Below, one piece after another: positions 1-64,000 of a DNA stretch of 64,000 bases (its first letter is position 1; each line of letters begins with the position of its first letter). Source of the stretch: Desulfobacterales bacterium (lineage in GTDB: Bacteria > Desulfobacterota > Desulfobacteria > Desulfobacterales > JAHEIW01); NCBI GenBank assembly GCA_030066985.1, contig JASJAN010000016.1, forward strand, positions 1 through 64,000, written 5' to 3'. The notes beneath the pieces were generated by a model. That model had not been told where the DNA came from and searched no databases. It worked only from the letters and a program-made list of their open reading frames with translations. A program made the position numbers and the translations under genes.

Positions 1-441
<441 letters not shown>

Positions 442-510
442 AACTATGAAATATTGTGTTGGAAACACAATACATTTACGTTGACCCGACTTACATACGC
501 GTCACTATTT

Positions 511-525
511 AGTTTTCAAAGATCA
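511..525 (-). promoter_or_regulatory. boxA-like antitermination element in the rRNA leader
   Basis: Read on the minus strand, the leader contains GATCTTTGAAAACT, close to the boxA element bound by NusB/NusE in rRNA leaders. It sits about 70 nt before the 16S 5' end and downstream of the promoters. A perfect 8-bp hairpin (ATTGTGTT / AACACAAT, 453-471) lies between it and the gene and may belong to the processing stalk. Assignment is by motif resemblance and position. Confidence 0.6.
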
Positions 526-589
526 AATCGCCCCCAAATGAAGGGCGGTTGCAATAAACGGCGTAAAAAGCCGGCATTGCGACTTTTCA

Positions 590-617
590 AATATACTATT
601 TGGTTGTATTTTGTCAA
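590..617 (-). promoter_or_regulatory. rRNA promoter, proximal (sigma-70 type)
   Basis: On the minus strand, TTGACA is followed after 16 bp by TATATT, about 150 nt upstream of the 16S 5' end. The surrounding DNA is AT-rich, as is usual upstream of rRNA promoters. The rest of the 442-944 gap holds the leader, a second promoter and an octamer palindrome. No gene is seen there. Confidence 0.7.
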
Positions 618-677
618 CACTTTTTATCGGATTTTGAGCTGTGTTGACGTCTTGTCAGTCACAGATGATAAACGGCG

Positions 678-706
678 AATTTAGCGTTAAGAAAGAAGTT
701 TGTCAA
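678..706 (-). promoter_or_regulatory. rRNA promoter, distal (sigma-70 type)
   Basis: On the minus strand, TTGACA, 17 bp, TAAATT. It lies about 90 bp upstream of the proximal promoter, so the rRNA operon appears to have tandem promoters. The -10 matches consensus at four of six positions. Confidence 0.5.
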
Positions 707-794
707 CAAAAAAAGTACAATTTTTTAAAAAATTTGTAAAAAATGGGCGCCTAAGATTGCCCATAGTTCTTTAAGGTTTTCATCAGGGACTAAC

Positions 795-875
795 GGAGTG
801 CTGGAGTATTGGAGTGTTGTTAAAAGACATCCAACCTCTACACATTACTCCAGTACCCAAGTACTCCAACACTCC
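795..875. repeat. Palindrome with arms of degenerate 8-bp tandem units
   Basis: The left arm (795-818) has three GGAGTGCT-like octamers. The right arm (847-875) has ACTCCAGT/ACTCCAAC-like octamers that are their reverse complement, separated by a 28-nt loop. It lies between the convergent-facing tyrS 3' end and the rRNA promoter region. Its architecture matches the heptamer palindromes elsewhere in the window, but with an 8-bp period. Confidence 0.7.
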
Positions 876-944
876 TATTTTATTCGTTTTAAACCTACCG
901 AAGGTGCAGCCTTATTTTAGAATAAAATAAACGGTTTGAAGGGG

Positions 945-2237
945 CTATTTTCGAACCTCAATTTTATGGAAACGCTTTTTGCCGGAACGAAGCAGAATCG
1001 TTTGACTATCGTCTACATCGGCATTGCTGACTTGATAGTCAAAAGATTCGACGCGGATACCATTTATATAGGCCCCGCCCTGCTCGATCAAGCGCCGCGC
1101 AGCACCGCCGGAATTGGCCAGTCCCACCTGATGAAACAGTTTAAAGGCGGGTATGCCGGCTTTAAGGGTTTGAAGATCCAACGAAGAAGTTGGCACTGAG
1201 GTATCATCGGCACCCACTTCGCCTCGCGGTAAGGTGCTGGAGGGTAAAATTTCAGCGGGTATTTGCCGTGCGCCAAACATACTTGCGGCGGCCTGATGCG
1301 CCTCGAAGGCCGCCTGGCTGCCATGCGCAAGATGCGTGGCCTCAAAGGCGAGAATGGCCTTGGCACTGTTTAGATCGGCACCGCTTAACTGCTCAATCCG
1401 ACGAATTTCATCCATGGGCAAGAAGGTAAACAACGCTAGAAAGCGCGCTACATCTCTGTCGTCGGTGTTGATCCAGTATTGATAGTAATCATAAGGTGAG
1501 GTTTTGGCCGCATCCAGCCAAATGGCGCCTTTGGCTGTTTTTCCCATTTTTTCGCCACCGCTGGTGGTAATCAGGGGAAAGGTAATACCGAATGCCGATC
1601 CCTGGTGAACCCGGCGAATCAATTCAACGCCGGCAACGATATTGCCCCATTGATCGCTGCCGCCCATTTGGATTTGGCAGTTGTGATTCTGAAATAACTC
1701 TAAGAAATCGTATGCCTGCAGAACCATATAATTAAATTCAATAAAGGTCAGGCCCTCTTCGGAGTCCAAACGGATCTTATAGCTTTCAGCCTTGATCATG
1801 CGGTTTACCGAAAAATGGCGACCGATATCTCGCAAAAACGGAATATATTTCAATTCGGTCAGCCATTCGGCATTATTGAGCATCAGCGCCTTACCGCCTT
1901 TAAAATCAAGAAAATGGGAAAGCTGCTTTTTGATTCCCTCTGCATTTTCCGCTAAGGCTTCCAGCGTCAGCAACTGGCGCATTTCTGTTTTCCCGGAAGG
2001 ATCGCCGACCATGCCTGTGCCCCCACCGATCAGAGCGATGGGACGGTGCCCCTGCCGCTGCATGTGAGCCAGTGACATGATGGGCACCAGGCTGCCAATG
2101 TGCAAACTGGCGGCCGTGGGATCAAACCCTATGTAACACGTCACGTTGCCCCCATCGAGGCATTCTCTTAGCTCCTGATCATGCGTGATCTGTTCAATAA
2201 AACCGCGCTCTTCTAAAACATCCAGAACATTGGCCAT
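945..2237 (-). CDS. tyrS: Tyrosyl-tRNA synthetase
   Basis: Class I aminoacyl-tRNA synthetase that charges tRNA-Tyr in the cytoplasm. The HIGH-type signature is HIGS at residues 46-49 and the KMSKS-type signature is KMGKT at 230-234, both usual TyrRS variants. An S4-like RNA-binding domain fills the last 65 or so residues. The length (430 aa) is normal for the bacterial enzyme. A good Shine-Dalgarno (AAGGAAAG) precedes the ATG. The gene is the last of the minus-strand block from atp through rny, but a 560-bp gap with repeats separates it from rny, so it probably has its own promoter. Confidence 0.96.
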   Translation of the reverse strand: MANVLDVLEERGFIEQITHDQELRECLDGGNVTCYIGFDPTAASLHIGSLVPIMSLAHMQRQGHRPIALIGGGTGMVGDPSGKTEMRQLLTLEALAENAEGIKKQLSHFLDFKGGKALMLNNAEWLTELKYIPFLRDIGRHFSVNRMIKAESYKIRLDSEEGLTFIEFNYMVLQAYDFLELFQNHNCQIQMGGSDQWGNIVAGVELIRRVHQGSAFGITFPLITTSGGEKMGKTAKGAIWLDAAKTSPYDYYQYWINTDDRDVARFLALFTFLPMDEIRRIEQLSGADLNSAKAILAFEATHLAHGSQAAFEAHQAAASMFGARQIPAEILPSSTLPRGEVGADDTSVPTSSLDLQTLKAGIPAFKLFHQVGLANSGGAARRLIEQGGAYINGIRVESFDYQVSNADVDDSQTILLRSGKKRFHKIEVRK

Positions 2238-2345
2238 GCATACTTTCCTTCCCTAAAAAATGAATTTTAGATGATTAGCTCGGCAAGACATGTACCTTTT
2301 AATAAAGTATAATTGAAAGCTTGTCCAACTGAAAGTAAACCCATC

Positions 2346-2444
2346 ATAGCCGCCAGCCAAAGCTTAGATCTTGTTCGAGGGCTCCCGCACTTTGCGCGGG
2401 ATTTCGCATCTGAATCTAATGTAATAAGGTGCTCAAACGGCGCA
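2346..2444. repeat. 99-bp direct repeat, copy 1
   Basis: First copy of a 99-bp element that is repeated 182 bp further on with two mismatches. Each copy contains a short hairpin, TCCCGC / GCGGGA with a 7-nt loop. The similarity continues more weakly past the core into an AT-rich tail containing AATTTTCGATTTAT. It lies between tyrS and rny, and no reading frame is convincing. Confidence 0.85.
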
Positions 2445-2527
2445 TTGAGATTTAACCGCTGCGGAGCAATATAAAAAAATGAATTTTCGATTTATTAATG
2501 GATTTTGAATCTCGATTTAATTGAATA

Positions 2528-2626
2528 ATAGCCGTCAGCCAAAGCTTAGATCTTGTTCGAGGGCTCCCGCACTTTGCGCGGGATTTCGCATCTGAATCTA
2601 ATATAATAAGGTGCTCAAACGGCGCA
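2528..2626. repeat. 99-bp direct repeat, copy 2
   Basis: Second copy of the element described for copy 1. The differences are C to T near the start and G to A in the AATGTAAT segment. The AT-rich tail after the core is shorter by about 13 bp than in copy 1. Whether this is a transcribed RNA, a repetitive extragenic element or a local duplication cannot be decided from one locus. Confidence 0.85.
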
Positions 2627-2699
2627 ACGACGGAGCGATATGATAAATTAATTTTCGATTTATAAATGTGAGATTTTTTCGTTGAGCAAGGCCGCACAA

Positions 2700-2746
2700 G
2701 GGTTTTTTCCTGCGGCGTACTGTTCGTACGTCGCAGGGTAAAACCC
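2700..2746. terminator. Long hairpin downstream of rny, possible terminator
   Basis: A 12-bp stem (CCTGCGGCGTAC / GTACGTCGCAGG, one G-T pair) with a 5-nt loop is extended by an outer GGGTTTT / AAAACCC stem. It lies about 50 bp past the RNase Y stop codon. On the minus strand no classical T-run directly follows, so termination is uncertain. It could instead protect the mRNA 3' end. Confidence 0.5.
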
Positions 2747-2795
2747 GCGGAGAACGCAGCTCAGCGGAAAAAGATTCTATTAGAAATCGAAAATT

Positions 2796-4358
2796 CTATT
2801 TGTTGGCGTATTCGACTGCCCTGGTCTCTCTAATCACCGTCACCTTAATCTGCCCCGGGAAGGTCAAAGATTCCTCTATTTTTTTGGCGATATCACGGCT
2901 GACCAGAAAGGCTTCTTCATCGGAGATGATTTCGCTTTCCACTATGACCCGCAATTCCCGACCGGCTTGAATGGCATAGGTATTGGAAACACCTTTAAAG
3001 GAATTCGCAATATTTTCAAGATCCTCCAGACGTTTGATGTAGTTTTCAAGCAGCTCCTTACGTGCACCGGGCCTGGCACCGGAAAGTCCATCGGCTGCTT
3101 GAACCAGCAGGGCCAGAACCGAATTGGGCGTCACATCTTCATGGTGGGCCGCAACTGCATGAACAACTTTCGGGGATTCATTGAATTTTTTGGCCAGACG
3201 GGATCCGATAATCGCATGCGGCCCTTCAACCTCATGATCAATGGCCTTGCCAACATCATGCAGCAATCCCATTCGGCGAGCCATTTTTGCATTGAGCCCC
3301 AGCTCAGAAGCCATGATCCCGGCAAGAAAGCCGACCTCTATAGAGTGTTGCAATACGTTCTGTGCGTAGCTAGTTCGGAACTTCAACTGGCCCAGGGTTT
3401 TAATCAGCTCATTGTGAATACCATGAACGCCCAAATCAAAGGCTGCCTGCTCGCCGGCTTCTTTAACGGCGATGTCAACTTCCTGACCGACTTTTTTAAC
3501 CACATCCTCAATGCGGGCCGGGTGAATTCTGCCGTCTGAAATAAGTCGCATCAACGATAAGCGTGCTACTTCTCGTCTGACCGGATTAAAGCCTGATAGA
3601 ATAACGGCTTCAGGCGTATCATCGATAATTAAATCCACGCCGGTGGCAGCTTCGATGGCGCGGATGTTACGCCCTTCTCGGCCGATAATCCGGCCTTTCA
3701 TTTCATCACTGGGCAACTGCACAACCGAGACGGTGCGTTCGGCAACATATTCTCCGGCATAGCGTTGAATGGCAGTTGCCAGAATCTTTTTGGATTTACG
3801 GTCTGCACGCTCTTTGGCCTCATTTTCAATTTTTTTGATGATACGCGCCCCTTCATAGCGGGCCTCATTTTCCATCGCACGAATCAGAAGCTCTTTTGCC
3901 TGTTCAGCCGATAGCCCTGATATCTTTTCAAGCTGCTGTTTTTGTTCCTCGACCAGCTCTTCGTATTGCAGTTCCTTGCGCTGAATTTCGTTATCTCTTT
4001 TTCGCAGCTTCTTTTCTTTGCGCTGAAGCTCGCGGGCTTTGCGCTCATTTTGATCGATCTTACGATCGATATTTTCCTCTTTTTGCATCAGATGCGATTC
4101 GCGCTGCTTAAGCTCTGAACGCGTCTCTTTGGTCTCCGAATCAAAATCGCTTTTCATTCTAAAATGCCGGTCTTTTATCTCCAGATCGGCTTCTTTTATA
4201 AGGGTTTCGGCTTTTCGTTTGGAATCTTCTATCAGTTGTGTGGCCTGTCCTTCAGCAACCTTCATTTTTTGGGCTGCAATCTTTCCTTTTACCCAAAAAG
4301 CAATGGCGAAACCGGCGCCGAAACAGATAATGACAATGATAATATCAAATGCGCTCAT
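2796..4358 (-). CDS. rny: Ribonuclease Y
   Basis: Membrane-anchored endoribonuclease that starts mRNA decay. Visible in order are an N-terminal transmembrane helix (about residues 3-22), a long charged coiled coil (about 30-170), a KH RNA-binding domain with the GRIIGREG motif (about 215-270) and an HD domain with LLHDVGK in the C-terminal half. At 520 aa it has the usual family length. The start is supported by GGGAG ahead of ATG. The 6S RNA gene lies directly upstream. In Bacillus, RNase Y is modulated by a complex including RicT, and a ricT homologue lies at 42299 in this window. Confidence 0.96.
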
Positions 4359-4710
4359 ATCTTACTCCCTGAAAACCCCTAATGAAAGCGCCTGCCCTTT
4401 ACAGTCGTTTTCATCAGCACGTTTTTATATGTTGGTCAGCATGCAACCATCTGCGGTTGGATGCGAACTAACGCGTTTTTACCTGCTGGGGCTGAAACCC
4501 TTTGCCTATTTGGTTCAGTATCGATAACCAAGGGCTTTGTGAAAACGCGATAGATGTTTTGATGTACTGTTGAGGTGGAGCAGATGTGCACGGAGATTCG
4601 AAGAAGAAAAAAGTTGGACTGCGAGGGTTAACCTTAAAGGCGGTCATCAGCCCAATAAGATGTCATGCAACCGCCACCGGCCAGTGGGAATTTCAATCTC
4701 GACGAACAAA

Positions 4711-4893
4711 AGAAGACCCCCACCAAGATGCCGTGTTGGCAGGTCTTTGAACCTAAGTTCAAAGTGGGTGCCTCATAATTTCATCAGGCTTTTCTGAACC
4801 AGCAGAACATGCACACCGAAACCAGCGAAGGCTCCCAGAAGATAGCTGTTGGGTCAAAGAATAACTCCCAATCACGGACACGGTAGGGGCAAA
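4711..4893 (-). ncRNA. ssrS: 6S RNA
   Basis: 6S RNA binds the housekeeping sigma-70 RNA polymerase and mimics an open promoter. The 3' half contains the hallmark TTGAAC-TTAG-GTTCAA hairpin followed by GGCATCTTGGTGGGG, closely matching the end of E. coli 6S RNA. The 5' end, CCCCTACC, pairs with GGTGGGGG at the 3' end to close the terminal stem. The length (about 183 nt) and the position just downstream of zapA match the classical bacterial arrangement. The end points are judged from the closing stem and may be off by several nt. The flanking 4359-4710 and 4894-5045 segments show no gene. A hairpin-forming stretch at about 4932-4974 separates zapA from it. Confidence 0.88.
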
Positions 4894-5045
4894 AATGGTA
4901 TTTTAAAGCGCGCTAATCAACCGCTATTAATGGCCGCCTGAAAGGATTTTACATCTTTTCAGGATGTCTGGCGGTCTGGGTTGCGGAGAACCGACGGGCG
5001 CTTCCTTTCTTAGCTTATTCATTCTACAACTTGTCGAACCGCTTC

Positions 5046-5345
5046 TCACTTTTGTGAAACGCAATCATCCAACTGGCGAATCAAATTCAGCGAACGTTCT
5101 GACAAATCCTGCCAAAACTTCAAATGACGGTTTTCAAGCTCCAAATTTTGATGGGCGATGTTCAACGCTGCCAGCATCAATGTGGTCAAGTTCGAATCCG
5201 CAGAAGATTGGGCGGATCGCTGAGTTTGAATACGTGACACTTCTTTGACAAGTACATTCGCAATTTCTTTGGCCTGCTGAACGTCCGCTTCGGCCTTAAA
5301 AGTATGTTTTTTCCCAAAAAGCTCTATGGTTACAAGTTGTTCCAA
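5046..5345 (-). CDS. zapA: Cell division protein ZapA
   Basis: Small FtsZ-associated protein that bundles Z-ring filaments. The 99-aa length, the N-terminal globular part beginning with VTIELFGKKHTF and the C-terminal coiled coil rich in Leu, Asn and Glu fit the ZapA family. It sits between a zapB-like gene upstream (57-bp gap) and the 6S RNA gene downstream, as in many proteobacteria. The call is by family resemblance and context. Confidence 0.9.
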   Translation of the reverse strand: MEQLVTIELFGKKHTFKAEADVQQAKEIANVLVKEVSRIQTQRSAQSSADSNLTTLMLAALNIAHQNLELENRHLKFWQDLSERSLNLIRQLDDCVSQK

Positions 5346-5402
5346 TGAATATTAAATCTGCCTTTCCGCTTTTACTAACCCATATCCGACGGTCAAGGTA
5401 CG

Positions 5403-5642
5403 CTAAACTTCAATGATTTCCTCAATTCTAACCAACAAACTATCAATCTTTGAACGGATCAAAGCCTTTTCTCGCGCATGGCTTTTTTCAGCCTCGATCT
5501 TACCTAAAAGCTCCTCCTCTAGGCTTTTAATTTTATTTTTAAGTTCTAAATTGGCAGCCTCGTTTTCTCTGCAAATCGAAATCAACTGTGCAACCTTTTC
5601 TTCAATTTGGTTGAATTGGTCAGAAAGAATTGCATTATCCAA
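5403..5642 (-). CDS. zapB: ZapB-like coiled-coil division protein
   Basis: A 79-residue, almost entirely coiled-coil protein with regularly spaced Leu/Ile and many Glu/Lys residues. It has no signal peptide or membrane segment. ZapB proteins are short coiled coils that attach to ZapA at the Z ring, and the adjacent zapA gene supports that role here. Sequence alone cannot separate ZapB from other short coiled coils, so the symbol rests on context. Confidence 0.65.
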   Translation of the reverse strand: MDNAILSDQFNQIEEKVAQLISICRENEAANLELKNKIKSLEEELLGKIEAEKSHAREKALIRSKIDSLLVRIEEIIEV

Positions 5643-5709
5643 GGCTTAACCTCACAAATATTTTTTGTTACTATAAGCTGCATTCTCAAAAAAAGTCAAG
5701 CGATATTCA

Positions 5710-6450
5710 TCACCCGTTTTTCATTGCTCGCTCAACATTTTTTAACTCACTAATCGTGTTGATACCGGTAACCTCCACAGGATCGTCACCGGTCACAACC
5801 CCCATTTGCTTTTGACTATAATAGGCAATTTTAATAATATCGGTAAGATACATTTCGCCCTGCGCATTGTCTGCCTTAATTTTAGGCAACGCTTCTGATA
5901 AAATTTGCTTTTTGACGCAAAAAATGCCCGTATTAATGAGCCCGATGCGTTTTTGCTCATCGCTGGCATCGGATTCCTCCACAATGGCCTGCAGGTTGCC
6001 GCCCGCATCCAATACCATGCGGCCATAGCCGGTCGGATCCGGCAGTTTGACCGCCAAAACGGTAATATCCCTATTTTCAGCCAGATGAGCTGCGACCAGC
6101 GTCTGGATGGTGTGCGCCTCAATCAGGGGCACATCACCGCACAGAATCGCCACCTCCTCACAGGCATCCGGTATGTAAGGCAGGGCGCACAGGACCGCAT
6201 GCCCGGTGCCAAGTTGCTCATTCTGGTAGACAAATTGGAAAGCGCCCTGTTTTGACACCGTTTGGCGAACTTCGTCGGCCTGATGGCCCACCACCAGGAT
6301 CACGTTGTTACCGGCAACCTTTTGGGCCGTTTCAACAACGTAATGGATCATCGGTTTGCCACAAACTTCATGTAAGACCTTGGCTTTGTTTGATTTCATG
6401 CGGGTCCCCAAACCCGCAGCCAGTATGACAACTGCAATATTTGAATTCAT
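5710..6450 (-). CDS. glmU: NTP transferase, GlmU N-terminal domain only
   Basis: UDP-N-acetylglucosamine pyrophosphorylase domain. It shows the nucleotide-binding signature AAGLGTRMKS at the N-terminus, GTGHAV and the metal-binding GDVPL. Full GlmU (about 450 aa) also carries a left-handed beta-helix acetyltransferase. This protein stops after about 246 aa, so that half is absent, and nothing after the stop encodes it. An upstream in-frame ATG at 6516 would read through the atp operon terminator, so the start at MNSN is preferred even though its ribosome-binding site is weak. The position after atpC recalls E. coli atpC-glmU. A GlmS-like gene lies at 45296. Confidence 0.85.
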   Translation of the reverse strand: MNSNIAVVILAAGLGTRMKSNKAKVLHEVCGKPMIHYVVETAQKVAGNNVILVVGHQADEVRQTVSKQGAFQFVYQNEQLGTGHAVLCALPYIPDACEEVAILCGDVPLIEAHTIQTLVAAHLAENRDITVLAVKLPDPTGYGRMVLDAGGNLQAIVEESDASDEQKRIGLINTGIFCVKKQILSEALPKIKADNAQGEMYLTDIIKIAYYSQKQMGVVTGDDPVEVTGINTISELKNVERAMKNG

Positions 6451-6475
6451 ATCTATCAGTTTAACTGTCAAAAGG

Positions 6476-6513
6476 AAAAAGGGCAAACCCATTTTTCTGG
6501 GTTGCCCTTTTTT
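6476..6513 (-). terminator. Rho-independent terminator of the atp operon
   Basis: AAGGGCAACCCA / TGGGTTTGCCCTT stem with one bulge, a short A-rich loop and a T-rich run on the minus strand. It lies about 55 bp past the atpC stop codon. The stem also ends in T on the plus strand and could work in both directions. Confidence 0.85.
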
Positions 6514-6567
6514 CAAGTAATCAAATGAACAAAGATAAGATTCAGCTGCGACACATATTGGCCGCCC

Positions 6568-6981
6568 TTAATTTACGCCTGCGACTCGGATGCGAACCGT
6601 GGCCCTTTCCAAAGCAGCGCGGGCACGCTGAAAATCGATATCTTCCCGGGAGCGATCTTCGGCCAGCCGCTTTTCGGCTCGTGCAAGCGCCTCTTTGGCC
6701 CGGCTAACATCAATGTCGTTGCTGACCTCGGCCGATTCCGCCAGCACGGTCACTTTATCCGGCAGCGCTTCGGCAAATCCGCTGCTGACAAAGACAAAAT
6801 TTTCCTTTCCAGCCGCATTAGTATAGCGGATCATACCGGTCTTTAATGTGGTCAGGAAAGGGGTGTGCCCACTGAGAACGCCAAATTCCCCCAGCGACCC
6901 CGGTGAGGCAACAATCTGCGCTTCCTCGCTGACAACAATCTTTTCAGGCGTTACCACTTCTAAATGTATATTTGCAGCCAT
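6568..6981 (-). CDS. atpC: ATP synthase F1 epsilon subunit
   Basis: Central-stalk subunit that couples rotation and inhibits ATP hydrolysis. The N-terminal beta-sandwich (about residues 1-85, with the typical GEFGVLSGHTPFL segment) and the two-helix C-terminal domain (about 90-135, Ala/Arg/Glu-rich) are both present. The 137-aa length is normal. It is the last gene of the atp operon, 33 bp after atpD, and is followed by a strong terminator. Confidence 0.95.
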   Translation of the reverse strand: MAANIHLEVVTPEKIVVSEEAQIVASPGSLGEFGVLSGHTPFLTTLKTGMIRYTNAAGKENFVFVSSGFAEALPDKVTVLAESAEVSNDIDVSRAKEALARAEKRLAEDRSREDIDFQRARAALERATVRIRVAGVN

Positions 6982-7014
6982 ATCGTTTCCTCAGGATAAG
7001 TTTACGATCAATAA

Positions 7015-8448
<1,434 letters not shown>

Positions 8449-8451
8449 TTA

Positions 8452-8518
8452 GTTATTTGTTACTGGTTATTTGTTATTCGACGGACCATTAACAAATAAC
8501 GATTAACGATTAACAATT
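8452..8518. repeat. Heptamer palindrome, atpG-atpD intercistronic
   Basis: The left arm has four GTTATTT-like 7-mers in exact register (8452-8479). The right arm has four AACGATT/AACAATT-like 7-mers (8491-8518) that are their near reverse complement. The loop is 11 nt. The right arm ends one base before the atpG stop codon, so in the mRNA the hairpin begins directly after atpG and ends shortly before the atpD ribosome-binding site. Confidence 0.85.
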
Positions 8519-8519
8519 T

Positions 8520-9413
8520 CTATCCTTTGAGCGCTTCGGCACCGCCGACAATATCCATTAATTCAGCCGTAATGGATGCCTGACGGGCTTTGTTATAGAT
8601 CAGCGTCAGGTTTTCAAGCATATCGTTACAGGCCTTGGTGGCATTGTCCATCGCCATCATGCGCGCGGCATGCTCGCTGGTCGAGGTTTCTAACAAAGCG
8701 CTGTATAACTGGACATAAACATTTCGGGGCAGCATTTCGCCCAGTAATGCATCCGTTGACGGCTCACAGATATGTTCCGGTAAATATGCACCAGCCGTCG
8801 CACTTTCTTCGGTTTCCTCGGTTTCGATCGGCGGGATCGGCAGCAGCTGCTGCAAAACCGGTATCTGCCTCGCCATACTGACAAATTCGGCATAGATGAG
8901 ATAGACCTCATCGTAAGTGTCCGCCAAAAAAGCATCGACCAGCTGTTTACCGGTCGTGGAAGCCACATTAAACCCAACAGTGGTGCCGACCACACCCAGC
9001 TGTTCGCTGTCGATCTGAAATTTTTCTTTGCGGCACCAGTCGCGGCCCTTTTTGCCGAAATTGGTAAATGAAAACGCAATGTCGGCCCCGGCTTTTTCTT
9101 TCATAAAGGCCGCGGCTTTTTCAATCAAATTGACATTGAAACCGCCGCACAACCCTCGATCGGAGGTGCACAACACCACGTGCACATTCTTGACCTGCTC
9201 CTTGGGCACCAACAGCGGATTGGTCTCTTCGCCGGCCCTTTCGGCCAAGCTTCCCAGCACCTCGGCAAATTTGCCGGCATAGGGGCGAAACGCTTCCATT
9301 GCGGTCTGGGCCCCGCGTAACCTTGAGGCTGCCACCATGTTCATGGCTTTGGTGATCTGTCGGGTCTTTTTTACCGCTGAAATCTTTAACTGAATATCTT
9401 TTAACGTCGCCAT
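8520..9413 (-). CDS. atpG: ATP synthase F1 gamma subunit
   Basis: Rotor shaft subunit. It has the conserved N-terminal helix (IQLKISAVKKTRQITKAM), the central Rossmann-like domain with SDRGLCGGFN, and the C-terminal helix with MDNATKACNDML and YNKARQASIT. The length (297 aa) is typical. It is flanked on both sides by heptamer palindromes with unrelated unit sequences. Confidence 0.97.
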   Translation of the reverse strand: MATLKDIQLKISAVKKTRQITKAMNMVAASRLRGAQTAMEAFRPYAGKFAEVLGSLAERAGEETNPLLVPKEQVKNVHVVLCTSDRGLCGGFNVNLIEKAAAFMKEKAGADIAFSFTNFGKKGRDWCRKEKFQIDSEQLGVVGTTVGFNVASTTGKQLVDAFLADTYDEVYLIYAEFVSMARQIPVLQQLLPIPPIETEETEESATAGAYLPEHICEPSTDALLGEMLPRNVYVQLYSALLETSTSEHAARMMAMDNATKACNDMLENLTLIYNKARQASITAELMDIVGGAEALKG

Positions 9414-9432
9414 ACAATCAGCCTTTGTAAGT

Positions 9433-9552
9433 TTGAAACTTGAAACTTGTCACTCGAAACTTTCAAAAAACCATCTTTATAAGGGCCTTAATTGGTCTCT
9501 GGGAATATCAGTTTTGATTCGATCAAGTTTCCAGTTTCCAATTTCGAGTTTC
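9433..9552. repeat. Heptamer palindrome, atpA-atpG intercistronic
   Basis: The left arm (9433-9467) has five TTGAAAC-like 7-mers. The right arm (9525-9552) has four CAGTTTC-like 7-mers. The loop is about 57 nt. The right arm runs into the first base of the atpA stop codon. The design matches the element one gene downstream, but the unit sequence is entirely different. Confidence 0.8.
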
Positions 9553-11069
9553 TACTTAATTGTATCTTTAAACTCTTCGTCGTAGGCTTCCAGAGCCTGT
9601 TTCATCTGGTTTTCGAGATCTTCGCTGATTTCCTGCTTTTCGGCTAACTCCGTAAAAACGGCCGGATAGCGGTCTTCAATAAACGGATACAATCCGGCTT
9701 CGTATTTAGCCAGAACATCAATCGGTAAATCATCGAGAAATCCCTTGGCCCCTGCGAAAAGAATGGTCACCTGTTTTTCCATCGGCAGGGGTTGATACTG
9801 AGGTTGTTTTAAGATTTCAACCAGCCGCGCCCCGCGGGTCAGTTGCCTCTGAGTGGCCTTATCCAGATCACTGCCGAAAGCGGCAAATGCTTCCAGTTCA
9901 CGATACTGGGCCAGATCCAGGCGCAGGGTGCCGGCAACCTGTTTCATGGCCTTAACCTGTGCGGCCCCGCCAACACGCGATACTGAGAGCCCCACGTTGA
10001 TGGCCGGACGCACACCGGCGAAAAACAGGCCCGGCTCAAGATAGATCTGGCCGTCGGTAATGGAGATCACGTTGGTCGGAATATAAGCGGAAACGTCACC
10101 GGCCTGGGTTTCAATGATCGGCAGGGCGGTCAGCGAACCGGCCCCCAGCTCGTCATTAAGCTTGGCGGCCCGCTCGAGCAGACGGGAGTGATTGTAGAAA
10201 ATATCGCCCGGGAAAGCCTCACGGCCTGGCGGACGCCGCAAGAGCAACGACACTTGACGATAGGAGGCGGCCTGTTTGGATAAGTCATCATAGATGATCA
10301 AGGCATGCTGTTTGTTGTCCCGGAAATATTCCCCCATAGCGCAACCCGCATAAGGCGCGATATATTGCAGGGTCGCCGGGTCACTGGCACAGGCCGATAC
10401 GACGGTGGTATATTCCATGGCACCGTGCTTTTCAAGTACGGCATGCACCTGGGCCACGGTGGATTTTTTCTGACCGCAAGCCACATATATGCAGTACACA
10501 TCGGTATTTTTCTGAGCCAAGATTGCATCGATGGCACAGGCGGTTTTGCCGATCTGGCGGTCCCCGATAATGAGTTCACGCTGCCCTCGTCCCACCGGCG
10601 TCATGGCATCGACCGCTTTGAGGCCCGTGTAACACGGTTCATGAACGCTTTTTCTAGCAATGACACCCGGAGCAACCATCTCCACGCGGCGGTGCTCTTT
10701 TGCGTCAATCGGTCCTTTGCCGTCCAAAGGCTCGCCGACAGCCGATACCACCCGGCCCAGCACGGCTTCACCCACCGGCACCTGAGCAATACGGCCGGTG
10801 CGCTTGACGATATCGCCTTCTTTTATGTGAACGTCTTCTCCCATAATGGCCACACCCACATTGTCCTCCTCAAGATTGAGAACCAATCCGAGAATGGCAC
10901 CTGGAAATTCCACCAGTTCAAGCGCCATGGCATTTTCAAGCCCATAAATTCTGGCAATGCCGTCACCCACCGATAACACGACACCGGTTTCGCTGAGCTC
11001 AACCTTTTTGTCGTAATCGGTAATTTGCTCTTTGATAATCTGACTTATTTCTTCAGCTTTTAATTCCAT
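9552..11069 (-). CDS. atpA: ATP synthase F1 alpha subunit
   Basis: Non-catalytic nucleotide-binding subunit of the F1 hexamer. The P-loop is GDRQIGKT at 169-176, and the family signature [17 protein letters not shown] lies in the middle of the chain. The 505-aa length is normal. Its start codon shares one base with the atpH stop codon, so translation is probably coupled. Confidence 0.98.
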
Positions 11070-11620
11070 TAGACACCCTCACCCCTTTTTAAAGTTTCTC
11101 TCAAATTTGATAATTGCGTCTTGATACTGCCATCCCAGACAAGGTCCCCGATTTTGGTGACAATACCGCCAATCAATTCGGGATCTTTTTCAACCTGCAA
11201 TATAATGTCCATATTGGTTTTTTGGGATAACGCCGTTCGAATTCGCTCCACCGTCTCTGCGGGCAGATCGGTGGCCGATACCACACTGGCCCGGCCAATG
11301 CCATTCAGCTCATCGGCCAGTTTTTTATAAAGATCGTCAATCGTACCAACAAACGCCATGCGGCCCTTGTCAAACAGCAGCAGAAGAAATGATTTCATCG
11401 TGCTGGAAAGACCCAGCTTATCTAAGACTGTTTGCAGGACGTTGCGGCGGACAGAGGCCTCATAAAGCGGGTTGGTAACCGCCTGGTTGAGCGTTTCATC
11501 TGTTTCCATGAGCTTTGCAAATCCACTGAGTTCCTTTTGATAAGCATCGGTTTGCCCATCTTCTTTGCTGATCAGCAAAAGCGCCTTGGCATAGCGCCGG
11601 GCGACAGCCAGATTTTTCAT
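11069..11620 (-). CDS. atpH: ATP synthase F1 delta subunit
   Basis: Peripheral-stalk subunit linking the b subunits to the top of F1 (OSCP homologue). The helical N-terminal domain begins with [11 protein letters not shown]. The C-terminal signature region includes [15 protein letters not shown]. The length is 183 aa. Stop/start overlaps of one base with both atpF and atpA show tight coupling within the operon. Confidence 0.95.
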
Positions 11621-12204
11621 TACGCCACCACCTTATCTAAATATTCGTTTACGAGTTTATCTTGATCTTTGTCGGTGATTGTCTGTTTGAGCAACTCTTC
11701 GGCTTTGACCAGAGACTTTTCGACCACTTCCTTTTGCAGCTCTTGTCTGGCTTTGCTAAACTCATGCTCAATGTTGCGTTTTGCCTGGAGCTGCAGTTTT
11801 TCAGCCGTTGCCTCGGCCTCCTTTAATATTTTGGCCTTGGCTTCATTGCCCTGCTGGATGTAGCCTTGAACAATTTTTTCAGCTTCATTCTCCAGCTGGG
11901 ATAATTTCTCATTGTATTGCGCCAGTTTTTTTTCGGCTTCGGCTTTTTGGGTTTCTAAACTCTCCAGCTGTTCCTTGATGGTTTTCACACGTGAGCTTAA
12001 GGCCTGGGAAATCGGTTTGCGCAAAACGAAAATGAGAGCAATTAGCAATACCACAAAGTTCATGAGCCGCCAGGTATCTGTTTTAACCCAGCCTTTCCCT
12101 CCACCCCCTTCACCGGATGCTGCCAGAGCGGCAACCGCAGAAAGGCACAAAAGCGAAATCAAAACGCCCATTAGAATGCGCCGCCACAATTCAGAAGTCT
12201 TCAT
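11620..12204 (-). CDS. atpF: ATP synthase F0 b subunit
   Basis: Peripheral stalk. After a signal-like N-terminal hydrophobic segment (about residues 9-29) and a Gly-rich linker ASGEGGGG comes the membrane helix (about 45-62), then a long charged amphipathic helix to the C-terminus. It overlaps the b' gene by 4 nt (ATGA). The same ASGEGGGG linker occurs in b', which points to a duplication or conserved processing. F0 genes a and c are not in this window. Confidence 0.93.
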   Translation of the reverse strand: MKTSELWRRILMGVLISLLCLSAVAALAASGEGGGGKGWVKTDTWRLMNFVVLLIALIFVLRKPISQALSSRVKTIKEQLESLETQKAEAEKKLAQYNEKLSQLENEAEKIVQGYIQQGNEAKAKILKEAEATAEKLQLQAKRNIEHEFSKARQELQKEVVEKSLVKAEELLKQTITDKDQDKLVNEYLDKVVA

Positions 12205-12749
12205 GAGACCGTCCTCCCTAGTATTTTTTGGCAGATATCATCGGCAAATTCTTCCACTTTGGTTTGCAGTGCAGCTTTGGCGGTTTGGGCTTCCTGGGAA
12301 ATCTTCTGGCGGATATCTGCCATTTCCGCTTGGGCTTTTTCATTAACTTTGGCAATAATCTCTTTTTCTTCCTCAGCAGCCGTCTGCAGCAAAGATTCCT
12401 TTTCACTCAGGCCTTTGGTCCGGGCCTCTTTTATGCCTGCGGCAAAAGCCGCATCTTTTTCCGCGGCATCATCATTATAGGTTTGGATGCTGCGCTCGAG
12501 ACCGTCCATTTTTTCTTTCCGTTGGCGCAAAATATTGCGAATCGGACGGTATAAAATGCGGTTTAAGATCCACAGAATAAAGAGAAAGTTGATAATCTGA
12601 ATAAAAACGGTCCAATCCGGCATGACGGTAACACCGCCGCCGCCCTCTCCCGATGCTGCCAGGGCCATAGACGCTGATAGCAACAACAGCTTAAGCAAAG
12701 TTACCACAACGATAGCGGAAAATTTGCGGTTTCCACCGAAAATTCTCAT
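12201..12749 (-). CDS. atpX: ATP synthase F0 b' subunit
   Basis: Second, divergent b-type stalk subunit and first gene of the operon. It has an N-terminal hydrophobic signal-like segment (about residues 10-32), the linker ASGEGGGG, a membrane helix (about 46-66, FIQIINFLFILWILN) and a long charged helix. Tandem b'/b genes form a heterodimeric stalk in several phyla. GGAGG precedes the ATG. Which copy should be named b and which b' is inferred from gene order. Confidence 0.88.
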   Translation of the reverse strand: MRIFGGNRKFSAIVVVTLLKLLLLSASMALAASGEGGGGVTVMPDWTVFIQIINFLFILWILNRILYRPIRNILRQRKEKMDGLERSIQTYNDDAAEKDAAFAAGIKEARTKGLSEKESLLQTAAEEEKEIIAKVNEKAQAEMADIRQKISQEAQTAKAALQTKVEEFADDICQKILGRTVS

Positions 12750-12831
12750 TGAGAAATCCTCCGTCGATAATTTTTTAAAAAACGGGTCTAAATGGTTTGA
12801 TTCATGACAAAAGGATGGTTTGGCTCGGCGG

Positions 12832-12861
12832 TCTATAACATCCCGCCCAAGGGGTTGTCAA
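12832..12861 (-). promoter_or_regulatory. Probable atp operon promoter
   Basis: On the minus strand, TTGACA, 18 bp, TATAGA. It lies about 85 bp upstream of the first atp start codon and just downstream of the bactofilin stop codon. It is the best sigma-70-type match in the gap. Confidence 0.6.
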
Positions 12862-12878
12862 AGGATTTTTTGCAAATT

Positions 12879-13292
12879 TTATGGGTCTTGGGAAAGCTCT
12901 GATCTAGCGGGATTTGGCGGCGCAGATAGGGGCTTTTTAAGGGCATCCAGTTTGGTCCTCATGGCACACTTACCGTTAAATCTCCCCCCGGGTTCAATCG
13001 AAATAACCCCTGCCTGGATACTGCCGTTGAGCTGGCCCGGTGGCCGCACCTCAATTCGCTTTTGGGCGTCGATGGTGCCGGAGACTGTGCCCATGATGAT
13101 GATCGACTCCACAAGGATATCCGCCTCAATGACGGCTTTCTCGCCGACAATCAGGGTACCGTTTTTGCTTGTGATTTTACCGTTCACCCGACCATCCAGT
13201 CGCATGGTGCCCTGAAATTCGACGTTTCCCTCTATGCCAGAACCAAATCCGATGAAAGTTGATATGGACTCGATCTTCTTTTCATTTTTCAT
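12879..13292 (-). CDS. bacM: Bactofilin
   Basis: Cytoskeletal polymer-forming protein. The core (about residues 12-105) is a run of short repeating beta-strand units with regularly spaced Gly and hydrophobic residues, such as VEFQGTMRLDGRVNGKI. This is the beta-helix pattern of the DUF583/bactofilin family. The termini are short and disordered, with a Pro-rich tail. It is last in the shape cluster, after rodA, which fits a role in cell-wall localisation. The symbol is a family label; the exact partner is not deducible. Confidence 0.88.
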   Translation of the reverse strand: MKNEKKIESISTFIGFGSGIEGNVEFQGTMRLDGRVNGKITSKNGTLIVGEKAVIEADILVESIIIMGTVSGTIDAQKRIEVRPPGQLNGSIQAGVISIEPGGRFNGKCAMRTKLDALKKPLSAPPNPARSELSQDP

Positions 13293-13376
13293 CAGCTGTG
13301 CTTACCTCCCGACAACATAAGACTGCCGCATACCGGTTTTAGAAACAGGGCGATCGGATGCCGCATCTTACTTCCG

Positions 13377-14501
13377 TCAGTCGAGCATAAACCGTCGCAT
13401 ACTGACATTGAGCAACAGGCCAATGCCGATGGCAGTGGTCAATACCGAGGACCCCCCGTAACTGACAAACGGCAGCGGCACGCCCACCACCGGCAACAGA
13501 CCCATGGACATACCGATATTAATGATGACCTGCCAGAAAATCATTGCCGTCACCCCGACGGCCAAAATCGTCCCGAAAGGTTCTCGGCAGGCGTGGGCCA
13601 CATTCAAACCCCATATGATCAAAATGAGAAATAAAAGTATCAAGGTGGCTGATCCCAGAAACCCCCATTCTTCAGCCAAGACGGAAAATATAAAATCGGT
13701 ATGTTCTTCCGGTAGAAATGACAGGGCGTTTTGTGTTCCTTTTAAAAATCCTTTTCCGCCCAGCATTCCAGATCCAATGGCAATTTTGGACTGGATGATA
13801 TGATAACCGGCGCCCAGCGGGTCTCGGTCGGGATCCAAAAATGTGAGAATACGCTGTTTTTGATAGTCCTTTAAGAAAAACCAGATGAGTGGAAACATGA
13901 CCGCCCCAGAGCTGATCAGATAGATAAAGGAACGGCGCTCAATTTTGACAAAAACGGTAATGGCGCCGGCAATCAGCACCACCAGGCCGGCTGTACCCAA
14001 ATCTGGTTGCATCCCGATTAGGATAACCGGCAGCATGATGATCATTAAGGGACGCACCAACTCTCGCAGGGTGTATCCGCTTGATTTGGCATCCTTGGAA
14101 TAATAGCGCGCCAATGCAATGATGACGGCAATTTTCACCAGCTCTGAGGGTTGAAGCGATACCGGACCAAAAATCAGCCAGCGGCGGGATCCGCCGGCAT
14201 ATTTTCCGATAAATAAAACTGCCAGTAAAAGGGCTATACAGCCTAAATAAATCGGCTGGGCCCAGCGATCTAACAGTTTATAGTTAAACAAAAAGGTGGT
14301 TATCATCGCCACCAGCCCAATCGAAAACCACAACATTTGCTTGAAGAACATTACTTTTTGGGGGGCCGGCGTCTCTGCCGTTACCGCACTGTAGAGTGTA
14401 ATAAGACCAACGCAGCCGATCAGCATGGCCACACCCATCAAACCCCAATCAAAGTATTGTACTAATCTGCGATCAAACATTTTTTTTCGCTTTCGCTTCA
14501 A
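13377..14501 (-). CDS. rodA: Rod-shape protein RodA (SEDS glycosyltransferase)
   Basis: Integral membrane peptidoglycan polymerase that pairs with PBP2 for side-wall synthesis. About ten hydrophobic segments are visible. The SEDS signatures include the FGPVSLQPSELVKIA segment and the C-terminal GVPLPFVSYGGSSVL. The length (374 aa) is normal. It follows its PBP2 partner after a heptamer palindrome. Confidence 0.96.
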   Translation of the reverse strand: MKRKRKKMFDRRLVQYFDWGLMGVAMLIGCVGLITLYSAVTAETPAPQKVMFFKQMLWFSIGLVAMITTFLFNYKLLDRWAQPIYLGCIALLLAVLFIGKYAGGSRRWLIFGPVSLQPSELVKIAVIIALARYYSKDAKSSGYTLRELVRPLMIIMLPVILIGMQPDLGTAGLVVLIAGAITVFVKIERRSFIYLISSGAVMFPLIWFFLKDYQKQRILTFLDPDRDPLGAGYHIIQSKIAIGSGMLGGKGFLKGTQNALSFLPEEHTDFIFSVLAEEWGFLGSATLILLFLILIIWGLNVAHACREPFGTILAVGVTAMIFWQVIINIGMSMGLLPVVGVPLPFVSYGGSSVLTTAIGIGLLLNVSMRRFMLD

Positions 14502-14504
14502 ATT

Positions 14505-14579
14505 AGGTGCCAGGTGTCGGCTGTCAGGTGTCAGGGTCTATTAGAAGGGCTGACACCTGATACCTGACACCTGATACCT
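14505..14579. repeat. Heptamer palindrome, mrdA-rodA intercistronic
   Basis: The left arm (14505-14532) has AGGTGTC-like 7-mers, four in register. The right arm (14552-14579) has alternating GACACCT and GATACCT, four in register. The loop contains the recurrent TTAGAAGGGCT segment. The right arm runs into the mrdA stop codon. Confidence 0.9.
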
Positions 14580-16473
14580 ATTGGAGGCCGGTGGCCGAGC
14601 CATCTTCTCTGATGCTATTGGCCGCCGTTTGAGTTGCCATCTGCGAACCGACAGGTGGTTGACGCAAAAACGTCTTTATCATTTCTTTGGCAATCGGTGC
14701 TGCCGCACCGGAACCGTGTTCACCATGCTCGACAACCACTGCCACAGCGATAGTCGGTTTATCAGAAGGCGCATATGCGATAAACCAGGCATGCGATCGC
14801 AAATGAGCGGGCATATCTTCTTCAGCCATGGATTCATTATCTTTGCGGCTGATGACCTGGGAAGTACCCGTCTTACCGCTAATTTCGATATCGGCCAGAC
14901 GGCTACCGCGGGCTGTTCCGTTTTCGCTGTTGACGACCTTCCACAAACCCAGCTTGACTAGCTCCAGATGGGCAGGACCGACCGGGAGTTTTCCAATCAT
15001 TTTGGGTTGATTTTGCTGCACGCTGTCACCATCCATCTGTTTAATGTTGTCCAATATCATGGGGCGGTATCGATCGCCGCCATTGGCCACAGCACCAGCC
15101 AAAACCGCCATCTGAATAGGTGTTGCCAGATTAAACCCCTGGCCGATGGCAATCGACAGGGTTTCACCCTCTTGCCAGGGCACACCGGTGCGCCTTTTTT
15201 TCCAGGCCGCCGTGGGAATCAGACCCTGGGCTTCATGATCCAGCTGAACGCCGGTGGGAGCGCCCAGTCCAAAGGCCTTGGCATACCATGCCAGGCGATC
15301 GACACCGAGAAGCTGTCCGACCTGATAAAAATACACATCACAGGATTCCTCGACAGCTTTGACAATATCAACCTTTCCGTGTCCGCCCTTTTTCCAGCAG
15401 CGATAAACCCGATTGCCGAATCGGTAATGCCCGGGACAATGATAAACGCTTTTATCGTCGATGACACCTTCTTGCAGTCCGGCAAGCGCTGTTATGATCT
15501 TATAGGTGGAGCCGGGAGGATATTCGCCCTGGATGGCTCTATTTGACATGGGTCTGAACGGATTTGAGATCAGAGAGTCCCATTGTTCACGAGTGATACC
15601 ACCCACGAATGAATTTTGATCAAATGTAGGGCTGCTGGCCAAGGTCAAAATTTTGCCGGTTGCCGGCTCAATGGCCACCGCCGCTCCAACCACGCCATCC
15701 AGCAAAGCTTCGGTACGGTGCTGCAATTTTTGATCAATCGTCAAATAGACATTGTGCCCGGGTTCAGCTTCAACGGTTTTTAAAACTCTGACCACCAGGC
15801 CATTGGCATTGACCTCAACCTGGCGCCCGCCCCGTTTGCCCCGCAAGGCGTTCTCGTACATTTTTTCAGCGCCAAACTTGCCGATCAGATCCCCGCTGCG
15901 GCAATCCGGATATGAACCGCTTTTGAGCTCAGCAGGGCTGATTTCACTCAAATAGCCAATCAGATGCGCTGCTTGGCGCTCATAGATATAGTTGCGCCGC
16001 AAATTGGTATCAACTGAAACACCCGGTAGATCGAATTTTTTGACCTCGATCGACGCCAGTGTATCGCGACCGACATCCTGTCGGAGCAATAGCGGGCTGT
16101 AAGCCGATACGCCCCGCGTCTGTTTTATCTGAGACAAAAGCGCGTCGGCGGGCGTTTTAAGATGAATTGCCAATCTCTCAAGAGTCAGGTTCAACGGATC
16201 AGCATCTTTGAGGGTAATGTTCACATCAAAGGAAGGTCGGTTGTCCACCAAAAGATCGCCGTTGCGGTCGTAGAGTCGGCCGCGGGGGGGATCGATACTT
16301 TGCAATCGGATGCTGTTGTTCAAGGACAAACGTCGGTATTCATCTCCCATGATGACCTGCAGGAAAATGAGCCGAATCATCAGCACGACAAAGACCGCCA
16401 GGGCGCAGACAATTACACCTGTAATGCGCTGTTTGTACCAGTCGGTATCTGCTGTTTTTAAGTACTTATCCAT
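14578..16473 (-). CDS. mrdA: Penicillin-binding protein 2 (elongation transpeptidase)
   Basis: Periplasmic D,D-transpeptidase anchored by one N-terminal helix (about residues 18-42) and partner of RodA. The catalytic SxxK motif is STYK (Ser about 322 from the chosen start) in the GEYPPGSTYKI context. The KTG motif lies in SGKTGTSQV. The non-catalytic dimerisation domain occupies about residues 45-230. The start at MDKYL overlaps the mreD stop codon by 8 nt. An in-frame ATG at 16500 (MALRHRP) is an alternative, as neither has a strong Shine-Dalgarno. Confidence 0.95.
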   Translation of the reverse strand: MDKYLKTADTDWYKQRITGVIVCALAVFVVLMIRLIFLQVIMGDEYRRLSLNNSIRLQSIDPPRGRLYDRNGDLLVDNRPSFDVNITLKDADPLNLTLERLAIHLKTPADALLSQIKQTRGVSAYSPLLLRQDVGRDTLASIEVKKFDLPGVSVDTNLRRNYIYERQAAHLIGYLSEISPAELKSGSYPDCRSGDLIGKFGAEKMYENALRGKRGGRQVEVNANGLVVRVLKTVEAEPGHNVYLTIDQKLQHRTEALLDGVVGAAVAIEPATGKILTLASSPTFDQNSFVGGITREQWDSLISNPFRPMSNRAIQGEYPPGSTYKIITALAGLQEGVIDDKSVYHCPGHYRFGNRVYRCWKKGGHGKVDIVKAVEESCDVYFYQVGQLLGVDRLAWYAKAFGLGAPTGVQLDHEAQGLIPTAAWKKRRTGVPWQEGETLSIAIGQGFNLATPIQMAVLAGAVANGGDRYRPMILDNIKQMDGDSVQQNQPKMIGKLPVGPAHLELVKLGLWKVVNSENGTARGSRLADIEISGKTGTSQVISRKDNESMAEEDMPAHLRSHAWFIAYAPSDKPTIAVAVVVEHGEHGSGAAAPIAKEMIKTFLRQPPVGSQMATQTAANSIREDGSATGLQ

Positions 16474-16990
16474 AAGCGTTGGGCGGTGGCGTAGCGCCAT
16501 CCCACTGAATGTTGAACCGTTTGGCAAAAGCCAGCAGAATTAATAAAAATAGGGGGCCGGTGGCCAGCGCCCATAAAAACTGCTGGGAGATAACGATCCA
16601 TGCATCTGCCGGCAACTGCTCCGCCGGCCTGAAAAATGTAAAGGTGGCAATCATTAACAGGTTTTCGATTAAAACGGCTGTGACCACAACCACCGACAAA
16701 AGAAATTTATTGCTCACCCGCAGAAACCGGATAATAAAGCGAACCCCAATAAACAACCACAAATAAAAGGTCATATGCAACCCAAATGGACTTCCGGAAA
16801 GATTGTCCATGATCAACCCCAGTACTAAAACAAATGGTAGGCTCTCGCGCAGTGGAAGGCAAATACTGATAAAGATCACAAAGGGGATCAGCAGATCATA
16901 CATACCGCCCAATCCGGGAATATAAGGCAAAATGGTGGTTTGGACGATCAGCAATAGCAGGCAGGTGCCGATATAAAAACCGTATCTCAT
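16466..16990 (-). CDS. mreD: Rod-shape determining protein MreD
   Basis: Small inner-membrane protein of the elongasome. It is 174 residues long and strongly hydrophobic with about five membrane segments. The FGLHMTFYLWLFIGVRF region is of MreD type. It overlaps mreC by 4 nt (ATGA) and mrdA downstream. The call rests on hydrophobicity pattern, size and the mreB-mreC-mreD-mrdA-rodA order. Confidence 0.92.
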   Translation of the reverse strand: MRYGFYIGTCLLLLIVQTTILPYIPGLGGMYDLLIPFVIFISICLPLRESLPFVLVLGLIMDNLSGSPFGLHMTFYLWLFIGVRFIIRFLRVSNKFLLSVVVVTAVLIENLLMIATFTFFRPAEQLPADAWIVISQQFLWALATGPLFLLILLAFAKRFNIQWDGATPPPNAYG

Positions 16991-17820
16991 TTTTGACTCG
17001 CAAAAGTCTGCGTTGGCGAACGAAGAATAACCAAAACTTCTTCCAGTTTTTCATAATCAACAAAAGGGGTGACGCTAACGTCGTAGAAGATGTCTGAGTT
17101 GCGTTGGCTGATATCCGATACGCGCCCGATGCGCAGCCCCTTTGGATAAACACCGTCCAATCCGGATGCGATCACCGTATCGCCGATCTGCAAGTCATGT
17201 TTGCGCAAAACAAATTCAAACCGAAATTGATCGGCGGATTCACCTTTAATGATACCCCGCGCCCGCGAGCGCTGCACCAGGGAATCAACGGCGCTATTGC
17301 GATCAACAAGCAACATCACTTTAGAATAATGGCCGGCTGTTTCAATCACTTGACCGACAATACCGGTCGGCAAAACTACCGGCAATCCTTTCTGCATACC
17401 ATCTGATGTGCCTTTGTCGATAATAATGGTTTTAAACCAGCCGGAGGGATCTTTTCCAATAACTTCGGCAGGCACAACTGGATTGGTCGGCGCTTTTTGG
17501 AAATTGAGCAGATCCCGCAGCCGGGAATTGGCCATATCGGTTTCAAGCCATTGATTGTTTTTTCCAATAAACTGATTTAACGATTTTTTTAGATTTTCGT
17601 TCTCATGGGCAACTGCGACCAGAAAAAAATAACGCTCCCAGATATCCCGCGCAAAACGAATTGATCGGGTAACAACCTCCTGAAACGGAGAGACCACTGA
17701 AAGGCCCACGCGACCTAATCCAAAGGTCGATTGGCTTTTGCTGGAAAATGAAAGGAGGATGACATTGACGGTAATCAGAATGATAACGCCAACGATTAGA
17801 ACCATCTTTTTGGAGAACAT
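16987..17820 (-). CDS. mreC: Rod-shape determining protein MreC
   Basis: Periplasmic scaffold that activates PBP2. There is one N-terminal membrane helix (about residues 5-25), a coiled coil (about 60-100) and a beta-rich C-terminal region containing GKDPSGWFKTIIIDKGTSDG and GIVGQVIE, which are typical of MreC. The length is 277 aa. It starts 34 bp after mreB. Confidence 0.95.
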   Translation of the reverse strand: MFSKKMVLIVGVIILITVNVILLSFSSKSQSTFGLGRVGLSVVSPFQEVVTRSIRFARDIWERYFFLVAVAHENENLKKSLNQFIGKNNQWLETDMANSRLRDLLNFQKAPTNPVVPAEVIGKDPSGWFKTIIIDKGTSDGMQKGLPVVLPTGIVGQVIETAGHYSKVMLLVDRNSAVDSLVQRSRARGIIKGESADQFRFEFVLRKHDLQIGDTVIASGLDGVYPKGLRIGRVSDISQRNSDIFYDVSVTPFVDYEKLEEVLVILRSPTQTFASQK

Positions 17821-17854
17821 AACGCTTTATTTATTTTAGCAACGCTATAAGAAC

Positions 17855-18934
<1,080 letters not shown>

Positions 18935-18995
18935 TTAAATGGATGGTAAAACAGATTTATTGTAACATGACAAGCAAAAATAATCATTAAAAAAT

Positions 18996-20072
18996 TTAAG
19001 ACCTCAACGTATTCATGATCGTGTCGTGCAAATGGGGTCTGAACTTTTTAATACGCTTATTTTCACGTGTGGGGTGTACGCGATTGGTCAGCAATATGAC
19101 AATGACAGACTGCTCAAGATCCATCCAAAAAGAAGTGCCGGTAAATCCCAGATGCCCGACGCTATAGACTGAAAAATTTTGGCCGCAACTGGCATCTTTT
19201 ATGCGCGGCATATCAAATCCCATGGCCTTATCGGTACCGGGCAAACGTTTGAAAAATTGATGCAGCACTTCTTGGTCAAATAAGGTATCGTCCTTCTGCC
19301 CTTGATAGGTGCGCAGCAGTTCAGTCAAAAGCAGGTGAACATCTTCAGCGGTTCCAAAAAGACCGGCGTGACCCTCAACGCCGCCGACTGCAAACGCATT
19401 TTCATCATGCACGCGTCCGATTATAATTTCACGGCGCCAGGCACAATTTTCAGTAGCCGCAAAAGAGCCCTGGCGCTCACTACTGTTGTGGTCGATAAAA
19501 TAGAGATTTTCAAGACCCAGTGGACGGTAGAATTTTGCAGTGACAAAATGATCCAGGCGCCGGGTGCTGATGTGCTCAACCAACCATGCCAAAATCATAA
19601 ACCCCAGATCACTGTATAGAACTTCTTTACCGCTGGGCTGGACCAGGGGCTCGTTCACTAAAAGTTGACGCAGCTCGTCCCGGCGCGAAGCCAAGGCGAT
19701 CCTATCGAGTTGCTTGTAATACGGCCGGTAGTCCGGAAGACCCGCATTATGATAGAGTAAATGTTTGAGCTTAATCTTGGCTTTATCACCTTCCCTAAAT
19801 TCAGGTAACAGCTCACCAAGCGTATCTTCTAGATCGAGTTTGCAATCCTGCACCAGCCGCATCACCGCCAGGGTCGTTGCCAGAGGCTTGGTCAAAGAAG
19901 CCAGATCAAATATGGTGTTTGCGGTCACCGGCGTTTGCTTGTGGAGATGTGCCAGCCCGTAAGCCTCTGAGAAAACAACCGCTGTCTCGCTTGAGACCAG
20001 TAAAACCCCGCCGGGAAAGATCCCGCTATTAACAGCTTGTTTCATCAATCTGTCGACAGATTCCATTTCCAT
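18996..20072 (-). CDS. Serine hydrolase of the beta-lactamase (class C) family
   Basis: Penicillin-binding-protein-like serine hydrolase. The catalytic SxxK is S59-L-T-K62 within FDLASLTKPL. The second motif appears as YSD in VLYSDLGFMIL, and the third as HLGFTGTS. No clear signal peptide is visible, so the location is uncertain. It sits next to ldcA and the mre cluster, which hints at peptidoglycan fragment turnover. Substrates cannot be named from the sequence. Confidence 0.88.
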   Translation of the reverse strand: MEMESVDRLMKQAVNSGIFPGGVLLVSSETAVVFSEAYGLAHLHKQTPVTANTIFDLASLTKPLATTLAVMRLVQDCKLDLEDTLGELLPEFREGDKAKIKLKHLLYHNAGLPDYRPYYKQLDRIALASRRDELRQLLVNEPLVQPSGKEVLYSDLGFMILAWLVEHISTRRLDHFVTAKFYRPLGLENLYFIDHNSSERQGSFAATENCAWRREIIIGRVHDENAFAVGGVEGHAGLFGTAEDVHLLLTELLRTYQGQKDDTLFDQEVLHQFFKRLPGTDKAMGFDMPRIKDASCGQNFSVYSVGHLGFTGTSFWMDLEQSVIVILLTNRVHPTRENKRIKKFRPHLHDTIMNTLRS

Positions 20073-20090
20073 TTTACTACTATTTACTTT

Positions 20091-20188
20091 AGGTTTCAGG
20101 TGTCAGGTTTCAGGGACGAATAGAAGGGCTGAAACCTAATAGGGACATCTGAAACCAGTTTTTTCCTGACACCTGACACCTGAAACCA
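20091..20188. repeat. Heptamer palindrome upstream of the serine hydrolase
   Basis: The left arm has AGGTTTC and AGGTGTC 7-mers (20091-20111). The loop is GGGACGAATAGAAGGGCT. A degraded first right-arm block follows (GAAACCT at 20131). A second, cleaner right-arm block (20168-20188) has two GACACCT and one GAAACCA. The duplicated right arm suggests slippage or decay. It lies between ldcA and the serine hydrolase gene. Confidence 0.85.
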
Positions 20189-20217
20189 TATTACTATTGA
20201 CAACGGGCGACTAACAA

Positions 20218-21138
20218 CTAACCGATGGTTGCCGGTTGGCTGAAAGAAAGAAGCTGCTTGTCCGTATCCAAAGTGGCGGTCATGCCAAAAGGAACGGTTT
20301 GATTTTGCGTTCCATGACCGATATCAAAACCAGCCAGAATCGGAATGGAAAGGTCCTGGAAATGCTCCTGGAAGATTTGGTAAATTCCGTCCAATGCGCC
20401 ACAATCCTCAAAGTTGCCAAGAACCAGCCCGGCAATGCCGTCAAAGCACCCAGCCAATTTCATCTGAGACAGCATGCGGTCAATGCGGTAATGCGCTTCA
20501 CCCCGATCCTCCAGCAACACAATATGGTTCTTGTAGTCAGTTTCAAAGGGCGTTCCCAGCAGATGACACAGGGTCGCAAGGTTGCCGCCAGTAACGGGCC
20601 CTTTTGCCCGACCCGTCTGAATCACCATGCCGGCAGCAGCGGCAATTTCAAGCGGCGCATCGGATGCAATGGCGGCCATCATAGCGCTGCGGGTTAGCTC
20701 CGGTGCGCTTGCAAGGGGAGTCACCATCGGGCCATGAAATGTCACCAACCCGGCGTGATGGGTAATTGTCGCCAGCAAGGCGGTAATATCACTGTAACCT
20801 ACGAAAATTTTCGGATGACTGCGGATGACGTCAAAATCAACCAACGGCAACATCCGCAAACAACCGAATCCGCCGCGAGCGCAAACGATCGCCTGAACGT
20901 CCGGATCTTCAAAAAGCTGATGGACCAGCCGGGCTCGCTGTGCATCGGTGCCGGCCAGATACCCGGTGCGGTCAAATATTTCATCGGGGACCCGGGTCTG
21001 AAAACCCATGGCTTCCAGGGCGCTCAGGCCCTGCCTGAAAGTATCGCGCTCAAAAGGGCCGGCCGGTGCCGCAATACCAATGGTGTCACCGGGCTTTAAT
21101 CGAGGCGGGCGGATGGGTTTTTTGTTTGATGGAGTCAT
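20218..21138 (-). CDS. ldcA: LD-carboxypeptidase (peptidase S66)
   Basis: Cytoplasmic enzyme that trims the terminal D-Ala from recycled murein tetrapeptides. The nucleophile Ser116 lies in GYSDITALL, and the GGFGC segment near residue 90 is also typical. The C-terminal region carries the conserved Glu (LLEDRGE) and a His-containing FDIGHG. The length (306 aa) is normal. It pairs logically with the neighbouring serine hydrolase in muropeptide recycling. Confidence 0.92.
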   Translation of the reverse strand: MTPSNKKPIRPPRLKPGDTIGIAAPAGPFERDTFRQGLSALEAMGFQTRVPDEIFDRTGYLAGTDAQRARLVHQLFEDPDVQAIVCARGGFGCLRMLPLVDFDVIRSHPKIFVGYSDITALLATITHHAGLVTFHGPMVTPLASAPELTRSAMMAAIASDAPLEIAAAAGMVIQTGRAKGPVTGGNLATLCHLLGTPFETDYKNHIVLLEDRGEAHYRIDRMLSQMKLAGCFDGIAGLVLGNFEDCGALDGIYQIFQEHFQDLSIPILAGFDIGHGTQNQTVPFGMTATLDTDKQLLSFSQPATIG

Positions 21139-21153
21139 ATATTTTTTTATATT

Positions 21154-21247
21154 CAGAGGACAGAAGTCAGAGGACAGATGACAGGTGATGAATGTACGAT
21201 GAGTCCCTCTTTCTGACCTCTGTTTTCTGTTCTCTGTCTTCTGTCAG
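21154..21247. repeat. Heptamer palindrome between ldcA and tRNA-Pro
   Basis: The left arm (21154-21188) has five CAGAGGA-like 7-mers. The right arm (21213-21247) has five CTGTTCT-like 7-mers, approximately their reverse complement. The loop is 24 nt. It is the most regular member of the family and uses a unit different from the AGGTGTC type. The right arm ends 3 bp before the -35 box of the tRNA promoter. Confidence 0.9.
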
Positions 21248-21250
21248 ATA

Positions 21251-21280
21251 TTGACATCTCTTCAACCGGATGCTAATGAT
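21251..21280 (+). promoter_or_regulatory. Probable tRNA-Pro promoter
   Basis: TTGACA followed 17 bp later by a weak -10 (TAATGAT). It ends 12 bp before the mature tRNA 5' end. The consensus -35 and the position fit; the -10 is poor. Confidence 0.5.
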
Positions 21281-21292
21281 TAACGCCTGTGT

Positions 21293-21369
<77 letters not shown>

Positions 21370-21383
21370 CATCCTAGTATAAC

Positions 21384-21423
21384 AAAAAAAGCGGTATAGC
21401 TAAATGGCTATCCCGCTTTTTTT
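21384..21423 (+). terminator. Rho-independent terminator after tRNA-Pro
   Basis: Stem GCGGTATAGC / GCTATCCCGC (one mismatch), followed by seven T residues and preceded by a matching A-run. It begins 15 bp past the tRNA CCA end. The symmetrical A/T tracts may let it also serve the minus strand. Confidence 0.88.
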
Positions 21424-21537
21424 GTTGGCTATGATTTGAGGACCTGCGACCCCGTCCCAGTATTACATGAAACCGAATTTCACACTCTATGCTGATACCA
21501 AAAGTGCAATACCAAAAGGCGGAAACGGGTGACAAGA

Positions 21538-23121
21538 TCAGTTGATTTCTCCGGTTTGCATATACCGCGTAATCTTGCCGTCGGTGTAGGCCTGATTAAA
21601 AGCTGCAACAACAGCCGGATCAAACTGGGAGCCGTTGCCTTCATTGATGATCTTGAGAATAACCTCATCGGCCATTTTTTTACGATAGGCCCGATCGGAT
21701 GCCATCGCATCGTAGACATCGGCCACGGATAAAATGCGGGCCAAAAAGGGTATATCCTCTTGCCGAATACCATCGGGATATCCGGTACCGTCAAATCGCT
21801 CATGATGGCATCGAATAATCTGTCTTTCTCTTTCCCACAATCCCAATTGTTCAAGAATGTTGGCGCCAATGACCGGATGCGCCTTAATTTTCTCAAATTC
21901 TTCCTCGGTCAATTTGCCGGGTTTTAAAAGGATGTCATCGCGGATGCCGATCTTACCGATATCATGCAGATGCCCGGCAAAATTGAGAATGTCCAACTCC
22001 TCTTTAGTACATCCGAGTTGTTTACCGATTACGATTGACAGCCCTGTAACACGGCTTGAATGCTGCTGAGTATACAGGTCTCTTGCTTCAACCGCTTTTA
22101 CGAATGCGTATAGGGTGGCAAAAAGATTTTCGTAGATATTTTCGTACAGGGCCAGGTTTTCAATGGCTTGCGCGGCACTTTGGGCCAAAAAGGACAGATA
22201 ATACAAATCTTTTTCGCTGAATCGTTTCGCCCCCTGCGTCACCATTGCGGTTATCACGCCAAAAACCTTGTTTCTGATCTTCAACGGCACAATCATGGCG
22301 GATTTGATCTCAGCCGGCAAACCGTTATTGGCCTTATTTTGAGCGATCAACAAGGGAATCTGATCTGAGACAACTTCCATTATCAGCGTAGAATTTACCG
22401 GTGGGGAATTGCCCCCAAACGGTATCGGCGGCACCTGACAGACCTTTGCTGAGCCGGGCCTTGTACAAAGACCGCTGGACAAGGCCGAAGACGATACCTG
22501 AACCGGTTCCTGAAGGGCCTCATTAATCACGTATAAGCCGGTCCTGTCCGCATGGGCAATCGTGAGGGCAAGATCCACGGCTCGCTTGAACACATCATTG
22601 CTAGAGCCTATGGCCGTAAATTGGCTCATTATTTTGTTAAGGATGTTCAGCTCCTTGACTTTGACCATTAGCTCCTGGTTCAGATTCTCCAGACGCTGTT
22701 TGCCTTCGACCTCTTTTTTCAGAAGGATATTTTCCACAAACATATTGCGCTGCTGCATCACACGCTGCACGCTTAATTCCATCTGTTTCAAATTGACCGG
22801 CTTGATTAGAAAATCAACCACTCCGTTTTTAATTGTCTGGATGGTATTTTCCAGGGATGGATAACCGGTCATCACAATAACCGGCATGGTATTATCGAGA
22901 TTTCTGATTTTTTCGGCCAGCTCAAGACCGTTCATTTTGGGCATATTAATATCGGTAAAGCAGCAGTCGACCCTCTCATCGGAGAGAATTCTTAGGGCCT
23001 CATCACCGGTGCGGGCGGTGCGGGTTTGATACCCTTTGCGTTGAAAGTATTCACTGGATACGCTTAAAATACTTTCTTCGTCATCGACAAACAATATGGT
23101 CTCTTTTTCGGGACTATCCAT
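21538..23121 (-). CDS. Response regulator with GAF and HD-GYP domains
   Basis: Predicted cyclic-di-GMP phosphodiesterase. The receiver domain covers about residues 8-120, with the acidic pair D13/D14, the phosphoacceptor D57 in FTDINMPKMNG and K107. A coiled linker leads to a GAF domain (about 165-325). The HD-GYP domain (about 345-510) has H386-D387 in HLHDIGK, HH at 439-440 and GYP at 447-449, so catalytic residues are intact. No cognate kinase is adjacent. PilZ proteins at 61633 and 62177 are possible readers of the same second messenger. Confidence 0.93.
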   Translation of the reverse strand: MDSPEKETILFVDDEESILSVSSEYFQRKGYQTRTARTGDEALRILSDERVDCCFTDINMPKMNGLELAEKIRNLDNTMPVIVMTGYPSLENTIQTIKNGVVDFLIKPVNLKQMELSVQRVMQQRNMFVENILLKKEVEGKQRLENLNQELMVKVKELNILNKIMSQFTAIGSSNDVFKRAVDLALTIAHADRTGLYVINEALQEPVQVSSSALSSGLCTRPGSAKVCQVPPIPFGGNSPPVNSTLIMEVVSDQIPLLIAQNKANNGLPAEIKSAMIVPLKIRNKVFGVITAMVTQGAKRFSEKDLYYLSFLAQSAAQAIENLALYENIYENLFATLYAFVKAVEARDLYTQQHSSRVTGLSIVIGKQLGCTKEELDILNFAGHLHDIGKIGIRDDILLKPGKLTEEEFEKIKAHPVIGANILEQLGLWERERQIIRCHHERFDGTGYPDGIRQEDIPFLARILSVADVYDAMASDRAYRKKMADEVILKIINEGNGSQFDPAVVAAFNQAYTDGKITRYMQTGEIN

Positions 23122-23359
23122 GGCGTGAAACCGTCAACACCCCATTCGGCTGTTATTTTATTAATTTATTTAATTTCAAAAGGTTATAACCAGATATAGC
23201 TGTCAAAACCTCTGGATTTGATATCGACACTTTACGCAAAAACTTTAGCCGCCAGGGTCATCGGCGGTATGGTAGGTATTGCCATATGCCCGAATTCGTG
23301 CCAGAAGGTGTTTTTGAAGTGCGCCAACCAAAGATTGATAGGACAACAGCACCATTATA

Positions 23360-23442
23360 TCGTCCTTGTGCTCGTCCTCGTGCCGGTCCTCGGAATATGG
23401 CTCGTAAAAACCTTTTGAGAACGCGGACGACGAGGAGGATGA
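23360..23442. repeat. Palindrome-like array with 6-bp units
   Basis: The left block (23360-23395) has six TCGTCC/TCGTGC-like hexamers. The right block (23425-23442) has three GGACGA/CGAGGA-like hexamers of opposite sense. The complementarity is looser than in the 7-bp elements. It fills much of the 350-bp gap between the HD-GYP gene and the glycosyltransferase, where no gene was found. Confidence 0.5.
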
Positions 23443-23471
23443 TTCGGTTAAAAAAAACACATTCTTGAACA

Positions 23472-24761
23472 ATGAAAATGAGCGGCATAACCAAACATCA
23501 AAAATATTCAAAGGGGCCACCTGAAACATCAAAACCCTTGAACATTTGCCTCCTAAGTTATCGCTGCAATCCCCATTGCGGTGGGCAGGGCGTTTATTTA
23601 AAAAATCTGAGCCGCGCCCTGAAGGACCTGGGACATCACGTAGAGGTCGTTGTTGGCCCGCCAAAACCGCAGTTGGATGCAGATATTCCCTGCTATCAGA
23701 TTCCATCGCTGGACCTTTATAATCCGGAACACTTATTCAGAACGCCGTCACTCAAAGAGCTGCGTCAGCCCATCAATTTAATAGAATGGCTCGGGGTCTC
23801 CACCATGGGCTTTCCCGAGCCATTTATATTCGGGTTGCACGCTCGCCGCTACCTGCGCACAAAGCGGCGCGTTTACGATATCATCCATGACAACCAGGGG
23901 TTGTCCTATGGCCTGCTGACCATAAAAGACTGGCTGCCCACGGTTGCCACTATTCACCATCCCATCACCATCGATCGTAAAATTGCGATTCGCTCAGCTG
24001 CAAATATATGGCGCAAGATACAGCAGTGGCGCTGGTACTCGTTTTGTGGGATGCAAAAACGCGTTTCCAGAAAAATTTCCCATATCATCACCGTATCCAG
24101 AACCGCACGCGATGATATCGCCCGTGATTTTAAAATATCAACCAGGCGATTTAGAATCGTACCCAACGGCATCCGCACCGATCTGTTTTACCCCATCCCT
24201 GAAATCGCCCGCGAAAAATACAGACTGATTGTCACTAACAGCGCCGATATGCCCCTGAAAGGACTTTTTTACCTGCTGCGGGCACTTTCAATCGTTGGGC
24301 AAACGCTGCCGGTCAAACTGACAATTGTCGGGTCAACCCACAAAAACGGATACAGCCAGAAATTAATCCAAAAACTGGGAATTGGAGATCGCGTCACCTT
24401 TACGGGTCGGATTACCCACGACCACTTTGTGCGTTTGTACGCAAGAGCAACCGCAGCAGTTATTCCATCCGTCTATGAAGGGTTTGGTTTGCCTGTCGGC
24501 GAAGCCATGGCCTGTGGTGTACCGGTCATTAGCACCACTGGTGGCGCTTTGCCGGAAGTCGTCGGAGACGCCGGTGTTTTGGTGCCCCCGGCTAACGCAC
24601 AAGCGCTCGCCGATGCAATTTTAACTATTCTGCAACGACCGCAACTGGCCCAAAGATTGAGCCGTGCCGGCTATCAAAGGGTTCAGCGACATTTTACTTG
24701 GATCAAAGCCGCCCAGAAGACCGTCAACGTATATCGCGAGGCTATTGGTGCTCACCGTTAA
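23472..24761 (+). CDS. Glycosyltransferase family 4 protein
   Basis: GT-B fold sugar transferase. The N-terminal acceptor domain begins near residue 24 with NICLLSYRCNPHCGGQGVY. The C-terminal nucleotide-sugar domain has the EX7E-type motif in PSVYEGFGLPVGEAMACG followed by PVISTTGGALPEVVGDAG. The length is 429 aa. The first ATG has no clear Shine-Dalgarno, so the true start may be slightly downstream. It overlaps a methyltransferase gene, suggesting joint modification of a surface glycan or glycolipid. The substrate is unknown. Confidence 0.9.
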   Translation: MKMSGITKHQKYSKGPPETSKPLNICLLSYRCNPHCGGQGVYLKNLSRALKDLGHHVEVVVGPPKPQLDADIPCYQIPSLDLYNPEHLFRTPSLKELRQPINLIEWLGVSTMGFPEPFIFGLHARRYLRTKRRVYDIIHDNQGLSYGLLTIKDWLPTVATIHHPITIDRKIAIRSAANIWRKIQQWRWYSFCGMQKRVSRKISHIITVSRTARDDIARDFKISTRRFRIVPNGIRTDLFYPIPEIAREKYRLIVTNSADMPLKGLFYLLRALSIVGQTLPVKLTIVGSTHKNGYSQKLIQKLGIGDRVTFTGRITHDHFVRLYARATAAVIPSVYEGFGLPVGEAMACGVPVISTTGGALPEVVGDAGVLVPPANAQALADAILTILQRPQLAQRLSRAGYQRVQRHFTWIKAAQKTVNVYREAIGAHR

Positions 24762-25458
24762 TTTTGATAGATTGAGTATCAAGCCGGGTTACCGCATTCT
24801 GGATATTGGATGTGGTTCGGGTCGTCATACCTGTGCCGCTTACCGGTGTAGAAATGCGTTTGCCATCGGTGCGGATCTAGACGCAGTCGAACTCGGCGCG
24901 GCCAAAAAGCGATTGCAGTTTCACGAAAGCATCGGCGAAAATGGCGGCGGCATGTGGGGTTTAACGCGCGCAGATGTAGGTGTTTTGCCATTTGAAGACA
25001 ATTTCTTTGACCTCGTGATTTGCTCAGAAGTCCTGGAGCACGTTTCAGACGATCGTCGCGCTGCCGGTGAGATGATTCGAGTGTTAAAACCAGGGCACAA
25101 TCTGGCAGTCAGCGTCCCGCGTTTCTGGCCGGAAAGCATTTGCTGGGCGCTTTCAACAGCATACACAAGCTCAGACAACGGCCATATCCGCATATATCGC
25201 AAAAAAAAGCTCATTGCTTTGCTCGAAAACTTGGGCGTAAAACACTGGGCCGTTCATTATGCCCATAGCCTGCACACCCCCTACTGGTGGTTGAAATGTC
25301 TGCTGGGGCCAGATCGCACAGACTCGACCGCCGTAAATCTTTACCATCGTTTTCTGACTTGGGATATCATGAAACAGCCAAAGCTTGTTGCCGGATTGGA
25401 CAAATTGCTCAATCCGCTATTGGGAAAAAGTCTGGTGGTGTATTTTAAAAAAAGTTGA
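24748..25458 (+). CDS. Class I SAM-dependent methyltransferase
   Basis: The Rossmann-type SAM-binding motif I is ILDIGCGSGRHT near the N-terminus, followed by GADLD at the end of beta-2 and the motif IV region LVICSEVLEHV. A GTG start is chosen. It overlaps the glycosyltransferase stop codon by 14 bp, has GAGG a few bases upstream, and begins just before the conserved fold. In-frame codons upstream give a longer but non-homologous extension inside the glycosyltransferase gene. The target is unknown; co-translation suggests a glycan. Confidence 0.85.
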   Translation: MLTVNFDRLSIKPGYRILDIGCGSGRHTCAAYRCRNAFAIGADLDAVELGAAKKRLQFHESIGENGGGMWGLTRADVGVLPFEDNFFDLVICSEVLEHVSDDRRAAGEMIRVLKPGHNLAVSVPRFWPESICWALSTAYTSSDNGHIRIYRKKKLIALLENLGVKHWAVHYAHSLHTPYWWLKCLLGPDRTDSTAVNLYHRFLTWDIMKQPKLVAGLDKLLNPLLGKSLVVYFKKS

Positions 25459-25459
25459 G

Positions 25460-25527
25460 CTGGTTTGCCCGTAAGCCGGTTAGCCGGTAAATAATATGAT
25501 CTGATATGTTTCCGATTTTAACGGGCT
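25460..25527. other. Hairpin-forming spacer between convergent genes
   Basis: CTGGTTTGCCCGT and AACGGGCT bracket an AT-rich loop and can pair through GCCCGT / ACGGGC. It lies between two convergent methyltransferase genes. The same bracketing words in inverse orientation occur at 52536-52660. No T-run follows, so it is not called a terminator. Confidence 0.4.
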
Positions 25528-25632
25528 CAATCCGCCGGAGACGGACTCAACCGGCCAGCCTGAAGGGGTGTTAGGTAATTTGGAAGACCTTTTCAGATTG
25601 ATGGCTGAAGATCCCCAAAGAAGATACGGGGT

Positions 25633-26250
25633 TTATTTTTTGCGTTGCAACACCCCCAGGGTTCGGATCATCGCTATGGCAGTAAACTGACCGCTGGCCA
25701 ACGCCAGATCGAAAACGCGACGGGGTGCCTGCCCCCCATCAGACGGGTCAATGAAAATATCATGCACCAGCAGATAGCCATCCGGTAAGATGTGGGGGTA
25801 CCAGGCGGTAAAATCGCTAAGAGCAGTTTCCATGGAATGTCCTCCGTCGATAAAAACCATTCCCAGCGGTGTGGCCCAGTGCCGTGCAGCCACATCCGAA
25901 CGACTGACCATTGCCACCACCGTATCCTCTATATTGGCCTTCTGAAGGGTTTTGCGAAACTCGCAAAATGTGTCCACCCTGCCCGATTGGGGATCAAACA
26001 GAACGGGATCAAAATAGGCCTGACCCGGCTGTTGTTCTTCAGAGCCGCGGTGATGATCGATGGAAAAGAGGATGCTGCTGTTCTTCTGGCAGGCCATACC
26101 GATGTAAATCGTCGATTTGCCGCAATAGCTGCCAATCTCAAGACAGGGCCCCAGTTGGCTGGCTTTGAGCGCGGTATCGTACAGGCAGCGCCCCTCATCT
26201 TCGTGGAGAAAGCCCTTGGTTGCTGAAACTAGTTCTCTGTCAATATTCAT
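25633..26250 (-). CDS. SAM-dependent methyltransferase (Methyltransf_24-like)
   Basis: Class I methyltransferase of the cephalosporin-hydroxylase/Methyltransf_24 type. Motif I is CLEIGSYCGKSTIYIG (about residues 36-51), motif II-like FSIDHHRG follows, and the conserved MVFIDGGHS and LLVHDIF segments lie in the C-terminal half. The length is 205 aa. It converges with the plus-strand glycosyltransferase-methyltransferase pair and is not in their operon. The substrate is not recognisable. Confidence 0.82.
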   Translation of the reverse strand: MNIDRELVSATKGFLHEDEGRCLYDTALKASQLGPCLEIGSYCGKSTIYIGMACQKNSSILFSIDHHRGSEEQQPGQAYFDPVLFDPQSGRVDTFCEFRKTLQKANIEDTVVAMVSRSDVAARHWATPLGMVFIDGGHSMETALSDFTAWYPHILPDGYLLVHDIFIDPSDGGQAPRRVFDLALASGQFTAIAMIRTLGVLQRKK

Positions 26251-26310
26251 GCTCAGCTTTTATTAGGGGTGTCGGGTGGCGGGCTTTATAGTTCCGCCGT
26301 TGGCGGTTCT

Positions 26311-26387
26311 GGTGTCAGGTTTCAGGTTTCAGGGACAAATAGAAGGGCTGACACCTGAATCCGCCTGCGGCGGAACACCTGAAACCT
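26311..26387. repeat. Heptamer palindrome after ftsK
   Basis: The left arm (26311-26331) has GGTGTCA and GGTTTCA 7-mers. The loop is GGGACAAATAGAAGGGCT. The right arm has GACACCT (26350), then an inserted 13-bp palindrome CCGCCTGCGGCGG (26361-26373), then ACACCT and GAAACCT. A related GC palindrome (CCGCCGTTGGCGG) lies just outside at 26295-26307. The element ends about 14 bp from the ftsK stop codon. Confidence 0.85.
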
Positions 26388-26401
26388 GCGGCTGAAAGCC
26401 G

Positions 26402-28549
26402 CTAAGATTTCCGGTCATAACTGGTGACCAGAACCTCTCTGGGTTTGGCGCCGTCTGAAGGGCCGACGACACCCTCTTTTTCCATCTTTTCGATAATGCG
26501 TGCGGCACGATTGTAGCCGATTCGCAAATGGCGCTGAACCATGGAGATAGAAGCCTGTCCGTTCTTGGTGACCAGCGCCACTGCATCATCATAGCGCTCA
26601 TCATATTCATCATCGTCAGCTTCAGCGGGCTGCATGGCGGCGGCCTCAGTTACCTCTTCATCGTACTCCGGTTTTTCCTGACCTCTTAAAAAAGCGGTGA
26701 TTTGACTTAACTCGTTTTCAGAAATATAGGCACCATGAATACGCTGCAATTTTGCCGTGCCCGGGGGCAAAAACAACATATCCCCGCTACCCAGTAAATT
26801 TTCGGCACCGACGGTATCGATGATCGTTCGCGAATCGGTTCGAGAAGATACTTGAAATGTCAGACGGGTCGGGAAATTGGCTTTGATGATGCCGGTTAAG
26901 ACATCGACAGAGGGTCGTTGGGTGGCCAAAATGAGATGAATGCCGGCGGCACGTGCCATCTGGGCCAGTCGTGTCAGCGCCACTTCGACATCCCGTGAAG
27001 CAAGCATCATCAGGTCGGCAAGTTCATCTATGACAATAACAATATAGGGCAGCGGTTCCGGTGCCTCTTTGTCAGCCGTTTTTGAGGCTTTGGCTATCTT
27101 GTTGTTATACTGCTTGACGTTACGGGCGGTCATCTCCGACAGCAGCTCGTAGCGGTGCTCCATTTCGCGCACCGCCCAGAAAAGCGCATTGGTGGCTTTT
27201 TTTGGATTGGTCACCACCGGTGTGATCAAATGGGGAATGCCATCGTAACTGGACAATTCAATGCGTTTGGGGTCGACCATGATGATTTTAACTTCACCGG
27301 GCTTGGACTTGTATAGCAGGCTGCAAATCATCGCATTTAAGGCCACACTTTTACCGGTGCCGGTGGCGCCGGCGATCAGCAGATGGGGCATTTTTTCCAA
27401 TTCCGCAACGACGGGGTTGCCGACAATATCCTTTCCCAGACAAAGGGTCAGTTTAGATTTGGACTTTTCAAAAACACTGGACGCGATAATGTCTTTGAAC
27501 TTAACCACCTGGCGATCGGTATTGGGAACCTCGATCCCAATGACCGCCTTGCCCGGAATCGGCGCCACGATGCGAATACTGGTTGCTCGCATGGCCAGCG
27601 CTAAATCATCCGTCAGGTTGACAATTTTATTGATCTTGACACCGGGGGCCGGTTCATACTCAAAGGTGGTAATTACCGGCCCGGGGGCGACCTCAACCAC
27701 TCTTCCCTGAACACCGAAATCTTCCAATTTTTTTTCAAGCAGTTGCGACTGCATCCGTAAATTTTCACTATCGGCTGAACCAATTTGAAATTCCGCGTCT
27801 TCTAAAAAATTAATGGATGGCAACTGGAAGCCCTTGCCGGATTTCATGAACTTAAATTCCTCCTGTTTGGGCGCTGGTACGGGCTTAATGGGTTTAGGGC
27901 TCGTGGCCTTAATTTTTATTTTCTTGGCTTTGGCACGCTTGGACTTGCGATCAACTTGGGCAAATTTCTTTGACCGCTCCCGGCGTTCCTTTCCTTTTAA
28001 ATAAAGGGTCTTTATGCGATCCGCGATAGCCGTAATCCACTCCCAGCAGCGCAGACAAAAGGCGATCAGCGAAAAACCGGTTGCCAAAATAAAGCCGACG
28101 ATCCACAGCAAAACTAAAATAATCAAGGCGCCGGTAAAATTGGTATATTGGGTAAGGAAGGATTTTAACGGAATGCCAATAAGGCCGCCGGCCGAAAAAT
28201 GGTTGCCAAACAACAGGTAGGCATCTTGACGCAAGGCCAGCAGGCTGCCGGTGGTGACAACCAGCAGGAGGCCGCCGATGAGCGTCGAAATTTTGGCCTT
28301 CATTGGATGATCGCCAAAAAAATGAATACTGGTCAACAACAACAGTAGCGGAATCCAAAATGCGCCGAGCCCAACGAGACCGATCAAAATACCGGCAAGA
28401 TGCGCCCCCAGCCTGCCAAATAGGTTATGGATTTCACCCGCGGCTTTGGCATTGTGAATCGACGGATCATCTGGACTGAAAGATAACAGACTGATCAGGG
28501 TGAAAATAACTAAAAAGAAGCAAAAGATGCCGATGATTTCTTTGCGCAT
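26402..28549 (-). CDS. ftsK: DNA translocase FtsK
   Basis: Septal DNA pump that clears chromosomes at division and activates XerCD recombination. The N-terminus has four membrane helices (about residues 5-165), followed by a short Lys-rich linker (about 180-235). The RecA-like motor has Walker A GATGTGKS at 394-401 and a Walker B region with VIDELADLMM. The C-terminal winged-helix gamma domain covers about residues 650-710. The linker is much shorter than in E. coli, giving 715 aa, closer to SpoIIIE in size. Confidence 0.96.
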   Translation of the reverse strand: MRKEIIGIFCFFLVIFTLISLLSFSPDDPSIHNAKAAGEIHNLFGRLGAHLAGILIGLVGLGAFWIPLLLLLTSIHFFGDHPMKAKISTLIGGLLLVVTTGSLLALRQDAYLLFGNHFSAGGLIGIPLKSFLTQYTNFTGALIILVLLWIVGFILATGFSLIAFCLRCWEWITAIADRIKTLYLKGKERRERSKKFAQVDRKSKRAKAKKIKIKATSPKPIKPVPAPKQEEFKFMKSGKGFQLPSINFLEDAEFQIGSADSENLRMQSQLLEKKLEDFGVQGRVVEVAPGPVITTFEYEPAPGVKINKIVNLTDDLALAMRATSIRIVAPIPGKAVIGIEVPNTDRQVVKFKDIIASSVFEKSKSKLTLCLGKDIVGNPVVAELEKMPHLLIAGATGTGKSVALNAMICSLLYKSKPGEVKIIMVDPKRIELSSYDGIPHLITPVVTNPKKATNALFWAVREMEHRYELLSEMTARNVKQYNNKIAKASKTADKEAPEPLPYIVIVIDELADLMMLASRDVEVALTRLAQMARAAGIHLILATQRPSVDVLTGIIKANFPTRLTFQVSSRTDSRTIIDTVGAENLLGSGDMLFLPPGTAKLQRIHGAYISENELSQITAFLRGQEKPEYDEEVTEAAAMQPAEADDDEYDERYDDAVALVTKNGQASISMVQRHLRIGYNRAARIIEKMEKEGVVGPSDGAKPREVLVTSYDRKS

Positions 28550-28633
28550 AGGATTGGGTCTATTGGGTGGTTACTTTTGTCTGGGCACTTTTGACGATGT
28601 TCGGTTTCAATATTCCAGTGTTGGTATGTATTA

Positions 28634-28708
28634 AGGTTTCGGGTGTCAGGTGTCAGGTGTCAGCGTTGATCCGAAGGACTGACACCTGAACACTGAAATC
28701 TGAAACCT
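28634..28708. repeat. Heptamer palindrome between rnj and ftsK
   Basis: The left arm (28634-28661) has AGGTTTC, GGGTGTC and AGGTGTC 7-mers, four in register. The right arm (28681-28708) has GACACCT, GAACACT, GAAATCT and GAAACCT. The loop is GCGTTGATCCGAAGGACT. The arms have diverged together. It lies 28 bp after the rnj stop codon. Confidence 0.88.
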
Positions 28709-28736
28709 TGGCTGCTGGCTAACGGCCAGCAGTCAA

Positions 28737-30386
28737 TTACACTTCCATAATAAACGGAAGTATAACTGGCCGGCGGCCGATGGTAAAGAAAAAATATTGC
28801 CGTAACGCGGTTTTAATCTTTGATCGGATGATATCCACCCGATTTTTTATCTCCGGTGTCACCTCTTCGACGATCTCCAAAACAACACACTGGGCATCTT
28901 CCAGCAGGTGGCCGCTTTCGGTTTCAAACACAAATCCTTTTGAAATAAACTCCGGGCCATAAACCACAACACCCGTGTCTTCGTCAAATGCCATGGTGAC
29001 CGCCACCATGCCGTCTTCTGACAACACGCGGCGCTCTTTTAATACGCTGCGGCCGACATCGCCAATGCCCTTGCCATCGATGAGCACCCGGCCCGTTGTG
29101 ACCCGTCCGTTCAGGCGGCCACCGGTTTTGTCAAATTCTACAATTTGACCATTTTCCGTCAACAAGATATTTTCTTTGGGTATGCCGACGCCCTCGGCCA
29201 ACCGCGAATGTAAAATCAAGTGCCGGTACTCTCCATGAATCGGTATAAAATACCGGGGCTGGGTTAATTTGATCATCAGTTTAAGTTCTTCGCGAAATGC
29301 GTGCCCGGAAACATGAATATCAGATATTTTCTCGTATATAACATCAGCGCCTTTGCGATAGAGATTGTTGATAATCTTGGCGATGGCCTTTTCATTGCCG
29401 GGAATGAATTTAGAGGATAACACAACCGTATCCCCCGTTTTTATGGTGATGTGCTTATGGGTGCCGGCTGACATTCGGGCCAACGCAGACATAGGTTCTC
29501 CCTGGGTCCCGGTGGTAACGATGATCAGCTCCTCATCATTATATTCGGCAAGCTCATCGATTGAGATGACATCGTAAGCGCCCGTGTCCAGATAGCCTAG
29601 CTCGGTGGCAATATGAACACTGGCTTCAATACTCTTGCCATCAAAGATGATTCTTTTCCCGTTTGCTTTGGCGATATCCAAAATGACTTGAATACGGGCA
29701 ATGTTGGAGGCAAACAAGGCCACGATCACACGCCCACTGCTTTCGGTAATAATCCGCAGTAAGGCCCCGCATATTTCCTTATCGGTTATGGGATATCCTT
29801 CCCGTTCCACATTGGTGGAATCGGACAACAGGGCCAATACCCCCTCTTCCCCGAGTTTGGCGAATTTGTTAACGTCCGTGGCCATCCCATCCGTAGAACC
29901 ATAACCAATTTTAAAATCACCGGTGTGGATGATGCGGCCTAAAGGTGTCTGAATGGATATGCCCACGCCGTCCAAAACGCTATGGCCCACACGTATAAAG
30001 TCCAAGGTAAACGGTCCCAATTTTAGGGTTTCATCCGGTAATATGGAATGCATGTCCATTGGACCACCGAGCTCATATTCTTCCATTTTTTTGCGAACCA
30101 AACCTAACGTAAACGGTGTTCCGAATACCGGGGCCCTGACCTCCTTTAGCAGATAGGGTAGAGCGCCGATGTGATCCTCGTGAGCATGGGTTAGGACGAT
30201 GCCCGCTAAACGGGATTCGTTCTGCCGCAGATATTCAATATCCGGAATGACAAAATCCACGCCCAGCATATAATCTTCGGGAAACATCAATCCTGCGTCG
30301 ACCACAAAAAGCGTGTCCCCGTATTCAAATACCATCATATTCAGGCCAATTTCACCGAGACCGCCGAGCGGAATAATTTTTAACAT
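28737..30386 (-). CDS. rnj: Ribonuclease J
   Basis: Metallo-beta-lactamase/beta-CASP nuclease with endonuclease and 5'-3' exonuclease activity in the family. The zinc motif HAHEDH is at 67-72. The beta-CASP domain and the HVSGHA and PIHGEYRHL motifs follow. The C-terminal domain runs to residue 549, the usual length. Its start overlaps the plsC stop codon by 7 nt. Together with RNase Y at 2796 this gives a Firmicutes-style decay pair. Confidence 0.95.
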   Translation of the reverse strand: MLKIIPLGGLGEIGLNMMVFEYGDTLFVVDAGLMFPEDYMLGVDFVIPDIEYLRQNESRLAGIVLTHAHEDHIGALPYLLKEVRAPVFGTPFTLGLVRKKMEEYELGGPMDMHSILPDETLKLGPFTLDFIRVGHSVLDGVGISIQTPLGRIIHTGDFKIGYGSTDGMATDVNKFAKLGEEGVLALLSDSTNVEREGYPITDKEICGALLRIITESSGRVIVALFASNIARIQVILDIAKANGKRIIFDGKSIEASVHIATELGYLDTGAYDVISIDELAEYNDEELIIVTTGTQGEPMSALARMSAGTHKHITIKTGDTVVLSSKFIPGNEKAIAKIINNLYRKGADVIYEKISDIHVSGHAFREELKLMIKLTQPRYFIPIHGEYRHLILHSRLAEGVGIPKENILLTENGQIVEFDKTGGRLNGRVTTGRVLIDGKGIGDVGRSVLKERRVLSEDGMVAVTMAFDEDTGVVVYGPEFISKGFVFETESGHLLEDAQCVVLEIVEEVTPEIKNRVDIIRSKIKTALRQYFFFTIGRRPVILPFIMEV

Positions 30387-31135
30387 GCCTTCCGATCCAT
30401 TTCACTGTTTTCAAGATTGTCGCAAATGACGCGACGAACACGCGCCATCAGCGCTTCTTTGGTATCGTGGGTATAGGTTGAGGTGTCGATCGGCTTATGG
30501 ACTCGCAACCGAATCTGACCCGGGTTAACACGAAACTTGCCTTTGGTCATGATCGCACGTGCGCCGCTGATGACCACCGGAACAATCGGCACACCGGAAT
30601 CAATGGCCATCACAAAACCGCCTTTCTTAAAAGGTTGGATCTGAGCGTCCCGGCTACGCGTCCCTTCCGGAAAAATCAGCACCGATATACCATTTTTTAT
30701 TTTTTCAGCTGCCGCCTGCAGACTTCTAATGGCTGACTCTCGATCGTTGCGGTCAATACTGATATAGCCTGCCTTGCGCATGGCGTGACCAAAGATCGGC
30801 ACCTTAAACAACTCCATCTTGGCCAACCATCGAAACTGAACCGTAAGATGGCCGAGCAGAACCGGTATGTCAAAGTTGCTCTGATGATTGGGCATATAAA
30901 TATAAGGACGTTGCGCATCGATATCCGCAAGTCCTTCGACCGTGACCTTGATACGGCTGACCACCAGGATGGAGCGCCCCCAATAACGGGCAATTTTGTG
31001 CAGAGGATTGCCGCTTTTGACAAAAAAAGAAAGCACGATGACCATTGTGCCCAGCACAAAAGTTGCCAAAACAACCCAGACCGTGATGTAAATTGTGCGT
31101 ATCATCTCAATAAGTTCCGGCACCTGAGCAACCAT
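30380..31135 (-). CDS. plsC: 1-acyl-sn-glycerol-3-phosphate acyltransferase
   Basis: Inner-membrane enzyme that makes phosphatidic acid from lysophosphatidic acid. An N-terminal membrane helix is followed by the NHQSNFDIP motif (HX4D catalytic dyad) and FPEGTRS, both diagnostic of the PlsC/LPLAT family. The start at MVAQVPEL is chosen. A longer form from 31180 and a shorter one from MIRTIY at 31105 are possible, since no strong ribosome-binding site decides. It is translationally coupled to rnj. Confidence 0.9.
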   Translation of the reverse strand: MVAQVPELIEMIRTIYITVWVVLATFVLGTMVIVLSFFVKSGNPLHKIARYWGRSILVVSRIKVTVEGLADIDAQRPYIYMPNHQSNFDIPVLLGHLTVQFRWLAKMELFKVPIFGHAMRKAGYISIDRNDRESAIRSLQAAAEKIKNGISVLIFPEGTRSRDAQIQPFKKGGFVMAIDSGVPIVPVVISGARAIMTKGKFRVNPGQIRLRVHKPIDTSTYTHDTKEALMARVRRVICDNLENSEMDRKAC

Positions 31136-31260
31136 TTTCAGGACAACTTGACAATCACCGTGATATCGCGAGACCGACAACCTCTTTTATAATCATAATG
31201 ATTGCATCGGTTTGTTCGATTCCTGATACGGGTAACCGGTCCGGTTGGGCCCAGAAAACA

Positions 31261-31593
31261 TCAGGTGATCACGCCTAAACGTTTGAATATGGCATCCACC
31301 TGGTCGATCAACCAATTCCGTTGCCGCTCCTCCGCATATCCGATGCAGGCACACCGAATCTTTTTTTTGGTGCGCACCAACAGCTCAAGGACCAGCCGGT
31401 CTTCCTGCAGGTCAATCGCAGCATTAAAAGGCTGACAGTCCGTATGCTGTTGCTGAATATCCGTCAACATATCTGCTGCCAATGGTACCCAGTAAATACT
31501 CCCCATTTCCACCGGACCATATTTTTCATCCAGGTATTGTTTTACCTTTTGATGGTCCTCGGGTCTAAGCTCATCGATTAGGTATTGTTTCAT
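31261..31593 (-). CDS. Conserved-looking hypothetical protein
   Basis: I do not recognise the family. The chosen start, MKQYLIDELR, gives a 110-aa soluble protein of mixed charge without a signal or membrane segment. A longer frame exists upstream, but it is Pro/Gly/Ser-rich and looks non-coding. The protein has a dibasic KTKKKIRC stretch and two nearby Cys residues (CAC). It stands alone between plsC and the ferredoxin. Confidence 0.6.
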   Translation of the reverse strand: MKQYLIDELRPEDHQKVKQYLDEKYGPVEMGSIYWVPLAADMLTDIQQQHTDCQPFNAAIDLQEDRLVLELLVRTKKKIRCACIGYAEERQRNWLIDQVDAIFKRLGVIT

Positions 31594-32063
31594 AATACAA
31601 TGCGTCCCACTTAACCGCTCGCCAACGGATTTGATTTTTAGATCATTCGCCGTTGCAATCTGCACTTTAACATCTGTCGATCGGCTGAAATGCTGGTCGA
31701 CTGCGTTTCCCTGAATCCTTAGAAATCTAAACGGATTCGATCCGCCGGCAGCGGGCCAGGCCATGGGCCCCGGATACAGATTTTGAGATTACTTCTAACA
31801 TAGTTTGTCCTTGCTAGCAAGGTGCAGTCAGGCCCGCAAGCATCTATTATTGATGACAATTTAGCCCAAAACAGATCCGATCTGCCATGATTCATCAGAA
31901 GTTGTCATGTCATATATGACCAAACTGGCATCGGCCCAGAGAATCATGAGGGCGCCAGCTTGTTGAGAAAACGAGGATATTGATTTGGATGCGAAGAGAC
32001 AGTCGGTGGGAGTCAACATTCCCGGTCATTCGGGCAAGGAAATTATAGGGTATCCATAAAGAA
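31594..32063. other. Intergenic region with palindromes, no gene seen
   Basis: About 470 bp lacking a convincing reading frame. It holds a perfect 14-bp palindrome, CCTTGCTAGCAAGG (31809-31822), and a hairpin with arms ATGACAATTT / AAGTTGTCAT at about 31853-31910. The first could be an operator, but no regulator gene adjoins it. Confidence 0.4.
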
Positions 32064-32109
32064 GACCCTCTGATCCGGGCTGTGGAACGCAACCACGGGG
32101 CAGAGGGTC
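32064..32109 (-). terminator. Terminator of the ferredoxin gene
   Basis: A 9-bp perfect stem, GACCCTCTG / CAGAGGGTC, encloses a smaller GTGG / CCAC hairpin. It starts 10 bp past the stop codon. On the minus strand it is followed by CTTCTTT, a moderate T-rich run. Confidence 0.7.
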
Positions 32110-32118
32110 AAAAGCAAG

Positions 32119-32307
32119 TTAAATCTCTTCTACCGTAATCGCAGCCTCTTCACAGACCTCGACACAGCTTTCGCAGCCCAGGCATTCATCCGCATTCACG
32201 GGTTGGGATTTCCCATCTTCCAGTTCAAAAACTTCAACCGGACAAACATCAACGCATTCTTCGCAGCCTGTGCATTTTTCTTGATCAACGACAACATTAA
32301 AAGCCAT
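32119..32307 (-). CDS. 2[4Fe-4S] ferredoxin
   Basis: Small cytoplasmic electron carrier, 62 aa. Two cluster-binding motifs are complete: CTGCEECVDVCP near the N-terminus and CLGCESCVEVC near the C-terminus. The protein is very acidic, as usual for clostridial-type ferredoxins. A strong promoter and a Shine-Dalgarno precede it and a terminator follows, so it is monocistronic. It is probably well expressed as a general anaerobic electron carrier. The redox partner is unknown. Confidence 0.95.
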   Translation of the reverse strand: MAFNVVVDQEKCTGCEECVDVCPVEVFELEDGKSQPVNADECLGCESCVEVCEEAAITVEEI

Positions 32308-32382
32308 TATAAAAGTCTCCTTTCGAATTTAGGATTTGATTAAGGTGATCAACCCACCTTGGATTCTATTAAAGAAAATGTC

Positions 32383-32409
32383 AATATACCAATTGGAAAA
32401 GCGAGTCAA
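32383..32409 (-). promoter_or_regulatory. Probable ferredoxin promoter
   Basis: On the minus strand, TTGACT, 15 bp, TATATT, with an extended -10 (TGG before TATATT). It lies about 75 bp upstream of the start codon. The short spacer is compensated by the extended -10. Confidence 0.5.
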
Positions 32410-32521
32410 GACTTGATGGCATTTTTTGCAAAAATTAAACAGAACAAACCTTTTAAATAAAACCAATTGATTGTCACTGATCAGAGTTATCAGAGGGTTA
32501 CGCCCAATGCCAGCAAGTCCG

Positions 32522-33526
32522 TTACGGGCAGCGCTCGATGAGTCCTAGTATCGTGTTCTTAATGCCAGGCGTCTGATTGAACTTGTTAATGTCCGCGATA
32601 GGTGATTTTATAAACCGCGCAAATAATTGGGCAGGCGTACATTCAGGCCAGCGGCAAACAGAAAGCTTGAATTGGGCAGCCTGTTGTGGCAGCGGCGGCC
32701 TGGAAGCAAGGGCGTTTTCGGTGAATGGCTCTCCGGATTCAAGCCCGTTTTTTATCTGCTGGCAAAGGGCTTCCCGCCAGTCCATCAATGCCTGGTCGCC
32801 TGAGGCAAGGGCAGGCAAACCATTGAATTCAAATATTTTATTTTCCGACATCAGTTCTTCAACCAGAGAATTAAAGATCGTTGGGCTGCTGGTGACCAAA
32901 AATCCAGTATTGATCGGTTTCTCCAAAAACAGATGAATCCAGGCCTGCAGTCGATCCAGTGGCATGTAATCACCCGGTTCATGAAATTTAATTTCAGCAG
33001 TCAGCCGCGGGGGCGCAGGCTCACCATTCTTTTTGCCGCTCAAGTTTTTCAGCAAGTCTTCAGAACAGCGATCTGTTTCCTCCAATTCCTGCTGCAATTC
33101 GACATTTTGCCGATCGAATTCCTGGGCAAATTCCAAAAAAACCCGAGCTTTTAAGAGAGCCTCCGGATGCGCTAGCCCGTTATTTGGCTGCTGGTCCGTT
33201 TTCAGATCGGCCACAATTTGCGAGGCAGACGTTTCATCGAAAAATGGAATTGCGTCTGGCTGATTCCAGAATGCTTTGAGGTTTCCGGCATCAGCATGCA
33301 GATGCGCAAATTGCTCAAAAGCGCTGACAACCTCGGTAAATTTCTTATCTTCAAACGGCACCGGCACACAGATGTGCATGACATTATTTTCGGCCCAGGG
33401 TTGCATTTCAGCCGGCAGCTCCTTACCTGAGGGCTGATAAACATGAAAATGCCCGAATCCGGCCGTCAAAACTTCCGCAACCCATTGCGGCACATAGGTA
33501 AAGGGGAAATAGATCGGCTGTATCAT
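32522..33526 (-). CDS. Hypothetical protein, 334 aa
   Basis: Family not recognised. It appears soluble and largely helical, with no signal peptide. A Glu/Gln-rich coiled segment lies around residues 130-165. The N-terminus (MIQPIYFPFTYVP) is aromatic-rich. It follows the cysK-cysS-like gene and a heptamer palindrome on the same strand, so it may be co-transcribed with it. Codon use looks like its neighbours, so it is a real gene rather than a shadow frame. Confidence 0.75.
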   Translation of the reverse strand: MIQPIYFPFTYVPQWVAEVLTAGFGHFHVYQPSGKELPAEMQPWAENNVMHICVPVPFEDKKFTEVVSAFEQFAHLHADAGNLKAFWNQPDAIPFFDETSASQIVADLKTDQQPNNGLAHPEALLKARVFLEFAQEFDRQNVELQQELEETDRCSEDLLKNLSGKKNGEPAPPRLTAEIKFHEPGDYMPLDRLQAWIHLFLEKPINTGFLVTSSPTIFNSLVEELMSENKIFEFNGLPALASGDQALMDWREALCQQIKNGLESGEPFTENALASRPPLPQQAAQFKLSVCRWPECTPAQLFARFIKSPIADINKFNQTPGIKNTILGLIERCP

Positions 33527-33574
33527 TTCGTCTTGTCGCTCCTGTGTCTAATTGTGATCAGATAGCTTATAAAA

Positions 33575-33671
33575 AGGTGTCAGTGTTCAGGTGTCAGTCC
33601 CTCCGATCAACCCTGAAACCTGACACCTGACACCTGAACCGCCTCCGGCGGAACTTTTGAATTTGAAACCT
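33575..33671. repeat. Heptamer palindrome after the cysK-cysS-like gene
   Basis: The left arm (33575-33595) has AGGTGTC and AGTGTTC 7-mers. The right arm (33615-33635) has GAAACCT then two GACACCT. An inserted GC palindrome (CCGCCTCCGGCGG, from 33639) and a last GAAACCT (33665) follow. The loop, read on the opposite strand, matches the loop of the other AGGTGTC elements, so this copy is inverted. It touches the stop codon. Confidence 0.85.
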
Positions 33672-35944
33672 TAACTCTGATCCTGAACCGGTATGCCGCG
33701 TGATTTGAGCTCTTCTCTGATTTTATCTGCCAGGTCCCATTTCCCCGCTGCGCGGGCCTTTTCTCTTTTTGTAAACAGGCCTTGTATATCTGGATCAGCA
33801 TAGGCATCAAAGAAACGACATACCTTCAATACAGCGTCAATGCTGCGAAAACCATCCACGATTTTAGTGGCGTCGGTTGAATTCAGTTGTTTATTAAGGA
33901 TGAGGGTATTCACTTTTTTAACAATCGTAAAAACTGCAGCCAGGGCTGCAGATATATTTAAATCATCGTCCATTGCACTCGTAAAACCGTTTTTCAGGTC
34001 ATAAAGCAACTGTTCAATATCCGCATAACCATCCCCGTGCTTAACACAACGCAGACTGGAAATGCAGCGATCCAGACGATCAAGCGCACGGCCGGCATTT
34101 GCCAAGCGTTCTTTTGAAAAGGGTATGGGTTTGCGATAATGGCTGGATAATAACCAAAAACGAATGACCCGACCGGAATAGCCCATATTGACCAGATCTG
34201 CGACCGTTAAGCCGGCCGCTTGCTCATCTAGTTTCTTACCATCCATGAGCACGCGGTTACAATGGACAAAAAACCTGGCCAGCGGCTTACCGGTTATAGC
34301 AGCAGCGATCGCATTCTCATTTTCGTGGTGAGGAAAGACCAACTCCCGGCTGCTGGTATGGATGTCAAAATGCTCCCCTAAATATTTCATGGAAATGGCC
34401 GCTGATTTAATATGCCAGGAGGGTCTTGCATTTCCCCATTGCGTTTTGACAAAGATGCCCCGTTTTAGCTCTGATAGTTTAGACCGCTTAAAAAGGGTAA
34501 AATCACGTGGGTTTAGCTTTTCATAGTCTTCCAAATCAACCGTGGCCCCAACTTTGATTTTATTGATATCGATCCCTGAAAGCCGGCCGTATTCCTCGAG
34601 CCTGGAGATGTCAAAATAGAGGGAGCGCAGTTTTTCATAGGCAATGCCCTTTTGCACCAATTTCTCCCCCAAAGCCACCATGTCATCAACATGCTGACTG
34701 GCCTGGGCGTAAACATTGGCAGGGGTAACCCCTAAAACGGTTAGGTCCTTCTTGAATTTGGCAATGTTTTCTTCCGTAAATTCGTCTAGCGCAACACCCT
34801 GTTTTTCGGACCCGCTGATGGCTTTATCATCGAGATCGTTGATATCGGTCAAATGATGGACCGCATAGCCGCGGTGCTCCAGATAGCGGCATAACAAATC
34901 GGCAAATACAATCCGGCGCATTTCTCCGAGATGAGCGCGGGCATGGGCCGTCGGACCGCAGGAGTAAACCGAAACCTTTCCCGGGACCTGAGGTTCAAAC
35001 ACTTCTTTTTTGCGGTTGATCGTATTAAACAATTTCAGGGAAATTTCATCATGAACGGCAAACAGTGAAGTGCTTAAATAGCGCTCACCGTTGTCCGGAA
35101 AAATGACAACCAGTGTGCCTGCGGTCATTTGTTCCGCGACTTTGCAGGCGCCGGCCATAGCAGCACCGCTGCTCATTCCGACAAAGATGCCTTCTTCTCT
35201 GGCCAACCGTCTGGCCATTTCGTAAGCGGTTTCATCTTCGATGTTGATTTTTTGATCCAGACGTTTCTTGTCAAAAATTTCAGGGCAGTAGGCTTCCTTC
35301 ATGTTCTTTAATCCCTGAATTTTATGGCCCAAATACGGTTCGACACCGATGATTTGTATGGTCGGATCATAAGTCTTCAATTTTTTTGAAACGCCCATTA
35401 AGGTTCCGGTCGTTCCCAAAGTGGCGACCAAAGTGGTCACCTGGCCGTTGGTCTGACGCCAGATTTCCTCCGCCGTTCCGTGGTAGTGCGCCAGCCAGTT
35501 GGCTTCATTATTGAATTGGTCGGGCAGAAAATAGGTGTCTGGATTTTCACGGGCCAGTCGATAGGCCTCGTCAATAGCGCCATCGGTGCCCAAATGGCCG
35601 GGGGTTAAAAGAATGTCGGCGCCCCGGGCCTTTAGTATCTTCTGGCGTTCAATGCTGACGGCATCTGACATGACCAGCAGCAACCGGTATCCCTTGACCG
35701 TACAAACCAGGGCCAAGCCGATACCGGTATTGCCGCTGGTAGGCTCAATGACAATTTTTTTAGGAGTGAGCTCCCCTGAGCGTTCGGCAGCCTCGATCAT
35801 CCAAAGGGCGGCACGATCTTTAATAGAGCCGCCGGGATTAAAATATTCCAGCTTGGCCAGCATCGTTATGGTGGGGTTCGGATTTAGTTTTTGGATTTTA
35901 ACCAGGGGCGTGTTGCCGATGGCGTCCAGTATAGAATTGCCCAT
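33671..35944 (-). CDS. cysK: Cysteine synthase-cysteinyl-tRNA synthetase-like fusion
   Basis: Two domains in one 757-aa chain. Residues 1-300 are an O-acetylserine sulfhydrylase-type PLP enzyme: PLP Lys42 in NPGGSIKDRAA, TSGNTG at 69-74, the phosphate loop GTTGT and a C-terminal SSGAAMAG. Residues 305-757 resemble CysRS, with YSCGPTAHARAHLGE (326-341), WHIKSAA, FPHHENE (537-543) and a DALR-type helical end. Key CysRS residues are altered: KMSKS is KLDEQ (571-575), and the second zinc-ligand Cys is Ser514. The other three ligand positions (Cys329, His539, Glu543) are kept. The synthase half looks competent. Aminoacylation by the second half is doubtful. Confidence 0.9.
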   Translation of the reverse strand: MGNSILDAIGNTPLVKIQKLNPNPTITMLAKLEYFNPGGSIKDRAALWMIEAAERSGELTPKKIVIEPTSGNTGIGLALVCTVKGYRLLLVMSDAVSIERQKILKARGADILLTPGHLGTDGAIDEAYRLARENPDTYFLPDQFNNEANWLAHYHGTAEEIWRQTNGQVTTLVATLGTTGTLMGVSKKLKTYDPTIQIIGVEPYLGHKIQGLKNMKEAYCPEIFDKKRLDQKINIEDETAYEMARRLAREEGIFVGMSSGAAMAGACKVAEQMTAGTLVVIFPDNGERYLSTSLFAVHDEISLKLFNTINRKKEVFEPQVPGKVSVYSCGPTAHARAHLGEMRRIVFADLLCRYLEHRGYAVHHLTDINDLDDKAISGSEKQGVALDEFTEENIAKFKKDLTVLGVTPANVYAQASQHVDDMVALGEKLVQKGIAYEKLRSLYFDISRLEEYGRLSGIDINKIKVGATVDLEDYEKLNPRDFTLFKRSKLSELKRGIFVKTQWGNARPSWHIKSAAISMKYLGEHFDIHTSSRELVFPHHENENAIAAAITGKPLARFFVHCNRVLMDGKKLDEQAAGLTVADLVNMGYSGRVIRFWLLSSHYRKPIPFSKERLANAGRALDRLDRCISSLRCVKHGDGYADIEQLLYDLKNGFTSAMDDDLNISAALAAVFTIVKKVNTLILNKQLNSTDATKIVDGFRSIDAVLKVCRFFDAYADPDIQGLFTKREKARAAGKWDLADKIREELKSRGIPVQDQS

Positions 35945-36023
35945 TGTATCTGCTTATGATGTCAGTAGCGTTGTTGTTGTTTTCAATTTACGTCCCGAAA
36001 AGGTTCAACCTTCAGCCGGCACC

Positions 36024-36656
36024 TCATTTGATTAAAGGTGCTAATATCTTGCTAATGTCAGCAAAGACCCGATCCGGGCTCTGGGCAGCATCGATAAGGT
36101 GAAACCGCTGCGGTTCACGCTGTGCCAGCTCGAGGTAACCGTTGCGAACTTTTTCATGAAAGGCCAAGGCCTCATTTTCAAAACGGCTTTCATGCCCCTT
36201 CCGCTGGCCGCTGTTTAATTGCTGCCAGGCGCGCTCCAAACCCTGTTGCGGCGAAAGATCCAGCAAAAAGGTGATATCCGGTTTTAAATTATCAAACAAC
36301 ATGCGGTGTAAATCCAGCAATAGCTCAACGCTGAGTCCTCTGGCAAATCCCTGATAGACCACCGTCGCATCAAAATAACGGTCGCAAATGAGGGTTTTGT
36401 CTGCCGCCAAAATGGGTTCGATCATTTCATTTATATGCTGAGCGCGATCCGCTAAATACAGCAATAATTCGGTCATCGGTGACAAGGTATGATTCTCAGG
36501 GTTCAGTAAGATTGAGCGTATATGTTCACCAATAACCGTCCCCCCCGGTTGGCGGGTTGTCACGCACTCGAATCCCCTTTCGGCAATAAAACGGGCCAAA
36601 CGGTCGATCTGTGTTGTTTTGCCCGAACCTTCGATACCTTCTAATGTGATAAACAT
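36024..36656 (-). CDS. tmk: Thymidylate kinase
   Basis: Phosphorylates dTMP to dTDP in the cytoplasm. The P-loop GIEGSGKTT lies at the N-terminus and the DRYFDATVVYQG segment supplies the DR(Y/F) motif. The lid region is Arg/Gly-rich. About 210 aa, normal length. The start at MFITLEG is preferred over an ATG three codons upstream by family resemblance. It lies between surE and the cysK-cysS-like gene on one strand with short gaps, a likely operon. Confidence 0.95.
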   Translation of the reverse strand: MFITLEGIEGSGKTTQIDRLARFIAERGFECVTTRQPGGTVIGEHIRSILLNPENHTLSPMTELLLYLADRAQHINEMIEPILAADKTLICDRYFDATVVYQGFARGLSVELLLDLHRMLFDNLKPDITFLLDLSPQQGLERAWQQLNSGQRKGHESRFENEALAFHEKVRNGYLELAQREPQRFHLIDAAQSPDRVFADISKILAPLIK

Positions 36657-36689
36657 GGCATTCACTGCTTTTGCTTTTGTGGTTAAACC

Positions 36690-37463
36690 CTAATTTTTAT
36701 GCTGCTTAAGAATTTTGCCTTTTTTCAAATTTTCAAGCACATCGTAATCTGTTTGATCACACTTAATCGGCGTGATCGAAATGAAATCTTTGCACAATGC
36801 AGAGCCGTCAATATCGATAGACTTTCCCTGGGGCAGAGAATCACACCCCTGCCAGTAATAAGTTCGCTCGCGCGGATCGATGCGCTTATCGATGTATTCA
36901 GGGAAAAAATCCATATCCAGCCGACTAAACTGCACACCGGCTATTTTCGATAAAGGAAGGTTGGGGATATTCACGTTTAAAAAGGTGCCGGGCGGCAGCC
37001 CGCGGGCGGATATGTCCTGGGCCAGTTGCGCGACAATAACGGCAGCCGTATCATACGATTCCACTTGACGGCTGTGAATGGACACCGCAATTGCCAAGAT
37101 GCCGTACATTGTCGCCTCTTTAGCTGCTGCCACCGTACCGGAATAATTAATATTGACCCCCACATTGGCTCCCGGATTAATACCGGATATCACTAAATCC
37201 GGTTTGGTTTTCAAAAGCTCGAGCACGGCAAATTTGATGCAATCTGCCGGCGTGCCAGAGACGGCATAGCCTTCAAAAGCATTCGGAATCGACACTTTAT
37301 GCGCACGCAGGGGGTCATTTAAGGTAATACCATGACCGACCGCACTTTGTTCGCGGTCAGGAGCAATGACCTCTACATGGTGATCCGGTGACAGGTGCGC
37401 ATATAACGTTGCCAAGCCCGGCGCATATATTCCATCGTCATTGGTTAACAGAATATTCATCAT
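36690..37463 (-). CDS. surE: 5'/3'-nucleotidase SurE
   Basis: Metal-dependent nucleoside monophosphate phosphatase. The N-terminal ILLTNDDGIYAPG carries the metal-binding Asp pair. VSGTPADCI and SGINPGANVG are also conserved in the family. The length (257 aa) is typical. Two adjacent ATG codons are possible starts. First in a minus-strand unit with tmk, divergent from lptD. Confidence 0.95.
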   Translation of the reverse strand: MMNILLTNDDGIYAPGLATLYAHLSPDHHVEVIAPDREQSAVGHGITLNDPLRAHKVSIPNAFEGYAVSGTPADCIKFAVLELLKTKPDLVISGINPGANVGVNINYSGTVAAAKEATMYGILAIAVSIHSRQVESYDTAAVIVAQLAQDISARGLPPGTFLNVNIPNLPLSKIAGVQFSRLDMDFFPEYIDKRIDPRERTYYWQGCDSLPQGKSIDIDGSALCKDFISITPIKCDQTDYDVLENLKKGKILKQHKN

Positions 37464-37866
37464 GATTCACAAAAATGGATCCTTTGGGTGTTGGGCCAAC
37501 CCAGTTCGTGCAGGCTAGCATGGCGGGATCACCAGATTGGCACTTCAACCCGCTTGTGCAGAACCCATCGCGGGAAAAGGTTTGGCGAACCACACTTCTT
37601 GGAAACGAATTGAATGGACAATTTGGATGGGTCTTGTGAAACTGTTTAGGCAAAGACCGCTAAGATGAGCACCCAATTGACTTTCCGACGATATCTTGAC
37701 ATATTTAACCATTCTGGTTGTATATCCCAAATTCTAATTATATTCAAGGCATATAGACGAATCCGGGGTCTTGCGGGTGTACCCATGACCCCACAAAAAT
37801 CAGAGCTGAATGGTTCATCTCAAATCGAAGCACAAATGCAGGAGAACTTAATTTCAGCTGAAACGG
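37464..37866. other. Divergent surE-lptD intergenic region
   Basis: About 400 bp with no convincing gene. On the plus strand TTGACA at 37696-37701 is followed 19 bp later by TATATC, a possible but over-long lptD promoter. No clear surE promoter was identified. Confidence 0.35.
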
Positions 37867-40170
37867 TTGAAACATTTGGGTTCGATTTTCTTCTATAAAA
37901 TACGCTGCCTGACCGCTTTCCTCGGCTGTATGATATTGGCTGCTGTCGCCACACCGCTACCGGCGGCAGCCCAGCTATTGCAATTGGAGCCCGAACAGAT
38001 TTTGGAGGATAAGCGCCGGCTACCCTGGGAACTGCATGCCGAAGAGGTGGCCTACGACCGGCAGCTGGACCAATATATGGCCAGCGGCAATGTGCAGATA
38101 GCCAGGGGCGATATCCGCTTGACAGCCGATTTTATTCGGTATGATCACAAATCTCAACGCGCATTTGCCAGGGGAAACGTCCGGCTGGTCGTTGGCCAGG
38201 ATATTCTGACCGGCAGCTATCTGGAGATCGATCTTGACAACCAGGTGGGGTTTATCGAAGATGCGTATTTGTATTTAAAAGAAAACAATTTCCATATCAC
38301 AGCTGAAAAAATCGAAAAAACGGGTAAAAAAACCTATCGGATGGATCAAGCCACCCTGACGACCTGCGATGGACCGCAACCCAGTTGGAAAATCAATGCC
38401 CGGGACGTTAAAGTTAAAGAGGATGGTGCCGGCACTGCGAAACACGCCGTGCTGCGCGCCAGAAAGGTACCGGTTCTGTATACGCCTTTTTTCTATTATC
38501 CGGCAAGAAAAGACCGCCAGAGCGGCTTTCTGATGCCCGAGTTTGGGCAGTCCGATCGCAGGGGATATCAATATAATCAGCCTTTTTTCTGGGCCATTTC
38601 AGAAAGCACAGATGCCACCTTTTACGGCCATCACATGTCGAACCGCGGCATAAAGCCCGGCGCCGAATTTCGCTATTACTTGAGTGAGCAAACCAAAGGT
38701 ACCTTCATGTTAGATGGCTTAAAAGACGACAAGACCGATACCGGCGGTCAATCCAGCAATGACTATGGATTTAGAGACGCCGGAGAAGAAGTCTTGCGCA
38801 GAAATGACAATCGCTATTGGTTTCGCATGAGTCATCATCAACCGGTTCCGCTGGGATTTTTTGCCAAGCTGGATTTAGACATTGTCAGAGACCAGGACTA
38901 TCTGCGTGAATTTAGGGAAGGCTATATGGGGTATGATGACACCAACCAATATTTTCGCGCAAGATTCAATCGACAGCTTGACGACTATAACGATCCGATT
39001 CGAACCAACCGCTTGAATTTGAATCGGCTGTGGCCCTCGTTTAGTCTTAATTTTGAGCCGCGCTGGAACGATGATATCCGACGAAACGGCAACACCAGCG
39101 GTACCCTGCAGCGATTGCCCTTGATCTCATTTGACGGTAGCAAACAAAAAATTTCGACGTCACCTTTCTATTTTGATCTGGCTTCACAATATGACCATTT
39201 CTGGCGTGACACCGGTCAACGGGGGCAGCGTTTTGATATCCAGCCCCGACTTTATTTGCCTTTTCGCGTGCAAAATTATTTGACCATTGAACCCTCTGCA
39301 GGATACCGCCAAACCATCTATCGCCTGGATAAAACAAACTTTGATGACCAAATCAACGACGACCGCTGGTCCCATCGGGAAATATTTGACACCCGCTTGG
39401 AACTCTTTAGCGAAATTGAAAAAGTATTCGATTTTGAAGGCCAATTATTTGAAAAAATTAAACATCGCATTCGACCTCAGATTACCCATGAGATCATAAC
39501 CAACTCCAGACAAAGAGGTCTGCCCCGTTTTGATGCCGTCGACCGCATCGATGAGTCCAATAAATTTACCTATGGGATAATCAATACATTAACCTCCAAA
39601 TCCAAAACTACCGCAGCACAAAGGTTAAAGCCATCGCTGGCTATCAATCGCGGTGCCCGGCGTCAATCTACCGCTGACTTTTTGTATAATGACCTGTTGC
39701 GTCTCCAGGTGCAGCATAGCTATGATTTTGAACAATCCACCCGGCCGTTTGCCCCCATATTTGCCAAACTGGATGTCCGGCCGGGAAGATACGTCTGGAT
39801 CGATGCCGATGCGCAATATTCTGTTTATGACAACACATTTCTGACACACAACGTAGCAGGTACCATCTGGGACAACCGCGGGGATGAGCTTTTTGTGGAC
39901 TATCGGTATGAAAAAAAAGCAAAAGAAACGCAGACCAAAGAAGATATCCAGTCCCTGACCGGGAAATTAAAGGTGCAGATCACAGATCGCTTTTCCGTCA
40001 ATGGTGGTAATGAGTATAATTTTGAATCTGAGCAAAGAATAAAAACGACTCTCGGATTCACTTATAAAACCCAATGTTGGGCTTTTGACTTTAACTATAT
40101 TAATGAGCCCAATGACTGGAAGGTAGGTTTTAGAATCGAACTAGTTGGCTTGGGCGAATTTAAATATTAA
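37867..40170 (+). CDS. lptD: LPS-assembly outer membrane protein LptD
   Basis: Outer-membrane beta-barrel that inserts lipopolysaccharide into the outer leaflet. After a signal peptide (cleavage near residue 35, after PLPAAA) comes the LptA-like N-terminal domain (about 50-170), with the VAYDRQLDQYMASGNVQI and FIRYDHKSQRAFARGNV repeats. Conserved YTPFFYYPARKDRQSGFLMP leads into the barrel to the C-terminal Tyr. The length is 767 aa. The open frame starts at a TTG without a close Shine-Dalgarno, so the exact start is uncertain. Its presence indicates an LPS-bearing diderm. Confidence 0.93.
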   Translation: MKHLGSIFFYKIRCLTAFLGCMILAAVATPLPAAAQLLQLEPEQILEDKRRLPWELHAEEVAYDRQLDQYMASGNVQIARGDIRLTADFIRYDHKSQRAFARGNVRLVVGQDILTGSYLEIDLDNQVGFIEDAYLYLKENNFHITAEKIEKTGKKTYRMDQATLTTCDGPQPSWKINARDVKVKEDGAGTAKHAVLRARKVPVLYTPFFYYPARKDRQSGFLMPEFGQSDRRGYQYNQPFFWAISESTDATFYGHHMSNRGIKPGAEFRYYLSEQTKGTFMLDGLKDDKTDTGGQSSNDYGFRDAGEEVLRRNDNRYWFRMSHHQPVPLGFFAKLDLDIVRDQDYLREFREGYMGYDDTNQYFRARFNRQLDDYNDPIRTNRLNLNRLWPSFSLNFEPRWNDDIRRNGNTSGTLQRLPLISFDGSKQKISTSPFYFDLASQYDHFWRDTGQRGQRFDIQPRLYLPFRVQNYLTIEPSAGYRQTIYRLDKTNFDDQINDDRWSHREIFDTRLELFSEIEKVFDFEGQLFEKIKHRIRPQITHEIITNSRQRGLPRFDAVDRIDESNKFTYGIINTLTSKSKTTAAQRLKPSLAINRGARRQSTADFLYNDLLRLQVQHSYDFEQSTRPFAPIFAKLDVRPGRYVWIDADAQYSVYDNTFLTHNVAGTIWDNRGDELFVDYRYEKKAKETQTKEDIQSLTGKLKVQITDRFSVNGGNEYNFESEQRIKTTLGFTYKTQCWAFDFNYINEPNDWKVGFRIELVGLGEFKY

Positions 40171-40257
40171 ACCGTACGTTTTGGTGGCGCCTGAGCCCAA
40201 TCATTAACAGCGTCATTGTCTGGGTGCTGATAAAAAATCTGGATTGGATCACAATCA

Positions 40258-40785
40258 ATGGAAGATAAACGCTTGACACATTTGTGGTATGTGTTGCATA
40301 CCAAAAGCCGATTTGAAAACGTTGTTTTTGATGGTCTAGGGAAAAAATCCATTGAGGTTTTTTTGCCGAAAGTGACCGTGCGGAGCAAACGTCGCGACCG
40401 TAAGGCCATGATACGCGTGCCGCTATTCCCCGGGTACCTGTTTGTCAAGACGGATTTGGCGCCCCAGTCCCATCTGGAGGTGGTTAAAACCGCCGGGGCA
40501 GTGCGACTGATTGGCAGCAAACAGGGACCGGTGCACGTTCCGGAGGAAACCATTGAATCCTTAAAAATCATGGTCAGCGCAGATCATCCCATCACAACCG
40601 GCACCCGATTAAAAGCCGGAGACCGGGTCTTGGTGGTTCATGGTCCGTTTGTCGGCGTTAGCGGAACGTTTATCCGCTATGGGGGAAAGGGACGGGTGAT
40701 TGTCAACATCGAGGCCCTTGGCCAATACGCTGGCGTGGAAGTCAGTGAGGATGATATTGAAATCGTGCCGAAAATATTAACATAA
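40258..40785 (+). CDS. NusG-family transcription antiterminator (UpxY/RfaH-like)
   Basis: Specialised NusG paralogue. The NGN domain covers about residues 8-110, with the WYVLHTKSRFE opening and PLFPGYLFVKTD, and a KOW domain at about 118-170 contains AGDRVLVVHGPFVG. Housekeeping nusG is normally beside secE and ribosomal genes. This copy lies between lptD and an HU-type gene, as expected for operon-specific paralogues such as UpxY, LoaP or RfaH. Target operons are unknown, but envelope or polysaccharide genes are the usual targets. Confidence 0.85.
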   Translation: MEDKRLTHLWYVLHTKSRFENVVFDGLGKKSIEVFLPKVTVRSKRRDRKAMIRVPLFPGYLFVKTDLAPQSHLEVVKTAGAVRLIGSKQGPVHVPEETIESLKIMVSADHPITTGTRLKAGDRVLVVHGPFVGVSGTFIRYGGKGRVIVNIEALGQYAGVEVSEDDIEIVPKILT

Positions 40786-40864
40786 CCGCTTGACATCCAA
40801 TTGTGTCTTAGCATATACATTTCAAAACGTTATTGCCGATCCGTATTTTGAACAAGGAGGTTCT

Positions 40865-41140
40865 ATGAATAAGTTGGAGCTCATCTCCGCCTTGAAAACC
40901 GAGGCCAATATATCGAAAGCCGAAGCGGCAAAGGTTGTACAGATATTTTTCGATAACATGGCGGATGCCATGGCGAGGGGAGAACGGGTTGAAATTCGGG
41001 GTCTGTGCAGCTTTTTTGTAAAAGACTATAAGAGCTACACCGGCCGAAACCCAAAAACCGGCGAGCAAGTTACCATTAAGCCGAAAAAGCTGCCTTTTTT
41101 CAAATCAGGAAAAGAGCTGAAGGAACGGGTAGATTACTGA
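40865..41140 (+). CDS. HU/IHF-family DNA-binding protein
   Basis: Nucleoid-associated DNA-bending protein of 91 residues. The C-terminal arm GRNPKTGEQVTIKPKKLPFFKSGKEL is that of the HU/IHF family. The start is fixed by a perfect AAGGAGG, so the longer upstream frame from 40790 is not used. The RGLCSFFVKDY segment resembles IHF-like subunits. It is followed at once by holB. HU or IHF identity cannot be settled by eye. Confidence 0.93.
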   Translation: MNKLELISALKTEANISKAEAAKVVQIFFDNMADAMARGERVEIRGLCSFFVKDYKSYTGRNPKTGEQVTIKPKKLPFFKSGKELKERVDY

Positions 41141-41144
41141 AGTT

Positions 41145-42167
41145 GTGTCCGGGTTTGAGTTGCTCATAAATCAAGAACGACCCATTAAAATAATAACCAC
41201 CCTCCTTAAGAACCGGACTCTCCCACACGCCCTTCTTTTCACAGGAATAGCAGGAGTGGGCAAACAGGCTGTTGCACTTGCGCTGGCAATGGCCTGCAAC
41301 TGCCAGGGCCGGCCTTCCGGTTCCAATGCGGATGATGGGTCCGGGCAGGATCCTGACCTTCCACAATTACCGGCATGCGGCGTTTGTAAATCCTGCAAAA
41401 AAATTAAAGCCGGCAACCACCCGGATATCATCCGAATCCAACCGAGCGGCCCCTTCATCAAAATTGAACAAATTCGGGCATTATTGCAAACCCTGTCCCT
41501 GAAGCCATATGAAGCGAGAACCCGGGTGGTAATCATTTCCGAGGCACAAAGCATGAATGCGGCCGCTAGCAACGCACTGCTCAAAATACTCGAGGAGCCG
41601 CCTGATCGCTCGATGCTGGTGCTGCTGGCGACCCGAAGATCTGACTTGCTGCCGACGATTGCATCCCGCTGCCAGTTGGTTAAGTTTAATCGAATTTCGG
41701 ATGAATATATCGCATCATGGGTTCAAAAGGAACATGGCCTCAAACCACAAGAGGCAAAACTGTTATCAGAAACGGCCAATGGAAGCCTTAACCGAGCACA
41801 GCAGTTGATTGCGGCCAACTGGGTGTTGAGCCGCAAATGGTTACTTGCTGAAGTGCAGGCCCTTTCTTTACAGAACATAGCCCATATATTGGCGCTGGCT
41901 GAAAAATTAGCCCGGGAAAAAGAATTGCTGAATGAACGTTTTGAATTGATAAAAACCTGGTTCAGGGATTTGATCATCAACCGGCACGTCAGCCATAAAA
42001 TGATCAACCAGGATATGGCCGATCAGATCACCAGCGCATCCTGTAAAACGGACATGGCAACGCTTTTGTCTAAAATGGAAACGATTGAAGATGCCCAGAA
42101 CCGATTGACGGCAAATACCAATGTAAGACTCTGCATGGAACGGCTATTGATGGAACTGGCAAAATAA
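41145..42167 (+). CDS. holB: DNA polymerase III delta' subunit
   Basis: Clamp-loader subunit. The AAA+ fold begins with HALLFTGIAGVGKQAVA, a modified P-loop. A zinc-module cysteine set (CNC, CGVCKSC) is at about residues 50-87, and the sensor region NALLKILEEPP and arginine-finger SRC follow. 340 aa. It starts with GTG four bases after the HU gene stop. The holB-ricT neighbourhood matches the Firmicutes tmk-holB-yaaT order, although tmk here is on the other strand 5 kb away. Confidence 0.92.
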   Translation: MSGFELLINQERPIKIITTLLKNRTLPHALLFTGIAGVGKQAVALALAMACNCQGRPSGSNADDGSGQDPDLPQLPACGVCKSCKKIKAGNHPDIIRIQPSGPFIKIEQIRALLQTLSLKPYEARTRVVIISEAQSMNAAASNALLKILEEPPDRSMLVLLATRRSDLLPTIASRCQLVKFNRISDEYIASWVQKEHGLKPQEAKLLSETANGSLNRAQQLIAANWVLSRKWLLAEVQALSLQNIAHILALAEKLAREKELLNERFELIKTWFRDLIINRHVSHKMINQDMADQITSASCKTDMATLLSKMETIEDAQNRLTANTNVRLCMERLLMELAK

Positions 42168-42298
42168 TGAGCCTTTAGCTCACCATAGGGATCACAGCGC
42201 ACTCAGAGAAAAAATCACATGACCGCCTTAAAAATTCACGGCAAAAGAGCCCATCTCTGTGATCTCAGGGTTCTGCGTGGTAAAATATAAAAGGTAAC

Positions 42299-43102
42299 AT
42301 GAAAAAAATAGTTGGCATACGGTTTAAAACAGCAGGCAAAGTATATGATTTTGACTGCGGCGCATTCGTCCTGAATAAGGGTGACCATGTTATTGTTGAA
42401 ACTGAACAGGGGCTGGGTTTCGGAACAGTGGTGGTGCCGCCGAGGCCCTATGAGAAATCGCCCGGCGATAGACCGCACAAAAAGGTATTTCGACTGGCAA
42501 CCGGAAAAGATTTCAAACAGCGTCAACAAAATCTGTCGGATGAAAATTCTGCCCATACCTATTGTCTGGACTGCATTCGCAAACTGGGCTTGAAAATGAA
42601 CTTGTTTTCGGTTGAAAAATCATTCGACGGAAACAAATATATCTTTTTTTTCACAGCCGAAGGCCGGGTCGATTTCCGACAATTGGTCAAAATGCTGGTC
42701 AAAAAATTGGGTGTCAGAATTGAAATGCGGCAGGTGGGAATCCGCAACCAAGCCAAAATGTGCGGCGGAATTGGCCGCTGCGGTCGTGAACTGTGCTGCT
42801 CAACGTTTTTAGACAAATTCGATCCGGTCTCGATTCGAATGGCCAAAGAACAGAGTCTTTCACTAAACCCAACCAAAATTTCGGGACAGTGTGGACGGTT
42901 GATGTGCTGTCTAACCTACGAATTTGAAACTTACAAGCATTTGAAGAAAGATTTGCCACGTTTGGGTAAAGTCGTCAGGACACCCGGTGGAAAAGGCAAG
43001 GTTATTCGTCATAATGCAATTTGCAACCGGATCGCCGTCCGTCTGGAGGACAACATAGAAGTTGAATATAAAGCCGACCAAATCACCCTGCAAAAGGAAT
43101 AG
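42299..43102 (+). CDS. ricT: PSP1-domain protein RicT (YaaT)
   Basis: Homologue of the Bacillus protein that, with RicA and RicF, forms the Y-complex modulating RNase Y. The PSP1 domain has KMCGGIGRCGRELCCSTFL, SGQCGRLMCCLTYE and the terminal KVVRTPGGKGKV. The Cys-rich motifs could bind a metal or iron-sulfur cluster, as in the Bacillus complex. The length is 267 aa. It is separated by 2 bp from metG. No RicA or RicF homologue is in the window. Confidence 0.9.
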   Translation: MKKIVGIRFKTAGKVYDFDCGAFVLNKGDHVIVETEQGLGFGTVVVPPRPYEKSPGDRPHKKVFRLATGKDFKQRQQNLSDENSAHTYCLDCIRKLGLKMNLFSVEKSFDGNKYIFFFTAEGRVDFRQLVKMLVKKLGVRIEMRQVGIRNQAKMCGGIGRCGRELCCSTFLDKFDPVSIRMAKEQSLSLNPTKISGQCGRLMCCLTYEFETYKHLKKDLPRLGKVVRTPGGKGKVIRHNAICNRIAVRLEDNIEVEYKADQITLQKE

Positions 43103-43104
43103 AA

Positions 43105-45021
43105 ATGCCTGAGCCGTTTTACATTACAACACCGATCTATTACGTCAACGCCCGCCCGCATTTGGGACATGCTTACACCACCATTGTGGCCGATGTTATC
43201 AGCCGATTTCACCGAATGCGGGGCGCAGACGTGTTCTTTCTGACCGGAACTGACGAACATGGCGACAAAGTCGTCCGCGCTGCGCAGAAAGAAAACCTTA
43301 GCCCCAGGGAATATGTCGATAAAATCAGTCGCCTTTTCAGGGATCTCTGGCCCGAGCTCGACGTCAACAACAACTACTTTGTGCGTACAACCGATGCCGC
43401 TCATATGGATGTCGTCAGCCAAATTTTGCAAAAGATCTATGATGCCGGCGACATCTATTTTAGCGAATATGAGGGTCAATACTGCTTTGGATGTGAGCGC
43501 TTTTACACCGATCGCGAATTGGTCGACGGCAAATGTCCGGATCATGAGGTTGCTCCGGAAATCATTAAAGAGTCCAACTATTTTTTTAAAATGAGCCGCT
43601 ATCAGGACTGGCTTATCGATCACATCAAACAACACCCGGGCTTTATTCGACCCAAACGCTACCGCAACGAGGTGCTGGCTTTTCTGAAAGAACCGCTGGA
43701 GGATCTTTGCATCTCTCGACCCAAGAGTCGCTTGAAGTGGGGCATCACCCTGCCCTTTGACGAAAATTACGTCACCTACGTGTGGTTTGATGCGCTCGTC
43801 AATTATGTGTCCGCCCTCGGATACCCAGACGACGACCTGTTGGGCAAATTCTGGCCGGTCGCTCAACACATTGTTGCCAAAGACATTCTGAAACCCCACG
43901 GTATTTATTGGCCAACGATGCTCAAGGCCGCTGGAATTCCGGTTTACCAGCACCTGAATGTGCACGGATACTGGAATATCGAACAGAGCAAGATGTCCAA
44001 AAGCCTGGGCAATGTGGTCGATCCGCTCCAGCTGCGAAATATTTACGGCCTGGATGCTTTCCGGTACTTTTTGATACGAGAAATGAATTTTGGACTGGAT
44101 TCAAGCTTTGGAGAGATGGCATTGGTTCAGCGCATCAATTCGGATCTGGCGAATGATCTCGGCAATCTGTTCTCCAGAATTTTATCCATGGCCCATAAGT
44201 ATTTTAACGGCAAAGTTCCCCAGAGCGATCCGCAGGCAGAGAAAGACTTGGGCTTCGACCTGCGTGCCGACGCCCTGCAAACCATTGATCATTTTGAAAC
44301 CCACATGCAATCTTTTGAATTTCATCGAGCCTTGATGGCTGTGTGGGAATTTATCGGACAAATGAATAAAATGATCGATGTCACTGCCCCATGGGTGATG
44401 GCCAAAAAGAAATCCAGCCAGAAACAATTGGCAACCGTGATCTACCAGCTGCTTGAAGGGCTGCGCATCATCTCAGGCCTGATCTATCCAGTGATGCCCG
44501 GCACCGCACAAAAAATGCAGCAATATCTCGGACTGGATCCAGCCAGCTCCTTTTATGATCTTGATCAGCTGCGGGCCTGGAAAACGCTGCCGGCGGAAAC
44601 GCAGTTGCTCAAATCAATTGTTTTGTTTCCAAGAATTGACGTCAATGAAAAGACAAGCGTTGCAGCCGAACCGGAACCGGAGGCCCCGATGGAGATCAAA
44701 CCTGAAATTACCCTTGATGAATTCAGTCGAGTCGATTTAAGGGTCGCCACCATTGTGCAGGCTGAACCGATTCCGAAGGCAAAGAAGCTGCTCAAACTGG
44801 AAGTCGATATGGGCCAAAAACGCACCCTGGTGGCCGGAATCGCAGAGAAATATACCCCTGATCAATTAATTGGCAAACAGGTGATTATCGTCGCGAATCT
44901 CAAACCCGCTAAACTCATGGGCGTGTTGTCCAATGGAATGGTCGTTGCAGCAGTAGATGACACCGGCCCCACTCTGGCCACCCTGGAAAAAGCGGTGGCA
45001 CCCGGTACTCCGTTAAAGTAA
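43105..45021 (+). CDS. metG: Methionyl-tRNA synthetase with C-terminal tRNA-binding domain
   Basis: Charges tRNA-Met. The class I signatures are HLGH near residue 18 and KMSKSLGN near 300. A zinc knuckle of the CFGC...CPDH type is at about residues 127-151. The anticodon-binding helices follow, then a Pro/Glu linker at about 525 and an OB-fold tRNA-binding domain (about 535-638) of the type that also dimerises the enzyme. 638 aa, normal for the long form. Directly after ricT, probably one transcript. Confidence 0.97.
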   Translation: MPEPFYITTPIYYVNARPHLGHAYTTIVADVISRFHRMRGADVFFLTGTDEHGDKVVRAAQKENLSPREYVDKISRLFRDLWPELDVNNNYFVRTTDAAHMDVVSQILQKIYDAGDIYFSEYEGQYCFGCERFYTDRELVDGKCPDHEVAPEIIKESNYFFKMSRYQDWLIDHIKQHPGFIRPKRYRNEVLAFLKEPLEDLCISRPKSRLKWGITLPFDENYVTYVWFDALVNYVSALGYPDDDLLGKFWPVAQHIVAKDILKPHGIYWPTMLKAAGIPVYQHLNVHGYWNIEQSKMSKSLGNVVDPLQLRNIYGLDAFRYFLIREMNFGLDSSFGEMALVQRINSDLANDLGNLFSRILSMAHKYFNGKVPQSDPQAEKDLGFDLRADALQTIDHFETHMQSFEFHRALMAVWEFIGQMNKMIDVTAPWVMAKKKSSQKQLATVIYQLLEGLRIISGLIYPVMPGTAQKMQQYLGLDPASSFYDLDQLRAWKTLPAETQLLKSIVLFPRIDVNEKTSVAAEPEPEAPMEIKPEITLDEFSRVDLRVATIVQAEPIPKAKKLLKLEVDMGQKRTLVAGIAEKYTPDQLIGKQVIIVANLKPAKLMGVLSNGMVVAAVDDTGPTLATLEKAVAPGTPLK

Positions 45022-45077
45022 CAACCATATGATCCAAATTCCAATCATCTAAATTTCAAATGTCTCATCTATAGTTT

Positions 45078-45138
45078 AGGTTTCAGGTGTCAGGTGTCAG
45101 GGTCGATTAGAAGGGCTGACACCTGAAACCTGACACCT
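45078..45138. repeat. Heptamer palindrome after metG
   Basis: The left arm (45078-45098) has AGGTTTC then two AGGTGTC. The loop is AGGGTCGATTAGAAGGGCT. The right arm (45118-45138) has GACACCT, GAAACCT, GACACCT. It is the most compact and best-matched member, 57 bp past the metG stop codon, in the 274-bp gap before the GlmS-like gene. Confidence 0.92.
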
Positions 45139-45295
45139 GCTTGTGCCTTAATACCGATACCTTTGAGGTGACAATCTACCATTGTGTGTTGGGTCAGCCG
45201 CAACTGAGCACTTGACCCCCGACAGCCGATGAGAGATAATATTACTTTAACCCATGTAACCTGAGCTATCTGAATTTCAACCCTTCAGTAAAAAA

Positions 45296-48200
45296 ATGCA
45301 TATGAAACCACTCCCTTTGATCCTGTTTGTCAGGCGGTTGCGATTCATCTTAAATTTTCTCCATCGCAGCATTGAATGGCTGCGCTTGCTTTTGGCGGCC
45401 GATGTTTATGTCGGGAAATATGTCGAGCGCGTTCCTGACGGCGCCATCGTGTTTTTTCCCTGTCGCCAAACCTTGCTGTGCTGCGGCATCGCCGGCATTG
45501 TTGCATTTAAAAACAAGAAGCCGACATCCGGCAAGTTGGACCTGCAGGCGCTTGAAGATGTGATTGCGCAAATTGAAGCCAAGGGCTTTGAATCCTGTTC
45601 ACAGGCGAATCATTGGCTTGACGCCTATCTGGGCGGCAGCGGAAGAATCGCAGCGCTGGGGCAAGGCGTTCAGGGGTTAAAGACCGCTGCTCAGTTTTTT
45701 TTGATTTTTTCCGACGAAAAGGCCCAGCATCAACTTCAGCAGATGGCTGCACGTCTGGCGGATCTTGCGGCTTCTGAAAGCGAGCTGCTGGCTGCACAAA
45801 TGGGTCATCTTTCCGCTGAGCAGGTTAATCACATGACCCGCGCGATTGAAGAAGTTAAGGACATTCACTGGCGTCTTGAAAATGATATTCTGGCCAATAC
45901 CGAGAAGATTCGCCGGCTTTTGATCCACAGCCCGCAGAAGCCTTCACGGGAAAGTGTTGTCCTGCTAAAAAAGATCAATGCAGTATTGAACAGCATCGAT
46001 CGTTTGGAGGTCAGGGGTAGAGATTCAGCGGGCATTTCGATCATGTTTATGTTTGAAGCGGCGGATTTTCAAAAAGGTCAAGCTGCCCTCGAAAAAGCCG
46101 GTCAGCTGGCCCAGTTTAAAGAACGCTGCGATCCAGACCCACTGGTCAATGGTGGCATCAACTGCCAGCCCTCCAAACAGGCCGATGGTAAGGATCAAAT
46201 CGCTGTTGCGGTAACGTATAAAATCGCGCTTGAAATCGGAAGCCTCGGCGACAATGTGGCTTTTTTACGGCAGCAAATTGCCAATGATGCCGTATTTCAG
46301 ATTTTGGCGACGATTCCTGCTGCTTGGGATACGGTTTCAGCTCACACCCGGTGGGCTTCAGTGGGCGCCATCACTGAAGCAAACTGCCACCCTGTCGACA
46401 ATCACACGAGCGGCGCATCCGTCGCAAAATGCGGTATCATTCAAACCTGTCTGAATGGCGATATCGATAATTTTCAGCAGTTAAAAGCCGAATTGGAAGG
46501 TGCCGATACCCCAATCCACAGCGACATCACCACCGACACCAAGATTATTCCGCTTAAAATTCAGCGGTACTTTCAGCAGGGTCATGCGATCGAGGAAGCT
46601 TTTCGTTTAGCCGTCAACGATTTCGAAGGATCGCATGCCATCTCCATGCATACAGATCTGGCGCCCGGAAAATTGTTCCTGGCGCAGCGCGGCAGCGGAC
46701 AAGCCATTTTTATCGGAATTGCCGAGGAACATTATATGGCCAGCTCCGAGGTTTACGGCTTTGTGGAAGAAACGCCTCAATACCTTAAACTGGATGGTGA
46801 GAAAACGATCACCGGCAAGCAGGGCCGCACCCGGGGACAAATCTTTATTTTAGACCAGATAAGCAGCGGGGGATTGGATGGCATTCAGGCCCAGTTTTAT
46901 GATGGCACACCGCTGGCGCTCGATGAGAAAGACATAAAATATACCGAGATAACCACCCGGGATATCGATCGCCAGCAGTATCCGCATTATTTTCTAAAAG
47001 AAATTGCAGAATCGCCGGTATCGGTTGATAAAACACTACAGAACCGATGGAAATTCAAAGAAGACGATAAAACGCAATATACGATTGAATTGGATGAGAG
47101 CATTATCCCGCAATCCCTGCAGGAAGCGCTGGCAACAGACCAGATAAAGCGGATCTTTTTTATCGGGCAGGGCACCGCCGGGGTAGCGGCCTTGGTCTGT
47201 GCCAACATCCTGAATCATTATCTGGATAACCCCGCCATACAAATCGGTGCCCTCAAAGCATCAGAATTCAGCGGTTTCCAATTAAATGAGACTGACAGCA
47301 AAGATGCCATGAGGGATGCGCTGGTGGTGGCCATCAGCCAATCCGGCACCACCACTGACACCAATCGTACCGTGGACATGGTCAAAGAGCGGGGCGCTTA
47401 CACCCTGGCGATTGTCAATCGTCGGGATTCAGATATCACATTTAAAGTCAATGGGGTCATGTACACCAGCAGTGGCCGCGATATTGAAATGTCGGTGGCT
47501 TCCACCAAAGCCTTTTATTCTCAGATTGTCGCCGGTGCTGTTTTGGGTCTGTTTATCGCACGTCTAAAAAAGTGCCGCGATGATGCATTCGTAGACGCAG
47601 AAACCCGGCGGCTGCTGGACTTGCCGCAGCACATGCGCAAAGTACTCGCCATGCGAGAGACCATCCGGCAATCCGCCGAGAAGCTGGCCGTGACCAAAAC
47701 TTACTGGGCGGCAGTCGGCAGCGGACCCAACAAAGCCGCTGCCGATGAAATTCGGATTAAACTCAGTGAGCTTTGTTATAAGACAATATCTTCAGATTAT
47801 GTTGAAGACAAAAAACACATCGATCTGTCTTCAGAGCCGTTGATCATCGTGTGTGCTGCCGGTTCAAGAAGCACTGTAATCGGTGACATCATCAAAGATA
47901 CGGCCATATTCAAAGCCCATAAAGCAACGCCGGTTGTCATTGCCAATCAAGGTGAGGATCGCTTTAATCCTTATGCTGCCGATGTGTTTCAGGTGCCGGC
48001 TGTCGAAGAGCATCTGGCGCCGATCTTAAACACCCTGGTGGGCCATATCTGGGGCTATTATGCTGCGCTATCCATCAATGAAGGCTCGCGGTTTTTATAT
48101 CGATTCCAAAAAGACCTGCAAGACAGCATCCAGACGCATACGGCAGCGGGCTTAGATATCTATGAAATCATTCTCGAAAAATCATTTCAGGAAAAAGTAG

Positions 48201-49075
48201 CCCATTTTGATAAAGCTTTCAGGGCCCAAAAGGCCGAACATCAGTTTCCGACGGCCGTAGGCTCCGATGTGACCTCGGATCTAACCCTGCTGCTCAAATA
48301 TTTATCCGGCCGTTTACCGGTGTCGGATTTTGAACTAGATTTCAGCCAAAAGGGCACTGCCGCCAATATGCTCAATTCCATATTCAACTGCCTGGGGCAC
48401 GCCATCAATTATCTGGCGCGTCCGGTGGATGCCATCAAACACCAGGCCAAAACAGTCACCGTTGGAACCAGCCGGATCAGCGAGCGCCTGGAAGGTATTT
48501 TATTCGATGCTCTTGAAGCGGAAAAACTCGGCGTCGCTCAACTCACGGCCAGCAATATTATTGTCCTGAAAAATCTGCAGGAAATTATCCACGATATCAG
48601 CGGATCGATTCTCTATCGAATTAACGGCTTAAACCTATTGGGACAGCCAGTCAAAGAAACCACTATTCGCGTGGTCGCCAAACGCGGCGCTGCCGAACAG
48701 ATTTCCTCACGGGTTGAATCCGACGCCCAATTGAAAGGAACCAAGCGTATTATTGTCAGACAGGGCAACGTTTATATTGGCAAAGGCCTTAAAGATGAGC
48801 GCAGCATCGCCGTTATTCCGGTCCTCTCCAATTCAGCTTCTGCTCCGAATATCATTGAAAATCTGCTTTTGCTGCATATAGTATTTAAAGAAAACATTCC
48901 GCTGAGTTCTAAAATTAAAGCATTGGGCGGCAAATATGAACACATTCAGAATATTGTGCAGGAAAACAGCGTGGTTTGGGACGATCGGCTGCTTGACGGT
49001 ATTGCGGTTGAGGAACTATTCGGAAGGTCCGCCGAGAAGGTGGGAGAGTTTATTATTTCCCTGGCCAGCACGTAG
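45296..49075 (+). CDS. Giant GlmS-like amidotransferase/phosphosugar isomerase
   Basis: 1259 aa, against about 610 for GlmS. An N-terminal 62-residue leader precedes CGIAGIVAF (Cys63 equals the N-terminal nucleophile of GlmS). Residues 75-225 are a helical insertion that interrupts the glutaminase domain. RGRDSAG (240-246), HTRW (350-353), LNG (387-389) and TTDT (412-415) resume it. SIS domain 1 (about 612-760) has SQSGTTTDT and VASTKAF. SIS domain 2 (about 795-935) keeps the Lys/Glu helix and a His at about 841. Residues 940-1259 match nothing I know. It could supply glucosamine-6-phosphate, but the leader requires processing or an alternative start (LLC codons are TTG-CTG-TGC). No ribosome-binding site is evident at either. 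Confidence 0.85.
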   Translation: MHMKPLPLILFVRRLRFILNFLHRSIEWLRLLLAADVYVGKYVERVPDGAIVFFPCRQTLLCCGIAGIVAFKNKKPTSGKLDLQALEDVIAQIEAKGFESCSQANHWLDAYLGGSGRIAALGQGVQGLKTAAQFFLIFSDEKAQHQLQQMAARLADLAASESELLAAQMGHLSAEQVNHMTRAIEEVKDIHWRLENDILANTEKIRRLLIHSPQKPSRESVVLLKKINAVLNSIDRLEVRGRDSAGISIMFMFEAADFQKGQAALEKAGQLAQFKERCDPDPLVNGGINCQPSKQADGKDQIAVAVTYKIALEIGSLGDNVAFLRQQIANDAVFQILATIPAAWDTVSAHTRWASVGAITEANCHPVDNHTSGASVAKCGIIQTCLNGDIDNFQQLKAELEGADTPIHSDITTDTKIIPLKIQRYFQQGHAIEEAFRLAVNDFEGSHAISMHTDLAPGKLFLAQRGSGQAIFIGIAEEHYMASSEVYGFVEETPQYLKLDGEKTITGKQGRTRGQIFILDQISSGGLDGIQAQFYDGTPLALDEKDIKYTEITTRDIDRQQYPHYFLKEIAESPVSVDKTLQNRWKFKEDDKTQYTIELDESIIPQSLQEALATDQIKRIFFIGQGTAGVAALVCANILNHYLDNPAIQIGALKASEFSGFQLNETDSKDAMRDALVVAISQSGTTTDTNRTVDMVKERGAYTLAIVNRRDSDITFKVNGVMYTSSGRDIEMSVASTKAFYSQIVAGAVLGLFIARLKKCRDDAFVDAETRRLLDLPQHMRKVLAMRETIRQSAEKLAVTKTYWAAVGSGPNKAAADEIRIKLSELCYKTISSDYVEDKKHIDLSSEPLIIVCAAGSRSTVIGDIIKDTAIFKAHKATPVVIANQGEDRFNPYAADVFQVPAVEEHLAPILNTLVGHIWGYYAALSINEGSRFLYRFQKDLQDSIQTHTAAGLDIYEIILEKSFQEKVAHFDKAFRAQKAEHQFPTAVGSDVTSDLTLLLKYLSGRLPVSDFELDFSQKGTAANMLNSIFNCLGHAINYLARPVDAIKHQAKTVTVGTSRISERLEGILFDALEAEKLGVAQLTASNIIVLKNLQEIIHDISGSILYRINGLNLLGQPVKETTIRVVAKRGAAEQISSRVESDAQLKGTKRIIVRQGNVYIGKGLKDERSIAVIPVLSNSASAPNIIENLLLLHIVFKENIPLSSKIKALGGKYEHIQNIVQENSVVWDDRLLDGIAVEELFGRSAEKVGEFIISLAST

Positions 49076-49154
49076 TGCCAAGTCCCATAATTAAATTAAA
49101 AAGTAGTTGTGACGTGAGCGCCCCTCTGGAGCTTCAAAGCTTCGATCCCCAAAC

Positions 49155-49292
49155 AGGTTTCAGTGGTCAGGTGTCAGCAAACAAGCGACAGAGCACAGAA
49201 AACAGAAGCATATTAGATAGCCTCGGCTTGCAGTGATTCATTAGTCGGCTAATTCTTATCATCTGAATACTGACACCTGACACCTGAAACCC
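49155..49292. repeat. Expanded heptamer palindrome after the GlmS-like gene
   Basis: The left arm (49155-49175) has AGGTTTC, AGTGGTC, AGGTGTC. The right arm (49265-49292) has GAATACT, two GACACCT and GAAACCC. The loop is about 90 nt and contains four in-register 7-mers of another type (ACAGAGC, ACAGAAA and similar, 49181-49208) without a complementary partner. It looks like one element type inserted into or grown inside another. Confidence 0.8.
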
Positions 49293-49400
49293 CAAAATGA
49301 CGAATCAAATTAGATATTGTACTCTTGAAATCTGGGTTTTGCTAAACACCTAAAACGGCTCGCACAACAAATCCACCATTTTACCGATCTGAGATAATCA

Positions 49401-50054
49401 ATGCGCACCCGTCTATTCCAGAGGTCCTTGATGGCCCCATTTTTCATTGCCTTGCTATTGGCGACGCAGCAGCTGCCGGCCGAGGAATCGGAGCAGGCGG
49501 CCCTGCTCGAGGGTAAAGCGTTGATTCAGAAGCTGCCGTCACAACAAAAAGACGGCAGTGGCAGCGGATATGAATTGATTTACGTCGTTGACGCGCCGCT
49601 TGAGGTTTACTGGAAGTTTAAAACAGATTTCGAAAACGATTATATCGTCAGCAATAAATTTATTATCTCCCACCGACTGGTTAGCCAGCATGGAAATGTG
49701 GTAGTGACCGAGGATATTTTCAGCGAGGATTTATATACCCACAAGCCCAAGGCCAAATTTCTATGGCAAACGACCCTCTTCCTCCCCCAATATCGTCTGG
49801 ATTTTGTGCTTTTAAATCCGGCGGAATGCGGCCAAAAATTCCATTACGGCTCCATTCGGCTTGAGACATTTGGCGTTTCAAGCCAGAAAACCAAAATTAC
49901 CCAGAGAGCCTATTTCGATTTCTTTGGAGTATCTTTTTGGGTAAATTACCCCTGGTACGGCGGCATGAAACACTTTTTAAGATACACTGCCCGCTGGGAA
50001 CAAGACACCGTTTTGCGCTTAAAACCAAAATATATTCAAAAAAGTGCACAATAA
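49401..50054 (+). CDS. Exported SRPBCC/START-like protein
   Basis: 217 aa with an N-terminal signal peptide (about residues 9-27, ending near LPAEE). The mature part has the pattern of a START/polyketide-cyclase helix-grip fold, with VVDAPLEVYWKFKTDFEN near the start of the domain and alternating strands after it. Such domains bind hydrophobic ligands, and a periplasmic lipid- or hydrocarbon-binding role is possible. The family is inferred from pattern only. No operon partner is evident. Confidence 0.65.
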   Translation: MRTRLFQRSLMAPFFIALLLATQQLPAEESEQAALLEGKALIQKLPSQQKDGSGSGYELIYVVDAPLEVYWKFKTDFENDYIVSNKFIISHRLVSQHGNVVVTEDIFSEDLYTHKPKAKFLWQTTLFLPQYRLDFVLLNPAECGQKFHYGSIRLETFGVSSQKTKITQRAYFDFFGVSFWVNYPWYGGMKHFLRYTARWEQDTVLRLKPKYIQKSAQ

Positions 50055-50066
50055 CCGCGATAAAAA

Positions 50067-50094
50067 TTGACATGATACTGAAGTATGCTATAAT
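50067..50094 (+). promoter_or_regulatory. Consensus sigma-70 promoter
   Basis: TTGACA, 16 bp, TATAAT with an extended -10 (TGC). Both hexamers are perfect. It lies about 190 bp upstream of the sigma-54 activator start codon, so the transcript would have a long AT-rich leader with no recognised riboswitch. Confidence 0.75.
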
Positions 50095-50286
50095 TCGTAT
50101 ACAAAAGTGAATAATTATTGCCCGATTTTCCTGGTGGCGCAACGCTCACTGATCTTTAGCTTTAATTATAAGTCATTGTAATTAATTTATAACTATATTA
50201 AAAGCATCTGAAATCGGGCTCGATGACGGCGCTAAAAGCATTTACGCATAATCAGATAAATACATTTTATAGCTGCGTCAAGGTGT

Positions 50287-51795
50287 ATGAAAATGGATAA
50301 AATAGCAAAAGATGCCGGCATTTCCATTGATCGATTGAAAGAAATATCCACCTGGGTATCATCGGTACAAGATCTGGATCAGCTGCTGGAGCTGATCATC
50401 GAAACCGCCACGCGGATGATGGATGCCAAAGCCAGTTCGCTGTTGCTGCTAGACCCCAAAACCCAAAGGTTGTACTTTAAAGTCGCCACCGGTGAAAAAA
50501 AAGATGACGTCAAGCAGTTTGAGATCGAAATGGGACAAGGCATTGCTGGATATGTGGCCCAGACCGGTGAACCGTTGCTCATACCCAATGTATCCGAGGA
50601 CCCGCGCTGGTACAAAGAAATCAGCGAAAGTATTGGATTTGAAACACGCTCCATTGCCTGTGTTCCCTTGAAGGTCAAAGGCGAAACCATCGGAGTGGTT
50701 GAAATCATCGATAAGGCCGACGGCAGCGCAATTACGGGCGAAGATTTAAAGATCTTATCGGTTTTTGCTGAACTTGCAGCCGTTGGGATCGGCAATGCCC
50801 GCAAAATCGAACATGATAAAAAGGAAATCAGAGATCTCAAAGAAGAGCTGGATTTGAAATACGAACTGATCGGTGAAAGCACAGCCCTCAGAAAAGTCAT
50901 CTCCGATGCCGTTAAGGTCGCAAATTCCAAGGCCAGCACTTTAATCTTGGGAGAAAGTGGTACGGGTAAAGAGCTACTGGCACGGCTGATTCACCGCGCG
51001 GGTGCTCGCAAAGATGAGCCCATGATCGTTCTCAATTGCGCAGCGCTGCCGGAGACGTTGCTTGAAGACGAGCTTTTTGGTCATGAAAAAGGCGCCTATA
51101 CCGGTGCAACCGGTCGCAAAATTGGTAAATTCGAGCTTGCAGATAAAGGGACTATTTTTTTGGATGAAATCGGTGAAATGAGCCCCGGTATGCAATCCAA
51201 ACTGCTTCGCATTTTGCAGGAAGGCGTTTTTTATCGGGTTGGCGGAAACAAATCCATACCCGTGGATGTGCGGGTCATCGCAGCCACGAATCGCAATATT
51301 GCCGAAGAAGTAGCAGAAAGCCGTTTTCGCGAAGACCTATACTACCGGCTCAATGTCGTTCAGATTCATATGCCGCCAATAAGGGAGCGCAAAGATGATA
51401 TCCCCTTGCTGGCTGAATACTTTTTAGGCATCTTCAAGCGCGAACGGGGTGTGTCGAATTTGTCCATATCCAAAAGTGCCATGAATGCCATGGTTCAATA
51501 TGACTGGCCCGGCAATGTGCGCGAGATGAAAAATGCTATTGAAAGAGCGGTTGTCATGGGAAACGGTGGCGCAGTGATGCCTGAAGATCTGCCGCAATTT
51601 GCTGCCAAACCCAGCTATCCGGGCATGAAGGTTGGATTGACATTAAAAGAAGCCACCGACATGTTCAAAAAGGAGTTTATTGCGTTGAATCTCCGGCATA
51701 CCGGTGGAAATAGAAGTGTGGCAGCCAAAACCATGAATATTCAAAGAACCTATCTGTCGCGCCTCATCAGCCGCTATGAACTGCTGGATAAATGA
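50287..51795 (+). CDS. Sigma-54-dependent regulator with GAF domain
   Basis: Enhancer-binding activator of RpoN promoters. An N-terminal GAF sensor (about residues 28-175) and a coiled linker lead to the AAA+ domain with Walker A GESGTGKE (222-229), the sigma-54 contact loop as GAYTGA (269-274) and Walker B GTIFLDEIGEM. A Fis-type helix-turn-helix closes the protein. GAYTGA is an accepted variant of GAFTGA, so activation should be intact. There is no receiver domain, so the signal is probably a small ligand. Sigma-54-like promoters occur at 61557 and 62703, but a link is unproven. Confidence 0.95.
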   Translation: MKMDKIAKDAGISIDRLKEISTWVSSVQDLDQLLELIIETATRMMDAKASSLLLLDPKTQRLYFKVATGEKKDDVKQFEIEMGQGIAGYVAQTGEPLLIPNVSEDPRWYKEISESIGFETRSIACVPLKVKGETIGVVEIIDKADGSAITGEDLKILSVFAELAAVGIGNARKIEHDKKEIRDLKEELDLKYELIGESTALRKVISDAVKVANSKASTLILGESGTGKELLARLIHRAGARKDEPMIVLNCAALPETLLEDELFGHEKGAYTGATGRKIGKFELADKGTIFLDEIGEMSPGMQSKLLRILQEGVFYRVGGNKSIPVDVRVIAATNRNIAEEVAESRFREDLYYRLNVVQIHMPPIRERKDDIPLLAEYFLGIFKRERGVSNLSISKSAMNAMVQYDWPGNVREMKNAIERAVVMGNGGAVMPEDLPQFAAKPSYPGMKVGLTLKEATDMFKKEFIALNLRHTGGNRSVAAKTMNIQRTYLSRLISRYELLDK

Positions 51796-51916
51796 AACTG
51801 TTTTGCAAACGCGGAATTCGTGCTATGCTGTGCTCAGATCTGAACTTATAATCGCTGATATGAAACCCGCCCTTTTATCAAACAAGCCCCCCATCGCCTG
51901 ATAAAGGCAGGACCAG

Positions 51917-52513
51917 ATGGAAAAATACAACATTTTACTGGTAGATGATGACCCCTTTATTCTGGAAGGCATCGGTGCGGACCTTGAAAACCAGGGCTTT
52001 AATTTGACAGAAGCCAGCAGCGGTGACCTTGCGCTGGAATTGCTGAGCCAAACCCAATTTGATTTGGTGATTACCGATTTGGTCATGGAAAATGTCGATG
52101 GCATTCAGGTGCTGAAAAAAGCCAAAGCGGTCAATCCGGAAACAATGGTCATCATCTTGACCGGCTATGGCAATATGACATCGGCCATTGAAGCCTTGCG
52201 CCACGAGGCCGATGATTATCTGCTGAAACCCTGTGAATCGGCTGTTATGCTGCACCGCATCCATCAATGCCAGGAAAAAGCCGCACTGCGCCAACGATTA
52301 AAAATATATCAAAAATTGTTGCCCATGTGCTGCGTATGTAAAAAAATCAGAGACGACCGCCAGACGGCGCCCGGTAAGGGGCAATGGGTTGCGGTCGAAC
52401 AATTTATTCATGATAAAGCCAAGCTGGATATCACATCAAGCTATTGCCCCGATTGCGCCCAGCAGACCATGGATGCCTTCACCCACCACACGGCAAACCC
52501 GTCTAAAAAATAG
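51917..52513 (+). CDS. Response regulator with C-terminal cysteine motif
   Basis: The receiver domain (about residues 5-120) is complete: the acidic pair after LLVDDD, the phosphoacceptor Asp in VITDLVMENVDG, Thr in ILTGYG and Lys in LLKPCE. It is followed by about 75 residues with CCVCKKIRDD and, 40 residues on, YCPDC. This CxxC...CxxC arrangement is seen at the ends of many deltaproteobacterial signalling proteins and may bind metal. No DNA-binding or enzymatic output domain is visible. It follows the sigma-54 activator by about 120 bp. Confidence 0.88.
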   Translation: MEKYNILLVDDDPFILEGIGADLENQGFNLTEASSGDLALELLSQTQFDLVITDLVMENVDGIQVLKKAKAVNPETMVIILTGYGNMTSAIEALRHEADDYLLKPCESAVMLHRIHQCQEKAALRQRLKIYQKLLPMCCVCKKIRDDRQTAPGKGQWVAVEQFIHDKAKLDITSSYCPDCAQQTMDAFTHHTANPSKK

Positions 52514-52535
52514 ACACCCGTAATAAATTCGGTTA

Positions 52536-52660
52536 AGCCCGTTACCCGGATGTCCGCCTTAAGTAGGCTGTCCCGTTGGCCGGTTATTGAGAAATAACAT
52601 TTGATATTATTCCATTTCAAACAGGCGCAATCCCTTTTTACGTGAAAACGGGCAAACCAG
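52536..52660. other. Hairpin-forming spacer between convergent genes
   Basis: AGCCCGTT and AACGGGCAAACCAG bracket about 100 nt, with further GCC/GGC-rich inverted segments and an AT-rich centre (ATATTATT). The same bracketing words, inverted, occur at 25460-25527. It lies between the response regulator and pyrG 3' ends. Possible bidirectional terminator or small repeat. Confidence 0.4.
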
Positions 52661-52678
52661 ATAGCAGACGGGTTAATC

Positions 52679-54340
<1,662 letters not shown>

Positions 54341-54405
54341 TCATTCGGTTTCATCGGTCAAAACAGTTGACTGTTACAACCACTTTAAACAATGCATCTC
54401 CCGGT

Positions 54406-54445
54406 AAAAAAAGAGAAAAAGCCCTTTGTGCGACGCCCAAAGGGC
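54406..54445 (-). terminator. Terminator-like hairpin in the pyrG leader region
   Basis: On the minus strand, stem GCCCTTTG / CAAAGGGC with a 9-nt loop is followed by a long T-rich run (CTTTTTCTCTTTTTTT). It lies about 75 bp before the pyrG start codon. A second hairpin upstream (54593) already follows the previous gene, so this one may act on pyrG itself. Confidence 0.7.
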
Positions 54446-54592
54446 CTTTTCATCCGTGCTAACTTTAAATTTTGACATAAAGCAGATTTTTAAAATGTTC
54501 GCTGCCTTTCACGTAAGGTAGGAATCGCAAATGCGATCTGTTTTTAATTTAGTAGTGTCTCAAATGAGCGATCAAATTGCAATATAAAATTT

Positions 54593-54638
54593 GCCCTGCG
54601 GTGCCGCTCAGATGCAGAAAGGTTTGACACCACAGGGC
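54593..54638 (-). terminator. Hairpin after the eno operon
   Basis: An 11-bp stem, GCCCTGTGGTG / CACCGCAGGGC (one mismatch), followed on the minus strand by AAATTTTAT. It lies about 45 bp past the stop codon of the periplasmic protein gene. The T-run is weak. Confidence 0.55.
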
Positions 54639-54684
54639 CTGAGCCCGGATTTAGATATGGCAAACGCCGCTGTGGCTGTGGTTT

Positions 54685-55644
54685 TTATTCGAATATTCTT
54701 TTAAAGTCCTGGATCGTTTTTTCAACCTCACTTAAACCTTCCTGGTTACCGGAATATTCTGGTACTTGATCCGATTGGCGGTATTCAGACATCAGGCGAG
54801 AAATGTCAAATATTTCTGCTGAAAAAGCGGTATGGATTTGATACTGTTGAACTTCAATCGCCCGCACGCGGATGCCATCCTGAATAAATTCAATTTGCAT
54901 CGGATACAATGTGTTTTCGATTTTTTGCCAGTCCGTGTATCGAATTTCCAGCATACCGGTGCGGTTGTCGTGGACAGAGGGAATCACCATGCGCAGAGGG
55001 TAAAAGGTTTCTTTATCGATCCAAACCTGAGGAACGGTCTCATCGGGGAATTCTGCCCCAATCACCAGCGCAAGCTGTTCATCGTATTTTCCCAGGCTGG
55101 AGACGGTGACATCAATGCCCAGGGTCATCAATCGGGCTTCAAGCGTTTCGCGGGAGCGATACAGCAACAGATCCTTGTAGAGGTCAAAGCGCGACTCTGT
55201 AAAATTGGCAATAACGCCGTCAATCACCGTAATGGACTGCCCCTGATTATAAACATAAATGCGCTGGTTTGTATCAGAGACAATATCCGATCGAAACGCC
55301 TTTGAAAAAACATATCGAATGGACTCTTCCAGTTGGATGGGTTGGGGTTCGACAGATGTTGGGGCAGTGTCGGATAACTCCGTTGCCAGCCCGCTGGGCT
55401 GTCCGGCGGTATCGAGCTCAGCATCGGGATAGTCTTGTTGTTCCATGGCGTCAGGTTGCGGCGCAAAAGGGTAAAAGATAACGCGCTGTGAAATGAAAAG
55501 GCTCTCAGCCGGTCCCAGTTTATCGGTCATCAGCTGGATGATATGAGGTCCTTGCAGGACGTATGAATGCGCATTGAATAGCAAAAACGCCGTGAGCGTT
55601 AAGCTGATGATCGTCGCGACCATAATTTTTGGATAGGCTGTCAT
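54685..55644 (-). CDS. Exported or membrane-anchored LolA/RseB-like protein
   Basis: 319 aa with one N-terminal hydrophobic segment (about residues 7-27, AFLLFNAHSYVLQGPHII), either signal anchor or signal peptide. A Pro/Glu/Gln-rich linker (about 60-105) leads to a beta-rich domain with FYPLRMVIP and LEIRYTDWQKIENTLYPMQIE, a pattern like lipoprotein-carrier (LolA/LolB) folds. It is 5 bp after eno. The family assignment is tentative and a lipoprotein-handling role would be inference. Confidence 0.6.
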   Translation of the reverse strand: MTAYPKIMVATIISLTLTAFLLFNAHSYVLQGPHIIQLMTDKLGPAESLFISQRVIFYPFAPQPDAMEQQDYPDAELDTAGQPSGLATELSDTAPTSVEPQPIQLEESIRYVFSKAFRSDIVSDTNQRIYVYNQGQSITVIDGVIANFTESRFDLYKDLLLYRSRETLEARLMTLGIDVTVSSLGKYDEQLALVIGAEFPDETVPQVWIDKETFYPLRMVIPSVHDNRTGMLEIRYTDWQKIENTLYPMQIEFIQDGIRVRAIEVQQYQIHTAFSAEIFDISRLMSEYRQSDQVPEYSGNQEGLSEVEKTIQDFKRIFE

Positions 55645-55649
55645 AGGTG

Positions 55650-56942
<1,293 letters not shown>

Positions 56943-57133
56943 TCAACCAGCCTCTAGACAATTCAATCCATGGGCGAAAGCTGCGGGAACCCGCCAGCAG
57001 AGTATGGATGTTGCCGCCCAACCCCTGGCAAGCATCGGATGCCAGATCTGGCATGTGGTGAACGGGTTTTGTTAAGGTGCGCTTAGGTCGACTCGGCCCC
57101 ATGGTGAAATTCAAAAGGACCTTGCCATGTTGC

Positions 57134-57161
57134 TTGACAAATACAAATGAAATGTTACTCT
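57134..57161 (+). promoter_or_regulatory. Possible promoter for the winged-helix gene
   Basis: TTGACA, 16 bp, TACTCT on the plus strand, about 75 bp upstream of the small winged-helix gene. It overlaps the divergent eno promoter, so the two could interfere or share control. The -10 is weak. Confidence 0.4.
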
Positions 57162-57180
57162 GCAACAGCGTTGATGTCAA
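57152..57180 (-). promoter_or_regulatory. Probable eno promoter
   Basis: On the minus strand, TTGACA, 17 bp, TAACAT. It gives a leader of about 230 nt before the enolase start codon. The remainder of the 56919-57234 gap shows no gene. Confidence 0.5.
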
Positions 57181-57234
57181 GTCAGGCCGAATTGAATACA
57201 AGGCGCTTTATATTGTCTAAAAGATCCGTGCGCT

Positions 57235-57651
57235 ATGGAAGAAAAAGGTAAAGATTTATATGTAACAGCCCACCTTTTTGTCGCTGCTGTACGGGTGTGC
57301 GAACATCAAATGGGCACACCGCCGACAATTGGAGATATATCTCAACTTCTGACCATGTCGATGGAGCGCAGTAATTATGTTTGCAGAAAACTGAAAGAAC
57401 TGGGCGTTATCGACAGCGTTGAGGGCTCATTTGGCAACCGCTTGTTCGTGTGCGATCATTTAAAAATTGAGGAAATTCCACGTGATGCGGATGGAAAGCA
57501 ATTAGAAGCGGAGCTGAATAAATTTAAGGAATCCCAAAAGGCGCTATCCGATAAAATTGAAACCATTCAGGCAAAGCAGGCCCAAAAGAAAAAAGACCTC
57601 TTTGCCGAAATGGAAAAAAAGCTTAAACAGGAGCTGGATAAAAAAACTTAG
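57235..57651 (+). CDS. Small winged-helix-like protein with coiled-coil tail
   Basis: 138 aa. Residues 5-70 look like a winged helix-turn-helix (TIGDISQLLTMSMERSNYVC, then RKLKELGVIDSVEG). Residues 80-138 are a Lys/Glu-rich coiled coil. A small DNA-binding or scaffold protein is likely. I do not recognise a named family. No strong Shine-Dalgarno precedes it. It is separated by 327 bp from the next gene. Confidence 0.65.
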   Translation: MEEKGKDLYVTAHLFVAAVRVCEHQMGTPPTIGDISQLLTMSMERSNYVCRKLKELGVIDSVEGSFGNRLFVCDHLKIEEIPRDADGKQLEAELNKFKESQKALSDKIETIQAKQAQKKKDLFAEMEKKLKQELDKKT

Positions 57652-57978
57652 TGTTTAATGCTCTCCTCGCGTATCGTCAGCTGTACCCTTTCAGGGTTGT
57701 CGGTTTGCTGTTGCAAGGCACCATACCGAGTTCTGGGCTAAGGGAATGTTTCTTCTTTCGGACATGGCAAGCCAAGCCAACTATCAAATATCATGATGAT
57801 TTTTTGCTTGACATAAAATTGCCTTTATCATTAAGCTTATTGCAATAGCCATCCCATTTGTATTATTTTCAAATACATAAAATAATCTATACAAGCGAAA
57901 TGCAATGACCCATCACCGTTGACCATGTGCGGCAACGAAATGTGCGGTCAAACGAATTAGCCTTATACACAGCTATGA
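57652..57978. other. AT-rich intergenic region with a possible promoter
   Basis: No gene is seen. TTGACA at 57808-57813 is followed 18 bp later by TAAGCT and could drive the next two coupled genes. A CCCTTTCAGGG-type short inverted repeat lies near the start of the gap. Confidence 0.35.
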
Positions 57979-58482
57979 ATGGAACGCCATATGGATATTG
58001 GTAGACCTGAGCAACCAGAGATTTTTTATCGCAAAACCCATCGCAAGGATCATGACCAAGTTGCCCTTGATGCGGATATGATACGCTTGTTGATCGCTAT
58101 CGATGATAAGAAGACACTATCTCAGATCGCTGCGGAAGTTCAGATGGAACCAGCAGCCCTCAAAAAGAACCTGGGAAAGCTGATTCAATTGGGGCTGGTT
58201 GAACCGATCAAAAAAGACCTGCCCGTATTGGATAAAATCTTTTTGCAGGCATTGAATATTAATTTGTCCAAAGCCATCGGTCCGATGGCTGAATTTTTGA
58301 TTGAAGAGGTCGCATCGGAAATGGAAATAACCGACCCCGGCATACCCGTACATCAGGCAGCTGAAATGATTACCACCCTTTCTCATGAAATACCGGACCC
58401 TGAAAAACGGATTGAATTTAAAAAATCCATGATGGATATTCTCAATAAAAAGCGAATCTATACGGAGGTGCCCAAACCATGA
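57979..58482 (+). CDS. Winged-helix-like regulatory protein, family not named
   Basis: 167 aa. The N-terminal half (about residues 25-80) reads like a winged helix, with TLSQIAAEVQMEPAALKKNL then IQLGLVEPI. The C-terminal half (about 85-165) is an amphipathic helical domain containing AIGPMAEFLIEEVASEM, of a type found attached to signalling proteins in deltaproteobacteria. It shares a 4-nt ATGA overlap with the downstream sensor gene, so the two products are probably made and used together. The start could be at the fifth codon (second Met). Confidence 0.7.
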   Translation: MERHMDIGRPEQPEIFYRKTHRKDHDQVALDADMIRLLIAIDDKKTLSQIAAEVQMEPAALKKNLGKLIQLGLVEPIKKDLPVLDKIFLQALNINLSKAIGPMAEFLIEEVASEMEITDPGIPVHQAAEMITTLSHEIPDPEKRIEFKKSMMDILNKKRIYTEVPKP

Positions 58483-59837
58483 TGGACATTATTTGTGATG
58501 AATGCGGGAAAAAATATCGCGTTGATGATACGAAGATGAAAGGCCAAAAAGCCAAGGTTAAGTGCAAGGCCTGTAATAACATCATGGTTGTCACCAAACC
58601 CGCACCTGAAGTCCCTGCAGAACCGCCTGTGGCGCCTGAAATACCCGAGGAACAACCTCCTCCGGTGCCCCCGCCGACACCTGAGCAGGCCGCTGAACGA
58701 CCCGCATCGCTGCGCCCGGATGCCGAAAATTTGCAGCGCGAAACAGCGCCGATTTATGGCGGGCAAAAAGTGCGTTTTGGACTATTCGGTAAAATTATTA
58801 CCGTTATGCTGATCGTCAGCTTATTGCCTTTTGTTATATTTTGGGGAATCACCCTGCGGGAGACCAACGAACGGATTCGCACCGATACGGAAGCCTTGAT
58901 GGCGCAAACCGCCTCGGGTTTGGAAAATCAAATTAACGGATGGATTAATAACAACGTTGCTATCTTGCGGACGGCAGCAAAGCTGCCCGAAATCAAATCC
59001 ATGGATGGCATATTGCAAAAGCCCATTTTGGAGACCATCCAAAAGCAATACCCGTGGATGTATCTGGTGTTTACCGTAGGAACCGACGGGTTCAATGTGG
59101 CCCGCAGTGACGACGTGCCCCTTAAAGATTATTCTGACCGACAATATTACAAAGATGTCATAAGAGGTAAGGGCCTCAGCTGGCAGACGTTGATTGGCAA
59201 AACATCTAAAAAACCGGCCTTGGTATTGTCAGTACCCATTCAAATGGCCGACCAGACCGTTGGTGTTATGGCGGCCGCTATGACCATAGATGACATTTCC
59301 AAAAGTATCGCCACCTGGAAAAAAGGAAAAACCGGCTACGCATTTTTAGTGGATGAAAAAGGATACGTGGTCGCTCACCCCAACAGACAATATGTGGCCA
59401 AGCGCAAAAACCTCAACAGCCATCCATTAATCGCCAACTATCGTAAAAAAGGCTGGACGACCATCACCACACGATTTAACAACGCCAATGGCAAGCCGGC
59501 CCTGGGACATGTCCGCAGTAATAATTATGGTTGGGCACTGGCCATGCAGCAAGAAGATGGTGAGGTGTTTGCGGCGTTAGACCGGATGCAGAAGTTTGCG
59601 CTCACGCTTCTGGGGTGCACCATTTTGCTGGTATCAGTTATTGCATGGTTTTCAGCCCGGGCAATTGTCACACCGGTTATGAAGCTAACCGATGCCGCCG
59701 AGCGCATGAGCCTGGGTGAACTGAATGTCAAAATCGATATCAAATCCAAAGATGAGATCGGTTTGCTGGCCCAGGCGATTGGCCGCATGCAGACCAGTTT
59801 GAGGTTGGCTATGAATCGCCTTCGCCGAAAACGCTAA
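58479..59837 (+). CDS. Zinc-ribbon, Cache and HAMP membrane sensor without output domain
   Basis: 452 aa. Residues 1-38 are an MJ0042-type zinc ribbon (CDEC ... CKAC). A Pro/Glu-rich linker follows (about 43-90). Transmembrane helix 1 is at about 108-128, then a periplasmic double-Cache-like sensor (about 130-355, with YSDRQYYKDVIRGK and GYAFLVDEKGYVVAHP), transmembrane helix 2 (about 372-392) and HAMP (about 393-445). The chain ends just after HAMP, with no kinase, cyclase or methyl-accepting domain. A GGAGG ribosome-binding site is present. Translationally coupled to the upstream winged-helix-like gene, which may be its output partner. Confidence 0.85.
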   Translation: MMDIICDECGKKYRVDDTKMKGQKAKVKCKACNNIMVVTKPAPEVPAEPPVAPEIPEEQPPPVPPPTPEQAAERPASLRPDAENLQRETAPIYGGQKVRFGLFGKIITVMLIVSLLPFVIFWGITLRETNERIRTDTEALMAQTASGLENQINGWINNNVAILRTAAKLPEIKSMDGILQKPILETIQKQYPWMYLVFTVGTDGFNVARSDDVPLKDYSDRQYYKDVIRGKGLSWQTLIGKTSKKPALVLSVPIQMADQTVGVMAAAMTIDDISKSIATWKKGKTGYAFLVDEKGYVVAHPNRQYVAKRKNLNSHPLIANYRKKGWTTITTRFNNANGKPALGHVRSNNYGWALAMQQEDGEVFAALDRMQKFALTLLGCTILLVSVIAWFSARAIVTPVMKLTDAAERMSLGELNVKIDIKSKDEIGLLAQAIGRMQTSLRLAMNRLRRKR

Positions 59838-59838
59838 A

Positions 59839-59979
59839 ACGGGCTCCAGAGCGCTTATCTCTTGTCCGATGGCTGTGTTGTGATCCGATTTATAATGCTC
59901 ACGTACTACCGTGTACGCTCCTCTTATAAATCGAATCACGCCTTGCCCTCGAACAATATCTAACCGCTCTGAAACCCGT
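59839..59979. repeat. Long imperfect palindrome (about 140 bp)
   Basis: The outer arms are ACGGG / CCCGT and CAGAGCG / CGCTCTG, the middle is partly matched, and the inner arms GTGATCCGATTTATAA / TTATAAATCGAATCAC agree at 15 of 16 positions around a 28-nt loop. It begins just after the Cache/HAMP gene stop codon. It could be a strong transcript hairpin or a miniature inverted-repeat element. No flanking target duplication was noted. Confidence 0.75.
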
Positions 59980-60059
59980 TTACATTCTTAAAAAATCGTT
60001 TTACGACTTACCTTGCCTGATTCTATTAAACCGCACTAACAAACTCAACTAATCGTAAT

Positions 60060-60506
60060 TCAAACCTGATGTTCGGCCGTAGTGCCGATGATGGTGACTT
60101 CGATGCTGCGCTGACGTGAGTGGTTATCATGGTTGATGGCCACCACCTGTTGCCAGGTCCCTAATCTCAGCCGCCTATTTCGAATCGGCAAAACAATTGA
60201 GGGGCCCATCAGCGCTGCCTGGACATGGCTGTGCCCGTTGCCGTCGTGCCAGGCTTCTTCATGGGCATATTCCAATTCCGGGGGCGCCAATCGGTTGATG
60301 GCGGCAATTAAATCACTTACCACACCGGGTTCATATTCTATGGTCGTCAACGAACCGGTCGAGCCCACCATAGTGGCATTTAGACTGCCCCTTTCGACCT
60401 GCGAATCGTCAATCAACCGTTCAAGAGCCGGTGTTATGTCCCGCATATCCGGGCCCGTTTTGAGGCTGATTTCAATCGAATGACAAAAAAAGGTTAAAGA
60501 TGACAT
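60060..60506 (-). CDS. yjbQ: YjbQ-family (UPF0047) protein
   Basis: About 148 aa. It has the conserved GSTGSLTTIEYEPG segment, then HEEAWHDGNGHSHVQAALMG with a cluster of His/Asp residues, and LRLGTWQQVV, all typical of UPF0047. Some members have been reported with thiamine-phosphate synthase activity. The ATG at MSSL is chosen because GGAGG lies just upstream; a longer in-frame start is less likely. Divergent from the PEGA gene. Confidence 0.9.
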   Translation of the reverse strand: MSSLTFFCHSIEISLKTGPDMRDITPALERLIDDSQVERGSLNATMVGSTGSLTTIEYEPGVVSDLIAAINRLAPPELEYAHEEAWHDGNGHSHVQAALMGPSIVLPIRNRRLRLGTWQQVVAINHDNHSRQRSIEVTIIGTTAEHQV

Positions 60507-60556
60507 GGTGTTTTCCTCCATAAAGGGTGTTACATATTTTCCTGCAGGTCATTATA

Positions 60557-61093
60557 ATGAATGTAAAAATCGGAAACAAAAGAGATGCCATGAAAAGGCA
60601 TCCCAAGATTAAAAAAATTGCCTTTATCGTGATTTCTTTGTGCATTTTTGGATTCCTTTGGATCAGCGCACACGCAGAATTGATCAAGCCGAGCCGATCA
60701 TTGAAATCCACATCCGGCGGACCCGGCAGCTTGACAGTATTTAGCGAGCCACCGGGGCAAGACGTCAAATTAGATGGGTCATCGGTGGGATCGACGCCCA
60801 TTCGAGTAAAAACCCTCGATCCCGGCATTCACCGCTTGCAGGTCGGCGGCGCGGCTACGGAAATTTATATCGAACCAGGCCATACCTTTCACATTAGCCT
60901 GTTTCGGGACCGCTTTATCAAATTGGACGTTACCCAAAATCAAGCCGCAGCGTCAACCGATAACGGCGGGAGGTCAGCGGTTGACCGCCGAGCCTCTCAA
61001 GAGCCGCCGCAACAATTCAGCACCAATGAAGAAAATCGCAAAGCCTGGAAGCGCTGGATGCAATTTGTTGATGGCACATCCAAGCATTTTTGA
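60557..61093 (+). CDS. PEGA-domain exported protein
   Basis: About 178 aa. An N-terminal hydrophobic segment (ending near SAHAEL) acts as a signal peptide or anchor. A PEGA domain follows, with SLTVFSEPPGQDVKLDG and GSTPIRVKTLDPGIHRL, the usual beta-sandwich of surface proteins. The C-terminal part is low-complexity and polar. An internal start (MKRHPKIKK) 11 codons later would give a neater signal peptide. Function unknown beyond a likely surface or periplasmic role. Confidence 0.75.
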   Translation: MNVKIGNKRDAMKRHPKIKKIAFIVISLCIFGFLWISAHAELIKPSRSLKSTSGGPGSLTVFSEPPGQDVKLDGSSVGSTPIRVKTLDPGIHRLQVGGAATEIYIEPGHTFHISLFRDRFIKLDVTQNQAAASTDNGGRSAVDRRASQEPPQQFSTNEENRKAWKRWMQFVDGTSKHF

Positions 61094-61556
61094 AAAACTT
61101 CCCTGTCCAACGACACCAACACCAGCTGGAGCGTTAACGCATCCGCAGCTTTTGTTGACAAATCGGCTAAATGCCTGTCAGCCCGGCGCTTATTGTTACT
61201 TCGTTACCAGCGCAGCTGCAGTCGTCTGACTGATCTGATCACAAACGCTGCAAAATGGAGCCCCTCTCTTCCATCGGTTTTCCCTAAGATTAACGCAAAT
61301 GTCAAATTTTATAGGTGGTTATATCTTTTTCTATACAGTCGGTGTACGCAGGGACCCGCTAAAAAGCGTATTAAATCAGTATATTGCCGGCCATGGCAAC
61401 CTGTGCGTGCACAAAAACACACAAAACTCTTGCCCATTAACTTCTTTTTTATCAAAAAATGAATGTGCTTTCATTTTTTTATAACATCATAACCATACGA
61501 AATTTATATATAAATATGTATTCAACATTCATTGGCCTGCCTCGCAACGGTAGTTT
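61094..61556. other. Intergenic region upstream of the PilZ genes
   Basis: No convincing gene. The second half is AT-rich. I looked for a cyclic-di-GMP riboswitch core here and found none. The 3' boundary is a strong sigma-54-type promoter. Confidence 0.4.
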
Positions 61557-61572
61557 GGCAAGAAAATTGCTG
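61557..61572 (+). promoter_or_regulatory. Sigma-54-type promoter for the PilZ operon
   Basis: TGGCAAG-AAAA-TTGCT matches the -24/-12 consensus, with GG and GC dinucleotides exactly ten bases apart. It lies 60 bp before the first PilZ gene. An activator of the right class is encoded at 50287, but no upstream enhancer site was identified. Confidence 0.8.
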
Positions 61573-61632
61573 CATTATTCGTCTGTGGTATTCCAATCTG
61601 TATGTGATAAATGCCAATCCAAAGAGGATAGT

Positions 61633-62145
61633 ATGATGGAGCGTCGCAACCACCAGCGCTATGGGGTTCAGCCCGGTACTTTTGCCGTGTTGAGATCCAC
61701 ATCCATTGAATTAAGCAAAATAAAAGATATGAGCATGGGGGAAATCGCCTTTGCGGTGATCAAGTCCAAACCGATTAAAATGGGCCAAATTATCAATATC
61801 TCCACCGAAGGGCTGGCTTTTCATTATCTTGACCGCCAGGGGGGATCCAATGGCCTGTATAAGATGGACATCCTATTTGCCAAAGACGCCTTTTTTCTGG
61901 ATCGGCTGCTTTTCAAACCGGTTTTCGATATTGAAATTAAAACCGATATCCCGCTCAACTCATTTGCGGTACGCAAATGTGGCGTGAAATTTGGAGAATT
62001 GAATCAACGCCAACGCGCCCAACTTGAATATTATATTTGTCACCACACGCTGGATTCAGATGAATTTAAAACGACATCTCAACCCTGGTATGATGAGCGA
62101 TTGATGCTGTGCAACCCGAGTGAAATGGTCGAATCGCTGGCCTAA
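61633..62145 (+). CDS. PilZ-domain protein
   Basis: About 170 aa from the ATG at MMERRNHQ, chosen because AGAGGA precedes it and because the sigma-54-type promoter lies inside the longer open frame. Cyclic-di-GMP-binding elements are an RRNHQRY basic motif near the N-terminus and NISTEGLAF ([DN]xSxxG). The order and spacing fit PilZ. It is in tandem with a second PilZ gene and probably senses or relays cyclic-di-GMP. Confidence 0.82.
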   Translation: MMERRNHQRYGVQPGTFAVLRSTSIELSKIKDMSMGEIAFAVIKSKPIKMGQIINISTEGLAFHYLDRQGGSNGLYKMDILFAKDAFFLDRLLFKPVFDIEIKTDIPLNSFAVRKCGVKFGELNQRQRAQLEYYICHHTLDSDEFKTTSQPWYDERLMLCNPSEMVESLA

Positions 62146-62176
62146 AAGCTTTAAGGCGTGATCCTTTAATCCATCG

Positions 62177-62443
62177 ATGATAAATAAACGAAAATATCCC
62201 AGACGGTTTTGTTCAGAGTCCTCATTTTTTGCAACGCGATATGGCGTCCATGAGTGTTTCATCAAAAATTTAGGCACCAAAGGTGCGTTTATCGAGACGG
62301 ATTTGTTTTTGCCGGAAGGCAAAGTTGTCACGATCGCCGTACCCACACATGGCAGGGTCAGCAGTCTTAAACTAAAAGGCAAGGTTGTCTGGACGGATCA
62401 ATATGGATTTGGCGTCGAATTTGGCGAGCCAATTCTAATTTAG
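62177..62443 (+). CDS. Small PilZ-domain protein
   Basis: 88 aa, a bare PilZ domain. The N-terminal KRKYPRR supplies the arginine motif, NLGTKGAFIET the [DN]xSxxG-like loop (Thr in place of Ser), and VWTDQYGFGVEF the closing strands. 31 bp after the preceding PilZ gene, so likely co-transcribed from the sigma-54-type promoter. Confidence 0.85.
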   Translation: MINKRKYPRRFCSESSFFATRYGVHECFIKNLGTKGAFIETDLFLPEGKVVTIAVPTHGRVSSLKLKGKVVWTDQYGFGVEFGEPILI

Positions 62444-62702
62444 AGTGTTTAAAGCCGCAGTTTACCAACTTCTCCCCGTTTAAACTTCATTCTCCGTAAC
62501 ATCGCCCCGAACATGATATTCGGCTGCAAAAGTACTGCAGCTGAGACAAAACTTGTTCATTTTCACACCTGTGGAATTGTGCAAAAAACTTCACAAAGCC
62601 TGTCACATTTTTTACAGAACCCCATTTGACGGCAATTTAGAAGCATGTATAACTGTTTGTAATTTATTACAATGCAATACAAATCAAGATAATCCATTGT
62701 AT
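62444..62702. other. AT-rich region upstream of the prepilin gene
   Basis: No gene is supported. A 77-codon open frame that spans the promoter is rejected. The segment could hold the enhancer sites for the sigma-54-type promoter that follows, but no inverted repeat stands out. Confidence 0.35.
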
Positions 62703-62718
62703 TTGCACGCTTTTTGCA
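62703..62718 (+). promoter_or_regulatory. Sigma-54-like promoter for the prepilin gene
   Basis: TTGCACG-CTTT-TTGCA matches the -24/-12 consensus with one deviation (TG for GG at -24) and correct ten-base spacing. It lies 140 bp upstream of the prepilin start codon. Pilin genes in related bacteria are often RpoN-dependent. Confidence 0.65.
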
Positions 62719-62858
62719 TAAAAAAGGATCGAGACTTGTTTTTTCCCAATCACAGCTGTGGCGCTGTTTATTGTTCCAAACATTGAGGCACAACATTTAC
62801 CCGATGAACCCTTAACGCTTAAACCGAAGACGACTTTAAAAGAAGAGGACTACAAAGC

Positions 62859-63245
62859 ATGCGCAAAGAATTATATCGCTTAAACCAGAAAGGCTTTACC
62901 TTAATTGAAATGGTTTCTGTGATGATTATCATGGGCGTTGTCGCATCGGTATCGATTCAAAAATTTGATATCGTATCCGATACCGCCAATCAAAGAGCTT
63001 TGACGGCGGGAATTAAGGAACTCAATGTCAGAGAGTCGCTGGAGTGGTCAAACGTCAAGATATCCGGTAATGGATATACGACTGATGAGGATTTATGGAC
63101 TTTGGTCGTAACCAATTTGGGATCCGATTATCAGTGGACTGCTGGGCCGGATCGCGTGTCAGGCGGAACATTGACATTTAAAACGGCATCGAGAGTCCTT
63201 AGCCGGCAACCATCAACTGAAACATCAGCGGGTAGGTGGAATTAG
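62859..63245 (+). CDS. Type IV prepilin-like (pseudopilin) protein
   Basis: 128 aa. The prepilin peptidase site is QKG|FTLIE followed by a hydrophobic helix (MVSVMIIMGVVASVSI), with Gly at -1, Phe at +1 and Glu at +5. The rest is a short globular part without paired Cys, ending in a Ser/Thr-rich tail. The size and lack of a disulfide loop suggest a minor or pseudopilin rather than a classical PilA. GAGGA precedes the ATG. Strong terminator downstream, so monocistronic. Confidence 0.85.
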   Translation: MRKELYRLNQKGFTLIEMVSVMIIMGVVASVSIQKFDIVSDTANQRALTAGIKELNVRESLEWSNVKISGNGYTTDEDLWTLVVTNLGSDYQWTAGPDRVSGGTLTFKTASRVLSRQPSTETSAGRWN

Positions 63246-63279
63246 CTGGCCAGATCCTCTTTTTAACCTTTGATAAGAC

Positions 63280-63313
63280 AAAAAGCAGCGCCTTTAAAGC
63301 GCTGCTTTTTTTT
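63280..63313 (+). terminator. Rho-independent terminator after the prepilin gene
   Basis: Stem GCAGCGC / GCGCTGC with a 7-nt loop, followed by eight T residues and preceded by A-rich sequence. It may also serve the convergent VWA gene. Confidence 0.92.
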
Positions 63314-63463
63314 AACCCGATCTCAAAGAGCGGGACACGTTAACGGTTGGCCCCTTCAGCAATCAGCAATTACTTTGGCTTCAACGACCAAACCCCGCTT
63401 AGCGAGGACCTTCAGTCAGCTGAATTGGACTTTATGAATTTTCGAATTTCAGACCCTCCATGT

Positions 63464-64000
63464 TTACAAAACCAGCGACTCGATAAAATCCAGCAGCTGA
63501 TTTAGGTTCTGGCAGGGACGCACCTCGTCACAACATTCCATGTAAGTTCGCATCTCGCTGTCGCCCGTGTACCAGAAATAGGGTGTCTCGGGATTGAGCC
63601 AGATGACCCGGCGGCTTCGATCGCGCATTTCATCCAAGATGCCTTCTTCCGGGTTGCCGTAATTGGACCGGCCGTCTCCGATAATAATCAGGGTTGTTTT
63701 TTTGTTGAGCATATCCATATGCCGGTTTTTAAACTGGCGAAATGTCAAACCGTAGTCAGTTGCCGCATTGTATTCAATGTCAGCTTCTTTTAAAATTTTT
63801 TCGATGGCCTGGTTGATCTCAAAATTTTCAAAGACATGGGTGACTTCAGCCAGACCGGCCACAAACACAAAACTGCGCACCTGAGTGAAGCATTCCTGTA
63901 ACGAATAGAGCATATTGAGCATGAAACGCGCCGCTGACCAGACGGATCCGGAAACATCGCACAAGGCCACGATTTTGCTTTTGCGCAGCGGACGATTGCG
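63464..64000 (-). CDS. VWA-domain protein (CoxE-like), truncated at the window edge
   Basis: C-terminal part only. The reading frame is open across the right edge, so the true start lies outside. The visible region opens with the MIDAS motif DVSGS in IVALCDVSGSVW, followed by TDYG and IIGDGRSN (the third MIDAS position), as in CoxE/VWA_CoxE proteins. These usually pair with a MoxR-type AAA+ ATPase encoded nearby. That partner would be beyond the window. Confidence 0.82.
   Translation of the reverse strand, partial: RNRPLRKSKIVALCDVSGSVWSAARFMLNMLYSLQECFTQVRSFVFVAGLAEVTHVFENFEINQAIEKILKEADIEYNAATDYGLTFRQFKNRHMDMLNKKTTLIIIGDGRSNYGNPEEGILDEMRDRSRRVIWLNPETPYFWYTGDSEMRTYMECCDEVRPCQNLNQLLDFIESLVL

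Follow-up and report, generated by a model that had tools for sequence, protein, structure and literature searches.

Why should a bacterium carry a GlmS of twice the ordinary size? GlmS feeds the synthesis of cell-envelope amino sugars; it serves as a target for antimicrobials, and its size hardly varies. Canonical GlmS and GFAT proteins measure 589-716 residues (PMC9272926), whereas the gene studied here has 1259 codons and no internal stop. It lies on the forward strand of the window, as we call the whole stretch of 64,000 nucleotides that was analysed. The canonical proteins (TIGR01135; E. coli 1jxa, human GFAT-1 6r4e) share with it the order of a class II glutaminase and a two-SIS isomerase. 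They start at Cys1 and end at AKSVTVE, whereas the giant form begins with a leader of 62 residues, contains two insertions (~150 and ~110 residues) and carries an extension of 203 residues (Table 1).

The explanation that we consider probable is a clade-specific GlmS which has replaced the canonical enzyme, which removal of the leader activates and which the C-terminal domain probably regulates, the last two steps being ones that we infer.

Architecture and catalytic residues

Pfam recognised both halves of the 1259-residue protein (SIS, E 1e-16; GATase_6, E 4e-8), and its best sequence matches in the PDB are GlmS chains (E 5e-24). The initial annotation, which had read a GlmS-like protein with a split glutaminase and SIS domains, was correct on these points. 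The NCBIfam glmS models align over residues 345-926 (E about 1e-75 to 1e-79) but miss their curated cut-offs, with 253.6 vs 418 bits for TIGR01135 and 268.6 vs 381 bits for NF001484. Because the long form scores below these cut-offs, automated annotation could wrongly call the genomes that carry it glmS-negative.

The ORF is real, intact and conserved. Public genome contigs contain 15 loci that encode the same protein, all of them labelled as Desulfobacterales, Desulfobacteraceae or kin, or Deltaproteobacteria; 13 of these cover almost the whole protein, with 58-82% identity. Near full-length homologues in independent assemblies rule out an assembly artefact. An intein or a frameshifted fusion is ruled out as well, as 42 members from many families keep both insertions and the extension in frame. 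No paper on a long form of GlmS was found in the open-access literature.

The gene metG is located upstream of the long GlmS gene, inside the fetched stretch, at 12 of the 15 public loci. On the 3' side, positions 49401-50054 (+) of the window encode a protein of 217 residues that appears to have a signal peptide and is found in the same place in L003, L004 and L005. Scanning the window with Rfam at gathering thresholds gave no glmS ribozyme upstream of the gene. A partial 16S rRNA lies at the window edge (1-441, -) and a 6S RNA at 4713-4892 (-).

The roles of Cys1, Glu488, His504 and Lys603 in GlmS have been described (PMC9272926). Equivalences to GlmS residues were read from alignments, and 42 long forms were compared. 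Invariant in all 42 are the equivalents of Cys1, Arg73, Trp74, Gly78, Asn98, Gly99, Asp123, Thr302, Gln348, Ser349, Thr352, Val399, Ser401, Lys485, Glu488, His504, Ala602 and Lys603. Of these, Cys1, Arg73, Trp74, Asn98, Gly99 and Asp123 mark the class II glutaminase. Lys485, Glu488, His504 and Lys603, of the two-SIS isomerase, correspond to K822, E825, H841 and K1052, and the likeness to canonical GlmS extends to the AKxVTV tail. The catalytic Cys that the initial annotation had placed at residue 63 is among the invariant residues. Three positions differ: Ser303 is Ala and His77 is Val, Met or Asn in the 42 long forms, and Ser347 is Ser or Thr. The Ser303 and His77 replacements and the scores below the cut-offs count against the GlmS reading. 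The predicted isomerase fold matches GlmS isomerase structures with Z 28.6, within a range of about 27-29.

A helical insertion of about 150 residues had been noted between the nucleophile strand and the RGRDSAG motif. It was confirmed at about residues 75-227 and is predicted to be helical, with pLDDT mostly 80-94; it has no convincing relative and matches no family. No other part of the mature protein evolves as fast as this insertion 1, as might be expected if its role were peripheral.

Table 1. Features of the giant GlmS gene, in window coordinates.
Feature	Position	Strand	Basis
glmS-long, giant GlmS gene	45296..49075	+	1259 codons; Pfam/NCBIfam matches and homologues
Leader, putative propeptide, residues 1-62 (1-35 basic, amphipathic)	45296..45481	+	kept in 36/42 homologues; dN/dS; charge and moment
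Hairpin-like leader motif VYVGKYVERVPDGAIVFFP, residues 37-55	45404..45460	+	constant spacing before catalytic Cys; resembles motif at 48767-48820
Catalytic Cys63 (= Cys1 of GlmS)	45482..45484	+	invariant in 42 homologues; Met-Cys start in six
Insertion 1, residues 75-227, helical, matches no known family	45518..45976	+	structure prediction; no convincing relative
Rest of glutaminase and linker, residues 228-554; lengthened stretch before HTRWA	45977..46957	+	Pfam, alignment, profile comparison
Two-SIS isomerase domain, residues 555-929, end equivalent to E. coli residue 593	46958..48082	+	structural match to GlmS isomerases, Z about 26-29; Pfam/NCBIfam matches
Insertion 3 (helical), residues 930-1040, lying between SIS2 and catalytic tail	48083..48415	+	alignment, structure prediction, profile comparison
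Catalytic C-tail, residues 1041-1056, with Lys1052 (= Lys603)	48416..48463	+	invariant RP.D.I.HQAKTVTVG in 42 homologues; profile match to canonical tail
C-terminal extension, residues 1057-1259, PAS/GAF-like predicted fold	48464..49072	+	pLDDT 81, pTM 0.77; L-GDH180 PAS region Z 9.8
Motif NVYIGKGLKDERSIAVIP in extension, like leader motif	48767..48820	+	hhalign score 23.3 vs best 17.8 in 500 column shuffles

The C-terminal region

GlmS models and structures end at about residue 925-929 of the giant protein (E. coli residue 588-593). The canonical tail DVDQPRNLAKSVTV recurs further on, at residues 1043-1056, as PVDAIKHQAKTVTV, and the profile comparison scores 23.5 vs at most 19.8 in 200 column shuffles. 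The catalytic C-tail of E. coli, PRNLAKSVTVE, has its equivalent at 1041-1056, and from this alignment Lys603 of GlmS is Lys1052, in the 'AKTVTV' tail. Therefore residues 930-1040 are an insertion and the 203 residues 1057-1259 an extension. About 320 extra residues had been reported after the isomerase (about 330 counted from SIS2). That stretch is real but is not all extra, as it includes the catalytic tail between the insertion and the extension.

Residues 1041-1259 modelled alone gave pLDDT 81 and pTM 0.77. The predicted topology is a helix, two long strands, helices, three strands and helices, which fits PAS/GAF folds (a helix, an antiparallel sheet with intervening helices, and C-terminal helices). 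The top VIA-align match of the extension is residues 174-361 of L-GDH180, the 180-kDa glutamate dehydrogenase of M. smegmatis (7jsr), with 165 residues aligned at Z 9.8. Next come GAF, PAS and other sensor chains at Z about 6, and the best Foldseek match has E 0.008. The N-terminal segment of L-GDH180 contains a PAS-type domain that is a proposed metabolic sensor. Since this segment was built by ab initio modelling into data of low resolution (PMC8175468), its Z overstates how firm the match is. Both proteins are metabolic enzymes enlarged by sensor-like domains. L-GDH180 differs in having an unrelated catalytic core, ACT domains too, and its PAS region on the N-terminal side.

At the sequence level, Pfam matches with E up to 10, collected for 13 members, include no PAS or GAF model. 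A profile of 20 GAF domains from the own genome gave a short local match in the expected place of the extension (E 0.002, prob 13%). As the sequence models miss PAS and GAF and the L-GDH180 match is less firm, we keep to the label PAS/GAF-like for the predicted fold. Weak Pfam matches to DegQ, Focadhesin and ssDNA_DBD, seen in few members and with no consistent family, were judged to be chance. The C-terminal region had been called unknown, with beta-rich stretches left unassigned; it contains the catalytic Lys tail of GlmS, and its last ~200 residues have a predicted PAS/GAF-like fold.

The C-terminal domain is probably a built-in allosteric sensor. Because it is joined directly to the catalytic tail, ligand binding or dimerisation could gate the isomerase site. 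PAS and GAF folds often act solely as dimerisation modules. It could be that the giant protein is a processed and active GlmS in which the extra domains serve structure alone (a new oligomer, a channel cover or a folding aid), the PAS/GAF-like domain being a scaffold or dimerisation module that senses no ligand. The fast evolution of insertion 1 agrees with this. We nevertheless regard it as unlikely, since the extension, with many invariant positions and dN/dS about 0.08-0.09, is almost as well conserved as the catalytic parts and is attached straight to the tail.

Further observations count against a regulated, processed GlmS. The model of the mature full-length protein is poor (pLDDT 64), too poor to place Lys1052 relative to Glu825 and His841 or to judge the domain packing. 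In human GFAT-1, C-terminal tags interfere with activity (PMC7000685); a free C-terminus thus seems to matter there, yet 203 residues follow the tail in the giant GlmS. The giant form combines a leader of a kind not known in GlmS with a sensor-like domain attached directly to the catalytic tail, and with it allosteric control can be tested directly in a bacterial GlmS.

The leader and the probable mature N-terminus

As the catalytic Cys is preceded by 62 residues, the initial annotation had proposed either removal of a propeptide or an internal start. The leader is a conserved protein segment in 36 of the 42 long forms, where the motif [VIL][YF][FIV]GK....VP..SIV.FP stands at near-constant spacing before the Cys. 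Its core has dN/dS about 0.14-0.15 among three close relatives, with synonymous sites near saturation. In the other six members a Met codon lies directly before the Cys and the leader is absent. In two of these, L016 and L076, the long GlmS gene starts within a few bases of the upstream gene. On the tree the presence of a leader or of Met-Cys needs at least three changes.

Because the leader is conserved in 36 members and six start Met-Cys, the mature N-terminus is most likely Cys63, and these patterns point to removal of the leader. The need for processing is thereby supported for the window gene. An internal start just before Cys63 is unlikely in it: TGC (Cys62) stands in front of Cys63, Met codons are lacking between residues 4 and 62, and the leader is conserved as protein. 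Such a start, with Met directly before Cys, does apply to the six Met-Cys members. A precursor would thus be made with the 62-residue leader, and removal, probably autocatalytic or by a protease, would expose the Cys63 nucleophile.

PurF of Bacillus and GltB are class II amidotransferases of the Ntn type whose propeptides are removed to expose Cys1; these propeptides are shorter than the leader of the giant GlmS. We know of no GlmS with a propeptide, and none was found in the open-access literature.

If the leader were retained instead, the glutaminase half would be inactive and the isomerase would use free ammonia. The residue before Cys63 is variable among homologues, which would suit this reading, but the listed glutaminase residues are invariant in the 42 members, bar the His77 position, dN/dS of about 0.07-0.11 indicates strong purifying selection on the glutaminase region, and six members start Met-Cys, so a retained leader appears very improbable.

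The leader motif resembles a motif of the extension, NVYIGKG..D.RSI.VIP (hhalign 23.3 vs a best of 17.8 in 500 column shuffles), and the first ~35 leader residues are basic in all 32 members scored and mostly amphipathic by charge and moment. A speculative extension of leader removal, to which we give a low probability, is that the uncut leader keeps the enzyme inactive, its hairpin motif mimicking that of the extension, or holds it at the membrane via the basic amphipathic helix. Once the leader is cut, the sensor would gate the catalytic Lys tail. If true, a GlmS under proteolytic activation and with a fused sensor would be fixed across the whole order.

Probable replacement of canonical GlmS

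A check for a normal glmS elsewhere had been suggested and was run on the own genome (5.07 Mb, 97.8% complete). The GlmS-model search found no canonical GlmS in it; besides the long form, it returned two frames (484 and 582 aa) that match in the glutaminase half only, as PurF and asparagine synthetase would. The only other SIS match lies inside an RpiR-type regulator. The long form is thus the sole GlmS-type gene. No recognisable NagB was found in the genome, where the single Glucosamine_iso-family match reads by inspection as 6-phosphogluconolactonase.

GlmM is present with a score over the cut-off. GlmU looks split in this genome: a uridyltransferase half stands alone at window 5710-6567 (-), and a GlmU-like acetyltransferase half (428-aa frame) adjoins glmM on another contig. 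GlmU below the cut-off is also common among phylum genomes with canonical GlmS.

Whole-genome sampling covered one phylum evenly, in two samples of 297 and 294 genomes that differ by three. Canonical GlmS scores over the cut-off in 234 of the 297, and the profile of the long-form C-terminal region matches 36 of the 294. Compared genome by genome, 35 of these 36 are without canonical GlmS and only G184 has both. Fisher's exact test gives p about 6e-28 for this exclusion, a value that ignores relatedness and takes about 233 of the 258 other genomes as canonical. Better evidence of replacement is the GTDB family f44, where three genomes (G034, G209, G294) carry the canonical form alone, three others (G071, G104, G133) the long form alone, and none has both; the two forms look interchangeable. 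Since the tree places the G071 copy among those of the window's order and the G104 copy with family f42, canonical GlmS appears to have been replaced by the long form at least twice, by transfer.

The long form seems to be the usual GlmS of the window's order, in nearly all sampled members. Throughout this order, and in part of several other families, cells would run on a GlmS of twice the size, apparently able to replace the ordinary gene. Because of this replacement pattern and the lack of another GlmS in the genome, the long form probably converts glutamine and fructose-6-P to glucosamine-6-P and glutamate in place of canonical GlmS. Ammonia would pass to an isomerase site of the standard two-SIS type, which Lys1052, on the tail after the helical insertion, would complete.

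That the enzyme instead differs in substrate or product, using another sugar phosphate or depending on ammonia, with glucosamine-6-P coming from elsewhere, is the least credible reading: the changes at Ser303 and Ser347 in the phosphate/sugar site, the replaced His77 and the low model scores would suit it, but all isomerase catalytic residues are kept, no canonical GlmS and no recognisable NagB were found in the genome, and the distribution is near-exclusive, with apparent swaps inside f44.

Relatives of the C-terminal region were not found in phages, plasmids or viral contigs, and the pattern scan that covered all species detects close relatives but no distant ones. The long form of G184 (L082, G184:C29:18200-23100) groups in the tree inside the window's order, a placement suggesting that it was transferred recently. 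Neither kind of GlmS was found in G186 (same order, family f7; 97% complete), where the best glmS-model match has E 1e-37 and the long C-terminal region has no match; either an assembly gap or another amino-sugar source would account for this. In G036 (contig C41), an intact long GlmS gene is followed about 7 kb downstream by a second, short piece of the C-terminal domain (L079:11347-11808), which appears to have decayed.
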